A stretch of DNA of 64,000 nucleotides. Origin: Acidobacteriota bacterium. GTDB lineage: Bacteria > Acidobacteriota > Terriglobia > Acidiferrales > UBA7541. Below the pieces are notes generated by a model. That model saw only the letters and a list, made by a program, of their open reading frames with translations, was not told where the DNA came from and did no database searches. The DNA lies in contig QHYE01000038.1 in assembly GCA_003224055.1 (NCBI GenBank), forward strand, positions 1 to 64,000, given 5' to 3'. Below are positions 1-64,000 of the stretch, in pieces. The translations under genes were made by a program, and so were the position numbers. Position 1 is the stretch's first letter, and each line of letters opens with the position of its first letter.

Positions 1-573
1 TGGTTATCAAAAGAAAGAGATTGCGAAAGGGGCAATTTGCAAGTGCGTGAAAAGAAAGAGCAGGAAGAGCTCTGGTGAAGGGAGCGCGACGAGTTCCAGA
101 ATGGGAATTGTTGGTATACACGCGGTTGTTTTCGTAAGAGTGGCAAGCAAAGGACTTACAGGATACGGAACTTGGAAGAGCGCGCAAACGCTTGAATAAA
201 AAAGATTTAGAATCGCGGAATTGTGGATCTAAAGGCATTGCGATTGCAGGGGAAGAGAGAACGTAGTGGAGCGTGATGTTCACAAGGGAGAGTAGCACAC
301 TATTTACCGACTGTCGATAGCTAACTACTTAGTGATTCGAACGAATGCGGGGGCGGGACAAAGCGGAGATGGAAGTTGAGCGATGGCAAGGGATTACAAA
401 CCGGAGGCGATTCAAAAGAGTTGCGGAAAAGTGTGCGATGGCGTCGCAGGGCGAGGGATGATAAAAGAAAAGTGAGACGCCGCGCTCTTCGCGCCGCGCG
501 TGAGGTGGGTCCGCTGCGCGTCATGGGGGCAGCGAGGCACCGTGACCAGTAAGAAGATGGGAGGGACGAACCT
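1..573. other. Intergenic stretch without a convincing gene
   Basis: No open frame here has protein-like composition plus a ribosome binding site. The only structure I recognise is a repeat unit at 128-171 that recurs near 36.4 kb (listed separately). The short frames on both strands have arginine- and serine-rich translations typical of non-coding high-GC DNA. Confidence 0.5.
128..171. repeat. Dispersed intergenic repeat, copy A
   Basis: The block begins with GTTTTCGTAAGAGTGGC and, after a short spacer, continues with GACTTAC and GGATACG. The same two blocks in the same order occur at 36380-36441. CGTAAG and the later CTTAC are inverted, so the unit could fold as a stem-loop. Only two copies are visible in this window and function is unknown. 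Confidence 0.5.
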
Positions 574-789
574 GTGGTTGACGAAACCAGCCGAGAGGCG
601 GCCGCTTCTCAAGAGCGTGGGCAGGAGGTCTGCTCCTGCGGGCACCGAGCCAGCAGTCATGTCGCACTCAAGTATTCCTGCCAAGCCCCGGGCGAAGATA
701 AGGGCTACTGTCCATGCATGCGCTTCATTTCAGGGAAGTTATCGCAAGGCCCGCGGTTCCGGCGAGGACGCCCGAAGTCGAAGAAGTAG
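574..789 (+). CDS. Small cysteine-rich protein, probable zinc-binding
   Basis: A 71-residue frame with a GTG start preceded by a good GGGAGGG ribosome binding site at about 560. After a short N-terminal tail comes a compact block with CSCGH, a Cys about 14 residues later and then YCPC, so five Cys plus a His are spaced like a small zinc ribbon. The tail is strongly basic (RFRRGRPKSKK). I do not recognise a named family. The cysteine pattern and the ribosome binding site support a real gene, while the surrounding sequence looks non-coding. Nucleic-acid or protein binding would be a guess. Confidence 0.55.
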   Translation: MVDETSREAAASQERGQEVCSCGHRASSHVALKYSCQAPGEDKGYCPCMRFISGKLSQGPRFRRGRPKSKK

Positions 790-1350
790 AATTGCAGGAC
801 AGCTTCCGGCTTGGAAACGAGGCACTTGCGCCAAAGGATGATTCAAAAAGGGAAATCAAACTGAGAAGCGCCAGGCAAGGCTGGCGGGGGTGCGAAGTCG
901 CAAGGCACCCCGGCCCGGTGGCGACCGTTTGGCCCAGCCTATCCGCAGGATGAACGTGGCCGGGGTACCCGTGACTGTGGGATAGTGCCCGAGCAGATTC
1001 GCTCCGCAGCGCGAAACTTGAATTCTGGTTGGAATACCGACCAAAATGTTCCCCATTTAGAAATACAGCATCCATTTTCGGTGGCGCAGCGTGTATGGCA
1101 AACTCCGTTGGCGAGGACACATTCTCTAGCGCGCCGTTTATGAGCGCTTCGCGGGAGTTTTCGCGCGATATGTTAGGCCTCAACTTGTATCTCAAGATGG
1201 CAAAGCGCAGCGGACCTGCCTTCACCACCGCAAGGGACTTACATCCCGATCGAGATATGGCGCATCATAGGAACAAGGCAAAAGCTTCCCGGTAAGGGCA
1301 AGCGATAAGACCTGCCCGGTCCCCACCAGCCCAAAAACAGGAGGAATAAC
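790..1350. other. Intergenic stretch without a convincing gene
   Basis: About 560 bases with no frame I can support. The last bases carry the AGGAGGA ribosome binding site for the gene at 1351. Confidence 0.5.
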
Positions 1351-1860
1351 ATGAAATGTTTGACTCTGATTGCGGCGGCGGCAACGGCACTCATCATCAG
1401 CGCTCCAACTTATGCTCAGCGCTCACATCCAAGTCCGGGTGGACCGCCTTCGGGTGCAGGCGCAGCATCTTCGGCACACGGAGCTGGAAGGAGTTCCGGC
1501 ACGAGCGGCTCACATGAAGGTGGGGCAGCTGCAAATAGCGACATGTCACACGCTGCGCCTAGCACGGTTTTGAGCCATAACACGGCCATCGCCGGGAAGA
1601 TCCAGAAGCTGACGGGCCAGGATGCGCAGACCGCATGCAGCGGATTCAAGAACCTCGGTCAGTGCGTTGCAGCAGCGCACGTGGCGAAGAACCTGGACAT
1701 CCCGGGCGGCTTCGACGCGCTCAAGGCAAAAGTAACGGGCAGCGGGGCAGTGAGCATGGGCAAGGCGATCGAAGGGCTTGCGCCTAACGCCGACGCCAAG
1801 GCCGAGGCAAAGAAGGCGAAGAAGCAAGCGTCGGATGACCTGAGCGAGACCAGCTCCTGA
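1351..1860 (+). CDS. Exported low-complexity protein of unknown function
   Basis: 169 residues. The start follows a near-perfect ribosome binding site (CAGGAGGAATAAC). Residues 1-22 form a signal peptide ending in TYAQ, so the product is probably periplasmic or secreted. Residues 25-70 are rich in Gly, Ser, Pro and His and likely disordered. Residues 75-150 are more ordered and contain two Cys (QTACSGF and GQCVAA) that could form a disulfide. The tail is Lys/Ala-rich and helical (AKAEAKKAKKQA). No family recognised. A hairpin terminator follows, so the gene is probably monocistronic. Confidence 0.75.
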   Translation: MKCLTLIAAAATALIISAPTYAQRSHPSPGGPPSGAGAASSAHGAGRSSGTSGSHEGGAAANSDMSHAAPSTVLSHNTAIAGKIQKLTGQDAQTACSGFKNLGQCVAAAHVAKNLDIPGGFDALKAKVTGSGAVSMGKAIEGLAPNADAKAEAKKAKKQASDDLSETSS

Positions 1861-1890
1861 ATCGTTGTTTCCTAAGCAGGAGTTCCCGAG

Positions 1891-1920
1891 CGGGGCGAAC
1901 GCTCTGCCTTCGCCCCGTTT
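1891..1920 (+). terminator. Rho-independent terminator
   Basis: CGGGGCGA at 1891-1898 pairs with TCGCCCCG at 1910-1917 over an 11-base loop, followed by TTT. It lies 30 bases after the stop codon of the exported protein gene ending at 1860. Confidence 0.65.
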
Positions 1921-2081
1921 CCACCTACACGCAGAACGGCTGGTTCTCCATCTCTTCTGAGAGGTACGGGTCACACTTTTCTCGCCGATAGCAGAAAAGA
2001 AATGCAGCATCCATTTTGGGTTGCAACGCCTCTTCTCGCGACCTAGACTGAAGTTCAGCCCCTCCCTAGACAGGAGATCCA

Positions 2082-2519
2082 ATGAAAATAGGAAAATGGA
2101 CTACGGCCATGGCTATGGCGCTGCTTCTTTCCTCTGGCAGCGTCGCGCTTGCCCAGGGACAGGGAAAGGGCAAAGGCAAGGGCCACAACAAGCACAGCGA
2201 TGACGACCAAAATGTCCAGTTTTATAAAGATCGCGATCGTGAAGCATTACGAGGCTGGTATGGCGAGCATCAGAGCCAGCTTCCTCCCGGGCTCGCGAAG
2301 AAGGATCGTTTGCCGCCCGGCCTGGAAAAGCAACTTGTCCGGCGCGGGACACTGCCGCCAGGACTGCAGAAACGACTACAGCCTTGTCCGGAAGAGCTCG
2401 AGCGGCGGCTGCCTCCTCCCCCTCCCGACTGCGCTCATGTATTGATCAGCGGACGTCTTGTTCTGCTCAATCGCAGGACCAATATTATTGTAGATATCTT
2501 TCAGTTTGAGGGCCGCTGA
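2082..2519 (+). CDS. Exported basic protein with repeated LPPGL motifs
   Basis: 145 residues, with an AGGAG-type ribosome binding site just upstream. Residues 1-24 are a signal peptide ending in ALAQ. A Gly/Lys/His-rich segment (GQGKGKGKGHNKH) follows, then three copies of a motif read as LPPGLAKKD, LPPGLEKQL and LPPGLQKRL, then a proline run (LPPPPPDC) and a short beta-rich C-terminus. The motif and layout resemble envelope proteins of the RcnB/CigR type. That is a resemblance only and function is unknown. Probably periplasmic. Confidence 0.7.
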   Translation: MKIGKWTTAMAMALLLSSGSVALAQGQGKGKGKGHNKHSDDDQNVQFYKDRDREALRGWYGEHQSQLPPGLAKKDRLPPGLEKQLVRRGTLPPGLQKRLQPCPEELERRLPPPPPDCAHVLISGRLVLLNRRTNIIVDIFQFEGR

Positions 2520-2534
2520 AATTTGGGCGCGGGG

Positions 2535-2915
2535 CTAACGGGACGCCGCTACGAAGGAAGGGACCGTCGGAGTGGACGACAGAGTGCGAATCCTGTTGAG
2601 TAGCGCAACCAGTTGCGGGCAGTCCTTGTCGGTTATCGCTGTGAATTTCAGGCCCAGCCCCCCGCCGGGAACATGGTGCCGGACGACGGCTTCGGCCCTG
2701 ATCTGTCCTTCCTGAACGAGAAAATCGAGCTTGGCTTTCGCGCCCACAGGCGGCGGAACCGGCGTGGAGAGGAACAGTCCGCCCACGCTGAGGTCGCCAA
2801 CGCGGGAAACATCATCCATGCCCTCGCAACGCCAATACACCCAAACGTCGCCCATAGTTCCAAGGCGAGAAGCCATTCTTCTGGAATAAGGTAGCTTTGC
2901 CGATGCGGTTGCCAT
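2535..2915 (-). CDS. PilZ domain protein (probable cyclic-di-GMP binding)
   Basis: 126 residues made up almost entirely of one PilZ-like beta barrel. An Arg-rich N-terminal segment (SRRMASR) and the DLSVGG motif near residue 42 match the two c-di-GMP contact motifs of PilZ (RxxxR and D/NxSxxG). The GLGLKF strand follows. Stand-alone PilZ proteins act as c-di-GMP receptors in motility, exopolysaccharide or transcriptional control. The partner here is unknown. An HD-GYP phosphodiesterase is encoded at 24.3 kb but is not adjacent. Confidence 0.75.
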   Translation of the reverse strand: MATASAKLPYSRRMASRLGTMGDVWVYWRCEGMDDVSRVGDLSVGGLFLSTPVPPPVGAKAKLDFLVQEGQIRAEAVVRHHVPGGGLGLKFTAITDKDCPQLVALLNRIRTLSSTPTVPSFVAASR

Positions 2916-3140
2916 GGCTCTCCCTCAGTGCCTGCGGGCTTGGGCGGGCCCTTGAAAACAAAGGCCCGAACGCAGAGCTATGGCAAACCATAGTTGGAGC
3001 GTCGGGAGCGAGCAATCCGGCAAACACCCTAAATGTGGGGCAGGATTTGCCTGAGCGCCGGGCGGGAGTAGTGCGAGGAGCGCGCGAATGTTTGATGACG
3101 GGGCGTCCGGCTTGTTCGGCCGGGCATTCCCATCCGTTTG

Positions 3141-4277
3141 TTACTTACCTTGAATGCGTGAGACAAAAAGCTGCAAAAAACGATCGGCCTGGACGTCGAT
3201 ACAAACTTTGGCATTGGGCCGCACTTTGTCGAGTCCTTCGATGATGTAACGATCGCCGCGCAGGACGTTGCGCTCGACTTCGCCGCGGCGGTTAGCCACG
3301 GTTTCGCCGCGGGTGAATTCACCTCGCGTTTCGACGTCCACGTGCATGAGCGGAGCTGTCACAAGATTCGCGTCAACGGCAACGCCAACGGCTAGAGGAT
3401 CATACATGGGAGTGCCGTCGCTGCCGAATTTTTCCGAGAGTTCGACGAGGAACTTCGCGACGCTGTAAATGAAGTCGTTTACCGGGCCGTGAGTACGGGC
3501 GAGCTGCTCGAGATGCTTGCGTCCGAGGAGGGTCTTGTCGCCGACGTCGAGACCGACCATGGTGAGCGGCCAGCCGGCTTGAAAAACGATTTGGGCCGCT
3601 TCGGGATCGTTATAGATATTCGCCTCCGCGGCGGCGTTGACATTTCCGCCTTTGATGGAGCCGCCCATGAGGACGACTTCCTTGACGAGCGGGACGATGG
3701 AGGGATCTTTCTGGATCGCGAGCGCAATGTTAGTGAGCGGGCCGACGGGCACGAGGGTGATCTCGTGCGGCGCGCCACGGACGAGCTCGATGATCAAGTC
3801 CGGGCCAAAGCGCGCGTCCACTTTGCACTTGCTGGGCGGCAGCTCGATATTGGCGAGGCCGTTCTTGCCGTGCCAGAACTCGGCGGTGATGAGTTTTTGG
3901 AAGAGCGGATGTTGTGCGCCTGCAGCTACAGGGATCTCGCAACGATTGGCGAGCGAAACCATGCGGAGCGCGTTTTCCAGGCCTTGCTTGGCGGTGGTGT
4001 TGCCGGGGACGACGGTGATGGCGCGGACGTCCAGCTCCGGCGAGTGGAGCGCCAGCATGAGGGCCATGGCGTCATCGGTACCGGGGTCGGTGTCAAAAAT
4101 GATTTTCTTGCCGGAGGCGGCGGCAGGCGAAATAAGAATCACGGAGAGAAAAAGCAGGAGGAAGAGGAATCCGGAGTTGCAGGCTGCAGCGGACAAACTG
4201 CCTACAGATGTGTGACTTCGAGTGGAGCGAGGATGAGAAAACGACCGAGCCTCTTTGGCCGATTCCCTATCGGCCAC
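3141..4277 (-). CDS. Secreted inosine/uridine-preferring nucleoside hydrolase family protein
   Basis: Hydrolyses the N-glycosidic bond of ribonucleosides to base and ribose. The mature part opens with KKIIFDTDPGTDDAMAL, the calcium-binding DTDPGxDD signature of the family. Further family blocks follow: the VPGN segment, VGPLTN, VLMGGSIKGGN, and AEANIYNDPEAA near the middle. A hydrophobic segment (FLFLLLFLSVILIS) ending in PAAASG before the catalytic domain is a signal peptide, so the enzyme is probably periplasmic and scavenges external nucleosides. The frame is open to a TTG at 4319. I chose the GTG at 4277, but a TTG at 4196 is also possible, so the start is uncertain. Confidence 0.85.
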   Translation of the reverse strand: MADRESAKEARSFSHPRSTRSHTSVGSLSAAACNSGFLFLLLFLSVILISPAAASGKKIIFDTDPGTDDAMALMLALHSPELDVRAITVVPGNTTAKQGLENALRMVSLANRCEIPVAAGAQHPLFQKLITAEFWHGKNGLANIELPPSKCKVDARFGPDLIIELVRGAPHEITLVPVGPLTNIALAIQKDPSIVPLVKEVVLMGGSIKGGNVNAAAEANIYNDPEAAQIVFQAGWPLTMVGLDVGDKTLLGRKHLEQLARTHGPVNDFIYSVAKFLVELSEKFGSDGTPMYDPLAVGVAVDANLVTAPLMHVDVETRGEFTRGETVANRRGEVERNVLRGDRYIIEGLDKVRPNAKVCIDVQADRFLQLFVSRIQGK

Positions 4278-4699
4278 ACCGCTCCATGAACAGCATGCTG
4301 CTCTTCGGTCCAGAAACAACCCCCAGTTAGAATTGGGCGTAGGCTAGCGTTCACTTTACGGAAGTGTCAAGATAAAAGTAGGATTAGAAAATGCGGCGTG
4401 GTGGAAAACTTTTTCGCTGGATTGGGGGAAGTCCGGAATTGGGAAATGGTAGCGTCTGGATTGCAGCCGGCAACTCCGCCCGAGAGAGATGCTGCTATTT
4501 TCTGTGATGCTCCGGAATGAAATACGGCCAAGAAAAATGATCGCGATAGCCGTGACGATTGCACTGGCTGCTGCATTTCTCTTCAAACCTGCAGGAATGC
4601 GGCACGGGGCGCAGGCCGGCCGTCGGCGATTACGACAATGACGGGTGGCTCGATTGCTCGTCAGCAAACTCCGTTGGATGTCGGCTATAATCACGCCCC
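4278..4699. other. Intergenic region between divergent genes
   Basis: About 420 bases between the nucleoside hydrolase and the CoA-transferase. I see no supportable gene. The right end contains the promoter element described separately. Confidence 0.5.
4686..4691 (+). promoter_or_regulatory. Candidate -10 element; transcript may be leaderless
   Basis: A perfect TATAAT lies only eight bases upstream of the GTG start at 4700. Transcription from it would begin at or within a base or two of the start codon, giving a leaderless message. No good -35 hexamer is visible at the usual distance and no ribosome binding site lies before the GTG. Confidence 0.4.
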
Positions 4700-5896
4700 G
4701 TGAAAAGCATTCTCGATTCAATTCGAGTAATAGAGATGACCGAAGCGTTGGCCGGACCGTACTGCGCAATGCTGCTGGGGGATTTCGGCGCCGACGTCAT
4801 CAAAGTGGAGCGGCCGGGAATCGGCGACCAGTCGCGAGGCTGGGGCCCGCCGTTCGTGGGGAGCGAATCCGCGTACTATCTGGCGGCGAATCGCAACAAA
4901 CGTTCGATCACGCTGAATTACGATAATCCTAGCGGAGCAGGAGCGCTGCAGAAACTTCTCGCGACCGCGGACGTTTTCATCACCAATCAGCCTTCCCTTG
5001 CTTCGCTGAAGAAACGCAGCATCGACTACGAATCTCTCAGCGCAAAACATCCGCGTCTCATCTACTGCAGTATCACCGGCTACGGTTTCACCGGCCCCAG
5101 GGCGGGCCGTCCCGGGTATGACATTCTGGCGCAGGCAGAATCCGGGATGATGAGCTTCACCGGCGAACCCCGCGGCGGCCCGATGCGCTATCCCATCGCG
5201 ATCGCGGACATGACCTGCGGGATGTACTCCACGATGGGGATTCTTGCGGCGCTTTTTGCGCGCGAGAAGACGGGACGAGGAGAGTTCCTGGACATGGCGC
5301 TTTTCGATTCGCAATTAACGTGGCTCGCCAACGTGGGAAGCAGCTACTTGAACGCCGGCGTATCGCCAACACGCTGGGGAAATGCTCACCCAAACATCGT
5401 GCCGTACGAGGTCTATCGCGGCAGCGACGATCGATATTTTGTCGTCGGAATAGGCACGGAAGCGCTGTGGAAGGGATTCGTTCAGGCGGTGGAAGTCCAG
5501 GATGACATCGGTCGCGATGAACGATTCCAGACCAATGCGCTACGAATCAAGAACCGTGAAATCCTAGTCCCGCTGCTCCAGACCCTGTTTCAGCAAACCC
5601 CGGCGCGGACGTGGCTGGGAAAGCTCGCAGAGGCGGACATTCCGGCCGCGCCCATCCATACGGTGCCTGAAGCATTGAACGATGCGCAAACACGCGCGCG
5701 GAGTTTGATCGTCCAGATTGAGCATCCAGCCATGGGCGCCGCGAAAAGCATCGCGAATCCCGTACGATTTTCGAATACGCCGGTGAGCTACCGGCTGCCG
5801 CCGCCCTTGCTCGGCGAACATACCAGTGAAATTCTGAAGAACTTGGGCTACACGGCCGAAGAAGTGAACTCCATGGAGAGCGGCTCAGCAACCTGA
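4700..5896 (+). CDS. Family III CoA-transferase (CaiB/BaiF type)
   Basis: 398 residues, the usual length for this family. These cytosolic enzymes move CoA between carboxylic acids (formyl-CoA/oxalate, carnitine, benzylsuccinate and others). The N-terminus RVIEMTEALAGPYCAMLLGDFGADVIKVERP is split by the diagnostic LGDFGADVIKVE block. NKRSITLNY and the GYGFTGPRAGRPGYD block follow. The Asp in GEFLDMALFDSQL corresponds to the conserved region carrying the catalytic Asp. The start is GTG at 4700, just after a TATAAT. No partner enzyme is adjacent, so the substrate cannot be named. Confidence 0.88.
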   Translation: MKSILDSIRVIEMTEALAGPYCAMLLGDFGADVIKVERPGIGDQSRGWGPPFVGSESAYYLAANRNKRSITLNYDNPSGAGALQKLLATADVFITNQPSLASLKKRSIDYESLSAKHPRLIYCSITGYGFTGPRAGRPGYDILAQAESGMMSFTGEPRGGPMRYPIAIADMTCGMYSTMGILAALFAREKTGRGEFLDMALFDSQLTWLANVGSSYLNAGVSPTRWGNAHPNIVPYEVYRGSDDRYFVVGIGTEALWKGFVQAVEVQDDIGRDERFQTNALRIKNREILVPLLQTLFQQTPARTWLGKLAEADIPAAPIHTVPEALNDAQTRARSLIVQIEHPAMGAAKSIANPVRFSNTPVSYRLPPPLLGEHTSEILKNLGYTAEEVNSMESGSAT

Positions 5897-5940
5897 AGTC
5901 GCAGCCGATGCCCCTGCACAACTTTCTGAAATTCAGGTTG

Positions 5941-8523
5941 CTAGGATCCGGCGTAGAGCTGAAAGGGCGCCCAGTAAAAGGGCTTTCTGAAAACGGAATT
6001 GGAATTGGCGGAATGGAGGAGTGAGAGTTTGGCCGCACGCAGCGCGGTGGCAGGATCTTTGCCGTTTCTTATTTCACGGTAGAGCCCATCCATTAGCTCT
6101 GGGGTAGCGGGGGCGTCGGCCACTTCCCATAGCGCGCCGATGACGTTGTGGGCTCCCGCGCGCAGAAAAGCCCACGAAAGGCCGACAAGTCCTTCTCCCG
6201 AGTACGCGCGTGATCCCGACCCGTAGCAGGCAGAGATGGTAACCAGTTCCGCGCGCAAGTGGCGCGTGACAATGTCTCTCGCATACAACTTGTACGAGTC
6301 CCCTTCCGGGCTAAGGATTACCGCGGATTCCAACGGGCGAGTGCGGCTGGCCGTCCCGTGCGTCACGAAATGCACGTAGGAAAAGCGTTCCGGACTGCTG
6401 CTAAGGTACGCGCTAGGCGTCGCCCGCACACCTTCTAATACCGCCCGCTGGGGCTCCGGGAAGTACTGCTCGATTTTCTTCATTTCTTCTGGCGCCTGGG
6501 ACAGAGGCGGAAATGCAGTGTTTGCCTGTTTCGTATTTCCAACGAGCAACAGGTTCTTTCCCTTTGCCGCGGGCTGGTTGGAGGAAGATGCGAGAAGCGT
6601 GAGCGAGTTCGCCGTGGACAGCGTAGCGTCTTCAATCCAGTAGTGGGGCTTTGGCTCCGACGCGATCAGTGTCTCGAAGTTCAATCCGTAGAGGCTGCCA
6701 TCCGGTAGCAGGATCACGCGCGAGTTTGCCGGGATCAACTTTTGAGCCGGCGCGATCAGCACTGCATAGAGCTTCTCGCCGGTCAGCCTGTCCTCCGTCG
6801 CGAGAACATCTTTGGATTCAACAATCGCACGCCTGTAGGCCTGAACAAGCCGATCGATTTCCGAAGCCGGAGGCAGTGTGAATGATGTCGTCCTAGCTGG
6901 CGTGATCACCCACAGGTACGATTGCTTCTCACCCAGCCAGTAAAACAGCAGCGTCGCGTGCAGCTGCTGCGCCAATTGCTGGGGCGGTGCTTTCGGCCTG
7001 ATCCGCGAACTCGCTTTCGCATCCGAGGACAACCCTTCCGCAAGCGTCCGCGCGCGGCTCAGTTCGGCAACCTTCAGCGCGTCATCAGGACGCCCGCGAC
7101 GGATAAGGAAGCCGACGTAATCATCGTAGAACTCGATAGCGCTCGAAAGAAATGTCAGACGGAATTCATCCCGGCTCACCGAAGTTCGGGCCGCTTCCAC
7201 GGTTGCGATCGATTTGCGGTACGCGATCTCCGCGTTCCCCGGGAGATCTTCGTCATCAAAGACTTTTGCCAAGCGTGCTTCTGCCTCCCATTTCAGAGAG
7301 GCCTCAGCGGACTTGTCTTCTATAACCTGGACCAATAGTTTCTTGGCGCGCGCGTAATTTCGATTGGCTGCTTCGATGCGACCGCCGATCAACTGTGAGT
7401 TTACGGTGAGGGGGTGATCTTGGGCTGCCTCGAGGTAGGGAGCGACTTGATCCAAATTCTGCTGCGCCAGGTCCGGCCTTCCCCGCGCGAGGTCCAGTAG
7501 CGCCAAATTCGCGAAACATTGCGCCACGCCCGCTTGATCCTTGAGATCACGCGCGTGAGAGAGCGCTTTGCGGTACATCTTCTCGGCGTCCTCCTCCTCA
7601 TGGCGTGCGTGATGGACGTTGCCGGCGTTCACCAGCCAGTATGCGGTATCGCCGTCAATCCCGAGCTGCGAGGATGCTTCCTCCGCCTTTCCAAAGAGCT
7701 CCAAGGCCCTGTCCGCATCACCCATTTCGAAGTAATTCCAGGCTTGGTTCCCGGAAATCCGAGCTATCGAAGAGAACGCGCTGATGGACTCCGCGAGCCG
7801 GAGCCCGGCCGAATTCCAATCAATGGCCTGGTCGTAATGTCCAAGTCTTGTTGAGACCAACCCGAGGCTGCCGAGCGCAGCGGCTTCCAGGAAAGAGTTC
7901 TTCCGGTCCCGGGCGATCTCCAGAGCAGTGCGGTAGAAAGACTGGGCAGCGGGGGCGTCATCCCGCAAAAAGGCGAGAGTCCCCTTCCGCAGGGCAACGT
8001 CACCCAGTAGCTCAGGGTGAGCGGAACGGGCGAGGGTGTCAGCAACTGCGAGATAATTCTCGGCGTCCAGCAAACGCCCGAGGAATGCGCAGGCTGATGC
8101 CTGCGTCATTCTCTGGCTGATCTGAATTTCACTTCGCTCGAGTGTGGCGGGAACCTCTGCCTGCAAGAGCGTAAGCGATTCCTCATACCGGGCCTTGAAC
8201 ATCAGGATCTCCGCTTTGAGTGTCCTGAATCGCCAGTGCTCTTCCGTCTTTTCTGAGGGAAATTTCTGAAATCCGGCAGTCGCAGATTCAAGCGCGGCGC
8301 TGAACTGGCCGCGCTTCATCTTGATCCAGGCATCTTGATAGACCACCTGAGGATCGAATTGCGATTCCTTTTTGTGTGCCCGGCAGCCTGAAGTAAGGCT
8401 CAGAAGCAAGATGCAGATTAGCCCGGCCAGGGCCGGCCATTGCCAACGGACTGCGCAAAGACACCGCTGCCTGCTATCGGAGAACCGAGTTCCAAGCGAA
8501 GCATGGTAAGAGTCCGTTTGCAT
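5941..8523 (-). CDS. TPR-CHAT protein, probable lipoprotein with caspase-like protease domain
   Basis: About 860 residues. The N-terminus has a hydrophobic stretch ending in LTSGC, a lipobox, suggesting a lipoprotein. Residues about 50-430 are tetratricopeptide repeats, with AxxxYxxAL-type helices such as ALEIARDRKN and AEKMYRKALSHARD. The C-terminal third is a CHAT domain with the catalytic His in FVTHGT (residue 722) and the catalytic Cys in ISACYGSG (residue 766), followed by the family's GEGLVGLSWAFLRAGA and FYWAPFQLYG-like blocks. CHAT domains are clan CD proteases related to caspases, and TPRs usually recognise partners. The chosen ATG overlaps the upstream gene by 106 bases in another frame. 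It is last in a sigma/anti-sigma operon. The substrate is unknown. Confidence 0.85.
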   Translation of the reverse strand: MQTDSYHASLGTRFSDSRQRCLCAVRWQWPALAGLICILLLSLTSGCRAHKKESQFDPQVVYQDAWIKMKRGQFSAALESATAGFQKFPSEKTEEHWRFRTLKAEILMFKARYEESLTLLQAEVPATLERSEIQISQRMTQASACAFLGRLLDAENYLAVADTLARSAHPELLGDVALRKGTLAFLRDDAPAAQSFYRTALEIARDRKNSFLEAAALGSLGLVSTRLGHYDQAIDWNSAGLRLAESISAFSSIARISGNQAWNYFEMGDADRALELFGKAEEASSQLGIDGDTAYWLVNAGNVHHARHEEEDAEKMYRKALSHARDLKDQAGVAQCFANLALLDLARGRPDLAQQNLDQVAPYLEAAQDHPLTVNSQLIGGRIEAANRNYARAKKLLVQVIEDKSAEASLKWEAEARLAKVFDDEDLPGNAEIAYRKSIATVEAARTSVSRDEFRLTFLSSAIEFYDDYVGFLIRRGRPDDALKVAELSRARTLAEGLSSDAKASSRIRPKAPPQQLAQQLHATLLFYWLGEKQSYLWVITPARTTSFTLPPASEIDRLVQAYRRAIVESKDVLATEDRLTGEKLYAVLIAPAQKLIPANSRVILLPDGSLYGLNFETLIASEPKPHYWIEDATLSTANSLTLLASSSNQPAAKGKNLLLVGNTKQANTAFPPLSQAPEEMKKIEQYFPEPQRAVLEGVRATPSAYLSSSPERFSYVHFVTHGTASRTRPLESAVILSPEGDSYKLYARDIVTRHLRAELVTISACYGSGSRAYSGEGLVGLSWAFLRAGAHNVIGALWEVADAPATPELMDGLYREIRNGKDPATALRAAKLSLLHSANSNSVFRKPFYWAPFQLYAGS

Positions 8524-9260
8524 TCGTCGATGATCGCTTCCGCCAAGTAGACGCGGCCAAAGTGCGGTATGACAAAGGCGTGCGCCTGGGTCGTAACGTC
8601 GGGGGCATCCGTCGCCATCTTTTTCACGAGCGAGCAAAGGATGACCTCGTGACCGTCCTCCATCTGGATTGGATTCCCCGTCTGGAACGGATCCTCCGCC
8701 ATTCTCCGGAATTCTCCCTTCCTTTCCAACTCATTCCTGACGGCCGCAAAAGTCTTGTATTTCGCGAAAAAATCGTGATTGAGAGTGATGTCCGCCTTGC
8801 AGCCGCCAATATGCAGGTTCTCGAATTTACTCCCCAGAAATGAGAAGTGCGACTCAGGCGCACCACCCACATGGTATGAGGAGATTCTTGAGACTACACG
8901 GTCCGCGGTCACAACGTCGAGAATATTCAGGTTTTCGATAGTGGCGGTCACGAGGGTTGTATATGTAACTTTTTCCTCGTCCTTGCCTCTCTCTCTTTGC
9001 TCGCTGCCGGCTACATGCGTGTAGCCGGCCGTGAATTTGACGTATTCATTGAACTTGAAATTCTCAACCCGCGAGCTGCCAAACCCTCCAATCGTGGGCA
9101 GCGCCGTCGGTGCTTGCACTTCGATTAAATGCTGCACCGGCCGGGTAAAGTGGCCGCTAAATGCGTGAGCACTCGCGTTGTAATGAAAAGTTCGATGGAC
9201 TTCCGAGAAGTTTGCGGCGTATTTCTTGGAAGATTTCTTGCTGGCAGCCATCGGGGACAC
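8418..9260 (-). CDS. Conserved-looking protein of unknown function in the sigma/CHAT operon
   Basis: 280 residues, no signal peptide or membrane segment at the start (MSPMAASKKSSKKYAANF). The body looks beta-rich, with phrases such as FSGHFTRPVQHLIEVQAPTA, TTLVTATIENLNILDVVTADRVVSRIS and SHFSFLGSKFENLHIGG. The repeated IENLNI / FENLHIGG pattern recalls beta-helix or beta-sandwich exported proteins, but I cannot assign a family. It lies 34 bases after the anti-sigma-like gene and its 3' end overlaps the start of the TPR-CHAT gene by 106 bases. It is therefore probably co-expressed, and may be a regulator, substrate or partner of the CHAT protein. Confidence 0.65.
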   Translation of the reverse strand: MSPMAASKKSSKKYAANFSEVHRTFHYNASAHAFSGHFTRPVQHLIEVQAPTALPTIGGFGSSRVENFKFNEYVKFTAGYTHVAGSEQRERGKDEEKVTYTTLVTATIENLNILDVVTADRVVSRISSYHVGGAPESHFSFLGSKFENLHIGGCKADITLNHDFFAKYKTFAAVRNELERKGEFRRMAEDPFQTGNPIQMEDGHEVILCSLVKKMATDAPDVTTQAHAFVIPHFGRVYLAEAIIDECKRTLTMLRLELGSPIAGSGVFAQSVGNGRPWPG

Positions 9261-9294
9261 CTCGGGGCTAGGATGAGGCCCAATCCTTATTCAT

Positions 9295-9999
9295 TTAGGG
9301 ACGGAATTCAACTGTAAAAGGCAGCCGGCCCGCGTCATTCTGCGGATTGATCTTGCCACTGGCGTTAGGGTCGCCGTAAAAGGCCAGAACGTACTTGCCG
9401 GGATGGAGCATTCCCGCCGGAATGGGAAGATGCGCCTCCTGGTTGGCGTTCGCGCCCGCGATCTTCGATCGCAAGAGCACGCGTCCTTCTGCGTCTTCGA
9501 GTTGAGCGATGTAGTTGTCAAAGCCGTGCGTCGGAACAAAGTCAAAATTCAAGAAAAATGCCTCATCAGGGCGGATCGAGAGCGTGCGGCTCTCCTCACC
9601 GGCTGTGTTGACCCCGCGCAGAGCATGCGAACTGAATAGAATTTGCGACGCGACGCTGTCGGGGCGCGCCGGCGGCTTCGGAATGATGACAAAACTCTGA
9701 TAGCCGATGACCAACAGAAGGGCTGCAAAGGCAGGCACTGCAATCACCGGTCGGAACCAATTCAACCATCCACCCTGAGCCGGAGCAGCTTTCTTCTCCG
9801 CCAACTTCTCAGTTTCGGCACGCAGGACTTCCCGGCTGACATCCACAAAGGCCGCAATGGCCTTCACATCTACGGCACATTCTGCGCAATCAAAGAAATG
9901 CTCTTCATATTCATCGCGCAGGTTCGGGGGAAACTCTCCCAGGACGTATTTTTCTGCAGCCTGTAGTCGCACTGCTTCCTTATGATCCATTTGTGCCAT
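9295..9999 (-). CDS. Membrane-anchored anti-sigma-like protein with zinc-finger motif
   Basis: 234 residues. The N-terminus carries EEHFFDCAECAVDV, the H-x3-C-x2-C core of zinc anti-sigma (ZAS/zf-HC2) domains that hold ECF sigma factors inactive. One transmembrane helix follows at about residues 84-104 (VIAVPAFAALLLVIGYQSFVI). The C-terminal part (about 130-234) is a beta-rich extracytoplasmic domain that could sense a signal. It sits 45 bases downstream of the ECF sigma gene, the standard sigma/anti-sigma order. Release of the sigma by proteolysis or conformational change is inferred from the family. Confidence 0.8.
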   Translation of the reverse strand: MAQMDHKEAVRLQAAEKYVLGEFPPNLRDEYEEHFFDCAECAVDVKAIAAFVDVSREVLRAETEKLAEKKAAPAQGGWLNWFRPVIAVPAFAALLLVIGYQSFVIIPKPPARPDSVASQILFSSHALRGVNTAGEESRTLSIRPDEAFFLNFDFVPTHGFDNYIAQLEDAEGRVLLRSKIAGANANQEAHLPIPAGMLHPGKYVLAFYGDPNASGKINPQNDAGRLPFTVEFRP

Positions 10000-10044
10000 C
10001 CGGTAGATAGTGCAGGAGATAGCAAAATCGTTTCACTGGATTCC

Positions 10045-10626
10045 TCAATGGACCGCCGGCCGCGCAATCCGCATCTGGTCCTTTACATACAAAGCCTTGA
10101 ACTTATCTTTGGCCCTGTGGAGCAAGACCCTTAGGTAGTTGCGATCCACTCCGAATTCGCGGCATACGGCATCTTTGTCCTTTTCTTCCAGGAAGATAGC
10201 CCGCAGCAACTTCCGGTCCTTTGGGGGCATTTCCTCGAGGATTTGGCGCACGCGCTCCGCAACTTGCTTGGTGACGAGCATACCCTCCAGGTCCAAAACT
10301 TTGTCCGGAATGTCCATGTGCACATCCTCCATCTGCTGGCTCTTTGCGGAAGACCGATAATATTCCAGTAAGACGTTGTTACAAATGGAGTTAACGAACG
10401 CGCCAAAGCGCTCTGGCTGCCGCACACCGCCTTCGCGCCGCAAGGCTGCGATGACCCGGATGAACGTCTCCTGGCGCAAGTCCTCCACCTTGTCCGATGC
10501 CAGCGCCCGGGCCCGCAACTTGATCCGCAGAAGTTGTTCAAAATAAGCAACAAAGTGGTGTTCCGTCGAGCGGTCTCCATCCCGCAGACGTTCCACATAG
10601 TCTTTGTCAAACGCAAAAAATTCCAA
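10045..10626 (-). CDS. ECF-type RNA polymerase sigma factor
   Basis: 193 residues. Region 2 spans about residues 20-95 (VEDLRQETFIRVIAAL, then FGAFVNSICNNVLLEYYR) and region 4 about residues 120-180 (MPPKDRKLLRAIFLEE, then the helix-turn-helix DAVCREFGVDRNYLRVLLHRAK). The start is a TTG with a weak GAGGG upstream; no better in-frame start has a ribosome binding site. It is the first gene of the minus-strand operon sigma, anti-sigma-like, unknown, TPR-CHAT. By family precedent it probably activates its own operon. Confidence 0.85.
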   Translation of the reverse strand: MEFFAFDKDYVERLRDGDRSTEHHFVAYFEQLLRIKLRARALASDKVEDLRQETFIRVIAALRREGGVRQPERFGAFVNSICNNVLLEYYRSSAKSQQMEDVHMDIPDKVLDLEGMLVTKQVAERVRQILEEMPPKDRKLLRAIFLEEKDKDAVCREFGVDRNYLRVLLHRAKDKFKALYVKDQMRIARPAVH

Positions 10627-10803
10627 GGGGACCCTCGAGTCTTGGACGAGGAGTATAACTTCGCCCTCCGGGGCAATCCATCAAGATTCTTGCCTGAGTG
10701 CCGAAACGGAACGAGCCCGTGCTGCACTATCTTCCAGGACGCCCGTTTATTCGGGAATCCTTGATCCGTGGGGAACCTACCCCGGTCCCCACGTGCCCCA
10801 GTG

Positions 10804-10842
10804 GGCGCATTCGGGCCTGCCCTGAACAGGCACGGATGCGCC
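10804..10842. repeat. REP-like imperfect palindrome
   Basis: GGCGCATTCGGGCCTG and CAGGCACGGATGCGCC form a 16-bp stem with two mismatches around a seven-base loop. It lies upstream of the gene starting near 10996. It resembles other intergenic palindromes in this window (59229, 62648) in containing a CAGGC/GCCTG core. Confidence 0.5.
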
Positions 10843-10995
10843 TCCCCTCTTTCCAGGGCGGGCCAACACTTTGGAGGATTTGTGCCAAGTACGGTAAGAC
10901 ATTCGAGTCCCGCGAACGAAGTCGCGTTTTCATTTGCAAATTGCTCGGCGATGCAGTCCTGTTCGCCCAAGGTTTCCGCAACGGGCAATTCCCAG

Positions 10996-11409
10996 GTGAC
11001 AGCCCTAAGCATTGAGTTTGTAGCTAAGCCGCACGAAGCGCATCGCGCGCAATTGGCCATTCCTTCGGCACTCGCTGGCGCGCTAAAGGAAGTTACCGGT
11101 TTTGCCGGATGCCTCGTGATGGTTTCCGATCAGGAAGCGCGGCTCCTCACCGTAGTCACGCTCTGGTCGGGCGATGAACGCCAGAAACTTCCGAATGAAA
11201 ATCTGCGCTGGGTGCGTGCCCTGCTGGCGCCGTATCTGGATCGTTGCCTGCGCGTGCAAATCCTCAGCGCGCACTTGCCTCCGCTGGCAGCAACTTTGCC
11301 TGCGCCGGATGTCGCTGACGATTCTTCCGTCGAGGATTGTCTCTCGTCGGAAAAGAAACCGCTTGTGAGGCTAGCGCATCTAATCATGTGTGAGAGATCT
11401 GCGAGCTAA
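10996..11409 (+). CDS. Small protein with possible dimeric alpha-beta barrel fold
   Basis: About 137 residues from a GTG at 10996. The frame is open further upstream (ATG at 10951), but that part runs through a palindrome and reads as non-coding. The core (ALSIEFVAKP, then QLAIPSALAGALKEVTGFAGCLVMVSD and LLTVVTLWSG) resembles the strand-helix-strand layout of antibiotic-biosynthesis-monooxygenase-like (ABM) domains. That is a tentative match. The C-terminus (SSVEDCLSSEKKP) is probably disordered. It lies between two ECF sigma modules, divergent from the first. Confidence 0.5.
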   Translation: MTALSIEFVAKPHEAHRAQLAIPSALAGALKEVTGFAGCLVMVSDQEARLLTVVTLWSGDERQKLPNENLRWVRALLAPYLDRCLRVQILSAHLPPLAATLPAPDVADDSSVEDCLSSEKKPLVRLAHLIMCERSAS

Positions 11410-11459
11410 CTCGAGCGGAAGCCGAATTTGAGCACCGGACTTGGGGGGCGATAGAGACG

Positions 11460-11837
11460 ATGGTTCACGAACGAAACTGCGCCGAACAATCTTGCGGTCG
11501 TACCTCAGTTGCATCACTGAATCGGCAGGATCTCTGCCTGGAACATTTCCTGTTCTCTTGCTATGAGAACCTCGAGCGCTTGGACCCCCGGGGCCGCAGC
11601 TTCAGCTCTCAGCCCGTCGACCTGGCTTCTATGCGAGCTTTCATCGAAGAGTGTTCCCGCAAGGCGCTCGACATCAGTCTCCATTCCGAGAATCTTGATA
11701 ATCTCGAACGCGGCCGCCTTCTGGACATCTTGCTCTGGGCCGGCGAACTCTTCCTTCTCTTGCGAGCGCCGCGGCTCACCTTCCACGAATCTCCTGTATC
11801 CCCTGAAGGCCAGGCTCTGTCGCGGGCAACTTCTTAG
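11460..11837 (+). CDS. Small Cys-containing protein of unknown function
   Basis: 125 residues. The N-terminus has a Cys/His cluster (ERNCAEQSCGRTSVASLNRQDLCLEHF), so four cysteine/histidine ligands could bind a metal. The remainder is helical (a long segment ending in LLDILLWAGELFLLL). No signal peptide. Start ATG at 11460, 50 bases after the previous gene, same strand. No family name recognised. The orderly cluster and codon use support a real gene. Confidence 0.6.
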   Translation: MVHERNCAEQSCGRTSVASLNRQDLCLEHFLFSCYENLERLDPRGRSFSSQPVDLASMRAFIEECSRKALDISLHSENLDNLERGRLLDILLWAGELFLLLRAPRLTFHESPVSPEGQALSRATS

Positions 11838-12089
11838 CTGTTGCTGGACCGCACCGCACCGCGGGCGAGCGCAAGAATCCGATTCGCCCATTCCGCTTTG
11901 ACGATGGACCTGGCTACAGGACGTCAAGAGAGCCTATATTTTCTTCTGTGTGAGCGCCCCTTATACGATGACTGAGGAGTACGCCTGCTGAAGCGGGAAG
12001 GCTCGGGCGGAGCACGCATGTTCTGGCGCAGCCCCAAGCCATTCTGCAAGTCGCGGACAGAACAAAGCGAGGCTGAAGGGAGAATCAAG

Positions 12090-12527
12090 ATGAGAATCGG
12101 AATGGTTGCGGTCCTGTTAGCGTTTACCACGCTCAATGCCCAGGCGAAAGACGCGCCGGCTTACGAAAAGGGCGTTCTGGTTCAAATGGAATCTTCGTCC
12201 TGCGGGTATTCCGAAAAAGACGGCAAGACAATCGCCGGCCAAATCTTTGGCACGGATGGCCAGCACAAAAACACCAAACAGGTCTTGTGTCAGGAATACC
12301 TGTTGCAGGCCGACCGGATCATTTACCGGATTACGCCGAAAGACGACAAGCACCCTGTTCTCCTTCCAGTTGGCGAAACGGCTCAATTCCGGATTCACAA
12401 AGACAAGCTGCTGCTTCGGGTTCCGGAAGCCGACGGCAAGGAGCGTGAGTATCTCGTTCTATCGATGACTCCTCGATCCGATGTAAATGCGGCGAATCGG
12501 CCGGCAAATCGAGTAGGAGCTCAATAG
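12090..12527 (+). CDS. Small exported protein of unknown function
   Basis: 145 residues from the ATG at 12090, preceded by AAGGGAGAA. The frame is open upstream to 12018, but this ATG has the ribosome binding site and begins a clean signal peptide (MRIGMVAVLLAFTTLNAQA). The mature domain contains two Cys (SSSCGY and VLCQEY) and ends with a beta-rich part that includes GETAQFRIHKDKLLLRV. Probably periplasmic. No named family recognised. Confidence 0.7.
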   Translation: MRIGMVAVLLAFTTLNAQAKDAPAYEKGVLVQMESSSCGYSEKDGKTIAGQIFGTDGQHKNTKQVLCQEYLLQADRIIYRITPKDDKHPVLLPVGETAQFRIHKDKLLLRVPEADGKEREYLVLSMTPRSDVNAANRPANRVGAQ

Positions 12528-12855
12528 CCACAAGGCGCGGTAGATCGATAAGCTCAGCAACGTCCGCGAATTTCTTTCAATGAGAGTTGTTTTGCCAAGG
12601 TGCGGGTTTGCCGGAAGGAGTCCCCGCGAATTCCGGCATTTCCGCATTGGTTTCATCTTGAGCATTCAAGCTGCAAATTCCGTATGTATGCCATTTTGTT
12701 CGCACCGTAGCGTTCCCCCAAGAAAATTCAAGTAAACTCCGCTGTGCATTGAGGAATTACCTTTTCGTGCGCGGCCGGAGACGTTTACCTTGTCGCTCCC
12801 CGCATCCTGCCTCAACATGATTCAAGGCGGGGGATGGGCCACAGAGGCCCGGCGC
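12528..12855. other. Intergenic region upstream of the peptide transporter run
   Basis: About 330 bases. I see no gene, and no confident promoter hexamers. Confidence 0.4.
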
Positions 12856-13839
12856 ATGGTGCCTATTCTGGAAGTTCAGGATCTTCACGTTTCTTATCGC
12901 TCGTCCGGCGAAGCATCCTACGCTGCACTAGCCGGCGTGAATTTTCATCTCATGCCCAATGAGATTCTTGGCGTCCTTGGAGAATCCGGTTCAGGCAAGA
13001 GCACCCTTGCCACTTCGCTCCTGAAACTCCTTCCCTCAAATGGAAACATCTCGAGGGGTTCGATACTTTTTGAGGGCAAGGACCTTCTTTGCGCACCGGC
13101 TGGCGAACTGGAACAGATTCGCGGCAAGCGCATCTCGCTTGTCTATCAAGAGCCATCCGTCGCGCTCCATCCGGCATTACGCGCGAGCGAACAGGTTTTC
13201 CAGGTGCTAGCCGCGCACGAATCGGCAGGCAAGAGCGCCCTGCGCCAGAAAACGCGGCAAGTCCTCGCTTCTCTTTTTCCAAAAGAGGCAGATCGAATCT
13301 CCAACTCCTATCCCCATCAGCTGAGCGGAGGGCAACGACAGCGCGTCCTGATCGCGCAAGCGATTGCTTGTGGACCATCTCTGTTGATCGCCGACGAGCC
13401 GACAGCCTCGCTTGATTCCACAACTCAAAAGGAAATTCTCGGCGTTATGCGAACGCTCCGCGATGAGCTGGGTCTGGCGATGATTTTCATCACGCATAAC
13501 CCTGCTTTGCTCGCCGGCTTCGCCGACCGCGTGCTGGTTCTTTACGGTGGCCGCGTTGCCGAATTGGGTCTGGCGAGAACAGTGCTCTCTTCACCTAAAC
13601 ATCCATACACACGAGCGCTGTTTCAATCGATGCCGCAGATTCTCGAGAACACCCGTGACACGCGCAAGACGAAACTGCCGGTGATCGCCGGCGATTCCTC
13701 GGCCGCTCAACTGCCGCTTGAAGGCTGCGTATTCGAGCCGCGATGCCCGGATCGAATGGAAGATTGCCGGGAGCGCGAGCCTGCGGTAGTGAATCTCGGC
13801 GAATCTCATACAGTATCTTGCTTCAAGTATGGAGGTTGA
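12856..13839 (+). CDS. Oligopeptide/dipeptide ABC transporter ATPase (OppD/DppD type)
   Basis: About 327 residues. Walker A GESGSGKST, Q-loop in LVYQEPSVALHPALR, signature LSGGQRQRV, Walker B LLIADEPTASLD, and the H-switch in FITHN. The C-terminus (CVFEPRCPDRMEDC to SCFKYGG) is the oligopeptide-type extension with conserved cysteines. It powers uptake through the two permeases downstream. I start at ATG 12856 (MVPILEVQDLHV); in-frame ATGs exist at 12790 and 12817. Its stop overlaps the next gene's ATG by 11 bases. Confidence 0.93.
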   Translation: MVPILEVQDLHVSYRSSGEASYAALAGVNFHLMPNEILGVLGESGSGKSTLATSLLKLLPSNGNISRGSILFEGKDLLCAPAGELEQIRGKRISLVYQEPSVALHPALRASEQVFQVLAAHESAGKSALRQKTRQVLASLFPKEADRISNSYPHQLSGGQRQRVLIAQAIACGPSLLIADEPTASLDSTTQKEILGVMRTLRDELGLAMIFITHNPALLAGFADRVLVLYGGRVAELGLARTVLSSPKHPYTRALFQSMPQILENTRDTRKTKLPVIAGDSSAAQLPLEGCVFEPRCPDRMEDCREREPAVVNLGESHTVSCFKYGG

Positions 13840-14671
13840 AACGCCGCAAAGCAGCCAAAATATGCAGCCATTGTTGAGAGTTGAAAAGCTTGTGAAGTGC
13901 TACGAACGGCAGAATGTCTTCGGTTCGCGCGAAAAGTTGCTTGCGCTCGACGGCGTGTCGTTCGCGGTTGCCCAAGAAACGACACTTGCGGTCGTCGGGG
14001 AATCTGGTTCCGGGAAGAGCACGCTCGGGTTTTGCATTTCTTGCCTGGAAATTCCGACGTCAGGAAGCATTTGGTTTGAAGGAAGAGACATCGTTGTCCT
14101 TGCAGAAAGCGAAAGGCGAAAGCTACGTCCGCAGATTCAGCTTATTTTTCAGGACCCATCCAATTCGCTGAATCCAAGATGGAGTGTGGAAGAGATACTG
14201 CTTGAGCCGCTGAATTTAAAAGGCAAGCTCAAACGCGAGGAAACGAAGCAGCGCGCCGTTGCCCTGATGACCCAGGTTGGTCTCTCCTCAGACATGTTTC
14301 AGAGATCGCCTGCCCAGTTGAGCGGCGGCCAACGCCAGAGGCTGGCCATTGCCAGGGCGCTGGCGCTCGAACCAAGAGTCCTGATTCTGGATGAAGCGCT
14401 ATCGGCGCTAGATTGTTCAGTGCAGGCGCAGATCGCGAATCTCTTGATAGAACTACAGCGCACTCTCGGGATGACCTATCTTTTCATCACGCATGACTTG
14501 GCGATGGCTGCGCATCTTGCCGACGAGATTGCCGTCATGAATCGCGGCCGGGTTGTGGAGCAGGGCCCTGCCCAAAACATCCTGCGGCATCCCAAGGAGG
14601 AAATCACCCGGCACCTCCTGGCGGCGATTCCATCCCTCGACAATGCGGAGCGGCCGCCTTTGGAGTCCTGA
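13829..14671 (+). CDS. Oligopeptide/dipeptide ABC transporter ATPase (OppF/DppF type)
   Basis: 280 residues. Walker A GESGSGKST, Q-loop LIFQDPSNSLNPRWSV (typical of OppF), signature LSGGQRQRLAIARAL, Walker B VLILDEALSALD and FITHDLAMAAHLADEIAVM. It lacks the long C-terminal cysteine extension seen in its partner. It starts inside the last codons of the OppD-like gene, and its TGA shares one base with the ATG of the permease at 14671. That implies translational coupling and stoichiometric production. Confidence 0.93.
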   Translation: MEVETPQSSQNMQPLLRVEKLVKCYERQNVFGSREKLLALDGVSFAVAQETTLAVVGESGSGKSTLGFCISCLEIPTSGSIWFEGRDIVVLAESERRKLRPQIQLIFQDPSNSLNPRWSVEEILLEPLNLKGKLKREETKQRAVALMTQVGLSSDMFQRSPAQLSGGQRQRLAIARALALEPRVLILDEALSALDCSVQAQIANLLIELQRTLGMTYLFITHDLAMAAHLADEIAVMNRGRVVEQGPAQNILRHPKEEITRHLLAAIPSLDNAERPPLES

Positions 14672-15645
14672 TGCGCTTCTTTTTCCGGCGGCTGAGGCAC
14701 GCATGCTTTTTGTTATTCGGTGTTTCCATTCTTGCCTTTCTCTTCACGACTCTTGCTCCTGGAAATTACTTCGACGAGATGCGCTTGAATCCCCAAATCG
14801 CTCCGGAGACGATGGCCGCGTTGCGCGCCCAATACCAACTCGACCGGCCGCTGCCCGTACGGTATGTGTCCTGGATGAATTCTGTTCTTCACGGCCAGAT
14901 GGGATTTTCGTTTGCGTACAATAGCCCCGTCGCGCCGATTCTTTTCGTGCGTGCGCGCAACACTCTGCTCCTCACCATTACGGCCACGTTGATCGCCTGG
15001 GGCATCGCTCTGCCGCTTGGAGTTTGGAGCGCCGAGCGATTTGGGCGCTTACCGGACCGCCTGCTCTCATGGGCAACGGCAGCGCTCCTGGTCATCCCCG
15101 ATCTGGCGCTTGCTTTGGGACTTCTTGTCCTCACGGTGAGGACCGGCTGGTTTCCAACGGGAAGCATGACCTCCTTAGATTTCGGGAGTCTCTCACTAGG
15201 CGGAAAATTTCGCGATCTCGCGCTGCACATGACGCTCCCTGTTGCAGCGCTCGTGCTTTCCGGTCTGCCGTTGCTCATCCGACATGTCCGTGCCGCAGTG
15301 GCTGAAGTTCTCGACGCTCCGTTCATGCTGGCAGCAAGAGGGCATGGCATCCCCAGACGCACGCTGCTGTATCGCTACGCGCTGCGCGTGGCCGCGAATC
15401 CGCTCATTTCTCTATTTGGTTTCAGCATCGGTGCGTTGTTGAGCGGCTCGCTTCTCGTTGAAGTCGTGATGAGCTGGCCCGGCCTCGGGCCGCTCTTGTT
15501 GGAGTCCATCCTGTCGCGCGATCTCTATGTCGTCATCGACGGCGTGCTGTTCTCAACCATGTTTCTCGTAAGTGGCAATTTGATTGCCGATATTCTTCTC
15601 TATTGGGCTGATCCTCGAATTCGTACAGAGAGCGCCGCGAGATGA
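14671..15645 (+). CDS. Oligopeptide/dipeptide ABC permease (OppB/DppB type)
   Basis: 324 residues. N-terminal helix FGVSILAFLFTTLAPGN, then the periplasmic segment with ALRAQYQLDRPLPVRY that is characteristic of DppB. Five further helices follow, with the EAA-loop region AARGHGIPRRTLLYRYALR that contacts the ATPases. Inner membrane, forming the channel with the next gene product. It overlaps the next gene by four bases (ATGA). Confidence 0.92.
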   Translation: MRFFFRRLRHACFLLFGVSILAFLFTTLAPGNYFDEMRLNPQIAPETMAALRAQYQLDRPLPVRYVSWMNSVLHGQMGFSFAYNSPVAPILFVRARNTLLLTITATLIAWGIALPLGVWSAERFGRLPDRLLSWATAALLVIPDLALALGLLVLTVRTGWFPTGSMTSLDFGSLSLGGKFRDLALHMTLPVAALVLSGLPLLIRHVRAAVAEVLDAPFMLAARGHGIPRRTLLYRYALRVAANPLISLFGFSIGALLSGSLLVEVVMSWPGLGPLLLESILSRDLYVVIDGVLFSTMFLVSGNLIADILLYWADPRIRTESAAR

Positions 15646-16697
15646 CAATGCGCCGGCCGCTCGCGAAATGGCTCGTCATTCTCGGCGTGCTGCACGCGAT
15701 TGTGGTTTGCGCAGGTTTTTTCGCGCCGTACGATCCCATCGAGCAGGATCGCAAGAATCCATACTTGCCGCCAATGCCGCTTCATCTCCTGGACGCGCAA
15801 GGACATCTTCACCTCCGGCCGTTTGCATATGCGCTGAAATTGCGAGAAGGGACGTTTGATCAGTATGAGCAGGACACCAGCCAATCTGTTCCGATGAAGT
15901 TTTTCAGAAGCGGAGCCGGCTACCGGCTGCTCGGATTTCTCCCCTCGCGGATACACTTGTTCGGTTCGGAAGACGCGCGCATTTGTTTGCTCGGAACGGA
16001 TGCTTACGGCCGGGATCAATTCTCCCGGCTCTTGTATGGCGGCCAGATTTCGCTGCTCGCTGGCCTCCTGGGGGCGGGGTGTACTCTGTCCATTGGCTTG
16101 TGCGTCGGCGCGGCGGCAGGTTACTTTGGCGGTTGGAGGGACGATGCTCTGATGCGCGTCGCGGAGTTGTTTCTAGCCCTGCCTTGGCTCTACCTTCTCT
16201 TCGCTCTTCGCGCATTTCTGCCCTTGTCGGTTAGTCCGCTGAAGGCTTTTTTCCTGATTGTCGCCGTCATCGGAGCTGTCGGCTGGGCACGTCCGGCGCG
16301 GCTTGTTCGTGGAGTCGTGCTCAGTGCCAAAGAGCGTGATTTTGTTCGCGCGGCACGGGGCTTCGGTGCAACAGACAGCTACCTGCTGCGGCGCCACATC
16401 CTGCCGGAGACATCCAGCGTCCTTCTTACTCAGGCAGCGATTCTCATCCCCCAGTACGTGTTGGCGGAGATGACCCTCTCATTTCTTGGGCTAGGCGTGC
16501 CCGAGCCTGCTCCAAGCTGGGGAAACCTCCTTTCAAATCTTCAGCAGTACAGCGTTTTGGTCTCTTACTGGTGGATGTATTTGCCCGCCCTGGCCATGGT
16601 GCCGTTCTTTCTAGGATACTTGGGGTTAGCGAGTTCATTGCAGGAGCGGCTGGAGCCGTACAAGATAGAGAGGAGGAGTCCCGGGAGCTTGGCGTGA
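15642..16697 (+). CDS. Oligopeptide/dipeptide ABC permease (OppC/DppC type)
   Basis: 351 residues. One N-terminal helix, then a roughly 110-residue periplasmic segment ending in LLGTDAYGRDQFSRLLYGGQ, the LGTDxxGRD motif of OppC/DppC permeases. The transmembrane core follows, with EAA loop VRAARGFGATDSYLLRRHILPE. The periplasmic segment is longer than in DppC of enterobacteria, as I recall it. The last four bases overlap the GTG start of the binding protein. Confidence 0.92.
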   Translation: MTMRRPLAKWLVILGVLHAIVVCAGFFAPYDPIEQDRKNPYLPPMPLHLLDAQGHLHLRPFAYALKLREGTFDQYEQDTSQSVPMKFFRSGAGYRLLGFLPSRIHLFGSEDARICLLGTDAYGRDQFSRLLYGGQISLLAGLLGAGCTLSIGLCVGAAAGYFGGWRDDALMRVAELFLALPWLYLLFALRAFLPLSVSPLKAFFLIVAVIGAVGWARPARLVRGVVLSAKERDFVRAARGFGATDSYLLRRHILPETSSVLLTQAAILIPQYVLAEMTLSFLGLGVPEPAPSWGNLLSNLQQYSVLVSYWWMYLPALAMVPFFLGYLGLASSLQERLEPYKIERRSPGSLA

Positions 16698-18490
16698 AAA
16701 ACCGAAGAGCAGGACCCCACTGGCGCCGGACTTTTCTCTGTTCCTTCGCACTTCTTTTTCTTTCCCTTGGCCAAGCCGCTGCCTCCCCGCAACAAAAATC
16801 CATAAAAGAAGAATTGTTCGTCTTGCCTGGAGAAGTGGGCAAGCGCGGGGGCCGGCTCGTCTTCGCGCTGCGTGGCGAGCCAAAAACACTGAATCCCCTG
16901 ATTGCCGCTGACACCCGATCCCGCGAAGTCATCGGCATCATGCAAGCCGATCTCGTCCACATCAATCGCGCCACGCAGCTCACGGAGCCTGCATTGGCCA
17001 AGTCCTGGAAGATCTCACCCGACGGGCTTCAGTACACAATCGTTCTCAGGCATGGACTCAAGTTTTCGGACGGCCAGCCCCTGGACGCCGATGATGTGCT
17101 ATTTACCTTCCGCGTGTACCTCGATGAAAACGTGCACGCTCCGCAGCGCGATCTCCTGATTATCAGCGGAAAGCCGATAACCGTTCGTAAGCTGGATGCG
17201 CGAACAGTGGTTTTCCGGCTGCCCAAAACCTACGGAGTGGGCGAAAGGCTTTTCGATGGCTTGGCAATCCTACCCAGGCATCTTCTCGAAAAACCTTACC
17301 AGGAAGGAAAGGTCAGCCAGATAGGCACACTGGCGACCGCCGCGAACCAATGGGCCGGTCTCGGCCCTTTTCGGCTAAAAGAGTACGTTGCCGGGCAGCG
17401 GCTCGTGCTGGAGCGCAATCCCTATTATTGGAAAACGGACGTCAATGGGAATCGCCTGCCCTATGCGGATGAACTCGTATTCCTATTTGTGCCGAATGCC
17501 GATGCCCAGGTCCTGAAATTTCAATCGGGCGAAACCGACGCAATCGCCCAGTTAAGCGCGGAAAACTTTTCCGTGCTCTCGCGGCAACTGCGCGGCTACA
17601 CGATGGTGGATGCCGGACCTGGCCTTGAATATAACTTTCTTTTCTTCAATCTGAACGATCTCGGTGAAAAAACCTCGCCGGAGCTGACTCGCAAGCAAAA
17701 ATGGTTCCGCGAAGTGCGGTTCCGGCAAGCGGTTTCGGCTGCAGTGGACAGGGAAGCCATCGTTCGGCTGGTCTATCAGGGGCGCGGCACTCCGCTCTGG
17801 GGACTTGTCGCCCCGGGAAACCGCAGGTGGGGAAATGAGGAGCTCGCGCACCCGCCTCGCTCGCTCGAACGGGCGCGCGCTCTTTTGAAGGACGCAGGAT
17901 TTTCCTGGGGCAATGGGCCAAATGGAGAATCCTCGCTCCTGGATTCCGAAGGCAAGCCCGTAGAATTCTCCATCCTTACGAGCTCAACCAACGCGGACCG
18001 CGCCAAGATGGCGACGCTGATTCAGGATGATCTAAAGCAGCTTGGAATGCGTGTGCAAGTTGTCCCGCTCGAGTTCAGATCGCTGCTGGACCGCGTCACG
18101 CAGACGAAGGAATACGACGCCTGCGTGATGGGCATTGCCAGCTATGACGCCGACCCGAATTCCGACATCAATGTTTGGCTTTCAAGCGGCGGAACGCATC
18201 TTTGGAATCCATCGCAGGAGCATCCGGCTACTGCATGGGAGGCGGAGATCGACCGCCTGATCAGTGAGCAAATGATCGCGCGCACGTTCGCACAGCGCAA
18301 AAAGCTCTATGACCGGGCCCAGGAGATTCTCGCCGAGAATCAGCCGATGATCTTCCTGGCGAGCCCGGACATTCTTGCTGGCGCTAAGAATTCGCTCGGG
18401 AATTTTCAGCCGGCTGTTCTGGAACCTTACGTACTCTGGAATGTTGAACAGCTCCATTTGAAAAATGCTCCGGAGAACGCTCCTCGATGA
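16694..18490 (+). CDS. Periplasmic oligopeptide-binding protein (SBP family 5)
   Basis: About 598 residues. The start is GTG at 16694, overlapping the permease stop (GTGA). The frame is open to 16571 inside the permease gene, but only this start gives a proper signal peptide (RRTFLCSFALLFLSLGQAAAS). Family blocks include PKTLNPLIAAD, LAKSWKISPDGLQYTIVLRHGLKFSDGQPLDADDV, NPYYWK and FRQAVSAAVDRE. It captures peptides for the preceding permeases. Its stop overlaps the ATG of an ECF sigma factor by four bases, which directly ties peptide uptake to the regulatory genes downstream. Confidence 0.92.
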   Translation: MKNRRAGPHWRRTFLCSFALLFLSLGQAAASPQQKSIKEELFVLPGEVGKRGGRLVFALRGEPKTLNPLIAADTRSREVIGIMQADLVHINRATQLTEPALAKSWKISPDGLQYTIVLRHGLKFSDGQPLDADDVLFTFRVYLDENVHAPQRDLLIISGKPITVRKLDARTVVFRLPKTYGVGERLFDGLAILPRHLLEKPYQEGKVSQIGTLATAANQWAGLGPFRLKEYVAGQRLVLERNPYYWKTDVNGNRLPYADELVFLFVPNADAQVLKFQSGETDAIAQLSAENFSVLSRQLRGYTMVDAGPGLEYNFLFFNLNDLGEKTSPELTRKQKWFREVRFRQAVSAAVDREAIVRLVYQGRGTPLWGLVAPGNRRWGNEELAHPPRSLERARALLKDAGFSWGNGPNGESSLLDSEGKPVEFSILTSSTNADRAKMATLIQDDLKQLGMRVQVVPLEFRSLLDRVTQTKEYDACVMGIASYDADPNSDINVWLSSGGTHLWNPSQEHPATAWEAEIDRLISEQMIARTFAQRKKLYDRAQEILAENQPMIFLASPDILAGAKNSLGNFQPAVLEPYVLWNVEQLHLKNAPENAPR

Positions 18491-19080
18491 GCCTGGCAAC
18501 GACCAAAGCACCGAGGAAGGCTCCCACTGTCTGGGATGACACCCGCCTCGTCAAAGAGTGCCTTTCCGGCAACGAAGACGCCTGGTCCTTGCTTATTGAC
18601 AAATACAAAGCGCTCATCTATTCGATCCCGGTGAAATACAATCTCTCTCAGCCGGAAGCCGCGGACGTTTTTCAAGCGACGTGCACCGAACTTCTGATTC
18701 GCCTGCCGGAATTACGCGAGCCACGTGCACTGCCCAAATGGCTGATGCAAGTCGCGCATCACGAATGCTACCGCATGAAGCGCATGAACCAGCGAGTGGT
18801 GAGCCGGGACGCAGAGCCGAACTTGCCAGAGCCGGAGATACCACCCGTTGCGGAAAGCTTGGTGCAGCAGACCCAGGAAGAACAGATGCTCCGCGAAGCG
18901 ATGACAGCGCTGAGTCCCCAGTGCCGCCGCCTCGTCGAGCTTCTCTTCTTTGAAACGCCGTCGCGGCCCTACACGGAAGTCGCCGCCGAGCTGGGCCTCG
19001 CTGTGGGATCCATCGGATTCACCCGGCAAAAGTGCATTGAACGGCTGCGGCGGCAACTTACGGAACTGGGTTTTTCCTGA
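18487..19080 (+). CDS. ECF-type RNA polymerase sigma factor coupled to peptide transporter
   Basis: 197 residues. Region 2 (LVKECLSGNEDAWSLLIDKY, QPEAADVFQATCTELLIRL, LPKWLMQVAHHECYRMKR) and region 4 (ALSPQCRRLVELLFFE, then helix-turn-helix TEVAAELGLAVGSIGFTRQKCIERLRRQL). The ATG overlaps the binding-protein stop (ATGA) and the TGA stop shares one base with the ATG of the TPR-CHAT gene. A sigma factor inserted between transporter and protease genes with no gap strongly suggests a single functional unit. The probable antagonist is the zinc-finger protein at 22081. Confidence 0.87.
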   Translation: MSLATTKAPRKAPTVWDDTRLVKECLSGNEDAWSLLIDKYKALIYSIPVKYNLSQPEAADVFQATCTELLIRLPELREPRALPKWLMQVAHHECYRMKRMNQRVVSRDAEPNLPEPEIPPVAESLVQQTQEEQMLREAMTALSPQCRRLVELLFFETPSRPYTEVAAELGLAVGSIGFTRQKCIERLRRQLTELGFS

Positions 19081-21965
19081 TGCCCGCAACACTCCGGAAA
19101 ATCTCAAGAGAAACGCTCATCAATGAATTGGGCGGGCTGTCCAGCGAATCTCTCCGCCGCAAATTCCTTGCGAAGCACAAAGCGCTAATCCGCCTGGGCA
19201 CGGTCGAGGACCTTGCCCAACTGGTCGTCCAGAAAGTTCGCGTCAGCACGCAGGAGTCGCTCAATCTAGCTGAAGCGGCCGTGCTCATCGCGAAACGCCT
19301 GCGCCGCAAGGAAGCCTTGGCGCTTGGCTTGCGCGCGAAGGCCAACGCTCTCTATTCCTCCGGCGATAATCGTGCCGCCATCGAACACCATGAGCAGGCA
19401 TTCAAGCTCTACGAGTCTCTTGGCATCTGGATGGAAGCCGGGCGCACATTGAGCAGTTCCATCCAGCCAATGATCCTATTGGGCGAATATGATCAGGCGT
19501 TTCAAGCGGCGGAGCGCGCCCGCGAAATATTCGAGCGCCTCGACGACCCCTGGCGGTTGGCCCGGCTCGAAATCAATGTCGGCAATATCTATCACCGTCA
19601 AGATCGTTTCGAGGAATCCATCGCGCATTACGAGAACGCTTATAGAAGCTTGATGCCTCACAAAGACACTGAGGGCCTCGCTGTGCTCCTCAGCAACATG
19701 GCCGTCTGCTTGATCAGCCTCAACGATTTCCCGCGCGCTCTCGCGACCTATCAAGGAGCGCGTTCGTTCTGCGAGCAAAACAACATGCCCCTGCTCGTCG
19801 CGCAGGCGGACTATAACATCGCGTATCTCTACTATCTGCGCGGAGAATACAGCCGGGCCATCGAAGCGCTCTACGCCGCCCGGCGTGCCTGCGAAGACAC
19901 CGGAGATGCCTATCATTTCGCCCTGTGTCACCTGGACCTCTCCGATATTTATCTCGAGTTGAACCTCAGCGAAGAAGCGCGCGAGATGGCCCACGAAGGA
20001 TTTCTGCGATTTCAGAAGCTCGGCATGGGCTACGAGGCCGCGAAGACGCTGGCGAACGAAGCGACCGCCTACGGCCAACAGGGCAAGACCGTCCAGGCCC
20101 TGGAGCGCTTTGCCAAAGCGCGGGAAATCTTCGAGCGTGAAAAAAATCTCGTCTGGCCCTGGCTCATTGATCTGTACCAGGGCTTATTGCTTTTCCACGA
20201 AGGACGGCATTTTGAAGCACGGCGGCTCTGCATTGCGGCCGCGCGATTCTTCGATCGTTCCGCTCTTCCAGGAAAGGCCGTGCTCGCCCACTTGCTGCTC
20301 GCGCGCATCGCTCTGCAAGTTGGAGATTTCGCGGAAGCACAAAGGGAAACGAAGGAGTCTCTCGCGCGGCTGAAAGGCCTTCAGACACCCGTGCTCGCCT
20401 ATCAGGCTCACTTGCTGGAGGGACAGATCGCACAAGCTCGCAACGACCCCCCTGCGGCGCGCGGGGCGTACCTCGAAGCACGGGAGGCCCTGGAGGCGCT
20501 GCGCAGCAGGTTGCAAGGCGAAGAGCTGAAAATCTCCTTTATCAAAAACCGGATGCAGGTCTACGAAGCGCTCGTGGATTTGTACGTATCCGAAGCTGGA
20601 ACGGACGCCTCTGCCGAGAAAGCGCTGGCCTGCATTGAAGCCGCCAAATCTCGCAGCATGATCGAAATGATCTTTCAGAGCGGGCAGAGTCTTCCCCTGG
20701 GAGAGGCGGGCCAGAGTGATCTCGTCCGCAAAATCAGGGACCTGCGCGAGGAACTCAACTGGTATTACCACCGTATCGAGCTCGAGCAACTCCGCCCCGA
20801 GGCAAAAGTTCGCCAAAGGCTCCACAATTTGCAGGAGAAAGCGCATTCTCACGAGAAGGAGTTGTTGAAAACGCTGCGTGAGCTTCCGGCGCAGGAGAGG
20901 GAAAATGCCACGCTGGAAGCGCCGGCGGATTTCTCGCTGAAGAAACTGCAGGCGAGTCTCCCGGGAGATGCAACACTCATCGAATACTTCTCAGCGGGGG
21001 ACCGCATCATTGCCGTTGTCATTGCGCGCAAAGAAATCAAAATTCTTCCGTTGACGGTTCTTTCCCGCGTTGCGCATTTCTTGCAATTGCTCCGCTTTCA
21101 ACTCTCCAAGTTTCGCATGGGAATCGAATACGTCCGGCGGTTTGAGGAGCCGCTCCTGCGCGCCACGCAGAGTCACCTCGAATCGCTCTACGCCGAACTC
21201 ATCGCGCCGCTTCGTCCCTTATTAAAAGGGAAGCACCTTATTGTTGTGCCCCATGGTCCGCTCCATTTCTTGCCTTTCCATGCTTTGCGAAATGGCCAAG
21301 AATACCTCTGCGACGCTTTCACTATTTCCTATGCTCCCAGCGCCACGGTCTTCTCCTTGTGTCAGCAGAAATCCTCAAGCGCGAACACCGGAGCGCTCAT
21401 TCTGGGAATCGCCGACGAGCGCGCGCCCCAAATCTTGAATGAGGTGAAATCCGTCGCCGCCCTCCTTCCGAATTCTTCGCTTCACCTCTCGGATACCGCC
21501 ACTTCCTCCTTGCTCCGCGAAAAGGGCCCGCAGTGCAGTGTGCTGCACATCGCCACGCACGGCATCTACCGTCAAGACAACCCGATGTTCTCAGGCATCC
21601 GGCTGGGTGACGGTTACTTGAATCTGTACGATCTCTACCAAATGAGGCTGAACGCAAATTTGGTTACGTTGAGCGGTTGCGCCACCGGCATGAATTTCGT
21701 CGCTGCCGGAGACGAGTTGCTCGGGCTTCAGCGTGGTCTCTTCTGCGCCGGCGCCACCTCGCTGCTTTTGTCGTTGTGGGACGTGCATGATCAAAGCACT
21801 GCGAAACTCATGCAGCATTTCTATCGTGAATTCATTCGCACCGGCCAAATGTCCAGCGCGCTCCAACATGCCATGCAAGAACTTCGGCAGGATAATCCTC
21901 ATCCGTACTTCTGGGCCCCCTTCGTCCTTGTTGGCAAAGTCTCTGATTCTGCAAGGCTTACCTAG
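19080..21965 (+). CDS. TPR-CHAT protein with caspase-like protease domain
   Basis: 961 residues. No signal peptide, so probably cytoplasmic, unlike the lipoprotein paralogue at 5941-8523. Residues about 75-480 are tetratricopeptide repeats (for example AIEHHEQAFKLYESLG and EESIAHYENAYRSL). Residues about 540-620 are charged and coiled-coil-like (REELNWYYHRIELEQL, QEKAHSHEKELLKTL). The CHAT domain occupies about residues 630-955, with catalytic His827 in HIATHGIY and Cys867 in LSGCATGMN, plus GDELLGLQRGLFCAGA and YFWAPFVLVG. Start and stop positions show coupling to the sigma gene upstream. Predicted clan CD protease; substrate unknown. The neighbouring subtilases or the zinc-finger protein are candidates. 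Confidence 0.88.
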   Translation: MPATLRKISRETLINELGGLSSESLRRKFLAKHKALIRLGTVEDLAQLVVQKVRVSTQESLNLAEAAVLIAKRLRRKEALALGLRAKANALYSSGDNRAAIEHHEQAFKLYESLGIWMEAGRTLSSSIQPMILLGEYDQAFQAAERAREIFERLDDPWRLARLEINVGNIYHRQDRFEESIAHYENAYRSLMPHKDTEGLAVLLSNMAVCLISLNDFPRALATYQGARSFCEQNNMPLLVAQADYNIAYLYYLRGEYSRAIEALYAARRACEDTGDAYHFALCHLDLSDIYLELNLSEEAREMAHEGFLRFQKLGMGYEAAKTLANEATAYGQQGKTVQALERFAKAREIFEREKNLVWPWLIDLYQGLLLFHEGRHFEARRLCIAAARFFDRSALPGKAVLAHLLLARIALQVGDFAEAQRETKESLARLKGLQTPVLAYQAHLLEGQIAQARNDPPAARGAYLEAREALEALRSRLQGEELKISFIKNRMQVYEALVDLYVSEAGTDASAEKALACIEAAKSRSMIEMIFQSGQSLPLGEAGQSDLVRKIRDLREELNWYYHRIELEQLRPEAKVRQRLHNLQEKAHSHEKELLKTLRELPAQERENATLEAPADFSLKKLQASLPGDATLIEYFSAGDRIIAVVIARKEIKILPLTVLSRVAHFLQLLRFQLSKFRMGIEYVRRFEEPLLRATQSHLESLYAELIAPLRPLLKGKHLIVVPHGPLHFLPFHALRNGQEYLCDAFTISYAPSATVFSLCQQKSSSANTGALILGIADERAPQILNEVKSVAALLPNSSLHLSDTATSSLLREKGPQCSVLHIATHGIYRQDNPMFSGIRLGDGYLNLYDLYQMRLNANLVTLSGCATGMNFVAAGDELLGLQRGLFCAGATSLLLSLWDVHDQSTAKLMQHFYREFIRTGQMSSALQHAMQELRQDNPHPYFWAPFVLVGKVSDSARLT

Positions 21966-22080
21966 ATATTCAGCTCCTTATATTTTTTCTCTCGCCACAT
22001 CCCCTTATGCACGAGTGCCGATTCTCCGTCCTGAGCACTGGGGAGTGCCGAGGATGCTGAAAGGATTCTGGGGGGAAGAG

Positions 22081-22719
22081 ATGGAACATTTTACGACAGA
22101 GAAGTGGATCGATTTTGTGAACCAGGTCGTGGCCACCAGCGAGAAATCGCTGATGGAGAAACACCTGGAGCGAGGTTGCAAACGCTGCATGCAAACAGTC
22201 TCCATGTGGCAAAAGGTTCGTCAATCCGCCGCCGCGGAAGGGAACTACCAGCCTCCAGAGAATAGCGTTCGGCTTGCGAAGGCGGCGTTCGCAGGCGCCG
22301 GTTTGAAAGATCAAAGAAAGGGAGCGGGCAGCCGGATCAAGGTCCTCTTCGACAGTTTTTTGCAGCCCGTTTTCGAAGGGGCCCGCTCCGCTGGCACCAC
22401 CTCAAGGCAAATGCTCTATCGCGCGGATCCTTTTCAGATCGATGTCCACCTGGAAGCAAAGCCTGGCAGCAACCGCATCCTGGTGACAGGCCAGCTCCTG
22501 GATCTGAGCAATCCCGACATCATTGCGCGGGACACTCGCGTACTTCTTTCCAATATGCGAGGGCAGGTAGTCCATACAGTTGCGAACCAATTCGGTGAAT
22601 TTAGCGGAGAGATTGATAACAGCGGCGACCTGCAAATGACGTTTGCCAGCCCCGGCGGCAAGCCGATCGTAATTTCGCTCCGGGAGGCGCTTGGTCGTCT
22701 GCCCGAGGAAATAGCATGA
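22081..22719 (+). CDS. Soluble anti-sigma-like zinc-finger protein
   Basis: 212 residues from the ATG at 22081, preceded by GGGGGGAAG; an in-frame ATG at 22054 is less likely. Residues 1-45 hold EKHLERGCKRCMQTV, the H-x3-C-x2-C core of zinc anti-sigma domains. No transmembrane helix is visible. The C-terminal half (ADPFQIDVHLEAKPGSNRILVTGQLLD, VLLSNMRGQVVHTVANQFGEFSGEI) reads as a beta-sandwich of the carboxypeptidase-regulatory type. It follows the TPR-CHAT gene by about 115 bases. It probably controls the sigma factor at 18487; cleavage by the CHAT protein is a testable idea, not shown. Confidence 0.72.
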   Translation: MEHFTTEKWIDFVNQVVATSEKSLMEKHLERGCKRCMQTVSMWQKVRQSAAAEGNYQPPENSVRLAKAAFAGAGLKDQRKGAGSRIKVLFDSFLQPVFEGARSAGTTSRQMLYRADPFQIDVHLEAKPGSNRILVTGQLLDLSNPDIIARDTRVLLSNMRGQVVHTVANQFGEFSGEIDNSGDLQMTFASPGGKPIVISLREALGRLPEEIA

Positions 22720-22919
22720 AAAGCCATCGATTCATGCAGTTACCGCGCACGGCAGCTTTGGTACGGAAGTACCAAGCCCGCTGGGAATCTTGTTTGGACA
22801 GGAAGACACATTCGTACTATTGGCTCGGAAAAACTGCCCCGCGAAACTAAAACGGCATTCAACCGCGCCAATAGACTGAGGAATTCATCGGTAGGAGAAC
22901 CCCGAAGGGGTTGAAAAAT

Positions 22920-24278
22920 ATGAAACGCATCACCCTCATTGTCGCGTTGATCGTTCTTACGCTCGGCGCGCCAAAGCCGGCGGCGGCCCAAAGTCGCTAC
23001 ATCGTCCGGAGCACGGGCGGTTTGTCCTCCGTCCTCAATCTTTGCAATCTCCTCAAATGCCAGGTTCAGGGCGCGTTGGACGGCCCGGTTGGCCAGACCT
23101 TTTTGGTAACGTCCACCAACAACCTGCTCGACAACCTGGTTAACGGCGCGATCACGCTCGTGCAGTCCCTCCTGGGCATTGTCAGTGTTGAGGCGGATCG
23201 ACTCCTCCCCATCCCGCAGGCGCCGCTCCCCAGCATCCCCTCCGGACTCTACGATAACGCTCCGGTGAATTATTACGGCGTTGTCGCCTGGCACGGTTAC
23301 GTGGTTCAGCCAGCGGCACAAATTATCCGGCTTCAAGATGCACAGAACGGTTTTCGAATTGGCGGTTCCGGTATCGTCGCCGTCATCGATACCGGCGTGG
23401 ACGTCAACCATCCCGTCCTCTCTGCCGTGTTGATTCCCGGTTATGACTTCACGCGGAAACAACCCGGTGCTTCGGAATGGCTCGATGTGTCGGGTCTGCC
23501 GAACGGCTCCACGTACACCGGCACGCAGCAGCCTGGCTATGTGCAGCAGTCCACCGCTGCCGTTCTAGATCAATCCACGGCCGCGGTCCTCGACGACAAG
23601 AACTATACAGCTTTCGGGCACGGCACGATGACCTCCGGGCTGATTCATCTCGTCGCGCCAAGGGCCAAGATACTCCCGCTGAAAGCGTTTTCATCGGATG
23701 GCACCGGCAATCTTTCAAATATCATCGCGGCTCTCTATTACGCCGTTCAGCAGCACGCGAATGTCGTGAACATGAGCTTCGACATCCCCGCTTTTTCGCC
23801 TGCACTGAATCAGGCAGCGGCCTATGCCAACAAAGCGGGCGTCGTTCTTGTGGCGGCTGCGGGAAATGGAAGCACCAGCGCTCCAGTTTATCCTGCCGCG
23901 CTGAACAGCTATGTCGTTGGCATCGCCTCGACAACGAACTGGGACAGCCGGTCCTCTTTCTCCAACTATGGTTCACGAGATGTCTGGATCGGGGCACCCG
24001 GCGAAAACATCGTCAGCACCTTCCCGGGAGGCACCTACGCTAGTGCTTCCGGCACCTCGTTTAGCTCACCGATCATCGCCGGCACGGTGTCCCTGATACT
24101 CAGTGCAAAGCAGCAGACCGTCAATCAATCGCAAGCTGCCAGCGCCCTGTCTCATGGACGGACTCTCACACCTGATCTCAATCACGGGCGCCTCGACGTG
24201 TACCAAGCGGTTTCGGCTTGGGTGAACGGTTCCGGCTCAACTTCAGGTTCCGGCTCCTGTTCCTTGCTCTGCTGGTAG
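22920..24278 (+). CDS. Secreted subtilisin-family (S8) serine protease
   Basis: About 452 residues. The frame opens with TTG at 22911, but ATG 22920 follows GGGG and starts the signal peptide (MKRITLIVALIVLTLGAPKPAAA). Catalytic Asp157 in VAVIDTGVDVNHP, His234 in AFGHGTMTSG and Ser380 in SGTSFSSPIIAG; all three are intact. Between Asp and His lies the tandem QSTAAVLDQSTAAVLD. Residues 25-60 (RSTGGLSSVLNLCNLLKC, GALDGPVGQTFLVT) match the paralogue at 25500 and may be a propeptide. The C-terminus is a Gly/Ser linker ending in two Cys. Stop is five bases before the HD-GYP gene. Confidence 0.88.
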   Translation: MKRITLIVALIVLTLGAPKPAAAQSRYIVRSTGGLSSVLNLCNLLKCQVQGALDGPVGQTFLVTSTNNLLDNLVNGAITLVQSLLGIVSVEADRLLPIPQAPLPSIPSGLYDNAPVNYYGVVAWHGYVVQPAAQIIRLQDAQNGFRIGGSGIVAVIDTGVDVNHPVLSAVLIPGYDFTRKQPGASEWLDVSGLPNGSTYTGTQQPGYVQQSTAAVLDQSTAAVLDDKNYTAFGHGTMTSGLIHLVAPRAKILPLKAFSSDGTGNLSNIIAALYYAVQQHANVVNMSFDIPAFSPALNQAAAYANKAGVVLVAAAGNGSTSAPVYPAALNSYVVGIASTTNWDSRSSFSNYGSRDVWIGAPGENIVSTFPGGTYASASGTSFSSPIIAGTVSLILSAKQQTVNQSQAASALSHGRTLTPDLNHGRLDVYQAVSAWVNGSGSTSGSGSCSLLCW

Positions 24279-24283
24279 CTGCA

Positions 24284-24985
24284 ATGTCCAACCACCAGAT
24301 TCCAGCGCTCACGGAGGCTACCCGGTCCTTGGGGGCGCTGGATCCTCTCCGGATTAAGCAACTCGAAGAGCAGGCTTCCGCGCTCCGCAATTCTGTCATC
24401 TGTGCCTTCAACCAGCTCCTCGATCTTAAGGACCTCAACACTGGTGTTCACAGCACACGCCTCGCGGAATGGGGCATGCGCGTCGGACAGGAACTAGGTC
24501 TGGAAGAGGCCGAACTGCAAAACCTTGAAGTTGCTGCTCTTCTCCATGATATCGGCAAAGTGGGAATTCCAGATGCCATTCTCCGAAAGCCGGCGCGTCT
24601 TGATCCGGAAGAATGCGCGCTGATGAAAAAGCATCCGGAATACGGCTGGGCCGTATTGCGCATGCTCCCTGGCTTCGAACGCGCGGCTCTTGATATTCTT
24701 CATCACCACGAGTCCTTCGATGGCAAGGGTTATCCCGCGGGGCTCAAGGACTCGGAGATACCCGTAGTCTCCCGCATCGTTTGCGTAATCGACGCATTCG
24801 ACGCCATGGTTTCCTCCCGCCCCTATCGCAAGGGCTTGCCCTACGAAGAAGCCGTGCGCCGGCTCAGTGAAGCGAGCGGGACCCAGTTTGACCCCGTCGT
24901 CGTCCGGACTTTCCTCTCCTTCGCGCAGGCGGAAATGTCCACGGTATTCGCCGCCGCCGGCACATCAGTTTCCTCAGCCTTGTAG
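24284..24985 (+). CDS. HD-GYP domain protein (probable c-di-GMP phosphodiesterase)
   Basis: 233 residues from ATG 24284, five bases after the subtilase stop; the frame is open upstream inside that gene to a TTG at 24218. The motifs are canonical: HDIGKVGIPDAILRKPARL, then HHESFDGKGYPAGL and RIVCVIDAFDAMVSSRPYRKGL. HD-GYP enzymes hydrolyse c-di-GMP to pGpG or GMP. There is no receiver or sensor domain; only about 70 helical residues precede the domain, so its activity must be set by partners or expression. Tight spacing places it in the protease operon. Confidence 0.87.
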   Translation: MSNHQIPALTEATRSLGALDPLRIKQLEEQASALRNSVICAFNQLLDLKDLNTGVHSTRLAEWGMRVGQELGLEEAELQNLEVAALLHDIGKVGIPDAILRKPARLDPEECALMKKHPEYGWAVLRMLPGFERAALDILHHHESFDGKGYPAGLKDSEIPVVSRIVCVIDAFDAMVSSRPYRKGLPYEEAVRRLSEASGTQFDPVVVRTFLSFAQAEMSTVFAAAGTSVSSAL

Positions 24986-25499
24986 GCCCATGAGCCAAGC
25001 ACCTTTGGCGAGAAGCCGAGTTACGAGACTGCAGGAATACAAACATTCAGGGGAATTGCACGCTTGAACTAGGCCCGCAAGCTGCCGAACTCCGACCTTG
25101 AGGGTTCTGATGTAAAGACTCTGTTTCCTGTGGGCCCAGTCTGAAGGGGCAGGTAAGAGGGTCTGGAAGCAGGTATTTACCCTAATGAATTTTCCATTGT
25201 TTCCCCCCTATTTTTCTCCCCTATTTTCACCCTTACTAGGTGGGACGAGCCGGACTGGCCTTCGCACGACCTGTCTCCGTACGATTTGCCTCCGAGGAGG
25301 ATTGGCGGCCTTGGTCAGTCCGGAAACTTGATAGTAAAAGATTGACTGCGAGATGAGCGCGCGAAGGAAGTAACGAGAAACATCCGTGCGCGCGGACAAG
25401 TCCCTGGGAAAAGTCGAAGAAAAGAGTTTGGCTGGAAGCGCAGGCGGGACAGGAAATCGCCGAGGAACGCAATCGCTCGGCGGGAAGGAGCGCCAAGCC
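24986..25499. other. Long leader before the second subtilase; contains an inverted repeat
   Basis: About 510 bases without a supportable gene. CCGGACT at 25250-25256 and AGTCCGG at 25317-25323 can pair, with GGCC just inside the arms, forming a long stem-loop in a transcript reading towards the subtilase at 25500. It could be a terminator-like structure or a structured leader. There is no T-run after it and I do not recognise a riboswitch class. Confidence 0.35.
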
Positions 25500-27665
25500 A
25501 TGAAACGTGGCATGTGGCTGATGGGAGCTTTGGTGGCTCTGCTATGGGCTTCGCCTGCCAAGGCGGACACTGGAATCATCATTCGAACGACGGCCGGACT
25601 CCCAGCGCTTCAGACCTTTTGTAGTCTTCCATTATCCCCCTGCACTGTTGTTGGCGCGCTGGACGGTACGTTGGGCCATGTATTCCTTGTGACCACACCT
25701 CTCGATCCAACCACCTTCATTAGCCTCTTGAGCAATCCCATAGGCGGCTTGGTCGGCTTTGTGGACGCCGAAGTAAATCAACTCCTCAGCCTGGTCGGCC
25801 CAATACTGGTTCCCACATCAATTCCCAGCACTCTGATGTCGGACCGAAGTTCGGTGTCCTATGGCGGGACGAATGTGTGGAACAGCTACGCCAATCAAAC
25901 GGCGTCCGGGATTGTGGAGGTGCAGAACGCGCAAAAGTCGTTCAATGTGATCGGGACGGGAATTGTCGCTGACATTGACACGGGCGTGGATCCCGGGCAT
26001 CCAGCGTTGCAAGGTGTATTGCTGCCAGGTTACGACTTCACGCGGAACCAAGCAGGTGGTTCCGAGATGACGGATTTGAACCCATCGGACTTTCAGACAT
26101 TTCCCCCTCAGTCTTGCCCCACTTGCCAGCCGGCTACTGTGAATCAGTCCACGGCGGCAGTGCTGGACCAATCCACGGCGGCGGTCCTCGACGGGAATGG
26201 GAATCCTAATAAATATGCGGCATTTGGCCACGGCACGATGGTCATGGGCATCATTCACCTCGTGGCTCCGGCCGCGCAACTTTTGCCCCTGAAGGCCTTT
26301 CATTCGGATGGGACAGCTTCGCTCTCCGACATTCTGCGCGCGATCTATTACGCGGCGCAGAACAGCGCCAACGTAATCAACATGAGCTTTGACACCAAGG
26401 CGAATTCGCTGGAGCTGCAGAAGGCGCTTGACTATGCCAACCAGCAGGGCGTCATCTGCGCGGCGTCGGCTGGAAATGACGGAATGGCGGAAATTGTATA
26501 TCCCGCGGCGCTGCAAACGGACGTAATGGGCGTGGCGTCAACGACCGACCAGGATACGCGCTCCTCGTTCTCAAATTTTGGGAACGCCATCGTGTGGGTA
26601 GCGGCTCCGGGCGAAGCGATCGTGACCACCTACCCGTTCAGCACGTATTCAGCGGGTTGGGGGACATCGTTCAGCGCGCCGTTCGTTTCGGGCGGGGCCG
26701 CGTTGCTGCACAATCTGAAAACCACTATTGCCCAGTCTGAGGCCGCCAACGCGGTTGCCCATGCAGTCCCCCTTGCAGACTCCGGCATGGGCAACGGGCG
26801 GCTGAATCTGTGTCTGACTCTCGGAGCAGTGGCCGCGGGGAGTTGTTCGCAGGACTACAGCGTTTCTGCGACGCCGTCCACCGCCACCATTGCGGCGGGA
26901 CAGTCGGCGAATTTCACGGTTTCTGCTGCGCCCCTGCATGGTTCTACTCAGACTGTAATTTGGAGCTGCACGGGAGCGCCAGCCCAAGCAACATGCACGG
27001 TTGCACCTTCCTCCGTGACTCTTGACGGCTCGCATGCCGCGACGGCGACAGTCACTTTAACTACGACGGCGCGCACGTTCTCGCCGCCGTTAGTGTTGCC
27101 GCGATATGCGCCGCCAATGCGTCTATGGGAGGCGTTGGCAGCGTTATTCGCCTGGCTTGCGGTATTGTTGACGCTTTGCAGCTTACTCCGCACCTCTCGC
27201 CAGCGGCCCGGCTTTCTTGCGTTAGCCGGACCCCTCGCTCTCTCACTTTGTGCCTTCTCCTGCGACATCGGTAATCCACCGGGATCCCCAACGCTATCCT
27301 CGGTGGCGCTCAATCCCACCAGTATCACTGGTGGGTCTTCCTCAACCGGCACTGTAACTCTTAGTGGGCCGGCTCCCGGCAGCGGGGCCCTCGTCTCTCT
27401 CTCCAGCAGTGCTTCTGCGGCAACGGTCCCAGCCAGTGTCACAGTCGCCGCCGGAGCTACTAGCGCGAACTTCACGGTGAGCACCAGTGCCGTGACCACC
27501 TCCACTCCGGTCACCATCTCCGCGTCCTATGCTGGCGCGACCAAAACGGCCTCGCTCACTGTAAACCCTCCTTCAGGAACTCCTGCGGGGACTTACACGC
27601 TCACAATCACGGGAACTTCTGGCAGCCTCACCCACAGCTCAACGGTCCAGGTAACGGTGCAATAA
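25500..27665 (+). CDS. Large secreted or envelope-bound subtilisin-family (S8) protease with Ig-like domains
   Basis: 721 residues from ATG 25500, behind AAGGAG. Signal peptide MKRGMWLMGALVALLWASPAKA. A conserved N-terminal block (IIIRTTAGL, GALDGTLGHVFLVT) is shared with the subtilase at 22920. Catalytic Asp160 in IDTGVDPGHP, His244 in FGHGTMVMG and Ser390 in GTSFSAP. The NQSTAAVLDQSTAAVLD repeat is present. The C-terminal 270 residues hold an Ig-like domain, a hydrophobic segment (LWEALAALFAWLAVLLTLCSLL), a second hydrophobic stretch ending in CAFSC, a second Ig-like domain and a final GTYTLTITGTSGSLTHS module. Probably envelope-attached through that middle region. Confidence 0.86.
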   Translation: MKRGMWLMGALVALLWASPAKADTGIIIRTTAGLPALQTFCSLPLSPCTVVGALDGTLGHVFLVTTPLDPTTFISLLSNPIGGLVGFVDAEVNQLLSLVGPILVPTSIPSTLMSDRSSVSYGGTNVWNSYANQTASGIVEVQNAQKSFNVIGTGIVADIDTGVDPGHPALQGVLLPGYDFTRNQAGGSEMTDLNPSDFQTFPPQSCPTCQPATVNQSTAAVLDQSTAAVLDGNGNPNKYAAFGHGTMVMGIIHLVAPAAQLLPLKAFHSDGTASLSDILRAIYYAAQNSANVINMSFDTKANSLELQKALDYANQQGVICAASAGNDGMAEIVYPAALQTDVMGVASTTDQDTRSSFSNFGNAIVWVAAPGEAIVTTYPFSTYSAGWGTSFSAPFVSGGAALLHNLKTTIAQSEAANAVAHAVPLADSGMGNGRLNLCLTLGAVAAGSCSQDYSVSATPSTATIAAGQSANFTVSAAPLHGSTQTVIWSCTGAPAQATCTVAPSSVTLDGSHAATATVTLTTTARTFSPPLVLPRYAPPMRLWEALAALFAWLAVLLTLCSLLRTSRQRPGFLALAGPLALSLCAFSCDIGNPPGSPTLSSVALNPTSITGGSSSTGTVTLSGPAPGSGALVSLSSSASAATVPASVTVAAGATSANFTVSTSAVTTSTPVTISASYAGATKTASLTVNPPSGTPAGTYTLTITGTSGSLTHSSTVQVTVQ

Positions 27666-27709
27666 GCAAGTCATCGGAGCCGTCGCGGCCGGGCCGAACT
27701 GTCACACTC

Positions 27710-27766
27710 CTAACTGAGGAACCTTCCCGCGTTCAGATCGTAGTATGTGGCGCGGTACTACGGTGC
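27710..27766 (-). pseudogene. RHS core scrap
   Basis: On the minus strand this reads YRATYYDLNAGRFLS between stop codons, matching the RHS core hallmark YRARYYDxxxGRFxSED seen intact in the two larger RHS pieces nearby. It is too short to be functional. It marks the far end of the decayed RHS array and overlaps the 3' end of the DUF5615 gene. Confidence 0.6.
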
Positions 27767-28126
27767 GCTAACATGCATGGTTTGCTCGACCATTTGGCTA
27801 TAGCGGCCCGACCTCGACCACTTGGCCGGGCTGGATAGAAAGAAGGCTTGAGCACAGGCGGGCATCAGCGGCAAAACATCCTTCATGCGATTCGTTTTCA
27901 CGCAAAGGATCAAGATGGACACACTCCGCCCGGCCATGTTTTGCTGGTATTTGATATTCCGATCGCTGGTGAGCAGTATGTTCCATCGTCCCTCAGCAAG
28001 TGTCAGGAGCTCGCCGTTCTTCTTCGCGCCAAAACTGGCTTGTCGTACCGTTTGGCACTCGTGGCCCAGCGCAATGACGTGCGCCTTCAGCTCGGCTGGA
28101 AGACACTCATCGATCAGGATTTTCAT
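27758..28126 (-). CDS. DUF5615 PIN-like toxin of a toxin-antitoxin pair
   Basis: 122 residues. MKILIDECLPAELKAHVIALGHE carries the first acidic pair of the PIN-like nuclease fold, and ILLTSDRNIKYQQ supplies the central Asp. This is the DUF5615/Mut7-C-like family usually paired with DUF433 antitoxins. The ATG overlaps the antitoxin stop by four bases. The C-terminal 25 residues (SRSGRYSQMVEQTMHVSAP) run into an RHS scrap, so the natural end may have been replaced. Predicted RNase; target unknown. Confidence 0.75.
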   Translation of the reverse strand: MKILIDECLPAELKAHVIALGHECQTVRQASFGAKKNGELLTLAEGRWNILLTSDRNIKYQQNMAGRSVSILILCVKTNRMKDVLPLMPACAQAFFLSSPAKWSRSGRYSQMVEQTMHVSAP

Positions 28127-28347
28127 TTCCCGAAGCGTGCCAGAACAAGCGCTTTTGCTTCTTCCAGCGCGGCGATGGCATTCTCTCGACTGACTCCAGG
28201 GTATTGCTCCAGGAACTCATCCAGCGTTTCTCCGCCCTCCAAGTAGTCAACCAGCGTCTGGAAAGGGACACGTGTGCCGCGGAAAACAGGTTCCCCGCTG
28301 TGGATTTCTGGATCTTGGACGATGACGCTATTAGAGACAGTAGCCAT
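28123..28347 (-). CDS. DUF433 antitoxin
   Basis: 74 residues. Phrases IVQDPEIHSGEPVFRGTRVPFQTLVDYLEGG and LDEFLEQYPGVSRENAIAALE are diagnostic of DUF433, a winged-helix-type domain that acts as antitoxin to DUF5615 proteins. It precedes and overlaps the toxin gene (ATGA), the typical order. It probably represses its own promoter by family analogy. It is embedded in the RHS remnant array. Confidence 0.82.
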   Translation of the reverse strand: MATVSNSVIVQDPEIHSGEPVFRGTRVPFQTLVDYLEGGETLDEFLEQYPGVSRENAIAALEEAKALVLARFGK

Positions 28348-28372
28348 GGCGAACCTCCTGCGCGCATCCCGA

Positions 28373-28807
28373 TTATCTCATCCATCTACAGGAACCGTGC
28401 TGAAAAGTGCAAATCGCCTGGCACGAAGTTGAGTCTAAACCCGCACACGCAAGACCCGCGTATGCGGCACCCAGAAGCGTCTTAGGATTTAGCGTCTGTG
28501 CCACCGGCCAGTTAGGCGATTCGAGTGTTCGTATGATTCCGTGCGCGGAGCCAGCGGGCAGGTCAAAGGCGACCGTCCCGCCGAAGCCGGGCAGCGTCAC
28601 GCTGGCCAGGCGGTTCTCGAAGTCCCATGAATAGCTCGTTGTGTTCGTCCCAACCACCTTCGTTTGCGTGTTGCCGTTGTAGTCGTACGAGTAGATAGTG
28701 TTTGGTGTCGAGGTCAGTTGGTTCGATACGTTGACGCTATATGGTGAGACACCGAGCGAACTGAGCCGGTTCCCGACTGGATCGTACGTGTAGCTAACTC
28801 CGGGCAA
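28373..28807 (-). pseudogene. Truncated RHS-repeat fragment
   Basis: The first 75 or so residues are RHS repeats (YTYDPVGNRL, YSYDYNGNTQTKVVG, YSWDFENRLASVTLPG) closely matching the piece at 31.4 kb. After GGTVAF the homology stops and the remaining 60 residues read as non-coding. No start codon context and no toxin tip. It sits nine bases below the end of an immunity-like gene, as a displaced core segment left by recombination. Confidence 0.7.
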
Positions 28808-28816
28808 ATCGCCACG

Positions 28817-29386
28817 CTAATCTGAGACCTGAAGCTTGCGGTAGCGACCAGCTCTCCAATAGTAGAGCTGCGCGCCTTGTTCCATCCACTCGACGCGAAG
28901 CCCATCCAGTTCAATCTGGATAGATTTTGTGTTCTCCCAGTCGTCGTATTTGCCAGGCCCTGTCCTGGAAATGACAAGCCCAGAGTAGGTCTGGCCTTCC
29001 GCTTGATCTAATAGTCTCGCAGAGTAAACGTCCTTGGTCTTGCCAAACACCACGATCTTATGACCGCCACCTGGGTTCGACTGCGGCACGAGCAAAACAG
29101 CATATGAAAGCTCGTCAGCATTCTCGAAGTGTCCAATGGCAATTCCTGGGCACGCTTTGCCGTTTGGCCCCTTCAACCAGAGCTGCTGGTCACCGGCGTC
29201 CATGTCCAAGAGTCGCTTCGGTCTCCACTTCGGGAATCTGGCTTTCAGCAGTTCGTTGACCGAGCCTGGAAGCATACTGTCGGTACACGGCGATGGCGTC
29301 GTCTGGGAAAATGACGCTGGTGCAAGAATCGGGCAGACTAGGTTAGCTAGTCCAAAAACTATGGCCGCTACACGCGAGGGTTTCAT
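28817..29386 (-). CDS. Exported immunity-like protein following an RHS toxin tip
   Basis: 189 residues from ATG 29386. The N-terminus MKPSRVAAIVFGLANLVCPILAPASFSQ is a signal peptide, so the product is periplasmic. The mature part (NELLKARFPKWRPKRLLDMD, LKGPNGKACPGIAIGHFENADE, YAVLLVP, GLRVEWMEQGAQLYYWRAGRYRKLQVSD) resembles small exported orphan proteins of unknown function. Its ATG overlaps the TGA that ends the restored toxin frame (ATGA). Position and export fit an immunity protein against a peptidoglycan-targeting toxin. This role is inferred from context. Confidence 0.6.
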   Translation of the reverse strand: MKPSRVAAIVFGLANLVCPILAPASFSQTTPSPCTDSMLPGSVNELLKARFPKWRPKRLLDMDAGDQQLWLKGPNGKACPGIAIGHFENADELSYAVLLVPQSNPGGGHKIVVFGKTKDVYSARLLDQAEGQTYSGLVISRTGPGKYDDWENTKSIQIELDGLRVEWMEQGAQLYYWRAGRYRKLQVSD

Positions 29387-29971
29387 GAGCACCCCTTGCA
29401 CCTTGGGTTTTTGGGAAGATCACCACGTGGATTTTTCGGGTCTCCACCAGGCACAAGCTGAAGATGGATGTGTGGAGCATTCGAATCTGCCGACGGTCGG
29501 CGTTTCTCATCGCGTGCCGCAACGGCTCCACAACAAGCTGCAGCATTGAGAACCGCATCGGGATCACTCGGGGTAGCTTATGTCAACCGCTAGGCCCCCG
29601 TTTCCTCTGTGCACGTCATTAGGACCGTGAGGAGAGGTCGGTGGCCCATTGGTGGTCGAAGTGACAATTAGTGGTATCCCGGTGTTGAATTCAATGCATT
29701 CCAAAAGAGCCTGAAGCCGCAGGTTGGGCCACGGTAAGTTCATTCCCGGCTTTAAGGTGAACTGGCCGAGCGGGTCACTGAAATTGATTGCGTTCCCCGG
29801 TACGTAGGCATACAGATTGACGAGTTCGTTCATCGGAACGTCCCATTTGTCTTCGCTAATGAAGCGTCCAACATTCGCGTCGTAGTATCTGGCGCGGTAG
29901 TAATACGGGCCGGTTTCGGTATGAAACTCACTAGCGGTTCTGCTGGTGCCGGTTTCACGCAGACTGTGCAT
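29383..29971 (-). pseudogene. RHS C-terminal toxin tip with peptidase M15-like domain, frameshifted
   Basis: Reads RHS core (PYYYRARYYDANVGRFISED, LYAYVPGNAINFSDPLGQF) and then a toxin domain with SPHGPNDVHRGNGGLAVDIS, the HxxGxAxD-type zinc motif of M15/D-Ala-D-Ala peptidases. The frame stops at 29564, but removing one base from the GGGG run at 29570-29573 restores it. It then continues through SDPDAVLNAAACCGAVAARD and NAPHIHLQLVPGG, the expected HxH zinc ligand, to a TGA at 29383-29385. The 5' side is also truncated. A real mutation or an assembly error in a homopolymer cannot be told apart here. Confidence 0.65.
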
Positions 29972-30076
29972 GAGGTTGACTGTAAACCCGGACCCTTACA
30001 AACCAAAGGGTCCGGCACCCAGTCAGTGCGCAGTTGCTAAGGGCCTGCCACCCGCCAACAATGCTGCTCAGACCAT

Positions 30077-30454
30077 CTAGGCTTCGTTGCGTTGCCATAG
30101 CCGAAGCTGTAGAAATGAAAGACAACACACGAAGAGGAACAGAACTAGGATCACTGGCATAGGCCACACGGCCGAAATACCCTTCGCCAAGCCTATAACG
30201 CTGAATGATAGTGCGGCGACCACCAAGCCGCACAGGTATATAGCGATGCGGGTAATTTGCATGTAGCGATTCCCCGTCCACAGCCCGATCGACAATACCA
30301 GCACTATGGTTCCACCGAGCAAAGTGCCGACTGCCGCGGGAACATTGATATTGAACATGTTCATGCCCCCGAAGAAGGCAAAAATCGCAACCACGAGGTC
30401 GGAAAGAGTCAGCACCGAGCCCAGAACTCGACGCCATAAGTTTTTGGAGTTCAT
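30077..30454 (-). CDS. Four-helix membrane protein, probable immunity protein for adjacent RHS toxin
   Basis: 125 residues from ATG 30454 (an upstream in-frame ATG is at 30472). Four hydrophobic helices: VLTLSDLVVAIFAFFGGMNMF, AAVGTLLGGTIVLVLSIGLW, IAIYLCGLVVAALSFSVIGL and MPVILVLFLFVCCLSFL. It begins inside the RHS gene's stop (ATGA), a coupling typical of toxin-immunity pairs. A membrane immunity protein would suit a toxin that attacks lipids or the membrane. No named family recognised. Confidence 0.62.
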   Translation of the reverse strand: MNSKNLWRRVLGSVLTLSDLVVAIFAFFGGMNMFNINVPAAVGTLLGGTIVLVLSIGLWTGNRYMQITRIAIYLCGLVVAALSFSVIGLAKGISAVWPMPVILVLFLFVCCLSFLQLRLWQRNEA

Positions 30455-31574
30455 TGGCAACAACTCAGACACTTAGATTTGAAAGCGCGAAGCAGGCTCA
30501 CAGTTTCCATCATGGCGGCATCCCCTATTCCACCCGATGCAGCCTGCTTGTCCGGGGCCCCGAGGTGAGTATAATGATCGAACGATGACCAGCCACTGTG
30601 AGCACACGCATCCTGCATCGTGTGTAGACTCTCTCCCAAATCCTTGAGACTGCAAGTTTGCAGAGGCAGGCTGCGCGCCTTTTCTAGCGTCCCCGCGTTG
30701 GGGAAATGTGGTCCCGGCTGAGCCCATCCCTCTCCACTATTTGTAATGAACTGGGAGAAACCAATTGTGCTCCCGACGAGATCCCAACCGATCCTATGAT
30801 TGAAGGCGTCCACATTCGCGTTTGCATCTGCTACAGCTTTGGCTTTACTCGCGCACTTCCCACCGAAAACAGCTAGCGCGAGTTGGTTGGTCATTTCCCG
30901 GTGCCACCAAGTTGGAAACTCCCCGAATGGATCGTTGAAATTCAGCGGACTGTTATTAACGTACGTATAGAAATTAGGGCCACCGTTGAACCGAATCGGA
31001 TCTTCCGAAACAAAGCGACCGCCAACTTGGTCGTAGTATCTGGCGCGATAGTAGTACAGGTCGGTTTCGGTGTCGGATTCCCGCGCCGTGTAGCGGAATG
31101 GATTGACCAAGGAGCCCGTTGAATTCGTCAATTTACCGAAAGAATCGTAGGTGTAGGTGTTTGCGATGGACCCTGCCGCGCTGCTCAGGGAAGTGACTGA
31201 ACCCAAGCCATCGGCATGGTAATAGCTCGTTGCCCCGCTTCGCAGCATTGCCAACGGCTCATCTATGTTTTGCGTTTGCGAGTAGCGCGCAACAACACCG
31301 CCGCTCGAATTGGTTTCTTCGATGAGGTTATCGCCGTCGTAGGCGTAGATGCTTGTCCCACTGGAGGAAGATTTGTAGATTCTTCTGCCGAAGGGATCGT
31401 ATTTGAAGCTAACAGTCCCGCCGCTGCCGGGCAGCGTGACGGTGGTCATGCGGTTCTCGTAATCCCACGCGTAGCTCGTCGTGTCTGACCCCACCACCTT
31501 CGTTAGAGTGTTCCCGTTGTAGTCGTAGGTGTAGCTTGCGGCCGAAGTCGAAGTCAGCTCGTTACTGGAATTAT
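30451..31574 (-). CDS. 5'-truncated RHS protein with C-terminal toxin domain (phospholipase C-like motif)
   Basis: Begins mid-repeat at the tRNA-Lys 3' end (NELTSTSAASYTYDYNGN) and continues through RHS repeats to the core hallmark DLYYYRARYYDQVGGRFVSED and NFYTYVNNSPLNFNDPFGEF. The following 150 residues are a distinct toxin domain. Its GESLHTMQDACAHSGWSSFDHYTH segment recalls the LHxxQDxxAHS motif of zinc-dependent phospholipase C/S1-P1-type folds. That assignment is tentative. The frame formally extends to 31635 by translating the tRNA, which is surely not real. No secretion N-terminus remains, so it is probably a silent tip cassette. Confidence 0.75.
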
Positions 31575-31649
31575 TGGTGAACCGGGGAGGACTCGAACCT
31601 CCAACCCGTTGATTAAGAGTCAACTGCTCTACCATTGAGCTACCGGTCC
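31575..31649 (-). tRNA. tRNA-Lys (CUU anticodon)
   Basis: Full cloverleaf on the minus strand: 7-bp acceptor stem (GGACCGG with CCGGTTC), D arm GCTC/GAGC, anticodon stem GTTGA/TCAAC with loop CTCTTAA giving CTT, T arm GGAGG-TTCGAGT-CCTCC, discriminator A and encoded CCA. 75 bases. RHS-derived DNA starts directly after the CCA, so this tRNA end is a likely integration or recombination point. Confidence 0.95.
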
Positions 31650-31729
31650 ACGGGAATATTTTAGAATTTTACACGGGACAAACTAATTTGTCGAACCGGT
31701 GAGATTTTCGGTCCCCGCCCCAACGCGCC

Positions 31730-32689
31730 CTACTTCTTGCGAAGAGTCGCCACCAATTCGCGCGCCACTTCCCGCGCTCGCGGCAGATCGCCAGGTTCGA
31801 ACGATATTGCCGACACTCTTGGGTGGCCACCGCCGCCGAATTTTTCCGCCAGCGAGGCCAAATTTTTATCCGCGGTCGCCTGGTTCCACGGATTCGTCCC
31901 CAGCGATACTTTGGCGCGCACCGCCGAAGCGCTCACGCTCACGGAATAAACGCTTTCCGGATGCAGCAGGTACGGGATGAATTTGTTGTAGCCTTCCAGA
32001 TCCAGGTCGCCGACATCGAAAAAAATCACTCCGTCGCGCGCCTCGCTGCGCTCCCGCAAGATCTCGATCGATTTCCGGTGCCGCTCCAGCAGCGGCTCCA
32101 GATGCCTCGCCACTGGCGGCAGCTTCACCATTTCGCCGAGGGGCAGGTAGGCCAATTGCGGAATGAGGCGCGCCGGTAGTCCGTTTTCCGGCGCCGCCTC
32201 GATCACCAGCGCCAGTTGCATCGCAGGCTCCGCCATTCCCACTGCGAACTCGGCCGTCGGATACTGCGCCCCGTCAATGATGTCGCCCCAGTGAATCAAA
32301 TCTTCCAGCGGCTTGGTGTCAAAACCAAAATTTTCTTTCGCCACCGTGGCGATCAGCTTCGTGCACGACTTGTAGTCCGGCTCGTAAAACATGTGCGGGC
32401 CGGGATTCTTGCGGAATTGCTCGGCATCCGCAGGCGTAAGGAACGCACTTTGATGATGGTCGAACCACCACGTCACTTTCGGCGAATTCGAAAACTTGAA
32501 ATCTACGATCGCGTTTTCGTCCCCATCGAAAATCCCCGGCTCCCAGGGCTGCGCCGCGCGGTGCGTCATCCCCGTGAAGCCAAATTCCGCGCCCGCATCA
32601 AATCGTTCGCGATAAAAACGGTAAAAGAGTGCAGCGGAGGCCGTGCCGTCAAAGCAGCGATCGTGGAAACAGAGCCGGACCTTGATCAT
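31730..32689 (-). CDS. DHH-family phosphoesterase
   Basis: About 319 residues from ATG 32689 (MIKVRLCFHDRCFDGTASAALF). Motifs: the N-terminal HDRCFDG metal-binding segment, the DHH signature in WWFDHHQS, and the DHHA1 end GGGGHPRVSAISFEPGD. The family includes NrnA-like oligoribonucleases, c-di-AMP phosphodiesterases and exopolyphosphatases; which applies here cannot be read from sequence. Cytosolic. Stands alone, downstream of tRNA-Lys in the chromosome's orientation. Confidence 0.83.
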   Translation of the reverse strand: MIKVRLCFHDRCFDGTASAALFYRFYRERFDAGAEFGFTGMTHRAAQPWEPGIFDGDENAIVDFKFSNSPKVTWWFDHHQSAFLTPADAEQFRKNPGPHMFYEPDYKSCTKLIATVAKENFGFDTKPLEDLIHWGDIIDGAQYPTAEFAVGMAEPAMQLALVIEAAPENGLPARLIPQLAYLPLGEMVKLPPVARHLEPLLERHRKSIEILRERSEARDGVIFFDVGDLDLEGYNKFIPYLLHPESVYSVSVSASAVRAKVSLGTNPWNQATADKNLASLAEKFGGGGHPRVSAISFEPGDLPRAREVARELVATLRKK

Positions 32690-32995
32690 GGGCGAGCGCG
32701 TTCGCTCCCGCCCCTCCGCAATCTTCCGCGGAGGCGGGGACAAAGCCAATCAGGGTGTACGCGCGCGTCACGAATGTCAAGAAGAAACACGCTGCCCGCA
32801 TAACCTTCGTTTCTGCAACGGATGGGGGCAGGTGTCGCTCGCATCGTCACCTCTTCAAGGAAATTCTGGAGCCGCGCGCTTTTTTCTGGCTCTCACGCTC
32901 CTCGGCCAGCCAAAGTGCCTTGACTTATATCACCGAATAGCCTTACCTACATCTCGGCCCCAGTCGGTTTCTCGAAACTTTTGCCAGGAGGCTAC

Positions 32996-33292
32996 ATGCA
33001 GGATGAAAAGAATTTCCTTGCGGGACTTTTTGATTTCTCATTCAATTCCCTGCTCACCCGTCGGATCGTGAAGCTGCTCTATATCATTTCTATCCTTGGG
33101 GGCGGAATCGCGGTCGTGGCCTGCGTCGTCGTCGGCATGCAGCATTCCCCCGCGGAGGGACTCATCAATCTGGTGGCAGGAATTGTGGCTTTGTTTGTTG
33201 GTGTCCTCTTCGTGCGTGTTCTGTTGGAGCTGGCTCTCGTCATCTTGAAAATTGCGGAAGGAATCGATCGCGCTACGCACCCTGGAAACTAA
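32996..33292 (+). CDS. Small membrane protein, DUF4282-like
   Basis: 98 residues from ATG 32996, preceded by CCAGGAGG. FLAGLFDFSFNSLLTRRIVKLLYIISIL leads into two helices (IVKLLYIISILGGGIAVVACVVVG and LVAGIVALFVGVLFVRVLLELALVILKI), followed by a short polar tail. The FDFSF...T.RI...LY arrangement is typical of DUF4282 proteins. Inner membrane; function unknown. It lies 12 bases before the MFS transporter gene, so it may be co-transcribed. Confidence 0.75.
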   Translation: MQDEKNFLAGLFDFSFNSLLTRRIVKLLYIISILGGGIAVVACVVVGMQHSPAEGLINLVAGIVALFVGVLFVRVLLELALVILKIAEGIDRATHPGN

Positions 33293-33304
33293 CGACCAGA
33301 CCAC

Positions 33305-34576
33305 ATGAGCACTGGCGTCCCTTCTTCACCCGGCCTTCCGGGTGCCCGCCCCTCGCGGGGATTCGGATGGCCGCGTGACGTCACTTCAGCCGAGCGCAAA
33401 TCGCTCATCGCCGGCGGCCTCGGCTGGATGCTCGACGCCATGGACGTCATGCTTTACTCGCTCGTTCTCACCTACCTGATGCGCGAGTTCAGCATGGACA
33501 CTCGCACCGCGGGTTTTCTGAATTCCCTGATGCTCGTCGCTTCCGCCATCGGCGGATTTATTTTCGGTATTCTTGCGGATCGCATCGGGCGCACTCGCGC
33601 GTTGATGGCTTCCATCCTCGTCTACTCTTTCGCGAGCGCCGCCTGCGGTTTTTCTCACACCATTCCGCAGCTTGCCACCTTTCGCTTTGTGCTCGGGCTC
33701 GGCATGGGCGGCGAATGGACCACCGGCGCCGCTCTGATAGCGGAAACCTGGCGCGCGGAACATCGCGGAAAAGCCCTGGGTCTGATGCAATCGGCCTACG
33801 CGATCGGCGAAGCCATCGCCGCACTGATTGTGCTCATCGTATTTCCTCGTCTCGGTTGGCGTGCCGTTTTTTTCGTCGGCGTGCTACCGGCCCTTCTGGT
33901 TCTCTGGATTCGCCGCGGCGTGCCCGAATCCGACATTTGGAAAAATCGCTCGGCAACGCAAAAGGGAAACTGGCTCAATCTGCTGCGCGAAAAAATAATT
34001 CTGCGTAACAGCCTTCTCGCCACCGCCATGAATGCCAGCAGCATGTTTGGTTATTGGGGGCTATTCACGTGGATTCCGGGATATTTGTCGCTTCCCGTTT
34101 CACGCGGCGGACGCGGCCTCAGCCTCGTCGTTGGAACAACATTCTATCTCGTGCTTGCTCCCGGAAAATGGCTGGGCTACGTATCCTTCGGATTTTTCGC
34201 GGACGCCTTCGGCCGGCGAAAGCCGTATTTCACTTACCTGCTCATCGCCGGGATTCTTGTGCCTCTTTACGGGATCATTCGAAACCCGCTGTGGCTCCTG
34301 CTGCTCGGGCCTTTTGTCGCTTTCTTCGGCACCGGATTTTTCTCCGGCTACGCGGCCATCGCCAGCGAAATCTTTCCGGGAGAAATCCGCGCCGCCGCGA
34401 TGGGCCTCAGCTACAACATCGGGCGCGGCCTCTCGGCCATCGCTCCGTTCGCTGTGGGCGCAATTGCAGCGCGATTTGGATTTGGCCCGGCATTTTTTCT
34501 GCTCGCTGCAACTTTCCTGGTGGCCGCTTTGTTGGCGCTGCTGCTGCCGGAAACGCGGGGGCGCCAGCTTACGTGA
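33305..34576 (+). CDS. Major facilitator superfamily transporter (AAHS-like)
   Basis: 423 residues with 12 predicted helices. GWMLDAMDVMLYSLVLTYLMREF is the helix 1 signature of the sialate/aromatic acid symporter group (D in DAMDxMLY). ADRIGRTRAL is the loop 2-3 motif. GLGMGGEWTTGAALIAETWRAEHRGKA follows in helices 4-5. It probably imports an organic acid with protons. The substrate is unknown and no catabolic genes are adjacent. Its stop directly abuts that of the convergent DUF3891 gene. Confidence 0.85.
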   Translation: MSTGVPSSPGLPGARPSRGFGWPRDVTSAERKSLIAGGLGWMLDAMDVMLYSLVLTYLMREFSMDTRTAGFLNSLMLVASAIGGFIFGILADRIGRTRALMASILVYSFASAACGFSHTIPQLATFRFVLGLGMGGEWTTGAALIAETWRAEHRGKALGLMQSAYAIGEAIAALIVLIVFPRLGWRAVFFVGVLPALLVLWIRRGVPESDIWKNRSATQKGNWLNLLREKIILRNSLLATAMNASSMFGYWGLFTWIPGYLSLPVSRGGRGLSLVVGTTFYLVLAPGKWLGYVSFGFFADAFGRRKPYFTYLLIAGILVPLYGIIRNPLWLLLLGPFVAFFGTGFFSGYAAIASEIFPGEIRAAAMGLSYNIGRGLSAIAPFAVGAIAARFGFGPAFFLLAATFLVAALLALLLPETRGRQLT

Positions 34577-35419
34577 TTAAGCGATCGCCACCCGCGACCG
34601 CGACCGTGCGCGGCCCGCGCGCAGAGTGAACTTCAAACCGAAAAACGGCGTTTGCGCCAGCGTTTTCTGGAACTCGACGTCATCCGCATAACGCCGCTTC
34701 GGAATCCGCCGCGCCAGGATGCTGATTTCCAGCGGGTCGCGCCGAAACGGGTACGGCTCCAGCGTCACCGTACCGTTCTCTTCTGGCTGGAGATCCCAGT
34801 CCGCTTCCAGGCCCCGGTAATCCACCGGCACTGCGTCAATCGTTGCCGGCTCGCGCGGCGCGAGGCAAATATAGAGCGACAGCCGGTCCACTGCATCGAG
34901 CCGTTGCGCGTTGGCTTGCAGCCATTTCTCATCCGCGAAGTTTTTCATCGCGGGATCCGCCCGCAAATCCACTTTCAGGCGCAACTGCTGCAGCCGCAAC
35001 CTCTGCAGCACATCCTGGACGAGCGGCGCTTCCTCCGATTTGACGTACTTGGCGGAAAATCCCGGCATCGTTGCGCGCGTGCGGTCGTAAAGATTCGCGC
35101 AATGCATGCTCACCAGCAGCCCCGCGTAGCGATCCGCTTTCACCACGCGTTCGATTCCCCTCTGGTAGAGCGCGATGTGCTCCTCCGTAGGAATCGACAT
35201 AAACGTATACGGCGAAAAGGAAACCGGGTCGATGCTCGGCTGCCGTTCCCACTCTTCCCATCCGTTGTCGTGCTCTGTGGCGGCCAGGCGAAACGATTCC
35301 ATGGGCGCGGGCTGCGAAAAAACTTCATTTCCCAATTCACGCGCGAAAAATCCAGACAGGACCGCGTGATCCGTCTGGCGGATAATCACAATTTGATCTT
35401 CCTGGTCCTGGATGATCAT
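34577..35419 (-). CDS. DUF3891 family protein
   Basis: 280 residues. IIRQTDHAVLSGFFARELGNE, AATEHDNGWEEWE, and HIALYQRGIERVVKADRYAGLLVSMHCANLY match DUF3891, a family with conserved His/Asp residues (TDH, EHDNGW, SMH) that suggest an HD-like metal site. Cytosolic, role unknown. The gene may have a short upstream frame overlapping its ATG, which I do not believe (see rejected). Confidence 0.8.
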   Translation of the reverse strand: MIIQDQEDQIVIIRQTDHAVLSGFFARELGNEVFSQPAPMESFRLAATEHDNGWEEWERQPSIDPVSFSPYTFMSIPTEEHIALYQRGIERVVKADRYAGLLVSMHCANLYDRTRATMPGFSAKYVKSEEAPLVQDVLQRLRLQQLRLKVDLRADPAMKNFADEKWLQANAQRLDAVDRLSLYICLAPREPATIDAVPVDYRGLEADWDLQPEENGTVTLEPYPFRRDPLEISILARRIPKRRYADDVEFQKTLAQTPFFGLKFTLRAGRARSRSRVAIA

Positions 35420-35581
35420 TGCGCTGCCCTCTTTCGCAGCTGCACCATGCGCGCGCCCTCTTGGGTGAGGCGCGCCAGCCCGGCGGTGGGGACTCGCCAG
35501 GCAATTCCCTTCTCAATGACCGTATTATCCCCCCGCCCCACTCTCGAATCCAGCACTATCGAAAAGTTGGAGCGGAAAGGT

Positions 35582-35668
35582 TGGTGCGGAAGGAGGGATT
35601 TGAACCCCCACGGCCTTTCGGCCACAAGATCCTAAGTCTTGCGCGTCTGCCAGTTCCGCCACTCCCGC
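35582..35668 (-). tRNA. tRNA-Leu (UAG anticodon)
   Basis: 87-base class II tRNA on the minus strand. Acceptor GCGGGAG pairs with CTTCCGC, anticodon stem CAAGA/TCTTG encloses CTTAGGA giving TAG, and there is a long variable arm (GTGGCCGAAAGGCCGT), a T arm GGGGG-TTCAAAT-CCCTC-like and an encoded CCA. Confidence 0.95.
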
Positions 35669-35779
35669 GGTGGTCGTTCTATTCTACAAGCTTGGCCACG
35701 CGTGCTCCACCGGGATTTTGCGCCTTGCCCAAATCCTCTCCTTGCTGTTGTACGCGAACAAAACGAGGGTACCCTTTCG

Positions 35780-36262
35780 CTAAGCGTTCCTTTGGCGGCC
35801 AATTCCGGTCAGCACTCGCAGCTCCGCCAGAAGCAACATATCGATGTTTACGGGCAACTCGTTGCGCATCAAGCGAGCATCCCGATCGTCCCGATCGGTG
35901 CCCGTCCGGTAGCCTTCGATGCGAAGGATCACGTCTTTTTCATGCTCGAGGCGCCCTGCGTTCTTCACGATGATCAAAAGTTTCTTAGAATCGTAATGCA
36001 CCGTCATCTGCTTCGACCGGGCTGCGCACCAAATCCGAAGATCCCCAATCGCTGTTTCCTTGCAGGTAAGCGTCTCTTCTTGCGTCACCGCGTTCCACTC
36101 GCCGCATTGCGCGAAAATAGCTTCTTTAACCCGCTTCCAAACCAGGGGAGAGCGCGCCACCGCCGTTTCTCCATTGAGCTTGGCCTCGTAAGCCTGCTCT
36201 TCTTCCGTTAGTTTTGCCGCCAGGTATTCCTGCGCTGCCTGTTTTGTGCTCTCATCCCTCAT
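35780..36262 (-). CDS. Protein of unknown function
   Basis: 160 residues from ATG 36262 (MRDESTKQAAQEYLAAKLTEEEQAYEAKLNG). The frame stays open upstream to 36670, but that part crosses a repeat and looks non-coding. The N-terminal half is helical and charged. The C-terminal half is beta-rich (WCAARSKQMTVHYDSKKLLIIVKN, KDVILRIEGYRTG). Two Cys (FAQCGEW, TLTCKE) may matter. No signal peptide, no family recognised. Flanking sequence is AT-richer than the core genome and the gene lies beside tRNA-Leu, so it may be acquired. Confidence 0.6.
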   Translation of the reverse strand: MRDESTKQAAQEYLAAKLTEEEQAYEAKLNGETAVARSPLVWKRVKEAIFAQCGEWNAVTQEETLTCKETAIGDLRIWCAARSKQMTVHYDSKKLLIIVKNAGRLEHEKDVILRIEGYRTGTDRDDRDARLMRNELPVNIDMLLLAELRVLTGIGRQRNA

Positions 36263-36926
36263 TGGGCCCGTCTCCAGGTAAATGATTTTACACGACACGC
36301 ATCGGGTGACATAGTTTTGAGTGAGCGGCTGCCCAGAGCCTCGAGCCAAAAAGCTTGTTTTGAGGGATGTGACCCAGCAGTTTTCGTAAGAGTGGCCCGC
36401 CACGGCGGGCAGGCAAATACAAGACTTACGGGATACGAAACGTCGGAGCGTCGGAAAGGTGAAGCCAGGACGGAGCTGGTTAACCATAACACCCCCTCCC
36501 CCATGTTTCTTGTAAGAATGTGATTCGATGACGGTTAAAGTTGTTTGTTTTGATAGACTTTTGCAAGTGTTGATTCTAAAAGCGTTACGGCGCGAATTGG
36601 ATCCGCCAGGCGGTGTACAAGCAGTTGGTAGCGACGCAAGAATGGTTCGAGGCTGTGTGGCGGCAAACACAAGCTAGAATAGCACTGCGTGTCAATTACT
36701 TTATTGTTAGCATTCGAACGGGATGTAAATCGTTGAAGCTTCGGAAGGTTAGAGTCAAATTCACCCTTGCAACCGCAAGGATGGGGCACCCGGTGTGACC
36801 AGATGGGAGGAGAGGCCGGTCTCCAGCGGGATGCGATACGCTCCCAAAGGAGACCGGCTGTGAAGAAGATTAACACTGTGGCGACAAGCGATTCACCGGG
36901 GACACGTCTGGGTTACTGGAATAAGA
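36263..36926. other. AT-richer intergenic region with a dispersed repeat
   Basis: About 660 bases without a gene I can support. Contains the second copy of the repeat found at 128-171. The remainder has short frames without ribosome binding sites. Confidence 0.45.
36380..36441. repeat. Dispersed intergenic repeat, copy B
   Basis: GTTTTCGTAAGAGTGGC is identical to the start of copy A. The spacer here is longer and contains CCCGCC/GGCGGG, itself a small hairpin. GACTTACGGGATACG follows, matching the second block of copy A with one change. CGTAAG and CTTACG are perfect inverted repeats around the spacer. Confidence 0.5.
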
Positions 36927-37367
36927 CTACTGCCCGGTGAACAGAACTGGAGCGGCGTACCGCCGAGCAAATTCATGGTACAACGTGATCTGGAAAGTAA
37001 AAGTAAAGTTCGCGTCATCAGGAGGAACATCACCTGGAAAGAACACCGTGACCATAACGCCCTTATGGCCCCCTTGCTCTCTCGGCCCACAGAACACTGA
37101 TGTGCCGGCTTGCGCGAAGTTCGAATCTCGAAACGTAACCAGACAGTTGGGGCTGAGGCTATCGGTCGCAACGAAGGCTCGGACAACGCTCCGACTCTCG
37201 CTCACGTTGACTTGCGCTTGCGTGAACTCCACAGGCGCCGCGCCGATAGGCCAGCCGAAAGTAGGTATTGGAGTCCGAGCTTGAGCCTAGGTGTGCCAGA
37301 CACCAACACTCAAAACGAGTATCGTTGTTATGCCGACCGCAACCAGTAACCGAACACGATTGGTCAT
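36927..37367 (-). pseudogene. Exported protein gene interrupted by an in-frame amber codon
   Basis: From ATG 37367 the frame encodes a clear signal peptide (MTNRVRLLVAVGITTILVLS), reaches TAG at 37287-37289 (codon 27), and then continues without interruption for 120 residues: AQARTPIPTFGWPIGAAP, FTQAQVNVSESRSVVRAFVA, ANFTFTFQITLYHEFARRY. One C-to-T change (CAG to TAG) would explain the stop, directly at the expected signal-peptide cleavage site. The downstream part has normal protein composition. Function unknown. Confidence 0.55.
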
Positions 37368-37673
37368 TTTAATGCACGACATACGCCCTCCTAGATCATT
37401 GTAATCTTGAACTACTACTGCTATGTGATTGGTAGTGTCAATTGGCGAGCCAATCTTCCCGCTTAAGAATCAACTAGTTGGAGGGGCGGGTCCGCTTTGC
37501 AACGGTCCGTTGCTGCCTGCTTTGGATGGCACTGTCCTGCTGAACCGGACTACGTGGTGCGTGTAATCTTCGGTTATAGGGATTCCCCGCAGTTCAGGAT
37601 TGAACTGCAGTAGAGACGGGAGCGGCATTCTACACCCAGGCTGAGATAAAATCCCCGGAGGAGGCGGGCAACT

Positions 37674-37895
37674 TTGCAGAAAAGGAAATCTTTTCCCCCG
37701 GTGGTGCGCAAGGCAAATTGGAAAAACCCGGCGGAATTGAAACAGGTCTATCGCAACGCTGATTTGGTGGGACGTAGAACGGTATTCAACATTGCCGGCA
37801 ATAAGTACCGTTTGATCGCGCGAGTGAACTACCAGTCCCAACGAGTTTTCGTCTTGTACTTATTGACGCACGCGGAATATGACAAAGGGGCCTAG
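37674..37895 (+). CDS. HigB-like toxin, short N-terminus
   Basis: 73 residues from a TTG start with GGAGGAGG nine bases upstream. VRKANWKNPAELKQVY, ADLVGRRTVFNIAGNKYRLIARVNY and VLYLLTHAEYDKGA are characteristic of the HigB family of ribosome-dependent mRNA interferases. Typical members have about 20 more N-terminal residues; here an in-frame TAA at 37647 rules these out and the first ten residues do not look native. The last residues are also short of the usual KGxWK end. It may be an impaired toxin. The antitoxin gene starts five bases after the stop. Confidence 0.72.
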   Translation: MQKRKSFPPVVRKANWKNPAELKQVYRNADLVGRRTVFNIAGNKYRLIARVNYQSQRVFVLYLLTHAEYDKGA

Positions 37896-37900
37896 AAACA

Positions 37901-38308
37901 ATGAGCACGACAACCATTGAGCTCGACGAGAAAACCTACGGGAAACTGCTGGGCCGTACGCTCCCGCATGTCATCCACACCGAGGAAGAATGTGAACGTC
38001 TCACCAACGAACTGTTCCGTCTGGACGAACAGGAAGATCTTTCGCCGGAGGAAACGGAACTTGCCGAATTGTTGACCGTGCTGATTGACGAGTATGAGGA
38101 GCGTCGCTATCCAATTCGGAAAGCAAGCCCGCAGCAAACGCTTCAGCATTTGATGGAGGCGCGCAAGTTGACCCAGAAAGACCTCTGGAGGATTTTCGGC
38201 TCGCGAGGAATTACGTCCGAGGTGTTTCACGGCAAGCGTTCCATAAGCAAAACGCAGGCCAAGAAGCTCGCCGCGTTTTTCCATGTCAGCGCGGACCTGT
38301 TCATCTAG
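37901..38308 (+). CDS. HigA-like antitoxin with XRE-type helix-turn-helix
   Basis: 135 residues. The N-terminal half is helical and acidic (EEECERLTNELFRLDEQEDLSPEE, ELLTVLIDEYEERRYP), matching the toxin-contacting part of long HigA proteins. The C-terminal half is the DNA-binding domain (LQHLMEARKLTQKDLWRIFGSRGITSEVFHGKRSISKTQAKKLAAFFHVSADLFI). It follows the HigB-like gene at five bases in the toxin-first order typical of higBA. Probably represses its own operon. Confidence 0.85.
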   Translation: MSTTTIELDEKTYGKLLGRTLPHVIHTEEECERLTNELFRLDEQEDLSPEETELAELLTVLIDEYEERRYPIRKASPQQTLQHLMEARKLTQKDLWRIFGSRGITSEVFHGKRSISKTQAKKLAAFFHVSADLFI

Positions 38309-38749
38309 CACTACCCGCCGGCTGCCGCATGCTTCGGTGTTAAGCGTGCGGGTTTTGACTTTTCCGCTTCTCCGCTCCGGATGTCCGTGCCTTGAACTCC
38401 GCTGATGTCTGAAGGTCGAACGTGAAGGCGCGGGATGCCGGGCTTCCCGACAAGAAACGTCGGGACTCCCGGTAAAGGCAACCGGGACGCAAAAGGCGCG
38501 CCTCACAAAGCGGGGGAGAGCCCTTCGAGGTTCAGGGCAAGGCGGCGGTACAAGACCAAAGGCGCCCGCTTCAGAAGGCGGCCTCTACAAGAGCGAGAAG
38601 CAGATCCCTCCCGCCGCGGCGGCCTCGGTCCCGCAAGACCATCCGGGATGCATAGGGCGCAGATGACACAGCAGGAAAGGTCGCGCTGAAGCGCGCCCCT
38701 ACACATCCCCTCAGATTCTGTGCGAGGATTGTGGGCTCAGGAGCATCCC
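38309..38749. other. Intergenic region with repeat-like GC-rich sequence
   Basis: About 440 bases with no convincing gene. Several short imperfect palindromes and a GCGCGCCCCTACACA-type end resemble dispersed repeats of GC-rich bacteria. The last bases carry an AGGAG ribosome binding site for the oxygenase gene at 38750. Confidence 0.4.
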
Positions 38750-39880
38750 ATGGAGCGAAACGTTCACGACATTCTTAATCTTTACAATCCGCACGATCCG
38801 CTGGACCACGCCTGGACGATTCCTTCGCCGTGGTATTTCGATCAGGCGATCGCGCGGCTGGAGCAGGACAACGTGTTCGCGACGAGCTGGCAGGTCGTCG
38901 GGCGCGTGGATCAAGTGCAGAAAAAGGGACAATTTTTCACGGCGGACATTGGCGGAGAGCCGATCGTCGTGGCGCGCGGCGAAGACGACCAACTGCGCGC
39001 CTTCTACAACGTCTGCCGGCATCATGCCGCCGCTGTAGTCACCGAAGCGCAGGGCTGCGCGAAGCAGTTTCGCTGCCCGTATCACGGCTGGACCTACGGA
39101 ATCGACGGCGCGCTGAAAGGCATGGTCGAATTTGAAGGCGTCTGCAATTTCGACCGCGCGAAAAACGGCCTGGTTCCGGTGAAGGTGGACACCTGGGAGA
39201 ACTTCGTCTTCGTGAACCTGGACGGAAAGGCCTTGCCGCTGAAGGATTTTCTCGGCGCGATTCCAGGCATCGTGGCGCCGCTGCAGCTCGCGAAAAAAAT
39301 GAAATATTTCGACCGCCGCGTCTACACGCTGAATTGCAACTGGAAAGTGTACGTGGACAATTATCTCGACGGCGGCTACCACGTCCCGCACGCGCACAAA
39401 GGACTGAGCAGCGTGATCGAGTACACGAAATATACGATTGAAAATTTCGAACGCGCCTGCCTGCAGTCCAGCCCGCTTTCCTCAGACGCCAAATCCGAAT
39501 CGGGCGTTGCGGCCACGCGCCAGGGCCGCGCGTTCTATCTGTGGATCTATCCGAACTTCATGCTCAACGCCTATGAAGGCGTGATGGACACGAACCTGGT
39601 GATGCCGCTGGCGGTGGATAAGTGCGCCGTCGTCTTCGACTATTACTTTTCGGACGTGAGCAAAAAGGCCGCGAAGAAAAACCAGGCCAGCATCAAGGTC
39701 AGCGAAAAAGTGCAGGAGGAAGATGAGGCCATCTGCGACGCCGTGCAGCGCGGGCTGGCTTCACGCGCGTATGTGGCCGGACGCCTCTCCGTGCGCCGCG
39801 AAGCCGGGGAGCATCTTTTTCACCGCCTGCTGCACGCTGACCTAACGGGAGTTTCCAACCGCCCGGCAGCAGCAGATTGA
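38750..39880 (+). CDS. Rieske-type aromatic ring-hydroxylating oxygenase, large subunit
   Basis: 376 residues from ATG 38750 behind AGGAG. The Rieske cluster ligands are CRHH in YNVCRHHAAAV and CPYHGW about 20 residues later. The mononuclear iron site is suggested by NWKVYVDNYLDGGYHVPHAHKGL, with the two conserved His. Such proteins insert oxygen using electrons from a reductase/ferredoxin, neither of which is encoded nearby. The closest relatives act on choline/carnitine-like compounds or aromatics; substrate not assignable. The stop is seven bases from the convergent purU stop. Confidence 0.87.
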   Translation: MERNVHDILNLYNPHDPLDHAWTIPSPWYFDQAIARLEQDNVFATSWQVVGRVDQVQKKGQFFTADIGGEPIVVARGEDDQLRAFYNVCRHHAAAVVTEAQGCAKQFRCPYHGWTYGIDGALKGMVEFEGVCNFDRAKNGLVPVKVDTWENFVFVNLDGKALPLKDFLGAIPGIVAPLQLAKKMKYFDRRVYTLNCNWKVYVDNYLDGGYHVPHAHKGLSSVIEYTKYTIENFERACLQSSPLSSDAKSESGVAATRQGRAFYLWIYPNFMLNAYEGVMDTNLVMPLAVDKCAVVFDYYFSDVSKKAAKKNQASIKVSEKVQEEDEAICDAVQRGLASRAYVAGRLSVRREAGEHLFHRLLHADLTGVSNRPAAAD

Positions 39881-39887
39881 AGAGAAG

Positions 39888-40742
39888 TCACTCGAAGATG
39901 ATCGTTTTGTTGCCGTAGAGCAGGATGCGATTTTCGATGTGCCAGCGGACGGCGCGGGACAAAGCGACGCGTTCCATGTCGCGGCCTTTTTCGACAAGAT
40001 CTTCCAGAGTGTCGCGGTGCGAGATGCGCGCCACGCCCTGCTCGATGATCGGGCCGTCATCGAGAACTTCGGTGACGTAATGCGCGGTGGCGCCGATGAG
40101 TTTTACGCCGCGCTCGTAGGCCTGGTGATGTGGCTTGGCGCCGACGAACGCGGGCAAGAACGAATGATGAATGTTGATGATCTGCTGCGGGTAGTGGCGG
40201 ATAAAGTCGGTGGAAAGCACTTGCATGTAGCGCGCCAGCACGATTAGGTCAATGTTGTTTTTGCGCAGCAGCTCGAGTTCCTGCTGCTCGGCTTCCGGTT
40301 TATTTTCCTTCGTCACGGGAATGACGTGATACGGAATGCCGTGAAAATCGGCATGGCGCTTGGCGTCCGGATGATTGCTGACGATGAGGGGGATTTCGCA
40401 AGCGAGCTCGCCGTTCCTCTGGCGATACAGAAGATCCACGAGGCAGTGGTCGTACTTTGAAACGAAAATCGCTACCCGCGGCTGGTAGCTGGCGAGCGCC
40501 AGGCGCCAGGTCATCGCAAATTTTTCCGCGATGGGGCCAAACTTCTGTGGAAAATCTTTCACGTCGAGTTGAAACCCGGTGAGATCCCATTCGACGCGCG
40601 CAAGGTAGAAACCTTTTTCGCCGACCTGGTGCTCTTCGAAATGCAAAATGTTCCCGTTATGCTGATAAATGAAATCAGCGAGCGCCGCATCCAGCCCTCT
40701 GCGGTCCGGGCACTGCACGAGAAGAATGGCGCTATTTTTCAA
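39888..40742 (-). CDS. purU: Formyltetrahydrofolate deformylase
   Basis: 284 residues. It releases formate from 10-formyl-THF, supplying formate for PurT or balancing one-carbon pools. An N-terminal ACT domain (ILLVQCPDRRGLDAALADFIYQHNGNIL) is followed by the formyl transferase domain with AIFVSKYDHCLVDLLYR, VSNHPD, the catalytic HHSFLPAF block, and DDGPIIEQGVARISHRD. Cytosolic. Divergent from trigger factor, with a 223-base shared upstream region. Confidence 0.93.
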   Translation of the reverse strand: MKNSAILLVQCPDRRGLDAALADFIYQHNGNILHFEEHQVGEKGFYLARVEWDLTGFQLDVKDFPQKFGPIAEKFAMTWRLALASYQPRVAIFVSKYDHCLVDLLYRQRNGELACEIPLIVSNHPDAKRHADFHGIPYHVIPVTKENKPEAEQQELELLRKNNIDLIVLARYMQVLSTDFIRHYPQQIINIHHSFLPAFVGAKPHHQAYERGVKLIGATAHYVTEVLDDGPIIEQGVARISHRDTLEDLVEKGRDMERVALSRAVRWHIENRILLYGNKTIIFE

Positions 40743-40805
40743 AATTCGTCCCCTAGCTCTCGGCAGACATTCTACTCAACTTTGGCGGAGAAACAGGCGG
40801 TTGAA

Positions 40806-40834
40806 TTGACGCTATTCGAACGCTCGCCTATACT
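40806..40834 (+). promoter_or_regulatory. Housekeeping sigma-type promoter for the tig operon
   Basis: TTGACG at 40806-40811 and TATACT at 40829-40834 are separated by exactly 17 bases, close to the sigma-70 consensus. It is about 130 bases upstream of the trigger factor start and reads toward it. Confidence 0.65.
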
Positions 40835-40965
40835 GAATATTCGAATTGCAGGGTGAGTTCTCACCAGTCTGGCTTGTCCGTAACCCCCGGAATGGAGCAA
40901 ATTCCGCGGAGACCAGCGAAAGATTCACCATTCGACCCGTCGTCGTCCCAGGAAAGGATTTTTGC

Positions 40966-42258
40966 ATGGCTGAAGCAACGTGCCGCCGCGAGCTGGAACT
41001 GGAAATTCCCGCGGAAGAAGTGACGAAAAAGATCGAGAGCGTGGCGAAAGAATTTGCGCGCATCGCGAACGTGCCGGGATTCCGCCGCGGCAAGGCGCCG
41101 GTTTCGCTGATTCGAAGGAAATTCGCGGAGGACATCAAGGGAGAAGTGCTGCAATCGCTGGTGCCGGAGCGCGTGGAAAAAGCGGTGGCGGAGCAGAAAT
41201 TGACGCCCGTTTCGCAGCCGCAAGTGGACAAGCTGGATTTCAACGAGGGGCAGCCGCTGAAATTCCGCGCGGTGTTCGAAGTGCTGCCGGAATTCGAATT
41301 GGGCGATTACAAAAACCTCGAACTCGAGATGCCCACGATGGACGTCACCGACGAGGACGTGGCGAAGACTCTCGAGGAGATGCGCGAGCGCGCGGCGACG
41401 TTTGCGCCGCTGGAAGGCCGCGCGATACAGGATGGCGATTTCGCGCAGGTGAAACTTATTGGCACGCCCGACGGCGGCGGCGATCCATTGCAGGCGGAGA
41501 GCGTGCTCTGCCACATCGGCGCGGAAGAAACGATGGAGCCGTTCAACACGAATTTGAAGGGCGCAAGCGCGGGGGAGCACAAGAATTTTGACGTGGATTA
41601 TCCGGCAGATTATCCCGATCCGAAGCTCGCCGGAAAGAAATATCACTATGCCGTCGAAGTGCTGGGAATCAAAACGAAGAAGCTGCCCGAGTTGAATGAT
41701 GATTTCGCGAAAGACGTCAGCGACGCGGCCACGCTCGACGAATTAAAGAAAAAGGTCCGCGAGGGGCTGGAGCATCAGCGCGACCACAAGCACAAGGAGC
41801 TGCTGCACGAGAAGATTTTGGCGGAGGTCATCAAGCTGCACGACTTCCCCGTACCGGAATCGTTGGCGGAGCATCAAATGGATGCGCGGCTGGAGCGTGT
41901 TGTGCGCTCTCTGGCAGCGCAAGGCGTGGATCCTCGCGCGGTAAACGTGGACTGGGTAACGCTGCGGAAACGCCAGGAAGAGCGCGCGAAGGATGACGTG
42001 AAGGCGGAACTCATCGTGGATCGCATCGCTTCCGCCGAAAGCATTGACGTAACCGAGGAAGAGGTCACGCACGAGCTGGAACACATGGCCGGACATAGTG
42101 GCGAATCAGCGGAAGTGATTCGGGCTCGTTTGACAAAGCAAGGGACGCTCGATAGGATGAAAGCCAAGCTGCGCAGCGATAAAACTCTCGACTGGCTTGC
42201 GCAGAACGCCAAAATCAAGACCGTTGCAGCAGCGATTGCGGCGACGGATTCCAAGTGA
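40966..42258 (+). CDS. tig: Trigger factor (ribosome-associated chaperone)
   Basis: 430 residues from ATG 40966. The N-terminal ribosome-binding domain contains [17 protein letters not shown], close to the GFRxGKxP signature. The FKBP-type peptidyl-prolyl isomerase domain follows ([11 protein letters not shown]), then the helical C-terminal chaperone domain. It assists folding of nascent chains at the ribosome. It overlaps the next gene by four bases (GTGA), so it is translationally linked to clpP. Confidence 0.95.
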
Positions 42259-42914
42259 AACACTCCGGCCGGGCGCCAGCGACAATCACCCAAATGAAAA
42301 ACTTCGACGATTCGGATTACCGCGCGACAACTCTCATACCCATGGTGGTCGAACAAACCAGCCGCGGCGAACGCGCGTACGATATTTATTCGCGGCTCCT
42401 GAAGGAGCACATCATTTTTATCGGGACGCCGATCGACGACCACGTCGCCAATCTGGCCACGGCGCAAATGCTCTTTCTGCAGGCGGAAGATCCGGAGAAG
42501 GATATTCAGCTGTACATCAATTCGCCGGGCGGTTCGATCACCGCGGGATTCGCCATCTACGACACGATGCAATTCGTGAAGCCGGATGTAGTTACGACCT
42601 GCATCGGGCAGGCGGCTTCGATTGCGGCGGTGCTGCTGGCCGGCGGGGCTCCGAAAAAGCGCTTTGCGCTGCCCAATGCGCGCATCCTGATTCATCAGCC
42701 GTGGATGTCCGGGCTAGGCGGGCAGGCCACGGACATCGATCTGCACGCGAAAGAAATTTTGCGCATGCGCATGACCATCAATTCGCTGCTGGCCAAGCAC
42801 AGCGGGCAGCCGGTGGACAAAATCGAAAAGGACGTCGAGCGCGACTACATCATGAATCCAGAGCAGGCGAAGGAATACGGGATGATCGACGAGATTATTT
42901 TCAAGCACCGCTAG
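42255..42914 (+). CDS. clpP: ATP-dependent Clp protease proteolytic subunit
   Basis: 219 residues from the GTG that overlaps the tig stop; an ATG at 42294 (MKNFDDSDY) is an alternative. Serine in [14 protein letters not shown], histidine in [10 protein letters not shown], and the family blocks [25 protein letters not shown] and [23 protein letters not shown]. Forms the tetradecameric chamber that partners with ClpX encoded just downstream. Confidence 0.95.
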
Positions 42915-43077
42915 TTTTTGGCGCCGCAGAGTGCTTTACTGTTCGAAGCAGGGGCAGAAGGTCCGTTCCTAAAAGTTAGTAACCATTGGAGTTTCTCTTT
43001 TGTTCGGGGGAAAAATCGGCCTAGAATAGTGGATAGAGACTCCGTCGAAGCCCAGCGGAGACGAGGCCTTCACACCA

Positions 43078-44328
43078 GTGAAAAAATTCAATCCAGACGA
43101 GCCCTTGCGCTGTTCCTTCTGCCATAAGACACAGGAACAGGTCGAGAAGCTGATCAGTTCGCCTTCGGATTATCCACGCGCGTACATCTGCAATGAGTGC
43201 GTGGGCGTTTGCCAGACGATTCTGGAGGATGAGAAGCGCGAGCAGGCTACGGCGCCGGCGCGGCAGCTGCCCCGCCCGCCGGAAATCAAGCGGTTCCTGG
43301 ATGGCTACGTCATCGGGCAGGACCGGACGAAGAAAAAACTCGCGGTCGCGGTCTACAACCACTACAAGCGGATTTTCCTGAACAAGCAGCCGGGCGACAT
43401 CGAACTGAGCAAGTCCAATATCTTGCTGATCGGTCCCACGGGCACGGGCAAGACGCTGCTGGCGCAGACGCTTTCGCGGATGCTGGATGTGCCGTTTGCG
43501 ATCGTGGATGCCACGACGCTTACGGAAGCGGGTTACGTCGGCGAAGACGTGGAGAACATCATTCTGAAGCTGCTGCAGGCCGCCGACGGCGACGTGCAGA
43601 AGGCGCAGCAAGGCATCATCTATATTGATGAGATTGATAAAATCGCGAAGAAGGACGAGAACCCGTCGATTACGCGCGACGTTTCCGGCGAAGGCGTGCA
43701 ACAGGCACTACTGAAGATCCTGGAAGGCACGGTTGCCAACGTGCCGCCGCAGGGCGGCCGCAAGCATCCGCACCAGGAATTTACGCCGGTGGATACGACG
43801 AACATATTGTTCATCTGCGGCGGCGCATTTGTCGGATTGGAAAAAATTATCGAAAAGCGCGCAGGCCGCCGTTCACTGGGCTTCCACACCGATTCCGCGC
43901 CTACGACGCCGCAGCGGCGCAACACCGAATTGCTGGAGCAGGTGCAGCCGGGCGATCTGATTCGCTACGGACTGATTCCGGAATTCGTCGGCCGTCTGCC
44001 AGTCGCGGGCGTGATGAACGATCTGGACAAGGGCGCGCTCGTCAAGATTCTGACGGAGCCGAAGAATGCGCTGTTGAAGCAGTATCAGCGGCTGTTCGAA
44101 TTCGAAAACGTCCGGCTGCGCTTCACCGACGATGCGCTGGAGACGGTCGCGGAGTTGGCACTTCAGCGTAAAGTCGGAGCGCGCGGCTTGCGTATGATCC
44201 TCGAAGACCTCATGCTGGAACTGATGTACCACCTTCCGATGCAACGGAAGGTGCGCGACTTCGTGGTTACCGCGGACATGGTCCGCACCCGCGAAATCAA
44301 CTGGAGCTTGCTCGAAAAGGCCGGATAG
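43078..44328 (+). CDS. clpX: ATP-dependent Clp protease ATPase subunit ClpX
   Basis: 416 residues from GTG 43078. An N-terminal C4 zinc-binding domain ([10 protein letters not shown] to ICNECVGVC), Walker A GPTGTGKT, Walker [14 protein letters not shown], a sensor region and the typical [28 protein letters not shown] end. It unfolds substrates for ClpP. About 160 bases separate it from clpP, with lon following at 27 bases. Confidence 0.95.
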
Positions 44329-44355
44329 CCGGCAGGGGAATCAACCAGGGGCCTA

Positions 44356-46764
44356 ATGTTCAACCGAGAAAAACAGGAAATGAAGCGCGTGCCGATGATG
44401 CCGGTGCGCGACATGGTCATCTTTCCGCAGCAGATGACGCCCTTCATTGTCGGCCGCGAAGCCAGTGTGCGCGCGCTCGAAGAGGCGCTGGCCGGCGACA
44501 AGAAGATCTTCCTTTCCACGCAGCATGACGCTTCCGTGGATGACCCCAAACCGGAGGAGATTTACGCGGTAGGAACGCTCGCGAACATCGTGCAGAGCGT
44601 GAAGCTCCCTGACGGCAACATCAAAGTTTTGGTCGAAGGCGTGGAACGGGCGCGGGCCATCTCGGTTGCCACGGAAGAGGGCTTCTTCCGCGCGACGGTT
44701 CGGCTGCTCGGCGCACGCGTAGAGGATTCGCCGCAGGTCAAGCAGATCGTCGAAAAAGTGACCGGGCTTTACGAGCAGTTCATTAAGCTTTCGCAGAGCC
44801 TGAACTACGACACGATGATTGCGGCCGCGCGCGTGGATGATCCAGCGCGGCTCTCGGACACCATCGCCGCCAACTTGCAACTGCCGGTGGATGAAAAGCA
44901 GGATTTGCTGGAAACGGTTGATCCGCTGGAACGGCTGAACCGCATCGGCGACATTCTGGAGATCGAGCTCGAAAAGCTGAACGTCGACCGCAACATCAAT
45001 ACGCGTGTGAAACGGCAGATGGAACGCGCGCAAAAAGAGTATTACCTGAACGAAAAGCTCAAAGCCATCCAGAAAGAGCTGGGGCGCGGCGAAAAAAGCG
45101 AAATCGACGAGCTGAAGAAGAAAATTGATACGGCGGGGATGTCCAAGGAAGTCCATGAAAAGGCCATCCAGGAGCTGAAGCGCCTGGAACTGATGCCTCC
45201 GATGTCCGCGGAATCGACCGTCAGCCGCAACTACCTGGATTGGCTGCTCGCCGTGCCCTGGAAGAAGCGGTCCAAGGAAATTCGCGATATCAAAGCCGCG
45301 GAAAAGATTCTGAACGAAGAGCATTACGGGCTCGAGAAGGTCAAGGACCGCATCCTGGAATTCCTTGCCGTCCGCCAACTGGTCAAGAATCCGAAGGGCT
45401 CGATTCTGTGTTTTGTGGGGCCTCCGGGCGTCGGGAAGACTTCGCTGGCGATGTCCATCGGCCACGCGACGGGGCGCAAGTTCGTGCGTGTATCGCTCGG
45501 CGGCGTGCGCGATGAAGCGGGAATTCGCGGCCACCGCCGCACCTACATCGGCGCGCTGCCCGGCCAGATTATTCAGATGATGAAGAAAGCCGGGACGGTC
45601 AATCCCATATTCGTTCTAGACGAAGTAGACAAAATGTCGACCGATTTCCGCGGCGATCCGTCGGCGGCGCTGATGGAAGTGCTCGATCCGGAGCTGAATC
45701 ATTCGTTCACGGACCACTACCTCGACGTCGAGTACGATCTTTCGAAAGTGATGTTCGTCTGCACGGCTAACGTCTTGCACACTATTCCTCAGCCGCTCCA
45801 GGACCGCATGGAAGTTCTGCGCCTTCCGGGTTATACGGAGCAGGAAAAGCTGGAAATTGCGAAACGCTTCCTGGTGAAGCGCGCGCGCGAAGCGACGGGC
45901 CTGACGGAGAAGAATCTGCAGTTAACGGACGAGGGCCTGCTGCACATCATCCGGCATTACACGCATGAAGCGGGGGTTCGCAGCCTGGAGCGGGAAATTC
46001 AGAACATCGCCCGCAAGATGGCGCGCAAAGTGGTCACCGATGGCGCGGCTTCGACTGCGGAGATTGTGCCGGCCAACGTCAACGACTTCCTCGGCGTGCT
46101 GAAATACCGCGAATTCTGGCTGGAGAAGCACAACGAAATCGGCTTGACCACAGGACTCGCCTGGACCGAAGTGGGCGGCACGGTACTGGCCACCGAGGCT
46201 ACGTTAATGGAAGGCAAAGGCCGCCTCACGCTTACCGGAAAGCTCGGCGACGTGATGCAGGAATCCGCGCAAGCGGCGATGAGCTTCGTGCGTTCGCGTT
46301 CGAACCAGCTCGGGCTGGCGAAGGATTTTTACCGCAACATTGATATTCACGTGCACGTGCCGGAAGGGGCGATTCCGAAGGACGGCCCTTCCGCCGGCAT
46401 CACCATCTGCACCTCGATCGTGAGCGCGTTGACGCAGAATGCGGTGCGCCGCGACGTTACCATGACCGGCGAAATCACGCTGCGCGGCAAAGTCCTGCCC
46501 ATCGGCGGCGTCAAGGAAAAACTCCTGGCCGCCCACCGAATGGGCTTGCGTACGGTACTGCTTCCGAAGGACAATGAGAAGGACCTGGCGGACATCCCCC
46601 AGGAGATACTCTCCAGCCTCACGATCCATTTTGTAGAAACCATGGATGAAGTGCTGCAAATTGCGCTGGAGCGGCCCACTATACCGCTTGAGCATCCCGC
46701 GGTTGCGCCCGTCGCGGAACCATTCGTGGCCGGCGCCGAGAAAGACAAGAGTTTGACCAACTAA
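44356..46764 (+). CDS. lon: ATP-dependent protease Lon
   Basis: 802 residues. N-terminal LAN domain ([22 protein letters not shown]), long coiled linker ([22 protein letters not shown]), AAA+ module with Walker [16 protein letters not shown], and the C-terminal protease domain. Its catalytic Ser lies in [13 protein letters not shown] and its Lys in [12 protein letters not shown]. It degrades misfolded and regulatory proteins in the cytosol. Part of the tig-clpP-clpX-lon cluster. Confidence 0.95.
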
Positions 46765-46988
46765 GCAGCGTAGTTTTGGGCCAGTCCCGCCCTGCGGATT
46801 CACTCCGACCGAGTAGGAAAGATGCTTGGCGAAGTCGCAGGTCAGTCGTGGCCAGGCGCTGCTCCCGGTTGACGAAAGTCTGGTTTGCCCCATCCTGGCA
46901 GGTTTTCGTTTATCAGCCAGTTCGGTGCGCCACCTCAAAAACAATCCGGAATTTCAGGGTCAATTTTCACAATCAAAGCTAAGGATAT

Positions 46989-48284
<1,296 letters not shown>

Positions 48285-48324
48285 GCCAGCCGCGTTGCTT
48301 TAATTTCCGGACAAACGAAAAAAA

Positions 48325-48360
48325 GGCGCAGCGAGATTTCCGGCTGCGCCCTTTCTATTT
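48325..48360 (+). terminator. Rho-independent terminator after rho
   Basis: GGCGCAGC at 48325-48332 pairs perfectly with GCTGCGCC at 48343-48350, followed by CTTTCTATTT. An A-run precedes the stem, so it could also act for transcripts arriving from the other side. Confidence 0.75.
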
Positions 48361-48927
48361 GTTGCCGTTGTTTGCGGCAGGCGACATTTGAAATTCTCGC
48401 GCCTGTCCTTCCCTGCGGACAGGGCAACTTCCCCGTGGCGGGAGGTTCGAGCGTGTTCTCAACGAGCGCTTGGCAAACGGCGCTTGCTGCGCATCCTTCG
48501 GCTTCGCGTTGCAGAGGAACAATTCGTCGGACAACCGCACCTCCTTCCGGGAACACTTCTCCCACAACGGAAATTCTACGAATAGAACGACTACCCCGCT
48601 GCGAGAAACACAAATCCCGCGGCGGATTGCTTTGGTTCGAAACGACTTAGGCGGATTTAGTTAGGGTCGCGCGAATAAGCAGACCGCGAGACCCTGTCGC
48701 CTTGGCATCGAACCGTCTTGGCTTTTGTCTTCGTGTCTCACATCTGCCTCTTCACGCTCAGTGAGGACCCCGGTGAACCGGGATGTATGACTGAGGTATC
48801 TGCAAGGTAAACGAAGCTGAAAAATCTGTCAAGTGCTATTTTTGAAAAAAATGCATTTTTGGCGCATTTTTCGCGCTACTTGTTAATTCGAAAGTACTTA
48901 GAAGCGGGACAGGGCTTACTTCGCTCT
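48361..48927. other. Intergenic region between rho and the permease pair
   Basis: About 570 bases without a supportable gene. The right third is AT-rich with short repeated runs (GCATTTTT and variants), possibly a terminator region for the minus-strand permease operon. Confidence 0.45.
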
Positions 48928-50193
48928 TCATTCGTAGCGGAGACAAGCAATGGGGTCAAGGTTCGCCGCGAGGTTCGCGGGATAGTAGCCGAAGAACAGT
49001 CCGACGCCGACGGAGATGACGAACCCGATCGTGACCCAAAGATAGGAGAGCGTTGCGGGAATCGAGGGGATGAGCGTGCGCACGGTGGCGGATACTCCGG
49101 CGCCGATCAGAATGCCGATGGTGCCGCCGACCAGCGTGAGCACCACGGCCTCCAGCAGGAATTGCAATCGCACATCCGCGCGGCGCGCGCCGATGGCTTT
49201 GCGCACGCCAATCTCCTGGGTGCGCTCCGTCACCGAGATGAGCATGATGTTCATCACGCCGATGCCGCCCACAAGCAGGCCGATCGAACTGATCACGGTG
49301 GTGAGAATCACGAGCGCGCCGGTCAATTGATTCCACAAATTGCTGATGAAGTCCGGAGAGGTCAGCTCAAAATCGTTCTCGACGCCGGCGGGAATGCGGC
49401 GGAGGCGCCGCATCGCCTGAATGACTTCACCCTGCGCTTTGTCGAGGTTTACGTTTTCCGGGACGGTGAACGCCATGATCAGCTCTTTTGCCTCCGGGTA
49501 CTCTTTCTTGAAAGTGCTGAGCGGAATGATGGCGAAAATATCCACACCGGGACCGACGAACAGACCTTGATCGTGCGCGAACACGCCGACGACTTCGTAA
49601 GGACTGCCATTGATGCGCACGGTTTTGCCGAGGGCATCCGTGTTGGGAAAAAGGGATTCGCTAATGGCCGCGCCAAGGACGACCACGGGGCTGGCGTGCT
49701 CCTGGTCGAAGGCACTGATGAAGCGGCCGCGCTCGACGCTGAAGAGCGGTATGGCGTCGATGTATTCCGGCTCGGCGCCGCGCACGATGACGCGTTCGAC
49801 GCTGAAATGCCCGCTGGTGATGAGATTGGAATCGCCGAAGAAAAATGCGCGCGTGCCGATGGTGGTCAAGGCCTGCACGTCCGGCGCGGCATCGCGGATG
49901 TAGCTGGCATAGTTGTATTCGAAATATTTGCGCGTGCGAATGCGCTCCGGCCAGCGGGAGGGATCCGTGCCGGGCGGAAATCGCGAAACGAAGTACGTGC
50001 GCGAGCCGAGCGAGTCGACTCGGTCCTGAACGAACTTGTTCAGCCCCTGAATGATCGCCGCCATGGAAATCACCGAAGAGACTCCGATGACGATGCCGAG
50101 CACGGTCAGCGCCGAGCGCACTTTGGAGGAGCGCAGCGTCTCCATGGCCGCGAAGAAATTTTCTCGGGCTTGCGCAAGTGTCATAAGAGCCAT
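48928..50193 (-). CDS. ABC transporter permease, MacB/FtsX type (second gene of pair)
   Basis: 421 residues. N-terminal helix in RSALTVLGIVIGVSSVISMAAI, a large periplasmic MacB-type core (about 50-270), and three C-terminal helices with the FtsX signature VGGIGVMNIMLISVTERTQEIGVRKAIGARR. It lacks an ATPase domain, so a separate MacB-like ATPase must exist outside this window. The ATG shares one base with the upstream permease's stop. Such pairs export peptides or lipoproteins or drive envelope mechanics; substrate not assignable. Confidence 0.88.
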   Translation of the reverse strand: MALMTLAQARENFFAAMETLRSSKVRSALTVLGIVIGVSSVISMAAIIQGLNKFVQDRVDSLGSRTYFVSRFPPGTDPSRWPERIRTRKYFEYNYASYIRDAAPDVQALTTIGTRAFFFGDSNLITSGHFSVERVIVRGAEPEYIDAIPLFSVERGRFISAFDQEHASPVVVLGAAISESLFPNTDALGKTVRINGSPYEVVGVFAHDQGLFVGPGVDIFAIIPLSTFKKEYPEAKELIMAFTVPENVNLDKAQGEVIQAMRRLRRIPAGVENDFELTSPDFISNLWNQLTGALVILTTVISSIGLLVGGIGVMNIMLISVTERTQEIGVRKAIGARRADVRLQFLLEAVVLTLVGGTIGILIGAGVSATVRTLIPSIPATLSYLWVTIGFVISVGVGLFFGYYPANLAANLDPIACLRYE

Positions 50194-51413
50194 CAGTCTG
50201 ACCTCAAGGCGACAACTGGATCCAGCCGCGATGCACGCATGGCTGGATAAATCCCGAAAAATAGGCCGACTCCGGAACTGAGAAATACGCCCAGCACCGC
50301 CACCCACGTTTGGACGGAAGCCGGGAAGGGCGTATAGGTTCGCAGGACTAATGCGACCAGGAACCCCATGGAGATGCCCGCGATTCCCCCGGCGATACAT
50401 TGTATGACGCTTTCGAGCATGAACTGGCGCAGGATGTCGCGTTGCGTTGCGCCGACGGCGCGCCGCACGCCGATCTCCCTGCGCCGCAGGGTTACGCTCA
50501 CTAGCATGACATTCATGATGACGATGCCACCGATGACCACGGAGATGGCGCTGACCATGATGAACACGGAGAAAAACGCAGTGCTGATGCTGCGCCACAA
50601 CGCCATATAGCTTTCCTTAGTGCCGATGAAGAAGTCGTCTTCCATTTTGCCGCTCAGGTGCCGCCGGGAGCGCAACACAAGATGCGCCTGATCCTGGGCC
50701 AGCTCAAAGTTCTCCGTGCTCGTCTTGACGTTGATGATTAGGCTTGTGTGTATGCCCTGCATGCGCAGGAAGACGGGAAGCGGCGCCATGACGAAGTTGT
50801 CCTGGTCCTGCCCGAGGACGCTGCCGATTTTTTCCATCACGCCAATGACCATGAATTCATCGTTGCCGACACGGATGGTCTTGCCGATGGGATCCATCCC
50901 GAGAAATAGCTGCTGCACAAGGGTATCGCCGATGAGACAGACATTGGTGCGGTGCTCCGCTTCTGTGGGAGTGAAGTAGCGGCCGAGCTCCACCGCGCGC
51001 GTGTCAATATCCGCCATGTTTGCGGTATGGCCGGAGAAGCTGACGTCCGGCACTTCTTTGTTGCCGTATCGTGCCCGGACGGTGGTACTCGCGGTGGCGC
51101 CAACTTCCTCGCAGGCGCGGCATCCGTTGGCAATGGCGCGCATGTCGTCGACGTCTATTTTTTTGAACTTGAGGGCTTTGATGATGATGTTGAAATCGGT
51201 GACGGCGAAGGGCGTGCGCGCAATTTGGAAGACATTGGTGCCGAGGTTGGCGATTTTCTGCTCGACGTAGAGGTTGGCGCCCTGGACGAGGGTCATGACG
51301 GTGATCAGCGTGGCCACGCCCATGGTGAGCCCGAGCATGGTGAGCGAGGCGCGGAGCTTGTGGGAGCGCAAGGCGCTGAAGCATTGAGCTAGATTGTCGC
51401 GGACGGCAAGCAT
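50193..51413 (-). CDS. ABC transporter permease, MacB/FtsX type (first gene of pair)
   Basis: 406 residues, same layout as its neighbour. N-terminal helix LRASLTMLGLTMGVATLITVMTLVQ, periplasmic core, and the FtsX region VVIGGIVIMNVMLVSVTLRRREIGVRRAVGATQRDIL. A CRACEEVG element near residue 97 adds two Cys not seen in the partner. Co-translated with the downstream permease, likely forming a heterodimer. Confidence 0.88.
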   Translation of the reverse strand: MLAVRDNLAQCFSALRSHKLRASLTMLGLTMGVATLITVMTLVQGANLYVEQKIANLGTNVFQIARTPFAVTDFNIIIKALKFKKIDVDDMRAIANGCRACEEVGATASTTVRARYGNKEVPDVSFSGHTANMADIDTRAVELGRYFTPTEAEHRTNVCLIGDTLVQQLFLGMDPIGKTIRVGNDEFMVIGVMEKIGSVLGQDQDNFVMAPLPVFLRMQGIHTSLIINVKTSTENFELAQDQAHLVLRSRRHLSGKMEDDFFIGTKESYMALWRSISTAFFSVFIMVSAISVVIGGIVIMNVMLVSVTLRRREIGVRRAVGATQRDILRQFMLESVIQCIAGGIAGISMGFLVALVLRTYTPFPASVQTWVAVLGVFLSSGVGLFFGIYPAMRASRLDPVVALRSD

Positions 51414-51576
51414 CAGTTCGGAACGAGGCCCCCACTCACTTTACCAAATCCCCGGCGGGGGAACCGCCAGCCGGCGGACGACCACGGAATCGTCTCTATG
51501 TGAATACGAAGCGGGGAGTGCGGGAGTTACCGAACCGGGATAAACATTCAGCGCGTGCCGGACGCCTGGCCAGCGG

Positions 51577-53412
51577 CTAATGACCCGTCTGCTCTTCCGT
51601 CCAGCGTTTCATGTGAGCTTCCAGCACGTTTAGGGGCACAGCGCCGTTTTCGAGGACGGCATCGTGAAATTTGCGGATATCAAATCTTGCGCCGAGGTTG
51701 CGCTCCGCTTCTGTGCGCAACTGTTGAATCTTCAATTGTCCCAGCTTGTAGGCGAGCGCCTGGCCGGGCCAGACGATGTAGCGATCCACTTCCACGGTGA
51801 TGTCCTGATCGGTCTTGCCGGTGTGGTCCTTGAAAAATTGAATGGCTTGGTGGCGCGTCCAACCCATCGAGTGCATTCCCGTGTCCACCACGAGCCGCAC
51901 GGCACGCCACATTTCGTAGCTGAGCTGACCGAACTTGGAATAAGGGCCCTTGTATAGGCCAAGCTCTTCGCCAAGGCTCTCGCCGTACAGTGCCCAGCCC
52001 TCCACGAACGCCGAATAGCCGACATGTTTGCGAAATTCCGGCACGTTCTCCAGCTCCTGCGCGAGAGAAATCTGCAGATGATGCCCCGGCACGGATTCGT
52101 GCAGCGAGAGCGCTTCCATTTCCCATTTCGGCCGCGCGTACAAGTTGTAGGTATTCACGAAATAGCAGCCGGGCCGGCCCGCGCTGGGTGCGCCCTGCTG
52201 GTAGTACGCGGTGGTCTGTGAAGGCGCTTTGAATTCAGGAATCACGCAAACTCCATACGGGAGCCGCGGCAGTTTTCCGAAGAGATGCGCGAGCTCCGGA
52301 TCGATTTTCTTGGCCACAATGCGGTAGCCGTTCACCAGATCTTGCGGCTGATCGTAGAAAAAACGCGGATCCGTGCGCAGAAATTCCGTGAAGTCGTGAA
52401 AGCTGCCTTTAAACCCCGTGGAGGCGATGACTTTGTCCATCTCCGCGCGGATGCGCTTCACTTCGGAGAGACCGATTTCGTGAATCTGCTGCGGCGTCAG
52501 GTTCGTTGTGGTTTGCCAGCGAACATGGAACGCGTAGGCGGCCGCGCCATTCGGCAGCGCCGCGGCCGCGATGGAATCGCGGCACGCAGGCAAATAAGTG
52601 GACGTGAAATAGTCGTGCAGCTTCTGGAATGCCGGCTTGACAGAATCTGCATAGATCAGTTTAGCGCGTTGGGTCAGCCGGGCGCGCTCCGCCTCGGAGA
52701 ATCCCGCGGGAAATTCGGTGAATGGCTGCAGGAGCGGGCTTGCCATAGGATCCGCTGGAATGAGATCGGCAATCTGTTTAGGCACATCGCGCAGCATCAG
52801 CTTCGGCGGCGTATAGCCCTTCTTCAGGCCCTCCTGAACGAGCGCGAGATTCTGTTCGACGTTTCTCGGAACTGCCTCAAGCCGGGCAAGAACGTCTTCG
52901 TATTCCGAGACAGACTTGTGCGGCATGGTCGCCAGAGTAGAAGCGATTCCCTGCTGGATGCCGCCCATTTGTGTAATGGGCATCCAAATGTTGGCAGGAA
53001 CGACGCTGCGGAATGGTAGCGGGTCGTCGCCGTACTGCAAGCCTTCGGCCGCGGTTTCCAGCAGCTCGCGGTAGAGGTCGTAGTTCAACTGCTCCCCGGC
53101 AGGAAGCGCATCGCGCGAGATGGCCTTTAATCCGGACAAACTTTCGTGCAGATGTTTGATGCGCGCCTCGAGGCCCTCCCGCGAATCGTCGCTCCAGCGG
53201 CGATTCAGTCCGGGAAAGCCGACGGAGGTCGCGGTTTCCGGATACTGCTCCATCCACAGTTTCCAATCGTTGTCGAGATACGCCCGGAACTTTCGAGTGG
53301 CTTCGGCTTGTTCGCCGTTCCGGCCCGCTGCGGGCTGGGCGAGCGCCAGCATCGGCAAGACGAACAGCCTGCTGAAAATACCAACTGCCAGCATCGCGAA
53401 CAAACGGATCAT
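51577..53412 (-). CDS. DUF885 family protein, putative secreted zinc metallopeptidase
   Basis: 611 residues. N-terminal signal peptide (LAVGIFSRLFVLPMLALAQPAAG). The body has DUF885 blocks, with the metal motif LHESVPGHHLQ, a downstream Glu in AFVEGWALYGESLGEELG, and MHSMGWTRHQAIQFFKDHTGK. Family members are thought to be peptidases; no activity is established for this one. The ATG overlaps the cmk stop (ATGA), suggesting co-translation. Confidence 0.85.
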   Translation of the reverse strand: MIRLFAMLAVGIFSRLFVLPMLALAQPAAGRNGEQAEATRKFRAYLDNDWKLWMEQYPETATSVGFPGLNRRWSDDSREGLEARIKHLHESLSGLKAISRDALPAGEQLNYDLYRELLETAAEGLQYGDDPLPFRSVVPANIWMPITQMGGIQQGIASTLATMPHKSVSEYEDVLARLEAVPRNVEQNLALVQEGLKKGYTPPKLMLRDVPKQIADLIPADPMASPLLQPFTEFPAGFSEAERARLTQRAKLIYADSVKPAFQKLHDYFTSTYLPACRDSIAAAALPNGAAAYAFHVRWQTTTNLTPQQIHEIGLSEVKRIRAEMDKVIASTGFKGSFHDFTEFLRTDPRFFYDQPQDLVNGYRIVAKKIDPELAHLFGKLPRLPYGVCVIPEFKAPSQTTAYYQQGAPSAGRPGCYFVNTYNLYARPKWEMEALSLHESVPGHHLQISLAQELENVPEFRKHVGYSAFVEGWALYGESLGEELGLYKGPYSKFGQLSYEMWRAVRLVVDTGMHSMGWTRHQAIQFFKDHTGKTDQDITVEVDRYIVWPGQALAYKLGQLKIQQLRTEAERNLGARFDIRKFHDAVLENGAVPLNVLEAHMKRWTEEQTGH

Positions 53413-54128
53413 CCCGGCCTCCCAGCTCTTGCTAATTCCCTTTCGCGTTCTTGCGCGAGCATCACGATGAGGCGCGCGGTCTCTTCGATGCCCATGGCTG
53501 TGTTGTCGACCAGTACAGCATCGGTGGCGCGCACGAGCGGAGACACTTTGCGCTCACGATCGCGTTTGTCTCGCTCGATCACTTCGTCGAACACTTCCGC
53601 GAGCGTCAACTTGTCGCCTTTTTCCCGGTGCTCTTTCCAGCGGCGCTCCGCGCGGGTTTCCGGCGCAGCATCCAGAAAAATCTTCAGCTCCGCGCTCGGG
53701 AACACGACGGTGCCGATATCGCGTCCCTCCATCACGACACCGCCGCCTGCGCCGGCGCGCTGCTGCTCCGCAACCAGCACCTCGCGTACTTTCTGAAATG
53801 CGGCGACGTGAGACGCCGCTTGAGCGGCTTCCGGCTTGCGAATCTCCTGCGTCACGTCCGCACCGTCGAGGAAGACGCAGTTCTTTGCTCCGGCAGCTTC
53901 GTGCTCGGGTGTGGGAGATTTCAGTTCGATGCGCGTTTCCTTTGCGAGTTTTTCGAGGCGGGATTCGTCGTTTAGCGGAATGCCGCGCTTTAAAGCTTTC
54001 AACGCCAGCGCGCGGTACATCGCGCCACTGTCCAGATACACATATTGCAAGAGCTCGGCAACGCGGCGTGCCACGCTGCTTTTTCCTGAACCAGCCGGGC
54101 CGTCAATGGCAATCGTGAGTTTGGGCAT
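53409..54128 (-). CDS. cmk: Cytidylate kinase
   Basis: 239 residues from ATG 54128. P-loop IDGPAGSGKSSVARRVAE, then YLDSGAMYRALALKALKRGIPL, and VVMEGRDIGTVVFPSAELKIFLDA with the RxxD segment, all diagnostic of Cmk. Converts CMP/dCMP to the diphosphates with ATP. It lies 31 bases downstream of fabI and overlaps the DUF885 gene. Confidence 0.95.
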   Translation of the reverse strand: MPKLTIAIDGPAGSGKSSVARRVAELLQYVYLDSGAMYRALALKALKRGIPLNDESRLEKLAKETRIELKSPTPEHEAAGAKNCVFLDGADVTQEIRKPEAAQAASHVAAFQKVREVLVAEQQRAGAGGGVVMEGRDIGTVVFPSAELKIFLDAAPETRAERRWKEHREKGDKLTLAEVFDEVIERDKRDRERKVSPLVRATDAVLVDNTAMGIEETARLIVMLAQERERELARAGRPG

Positions 54129-54159
54129 CAATGCGCTGCGTGATTGCTTTCCAATGAGG

Positions 54160-54924
54160 TCAGAAACCCATGATGTTGTAGCCGCAATCGACGTAAATCG
54201 TTTCGCCGGTGATGCCCGAACCTGCGTCGGAAAGCAGGAAGGCGGCAGTTCCGCCTACCTCGGCCGGGTCGACATTGCGCTTCAGGGGTGCGCGATCGGC
54301 ATGCGCCTTGAGCATGTCGCCCAGCCCAGCGACGGCTCGCGCGGCAAGCGTCTTGATGGGCCCCGCGGAAATGGCATTGACGCGAATGCCCTTCGGCCCC
54401 AGGTCGAATGCCAAATAGCGCACGCTCGCTTCCAATGCGGCTTTGGCTATGCCCATCACGTTGTATCGCGGCACAACTTTTTCCGCGCCGTAGTAGGTCA
54501 TCGTAATGATGCCGCCGCCGGAGGTCATCAGCGGAGCGGCCGCGCGCGACACCGCAACCAGCGAATACACACTGATGTCGTGGGCGATGCGAAATCCTTC
54601 GCGCGTAGTATTGAGGAACTCACCCTTCAATTCCTCCGCGGGCGCGAAAGCGACGCTGTGCACGATACCGTGCAACACGCCGTATCGTGATTTCAGTTCT
54701 TCGAAGAGTTTTGTGATTTGCTCATCCGACGAAACGTCGCACATGAAACCCGCGGCGCCCGGCAAATCGGTGATCAGATCCTTCGCTTCCTGTTCGAGCC
54801 GCTCGTTCTGGTAGGTAATCGCCAGCCTCCACCCGGCTTCGTGCAGTTTCTGCGCAATGGCCCACGCGATGCTGCGCTTGTTGGCGAGGCCGAAGATCAC
54901 TGCCGTCTTTTGCGAATCGCTCAT
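54160..54924 (-). CDS. fabI: Enoyl-ACP reductase (NADH)
   Basis: 254 residues. Nucleotide-binding IFGLANKRSIAWAIAQKL and catalytic pair in TYYGAEKVVPRYNVMGIAKAALE, the Tyr-x6-Lys of FabI. IRVNAISAGPIKTLAARAVAG and SDAGSGITGETIYVDCGYNIMGF complete the family signatures. Catalyses the last step of each fatty acid elongation cycle. A small palindrome separates it from mutL. Confidence 0.95.
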   Translation of the reverse strand: MSDSQKTAVIFGLANKRSIAWAIAQKLHEAGWRLAITYQNERLEQEAKDLITDLPGAAGFMCDVSSDEQITKLFEELKSRYGVLHGIVHSVAFAPAEELKGEFLNTTREGFRIAHDISVYSLVAVSRAAAPLMTSGGGIITMTYYGAEKVVPRYNVMGIAKAALEASVRYLAFDLGPKGIRVNAISAGPIKTLAARAVAGLGDMLKAHADRAPLKRNVDPAEVGGTAAFLLSDAGSGITGETIYVDCGYNIMGF

Positions 54925-54942
54925 TCGGTGAGTCTCCCGATG

Positions 54943-54960
54943 GCCGGGCTAAAGCCCGGC
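54943..54960. repeat. Perfect palindrome between mutL and fabI
   Basis: GCCGGGCT and AGCCCGGC separated by two bases. It lies between the mutL stop and the fabI start on the minus strand and has no T-run after it, so a REP-like element is as likely as a terminator. Confidence 0.45.
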
Positions 54961-54971
54961 GCCTGCACGAA

Positions 54972-56942
54972 TCAAATTCGATGAAACGCTTTCTCAATTT
55001 CCTTGATGGAATATCGCAAAACCACCGGGCGTCCGTGCGGGCAGCTCATCGGGCAATCGGTTTTGGCCAGGGCATCGAGCAGCCATTCCATTTTCGACTG
55101 TTCGAGCGGCATGTTGATCTTGATCGCCGCGTGGCACGCGGTCGAGGCTGCGATTTTCGCCTGCAAAGTTTCGATGGAAATCGCCGCGTTTTCGCGGTCC
55201 AGGCCATCGAGAATTTCGGTGAGCAATTTCTCCGCATCCGGAGCGATCACACCTGCGGGCACGGCCTGAATCGCCACGCTCTTCGGCCCCATCGGCTCGA
55301 CTTCGAAACCATTCGCGGCCAGTTCTTCCGCGATTTTCTCGAAGGTGACGATTTGCCGGGGCGAAAGTTCGATCACCAACGGCATCAGCATGCGCTGCGC
55401 TTCGATCTTTCCGGCGCGACGCGCTTCGAGGTGCTGTTCGAAGAGCACGCGCTCGTGGGCCACATGCTGGTCCACGATCCAGAGTCCCTCGCCGTTCACG
55501 GCGATGATGAAGCTCGCGCTGACCTGGCCGAGGGGTTTGAGATCTGCGATTTGCTCGGGCCGCGGCAGCGTCGCAGGACCATCCGCGCTTAGAGCGGCGA
55601 GATTCGCGGCCCAATTCACCGCATCGGAAATTCGCGCCGGTGCGACACCAGCGCCGAATCCAACCCCCGACGTGAAGGGAATCCGCTGCTCCACCGGCTG
55701 CATCGGGGCGGAAGTCAGATCGAAACCGCCGTCCGAACCGACACCGGAGCCGAGACCGATCTCTTCCATTGGCGGGATGATCGCGCGCGGCACTCCGGAT
55801 TCCGCGGGTGGTGGCATGATTCCGCCGAACAAACCACCATTGCCGGAGCCGATGGTCGGCGGAGATGCCCCCGCGGCGGTGGCAAAACTTGCGATCGGCC
55901 GCGTGCCCATGAGCGCCTGCCGAATCGTGTCGCGCGTGAAATTGTGGACAAACTGCGAACGCCGGAAGCGCACTTCGATTTTTGCGGGATGCACGTTGAC
56001 GTCCACTTCGTCGTACGGCATTTCCAGAAAAAGGAGCGTCGCGGGGAAAACCGCGGGCGGCAAAATATTCCGATAGGCTTCGTGAATGGCGTGCAGGATC
56101 AGCCGGTCGCGCACCAGGCGGCGATTCACGAAAATATAGATGCCGTTGCGGTTCAGGCGCTGCACGTCGGGTCGCGACGTGAAGCCGCTCACGGTCAGCG
56201 ACGATTTTTCCTCTTCGGCTTCGAGCTCCGGCTCCGTGATGGCGGCCCGAAAGGCCGCCGACGCTGCAGGGATTTCGACGAGTTCCTCCAGCGATTGCCG
56301 GCCAAAAAGCTGATAGATGCGGTCGGCCAGTTTTTCCGCGGGAGGACAGTTGATGATTTCCTGCGTCGGCGTTGTCAGAAGGAATTGTTTCGCGGGATTC
56401 GCGAGTGCGTAGTGCGTAACCAGCGAAGCGATGTGGCCCAGTTCTGTCGTGTCTGATTTCAGGAATTTTCTCCGCGCGGGAACGCAGTAGAAAATATCGG
56501 CGACGCTGACGGTTGTTCCCGCGGGCAGACCGGCGGCTTTTACGTTGATCAGCTTGCCTCCCGCGAATTCAACGCGCGTGCCCTCGGCTTCCGTTTCGTC
56601 GCGCGTTTCGAGCAGCAAACGCGAGACTGCGGCAATCGTGGGCAGCGCCTCGCCGCGAAAACCGAGTGTGCAGATGGACAGCAAATCGTCGGCGGAGCGC
56701 AGCTTGCTGGTGGCGTGGCGTTCGAACGCCAGCAACGCATCGTCATGCGTCATCCCGTGACCGTCGTCGATCACGCGGATCATGCGCTTGCCGCCCACTT
56801 CCACTTCAATGCGAATGGTGTTCGCGCCGGCGTCCAGCGCGTTTTCAAGCAGCTCTTTCACCACCGACGCGGGCCGCTCGACAACTTCGCCCGCCGCGAT
56901 TTTATTCGCCACCGCCTCCGGTAATATGCGTATGCGGCTCAT
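54972..56942 (-). CDS. mutL: DNA mismatch repair protein MutL
   Basis: 656 residues from ATG 56942 (MSRIRILPEAVANKIAAGEVVERPASVVKELLENALDAGA, the GHKL ATPase N-terminus). GFRGEALPTIAAV follows. A Pro/Gly-rich linker lies at about 370-450. The C-terminal dimerisation domain carries IVDQHVAHERVLFEQHLE and CPHGRPV, matching the endonuclease-type MutL motifs DQHAxxE and CPHGRP with Ala replaced by Val, so nicking activity is likely. The ATG shares bases with the preceding zinc-ribbon gene's TGA. Confidence 0.94.
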   Translation of the reverse strand: MSRIRILPEAVANKIAAGEVVERPASVVKELLENALDAGANTIRIEVEVGGKRMIRVIDDGHGMTHDDALLAFERHATSKLRSADDLLSICTLGFRGEALPTIAAVSRLLLETRDETEAEGTRVEFAGGKLINVKAAGLPAGTTVSVADIFYCVPARRKFLKSDTTELGHIASLVTHYALANPAKQFLLTTPTQEIINCPPAEKLADRIYQLFGRQSLEELVEIPAASAAFRAAITEPELEAEEEKSSLTVSGFTSRPDVQRLNRNGIYIFVNRRLVRDRLILHAIHEAYRNILPPAVFPATLLFLEMPYDEVDVNVHPAKIEVRFRRSQFVHNFTRDTIRQALMGTRPIASFATAAGASPPTIGSGNGGLFGGIMPPPAESGVPRAIIPPMEEIGLGSGVGSDGGFDLTSAPMQPVEQRIPFTSGVGFGAGVAPARISDAVNWAANLAALSADGPATLPRPEQIADLKPLGQVSASFIIAVNGEGLWIVDQHVAHERVLFEQHLEARRAGKIEAQRMLMPLVIELSPRQIVTFEKIAEELAANGFEVEPMGPKSVAIQAVPAGVIAPDAEKLLTEILDGLDRENAAISIETLQAKIAASTACHAAIKINMPLEQSKMEWLLDALAKTDCPMSCPHGRPVVLRYSIKEIEKAFHRI

Positions 56943-57409
56943 GCAGCCTTTGTCTTTCCTTGCATGGTGAACCGATGGACCGAACGGGCAATCTGGCTGC
57001 CCCGAAATATAAACCAGGCTATCAAAGGCACCACAAAAAAGATCGCGGCTAGCATCAGAACAGAAGTTGGGCCGACGTTCCAGCCTGTGTAAAAAAACAG
57101 AATGCAAGCAACGAATGCGAGCAATATCCAGCCATCTACAACCATTGGAAATAGGAACAAAATTCGGTCCATAGAGGAGATCAGGGGCCACTCCATCGAT
57201 CTATCCCGAAACTCTTTTTGGCATTTCGAGCAAGTTCTATGACCCTCCCCCAGAAAAACATCGCCGGGGCCAAGAATGAATTTATATATCGACCGACAAT
57301 TCGGGCACCGATAAACTGTTGGACAGAGGATACCTGTAAAAAAAGAACCTGAAGCTAGAAGACTAGAACCTATAGTTTCCTGTTCTTTGATGGCCAAAGG
57401 TAAGTCCAT
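56939..57409 (-). CDS. Zinc-ribbon membrane protein of unknown function
   Basis: 156 residues. Two CxxC knuckles, YRCPNCRSIY and RTCSKCQKEF, form a zinc ribbon. Two helices follow (FLFPMVVDGWILLAFVACILFFYTGW and VLMLAAIFFVVPLIAWFIF). The gene starts five bases after aspS and its stop overlaps mutL by four bases, so it is inside a housekeeping operon. Base composition is about 46% GC over 57121-57420, clearly lower than the flanking aspS and mutL, suggesting a recent arrival. No family recognised. Confidence 0.72.
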   Translation of the reverse strand: MDLPLAIKEQETIGSSLLASGSFFTGILCPTVYRCPNCRSIYKFILGPGDVFLGEGHRTCSKCQKEFRDRSMEWPLISSMDRILFLFPMVVDGWILLAFVACILFFYTGWNVGPTSVLMLAAIFFVVPLIAWFIFRGSQIARSVHRFTMQGKTKAA

Positions 57410-57414
57410 CGTGC

Positions 57415-59205
57415 CTACCCTGCAGCCTTCTTGTCTTCCTTAATTGCGATGCCGAGTTGGTCGAGCTGGTCTTTGTCCACGGGCGAAGGCGAATCGGCCA
57501 TTAAGTCTTGGGCGGCGGTTGTTTTCGCGAAGGCGATGACTTCGCGGATGGATTTTTCGCCGGCGAGGAGCATGACCACGCGGTCGATGCCGAGCGCGAT
57601 GCCGCCATGGGGCGGTGTGCCGTAGGTCAGCGCGTCGAGGAAAAAGCCGAAGCGGCGGCGCAATTGTTCTTCCGTGAGGCCAAGGGCTTTGAAGAGGCGC
57701 TCCTGAATGTCCTGGCGGTGGATTCGAATGCTGCCGGAGCCGAGTTCGTAGCCGTTGAGGACGAGGTCATAGCCTTTCGAACGGACCTCCCAAGGCGCGG
57801 ATTCGAGTTTCTCCAGATCTTCATCGACGATGCCGGTGAACGGATGCTGCGCACTGACCCAAGTTTTGTCGGCCTCGCTCCATTCGAACAGCGGGAAGCC
57901 CGTGAGCCACAGGAATTTCCACTGTGATTTGTCGATGACTCCGAGTGCTTCGCCAAGGTGCAAACGCAATTGACCGGCGATCAGTGCAGCGGCTTCGGTG
58001 CCCTTGATCCGTTCCTTGGCGGAAACGGCGACGACGAGGTCGCCGGGCTTTGCACCGCACGCTTCGGCGAGTTTCTTCACCTTTTCCGGACCGATCAGTT
58101 TTTCGACCGTCGAAGTCATTCCATCCGGCGCAACTTTCACGAAGTAGGCGCCGCGCGCGTGCAGCGATTTCGCTTTTTCCGTTAATTCGTCAAGCTGCTT
58201 GCGCGAATAGTTTCCTGCACCTGGAGCCGCTAGCGCAAAGACGTTTCCTTCGATTTGCAGTTTCTGCTTCGCTTCTTCGGGGAAGCAAAACGTCACTTCG
58301 TGGAGCTCCATACCGAAACGCATGTCCGGCTTGTCGCTGCCGTATTTTCGAATAACGTCTTTGTACTGCATATGCGGGAACGGCGCTTCGGCCTTGATGC
58401 CGGCGACGGCGCAGGCGCGCACCATGACCTGCTCAATGACATGAAAAATATCTTCCTGGCGCGGGAAGGACATCTCCAGGTCCAGCTGCGTGAATTCGAG
58501 CTGGCGGTCGGCGCGCAAATCTTCGTCGCGGAAGCACTTTACGATCTGGAAATATTTGTCCATACCGGCAATCATCAGGATCTGCTTGAAGATTTGCGGC
58601 GATTGCGGCAGCGCGTAAAACTGGCCGTGATGGATGCGGCTCGGCACAAGAAAATCGCGCGCGCCCTCGGGCGTCGAGCGCGTGAGCATGGGCGTCTCGA
58701 CTTCGAGGAAACCCATTTCGTCCATGACCTTGCGAATTTCGAGAATGATTTTGTGGCGCAAGGCGAGGTTGTAGTGCGGCTTCGGGCGGCGCAGGTCCAA
58801 ATAGCGGAAGCGCAGGCGCGTCTCTTCCGCTGCGTTGATTTCGTCCTCGATCGGAAACGGCGGCGTCTTGGCGTTGTTGAGAATGTGCAGCTTCGTGGCG
58901 ACCAGTTCGACTTCGCCGCTAGCCAGCTCGGGATTCGCTTTCTGGCGCTTGATGACCTTGCCTTCCACGGCAACGACAAATTCGCTGCGGGCCTGCTCGG
59001 CTTTGGCATGCGCCGCGGGCTGTGTCTCTTTGTTAAAAACCACCTGAACAATGCCGCTGCGGTCGCGGATATCGAGGAAGAGCAAATTGCCGAGGTCGCG
59101 GCGTCGCGCCACCCAGCCCATTACAACGGCATCGCGCCCTTCGTCCTTGGCGCGGAGTTCGCCGCAGTAGTGTGTGCGCTTCAAATTGCCCAGAAAATCC
59201 AACAC
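57415..59205 (-). CDS. aspS: Aspartyl-tRNA synthetase
   Basis: About 596 residues. OB-fold anticodon domain (GWVARRRDLGNLLFLDIRDRSGIVQVVF), class II core with FLEVETPMLTRSTPEGARDFLVPSR, FRDEDLRADRQLEFTQLDLEM, the bacterial-specific insertion, and the C-terminal motif 3 GIALGIDRVVMLLAGEKSIREVIAFAKT. I used GTG 59205; an in-frame GTG at 59232 falls in a palindromic repeat and is less likely. Whether it is discriminating or also charges tRNA-Asn cannot be read here. Confidence 0.94.
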   Translation of the reverse strand: MLDFLGNLKRTHYCGELRAKDEGRDAVVMGWVARRRDLGNLLFLDIRDRSGIVQVVFNKETQPAAHAKAEQARSEFVVAVEGKVIKRQKANPELASGEVELVATKLHILNNAKTPPFPIEDEINAAEETRLRFRYLDLRRPKPHYNLALRHKIILEIRKVMDEMGFLEVETPMLTRSTPEGARDFLVPSRIHHGQFYALPQSPQIFKQILMIAGMDKYFQIVKCFRDEDLRADRQLEFTQLDLEMSFPRQEDIFHVIEQVMVRACAVAGIKAEAPFPHMQYKDVIRKYGSDKPDMRFGMELHEVTFCFPEEAKQKLQIEGNVFALAAPGAGNYSRKQLDELTEKAKSLHARGAYFVKVAPDGMTSTVEKLIGPEKVKKLAEACGAKPGDLVVAVSAKERIKGTEAAALIAGQLRLHLGEALGVIDKSQWKFLWLTGFPLFEWSEADKTWVSAQHPFTGIVDEDLEKLESAPWEVRSKGYDLVLNGYELGSGSIRIHRQDIQERLFKALGLTEEQLRRRFGFFLDALTYGTPPHGGIALGIDRVVMLLAGEKSIREVIAFAKTTAAQDLMADSPSPVDKDQLDQLGIAIKEDKKAAG

Positions 59206-59228
59206 GTCGACCTCTTCAGGTTCTAGTG

Positions 59229-59302
59229 GCACAGACTTCAGTCTGTGCTCTTTCTCTTCTCATTGCCAAGTTCAGGTGTTCTGCACAGGCTGAAGCCTGT
59301 GC
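59229..59302. repeat. Pair of short palindromes between hisS and aspS
   Basis: GCACAGACTTCAGTCTGTGC at 59229-59248 and GCACAGGCTGAAGCCTGTGC at 59283-59302 are two variants of the same perfect palindrome, 34 bases apart. They occupy the gap between hisS and aspS and look like a REP-type doublet. Confidence 0.65.
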
Positions 59303-59316
59303 CACAAAAGCTGCCA

Positions 59317-60840
59317 CTACGACTTCCGCAAAAAATCCAACAATTGTGGCTCGGTCAGTTTTTGCTGCGTGCCGTCTGCAAGCGTTTTCAACGTCCACTC
59401 GCCGCTGGTCACTTCATTATCGCCGAGAATGAGCGCATATTTCGCGCCGAGTTTGTCGGCCTGGCCGAGGGCTTTGCCAAATTTTTGCTCGACGGGCGGC
59501 AGTTCGACGCTGAATCCGGCGCTGCGCAAAGCTTTCGCGGCGCGGACGGCCGTGCCACGGGCATTTTCGCCCATCCAGGCGATGTAAACGTCGCGGCCTT
59601 GTGCGACCGGGGCTTTGCCGCTCTCCTGCAGGGACAAAATCAAGCGGTCTTCACCGATGGCGAACCCGATGCCTTTCGTCGGCGGACCGCCGAGGAGTTC
59701 CACAAGGCCATCGTAGCGCCCGCCGCCGCAAACGGCGTCCTGCGAACCCAGTCCCTGCGCGGTGATTTCGAACGTGGTGCGCATGTAGTAGTCGAGCCCG
59801 CGCACGAGCCGCCAGTTTTCGCGATACTTCACGCCGCGCAGATCGAGCTCGCGTTTCACAGCCGCGTAATGATCCGCGCACTGCTTGCAAAGATGATCGC
59901 CGATGCGTGGCAGCTTCTCTATGATCGCCTGCTCTTCCTTGACTTTCGAATCGAGCACTCGCAACGGATTCGTATCAATGCGCCGCTGGCTGTCAGGCCC
60001 GAGCTTGTCTTTCACCTTCAGCAACTCCGCGCGAAGCAGCTCGACGTATTTCGGCCGGCATTCGCGGCAGCCAATCGAATTCACGCTGAGCTGAACACCC
60101 TTCAGCTCCAGCTTTTCGAAAAAAGTCATCACCATTTCGATGACCTCGGCGTCGATCGCGGGAGCATCGGTGCCCCCGAGCACTTCTGCACCAATCTGAT
60201 AAAACTGCCGGTAACGACCCTTTTGGGGCCGCTCGCGCCGGAACATTGGCCCCATGTAATACAGTTTCACCGGCTGCGGAAGCTGTTGCATGTTGTGCTC
60301 GATGTAGGCGCGGCAGGCTGACGCGGTGGCTTCGGGACGGAGGGAAATGTCGTTTCCTAAACGCAGAGCCTCGAAGAGCATAATAAGCGTGTAGATATCA
60401 CGGGAAGCATCTTCACTCTTCGAAGTTCCTGCGAGGAGATCGTTGACCTTTTTCGATTGGTTTTCTACTAACTCAAGACCCATTTGGTCTTGTGATTCCT
60501 GTGAGATCTCTCCAGATTTGTACAGTTGTCTTACCTTCTGAAGAAAAACGCCAAGATTACCAATAGAAGTGTGCAGCTCTAGTTTTTCGGATCGGTCAAC
60601 AAAGGTGTACATCTCTTTCGAGACGATGTCGGTTTCGCCGCCGACAGCGCGAGCGAAGAGTTCGGTAGGTTCGAAGATGGGCGGGCGAATTTCGCCGTAT
60701 CCGAATGTGCCAAAAATCTCGCGCGCAGTCTGCTCAACGCGATTCCAGAGCGCAGTTTCAGGCGGCAGCAAGTCCCGCGTGCCGCGAATCGCTTGAAACT
60801 TGCCCGGCTTCTCTTCTTTTTTGGCTGCGCCTTCGCTCAC
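59317..60840 (-). CDS. hisS: Histidyl-tRNA synthetase with an unusual internal insertion
   Basis: About 507 residues from GTG 60840, overlapping the stop of the upstream gene (GTGA). Class II blocks: AIRGTRDLLPPE, YGEIRPPIFEPTELFARAVGGETDIVSKEMYTF, LRPEATASACRAYIEH, PMFRRERPQKGRYRQFYQIGAEVLG, and the HisRS-specific RGLDYYMRTTFEI and GGGRYDGLVELLGG. Between VDRS (residue 84) and DISLRPEATA about 79 residues are inserted, and 60361-60600 counts 105 G/C of 240 (44%) against about 58-62% in most of the flanks. The usual LRPEGTA reads LRPEATA. The reading frame is intact, so the enzyme is probably active. Confidence 0.92.
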   Translation of the reverse strand: MSEGAAKKEEKPGKFQAIRGTRDLLPPETALWNRVEQTAREIFGTFGYGEIRPPIFEPTELFARAVGGETDIVSKEMYTFVDRSEKLELHTSIGNLGVFLQKVRQLYKSGEISQESQDQMGLELVENQSKKVNDLLAGTSKSEDASRDIYTLIMLFEALRLGNDISLRPEATASACRAYIEHNMQQLPQPVKLYYMGPMFRRERPQKGRYRQFYQIGAEVLGGTDAPAIDAEVIEMVMTFFEKLELKGVQLSVNSIGCRECRPKYVELLRAELLKVKDKLGPDSQRRIDTNPLRVLDSKVKEEQAIIEKLPRIGDHLCKQCADHYAAVKRELDLRGVKYRENWRLVRGLDYYMRTTFEITAQGLGSQDAVCGGGRYDGLVELLGGPPTKGIGFAIGEDRLILSLQESGKAPVAQGRDVYIAWMGENARGTAVRAAKALRSAGFSVELPPVEQKFGKALGQADKLGAKYALILGDNEVTSGEWTLKTLADGTQQKLTEPQLLDFLRKS

Positions 60841-61370
60841 TCTGCGGGTTCCTCGCGATAGATATTTTTGTACTCGACGTAGCGCTGCGCATAAGCGTCG
60901 ATCGAAGCCTGATCGATTCCCGTCAGCATGCGCTTCACTTTTCCCGGCGAGCCCATGACCAGGCTGCCCGCGGGAATCACGGTGCGCTCCGTAATGAGCG
61001 CTCCCGCCGCTACGATACTGCCCGCGCCAATCGTCGCACCGTTCAGAATGATCGCGCCCATGCCGATCAAGCAGCGCGACTCGATGACACATCCATGCAG
61101 CGTCACCGAATGGCCGACGGTCACGTTATCGCCTAGAACGAGCGGACACTCATCGCGCATGACGTGCAATACGCAGCCGTCCTGAATGTTGGTGCGCGCG
61201 CCGATGCGAATATAGTGCACGTCGCCGCGAATCACCGAGCACGGCCAAACGCTGGAATCCTCGCCAATCACGACGTCGCCAATGATGACCGCGGCGGGAT
61301 CGATGTACGCCGAAGCCGCGATCTGCGGGTGCTTTCCACGATACGGCCGGATGTCGGGTTGGCCTCGCAA
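60837..61370 (-). CDS. Gamma carbonic anhydrase-like hexapeptide-repeat protein
   Basis: 177 residues with left-handed beta-helix hexapeptide repeats (AAVIIGDVVIGEDSSVWPCSVIRGDVHYIRIGARTNIQDGCVLHV). The metal ligands typical of gamma-CA proteins are seen in the HVM and GHSVTLHG regions. SPGKVKRMLTG closes the fold. It may be a YrdA/PaaY-like protein. The stop overlaps the hisS start, so the two are translationally linked. Confidence 0.87.
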   Translation of the reverse strand: MRGQPDIRPYRGKHPQIAASAYIDPAAVIIGDVVIGEDSSVWPCSVIRGDVHYIRIGARTNIQDGCVLHVMRDECPLVLGDNVTVGHSVTLHGCVIESRCLIGMGAIILNGATIGAGSIVAAGALITERTVIPAGSLVMGSPGKVKRMLTGIDQASIDAYAQRYVEYKNIYREEPAE

Positions 61371-61606
61371 TCGTATCCTTGTTCTTCCTCTTCGGACCAG
61401 CCCTGCACAAACACGCGGCCAGCGCTATCTCATTGCGGAGGCAGGATATACCTGCCCCGGCCCGCCGGGTCGTGCCCCTACGGATGAGTTGGCATGCATG
61501 AATCACGTCAAGATAACATCCGGCTCGCCCTACTGACAAGGAAGTGCAGTCGCCCGGCTCAAGTGCGGCGCTGGACGGCGCACTCCATCTGCGCCATCAT
61601 CGCTCA

Positions 61607-61786
61607 ATGCAAACAAAATGCGCACAATGCGGCGCCGCAATGATGTGCCAGCCGGAAGGAGGCTGCTGGTGCGCGGAACTGCCGCCTGTCCCGGTCCCCA
61701 CCGATGCAAAAGGATGCCTCTGTCCGAACTGCCTGCGTGCCAAGATCGCAGAATTACAGAAGCTCGACGAAAGAAAGGAAGCGTGA
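61607..61786 (+). CDS. Cysteine-rich CWC family protein
   Basis: 59 residues from ATG 61607. Pattern CAQCGAAMMCQPEGGCWCAELPPVP then CLCPNCLRAKI is the CWC signature: eight cysteines, a likely zinc or iron-sulfur fold. Function unknown. It converges with the Mrp gene, whose stop is five bases away. Confidence 0.75.
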   Translation: MQTKCAQCGAAMMCQPEGGCWCAELPPVPVPTDAKGCLCPNCLRAKIAELQKLDERKEA

Positions 61787-61790
61787 GGCT

Positions 61791-62630
61791 TCAGTCGATT
61801 TGAACCGTGGGACCAGTGGTTGCGCCCACTTCAGCGAGGCGATTCACAACAGCACGCGCCACGGAGTACAAACTTTTCGCGCCAGCGCCCTCTTCGCCAA
61901 GCGCGGCAACCGGCTTGCCGGTATCGCCGCCGATTCGAATGCGCGGATCAATTTCAATTTCGCCCAGCACGGGCACACCGTAAGCCAGCGCGGTTTTCGC
62001 GCCTTCGCCGTGGCCAAAAATATCAATCGCCTTGCCGCAGTGCGGGCACGCGAACGAGCTCATGTTCTCGACCACGCCGAGCACTTCTACATTCACCTGG
62101 CGGAACATTTCGATCGCTTTGCGCACGTCGGCGAGCGCGACGGTCGATGGCGTGGTAACAACAACCGCGCCCGTGACCGCGACCGTCTGGATCAGCGTCA
62201 ATTGCACGTCCCCGGTGCCGGGCGGAAGATCGATGATCAGGTAATCCAGTTCGCCCCACTCCACGCTGCGCAGAAACTGCGTAATCACGCTGTGCAGCAT
62301 CGGCCCGCGCCAGATCATGGGCTTGTCGCCGGGATTCAGCAGGCCCATCGAAATCATTTTCAGCCCTTGCGATTGCACGGGGATGATGTGCTTATCGGCC
62401 GTGGCCTCCGGCTGTTGCGTCGCGCCCAGCATGATCGGCACATTTGGCCCATAAACGTCGGCGTCGAGCAAACCCACTTTGTGGCCAAGCTTCACTAACG
62501 CCAGCGCAAGATTCACGGCGACGGTGGTTTTGCCGACGCCGCCTTTTCCGCTGGCGACGGCCACGAGATTTTTCACGCCGGGAATCGGCTGGCGTTCGGG
62601 TTGTTGCTGGGGCGCAGGACCTGGCGGCAT
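61791..62630 (-). CDS. Mrp/NBP35-type iron-sulfur cluster carrier ATPase
   Basis: About 279 residues from ATG 62630. Deviant Walker A SGKGGVGKTTVAVNLALAL, switch regions DADVYGPNVPIMLG and LPPGTGDVQLT, and the cluster-binding CxxC in FACPHCGKAIDIFG. It lacks the N-terminal MIP18 (DUF59) domain found in many homologues. In-frame ATGs upstream (62657, 62678) fall in a palindromic repeat and are ignored. Delivers Fe-S clusters to apoproteins in the cytosol. Confidence 0.92.
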   Translation of the reverse strand: MPPGPAPQQQPERQPIPGVKNLVAVASGKGGVGKTTVAVNLALALVKLGHKVGLLDADVYGPNVPIMLGATQQPEATADKHIIPVQSQGLKMISMGLLNPGDKPMIWRGPMLHSVITQFLRSVEWGELDYLIIDLPPGTGDVQLTLIQTVAVTGAVVVTTPSTVALADVRKAIEMFRQVNVEVLGVVENMSSFACPHCGKAIDIFGHGEGAKTALAYGVPVLGEIEIDPRIRIGGDTGKPVAALGEEGAGAKSLYSVARAVVNRLAEVGATTGPTVQID

Positions 62631-62647
62631 TGGCTTCCTCTGTAGTG

Positions 62648-62741
62648 GGACAGGCATTCTTGCCTGTCCACTCCTCAATCAATAACGGTCACTTTTCATT
62701 CGCAGCTTCGGCAAACGAGGGACAGACAGGAATGTCTGTCC
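62648..62741. repeat. Pair of short palindromes between secA and mrp
   Basis: GGACAGGCA-TTCT-TGCCTGTCC at 62648-62669 and GGACAGACA-GGAA-TGTCTGTCC at 62720-62741. Same doublet design as the pair at 59229-59302, with a related core (CAGGC/GCCTG). Probably dispersed REP-type elements. Confidence 0.65.
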
Positions 62742-62744
62742 TAC

Positions 62745-64000
62745 TCAAGCGCCGTGGCATTTCTTGTACTTCTTCCCCGAGCCGCACGGGCAAGGATCAT
62801 TGCGTCCAACTTTTGCGCCGACCTTCACGGGTTTCGGCGCTTCCGCCTGTGCCGGGCCGGTTTGATACTGCAAATCTTTTTGCTGGCGCTGCTGGCGGCG
62901 TTCGATTTCCCGTGCGACGGCGGGCAAATGCTGCGGCTCGCTGGCCCGCGCGGCCGCGCTGGCGGCAACGGCATCAGCGCGCGGACGAGGCGGCTGTTGC
63001 GGAGACGGAGCTTGTGGCGCGCTTCCCGACGGCGGTTGCTCACCCTGCTGAACTTGGATGTGGTAGAGATAACGCACAGTTTCGTTGTCAATGCGCGTCA
63101 TCATGTCTTCGAAAAGGATGAACGCTTCCTTCTTAAATTCAACGAGCGGATCTTTCTGCCCGTAGCCGCGCAGGCCAATGCCCTCTTTCAAGTGGTCGAG
63201 CGACAGCAGGTGGTCTTTCCACTGCGAGTCGACCACGTCGAGGATGATGCGGCGTTCGAGCCAGCGCATCAGGTCCGCGCCAAACTGCGTCTCTTTTTCT
63301 TCGTAGCGTTTTTGGACCGCTTCCGCCGCGGCGTCGGCAAGCTGCTCGTGGTTTAGCGCAGCGGGATCAACGCCTGCCGCTTTCATGTCCACGCCGAACT
63401 GCGCGTTGGCCTCCGCAAAAAATTGCGTGACGTTCCATTGGTCGGGGTGCTGGTCGCTCGGGCAATACGTATTCACCAGTTCGCGCACCACGTCTTCCGC
63501 AATTCCCAGGATGTAATCGCGCTGATCTTTTCCTTCCAGCGCGGAGCGTCGAATCGAATAGATCGTTTCGCGCTGCTTGTTCATCACATCGTCGTATTCG
63601 AGGAGGTGTTTGCGCGCGTCGAAGTTCTGCGCTTCGACGGATTTTTGCGCGTTCTCGATGCGGCGCGAGATGAGACCCGATTCGATGGGCACGCCTTCCG
63701 TCATGCCCAGGCGGAACATCAACGCCTTCACGCGCTCGCCACCGAAAATGCGCATCAAGTCGTCTTCGAGCGAAAGGAAAAAACGCGAAGAGCCAGGATC
63801 CCCTTGGCGTCCCGCGCGGCCGCGCAACTGGTTGTCAATGCGGCGCGCCTCGTGGCGTTCCGTGCCGAGGATGTGCAATCCGCCGAGCGCCACGACTTCG
63901 TCGTGCTCCGCTTTGCACTGTTCTGCGAACTGGTCGTAGACCGGCTTCCACTGATCCGCGGGCACCTGAAAGATTTTGCCCTCATGCTGGAAAAGAACCA
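62745..64000 (-). CDS. secA: Preprotein translocase ATPase SecA, 3' part (runs off the window)
   Basis: The frame is open to the window end, so the 5' half lies beyond 64000. Visible parts: the [45 protein letters not shown] motor motif, the helical scaffold and wing ([29 protein letters not shown]), a Pro/Ala-rich linker, and the zinc-binding SEC-C tail [18 protein letters not shown]. It drives Sec-dependent export at the inner membrane. Confidence 0.93.

Follow-up and report, generated by a model that had tools for sequence, protein, structure and literature searches.

Lineage-specific insertion domains of aminoacyl-tRNA synthetases (aaRS), such as that of alpha2 glycyl-tRNA synthetase (GlyRS), are generally conserved within their lineages. 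The insertion in alpha2 GlyRS-type enzymes is an extra domain on a class II core loop between motif 1 and motif 2, and the same holds for the insert that we describe here in the histidyl-tRNA synthetase (HisRS) of an acidobacterial genome. However, the HisRS insert is nearly completely different between congeners, absent in some of them, and exchangeable apart from the gene. Rickettsia palindromic elements (RPEs) are likewise in-frame extra segments in housekeeping genes, but RPEs are repeated at many sites per genome, whereas the HisRS insert occurs once, in hisS. Inteins have a similarly patchy distribution at one fixed site of a conserved gene; the long HisRS inserts differ in being predicted to be helical, in their length of 75 to 125 residues, and in that no splicing domain was found in them. 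The target-recognition domains of type I restriction systems, as generally understood, are hypervariable blocks between conserved flanks that undergo homologous exchange, much like the HisRS insert, but in the present case the block, which has no known role in recognition, is carried by an enzyme essential for translation.

The genes of translation enzymes are commonly regarded as slow to change and, for the most part, vertically inherited, and near-complete divergence among close relatives is unusual for so conserved an enzyme. Literature on aaRS insertions, Acidobacteria, toxins and phages, and horizontal transfer, covered mostly outside subscription journals, yielded no title or abstract describing a hypervariable or lineage-specific HisRS insert. 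A published paper reportedly deals with a CRISPR spacer against hisS in Pelobacter.

The window, the 64,000-nucleotide stretch of DNA that was analysed, comes from a genome assembled into 136 contigs, with a total length of 4.53 Mb and a completeness of 95.6%. Its hisS reading frame starts with GTG and matches the HisRS equivalog TIGR00442 with 468.3 bits (curated cut-off, 286.75) as well as PF13393, PF00587, and PF03129, and it gives the single HisRS match in the whole genome (E up to 0.001). The catalytic regions FRRERPQ.GRYRQF, RGLDYY.R, and G.GFAIGEDR, which we take to be those that carry the named motifs of HisRS, are retained (consensus of a 55-row alignment). The features referred to below are as follows.

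59317..60840, minus strand: hisS, histidyl-tRNA synthetase, 507 aa (TIGR00442, Pfam, single genome match)
60361..60588, minus strand: insert domain, aa 85-160, without a counterpart in E. coli HisRS (PDB alignment, family alignment, leave-one-out profiles, low GC)
60514..60564, minus strand: insert helix 1 (aa 93-109), predicted (AlphaFold2, 55 sequences)
60487..60513, minus strand: insert turn GEISQESQD, the form that the family turn GEIPxTxxN takes here (alignment of 39 inserts)
60430..60495, minus strand: insert helix 2 (aa 116-137), predicted (AlphaFold2)
60367..60417, minus strand: insert helix 3 (aa 142-158), predicted (AlphaFold2)
60322..60342, minus strand: LRPEATA strand directly after the insert, its Ala being the lineage norm (88 of 93 loci)
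57415..59232, minus strand: aspS, the next gene, used as a control (one-piece match in 30 of the 34 congeners with a match)

When the window HisRS was searched against the PDB with phmmer, aa 14-84 and aa 161-501 matched adjoining stretches of E. coli HisRS. The alignment halts at aa 84 and restarts at aa 161 on the same E. coli residue, and the 76 residues between are therefore extra. The reading frame is preserved throughout, and in sliding windows the GC content dips at about 60360-60600. Between the anchors, over 86 codons, the GC content is 0.43 and GC3 is 0.43, compared to 0.59 and 0.70 in the flanks; among 487 overlapping 86-codon windows from 42 greedily chosen long ORFs of the 64-kb window, none had a GC content as low and 11 had a GC3 as low. 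The extra AT-rich, in-frame segment in the catalytic domain that had been proposed from the DNA is thus real, and the extent given for it in the original prediction (60352-60588, 79 residues) was right to within three codons. That prediction had also read LRPEATA as a change from the conserved LRPEGTA. The motif is indeed present, but it is not special to this locus: it was found in 88 of 93 HisRS loci, with or without an insert, including those of 9 of 11 relatives from outside the order, so that it is a lineage trait and not a consequence of the insert.

The family sample consisted of 89 genomes from 13 genera, 83 of them with a HisRS match; two sister families of the order and 11 of 18 class-level relatives were also sampled. 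Of the 96 HisRS loci that were parsed, 93 had both anchors (those of G039, G078, and G098 did not), and one of the 93, a second copy in G067, was omitted from the 79 family loci. Alignment of the relatives' HisRS, a check that the original prediction had proposed, revealed an insert at the same hairpin (15 to 125 residues between the anchors) in 62 of these 79 loci. There were at least 75 residues in 38 loci and 15 to 74 in 24, and the other 17 had a plain turn of 8 or 9. The sister families had 57 (G037) and 105 (G038) residues between the anchors. None of the 11 class-level relatives had a large insert; their loci had 8 or 9 residues, except for one with 15. The turn in the 17 insert-free family loci is clean, as in 10 of the 11 outgroup loci, which fits replacement by an insert-free allele. 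The remainder of HisRS was 59 to 92% identical to an insert-free congener over the best matching piece in nearly all family members.

The window insert was also scanned against 84,980 named species genomes, a search that reaches close relatives only; it returned one locus, the homologue in G016, a congener of the window genome. In a phylum sample of 149 genomes (148 with a match), in which the site was not resolved in divergent HisRS and a small insert may escape notice within a one-piece match, the match was split at the site, among the matches listed, only in G141 and G161 beyond the window genome. These two genomes, from one other family of the class, carry short unrelated inserts at the same hairpin (loci L102 and L101, respectively), which suggests that the hairpin accepts insertions more widely than in this order.

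The 39 inserts of at least 75 residues (38 from the family and 1 from a sister family) fit one alignment with a shared order of helix, turn GEIPxTxxN, second helix, third helix, and then LG[DE]xxxLRPEAT, with no invariant residue within the insert itself. Because an aligner aligns anything, each long insert was also searched, with the anchors removed, with a profile of the other 38. All 39 were recovered at E values of up to 5.6e-4 (39 sequences), and every left-out insert outscored all of its 200 shuffles, the sister-family insert being the weakest. Pairwise similarity was sparser: blastp matched 152 of 1,485 pairs of inserts of at least 30 residues (E up to 0.01), and with composition-based statistics and the anchors cut only 29 of the 39 long inserts joined one group (E up to 1e-3). 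The profile matched 41 of the 399 class genomes examined (40 from this family and 1 from a sister family), a count that is partly circular in that 39 of the 41 are in the profile, with G078 and G098 independent and up to 12 candidates scored per genome. All 41 matches sit at known hisS positions, once per genome. It is well supported by these comparisons that the long inserts form one domain family across the acidobacterial family and, more weakly, in a sister family.

Searching the insert alone against protein libraries, as had also been proposed, returned no convincing match. No described domain common to several inserts was found in Pfam, PHROGs, or PADLOC, where there were matches to single members only, at E values of 0.0039 or worse; SHOCT (PF09851) reached 15.8 bits at best, below its gathering cut-off of 27, in 1 of the 39 members. 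PDB sequences gave no convincing relative either (the best, at an E value of 0.035, was a designed helical protein). The window's insert had no NCBIfam domain (E up to 0.01) and, with regard to a phage origin, no match in 50,697 phage records (E up to 1). Sequence and profile searches of the window genome (E up to 10) returned a single match, hisS itself, and no further copy, which rules out an RPE- or REP-like repeated in-frame element. An intein was also rejected: no splicing (HINT) family was detected in Pfam (39 inserts, E up to 0.1) or NCBIfam (window insert), and the insert is predicted to be all-helical.

The AlphaFold2 model of the window HisRS (55 sequences; mean pLDDT, 83.6) places the three helices listed above between strands at aa 79-83 and aa 162-167. 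In the model for G111, a genome from another genus with a 115-residue insert, helices were predicted at aa 103-129, 136-155, and 161-177, plus one at aa 76-86 (mean pLDDT, 85.3). The window and G111 inserts are only ∼19% identical, yet three long helices were predicted in both, the two models being predictions from overlapping alignments. A fold search of the PDB with the window model matched HisRS structures, as expected. A low-confidence segment at aa 65-76, just ahead of the hairpin, presumably corresponds to the flexible loop near the HisRS active site, and in the model the insert adjoins the TDIVSKEM segment and the LRPE strand. The models thus lend good support to a predicted three-helix bundle on a beta-hairpin between motif 1 and the LRPE active-site strand.

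Even genomes with very similar hisS flanks usually differed in the insert. Among the 40 closest pairs by flank DNA (80 to 95% identical), 33 differed in the insert, 5 both had a plain turn, and 2 shared the same insert (G087/G090 and G072/G073). For example, the flanks of G107 and G108 had a DNA identity of 0.866 and their inserts were 17% identical; the corresponding values for G022 and G033 were 0.858 and 29%, and G063 and G065, with a flank DNA identity of 0.881, had inserts of 122 and 38 residues. The closest flank partner of the window HisRS among long-insert genomes, G014, shares 87% of flank residues and 24% of the insert, compared to 81% and 65% for G016. DNA similarity between inserts was detectable in just 10 of 2,080 pairs (E up to 0.01).

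The best flank partner was also the best insert partner for none of 36 long inserts, and for 22 of the 36 the best insert partner came from another genus; many of these best insert matches are weak, and their order is noisy. The strong insert pairs G000-G016, G031-G034, G006-G108, and G085-G097 (0.49 to 0.61 of the self score) all conflict with the best flank partner. Insert and flank similarities had a rank correlation of 0.15, and 33 of 999 permutations in a Mantel test were as high, so that a weak positive link remains. On a quick flank tree of 89 of the 93 loci, which excluded the second copy as well as three rows whose C-terminal flanks were short, the three insert states need 29 changes, compared to a shuffled mean of 41.4 (29 was reached by 0 of 200 shuffles), and plain turn versus insert needs 13 changes. 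On this tree, insert state is clustered but unstable. The histories of the insert and the gene are largely uncoupled.

There is direct evidence for one exchange of the segment between species. G008 and G028, whose flanks fall in different supported clades, have a common 43-residue insert with 93% DNA identity, compared to 76% in the flanks. In ungapped 60-base windows the identity is 0.87 to 0.97 in a region that begins about 105 bases ahead of the insert and reaches almost to the insert's end, and 0.57 to 0.87 elsewhere. The best tract (∼217 bp) runs from −81 to +136 relative to the insert start, with 6.9% mismatches versus 25.2% outside, which was matched in 0 of 200 codon shuffles, and dS is 0.15 in the insert versus 1.25 in the flanks. 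The segment behaved as a recombining cassette in this one pair.

The original prediction had offered three explanations for the segment, two of which find support. A lineage-specific domain agrees with a domain family seen only in this order (41 of the 399 class genomes), and a recombined segment agrees with the largely uncoupled histories and the one visible exchange. The window's own copy may likewise have been exchanged. A mobile element is not supported, with a single copy in the genome, in hisS, and a classical intein, for which the prediction had judged the segment too short, is not supported by the profile searches or the predicted all-helical fold. An old lineage feature had been expected to appear in most close relatives as the same segment with normal composition; most do carry something at the site, but it is usually a highly diverged homologue with low GC3.

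Selection on the insert was estimated as dN/dS by the Nei-Gojobori method with 2,000 bootstraps and one genome per species, dS being saturated for most insert pairs. Values were 0.11 for G000/G016, 0.33 for G085/G097, and 0.11 for G072/G073, with 0 of 2,000 bootstraps at 1 or above. G008/G028 gave 0.35 (176 of 2,000 bootstraps at 1 or above), the poorly alignable pair G014/G027 gave 0.46, and the only value above 1 (1.08, G087/G090) came from 19 codons with very few changes. In the flanks dN/dS was 0.06 to 0.21 in 14 of 16 pairs, with one saturated and one at 0.45. In the measurable pairs the insert is under constraint at the protein level over short times, yet it is almost completely different in the long term, a combination that would be best accounted for by allele replacement rather than by point change in place. 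GC3 was below that of the gene's own flanks in all 39 inserts of at least 75 residues, in 24 of 26 inserts of 15 to 74 residues, and in only 14 of 27 plain turns. One might speculate that unpaired alleles escape a recombination-linked GC bias.

A genome-wide tendency to indels was not seen in aspS next door. Partial AspS proteins of 13 congeners, compared in 78 pairs with a mean identity of 0.88, had no internal gap. aspS was matched in 34 of 36 congeners, in one piece over nearly all 601 residues in 30 of them, although that of G030 was ∼32 residues shorter in DNA. The other four matches end at a contig end (G022), lie in fragments on two contigs (G007), or are in two pieces (G001 and G035). 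In the same 36 genomes HisRS gave a one-piece match to an insert-free query in only six, the query's own genome included. The two aspS pieces of G035 (C147:20262-22124) are separated by more DNA than the query needs, and this gene may carry a small insert. Other parts of HisRS also vary in length: among 31 congeners, 182 of 465 pairs had a gap of at least 10 after LRPEAT, owing to the linker that leads to the anticodon-binding domain and to a loop that follows AEVL[GE]. This loop, shortly past motif 2, is 12 to 26 residues longer in 6 of the 31 (L012, L029, L031, L033, L037, and L038).

The explanation that we favor, at a probability of roughly 45%, is that the insert is a lineage-specific accessory domain turned over by recombination and probably diversified by a putative antagonist. 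The insert would be a module at the protein surface, under pressure to diversify on its outer face; a putative binder of HisRS near the active-site entrance, such as a toxin, a phage protein, or another inhibitor, would select new faces; and alleles with a different domain, or none, would spread by homologous replacement of the segment. We infer that the insert is not needed for aminoacylation, because alleles without an insert are common and the catalytic motifs are conserved. Recovery of all 39 inserts by leave-one-out profiles, the three long helices predicted for two dissimilar inserts, the 33 of 40 closest flank pairs that differ in the insert, the absence of partner agreement in 36 long inserts, the G008/G028 exchange, purifying selection on the insert in three pairs, the clean turn of the insert-free loci, and the nearly indel-free aspS argue for this explanation as a whole. 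With regard to positive selection, the three measurable pairs clearly below a dN/dS of 1 argue against it, as do the visibility of only a single exchange in DNA, the weak scores of most best insert partners, the weak Mantel link, the 29 of 39 long inserts grouped by blastp, the clustered states on the flank tree, the other variable hisS loops, and the short repeats in hisS loops of four congeners. By a narrow margin we prefer diversifying selection, through an agent that would bind HisRS, to a permissive loop. It is possible, though less likely than not, that HisRS, an essential aaRS, serves as a polymorphic recognition locus, in which the hypervariable helical domain is cassette-swapped between species and putative HisRS-targeting toxins or phage proteins select new or missing faces.

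If a domain turns over faster than the remainder of its gene and is able to move independently, this would suggest an attack on HisRS or a partner of the enzyme, and the insert alleles would form a ready-made panel for finding that attacker or partner. The insert also calls for caution when this part of hisS is to serve as a phylogenetic marker.

It is possible instead that the hairpin tip simply tolerates extra sequence: a helical domain, having entered a single time, would drift rapidly and be lost or swapped through ordinary recombination, with no selection for diversity. The other length-variable loops of HisRS, the longer one in six congeners and the anticodon-domain linker, argue against a wholly site-specific story and support such a permissive loop, as do short repeat DNA lying in-frame in hisS loops of G004, G020, G012, and G035, the short inserts at the site in the two genomes of another class family, and the low GC3 throughout the inserts. 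However, the purifying selection seen in three close pairs, the prediction of three long helices in inserts of very different sequence, and the stability of neighboring aspS in the same genomes argue against mere tolerance, and unrelated inserts at 84 to 88% flank DNA identity would need very fast drift or replacement.

An accessory domain with a lineage-specific job, such as binding of tRNA-His or a partner or tuning of the active-site loop, together with a co-evolving partner, is unlikely. Constraint in close pairs, the conserved predicted fold with its GEIPxTxxN turn, and the position of the insert against the TDIVSKEM segment and the LRPE strand are consistent with such a job. However, 41 of the 79 family loci lack the domain or have a shorter segment in its place (17 with a plain turn), which makes it dispensable, and no residue of the insert is invariant. 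The tRNA-His of the window genome, the only genome examined in this respect, looks ordinary, with an encoded G-1 and C73 (L100:1470-1545), and this argues against an unusual tRNA-His as the cause of the insert there. Another tRNA-His pattern match in the same genome was discarded, as ARAGORN calls no tRNA at that position.

An in-frame selfish element, intein-like or repeated, that homes into hisS is highly improbable: patchy presence at one fixed site of a conserved gene and the one transfer seen would suit it, but there is one copy, in hisS, in the window genome and in each of the 41 genomes with a match, the segment is short and predicted to be all-helical with no intein family among its profile matches, and some 80 bases of flank belong to the transfer tract, in the manner of homologous recombination. 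A metagenome assembly artefact is barely credible, for although many of the genomes are fragmented drafts and the record of the G016 homologue is a MAG, 62 of the 79 family loci have an in-frame insert bounded by the same anchors, some of these loci belong to genomes with a completeness of 95% or more, and the long inserts are homologous to each other.

The repeats in hisS are of two kinds. A dispersed heptamer repeat, (CTCGCCA)n, lies in-frame in hisS of G004 (L031), G020 (L038), and G012 (L030). In G004 one copy is in the hypervariable insert, another is in the linker, and a third lies immediately ahead of the probable start; hisS of G020 has it twice, and that of G012 has it once. Overlapping matches to the heptamer with up to 2 mismatches numbered 34 in G004, 84 in G020, 38 in G012, and none in the window genome, and a backward control gave 0, 0, 1, and 0, respectively. 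hisS of G035 (L037) has a different short inverted-repeat element, which reads VASGDPDRVG and occurs twice, in two different loops.
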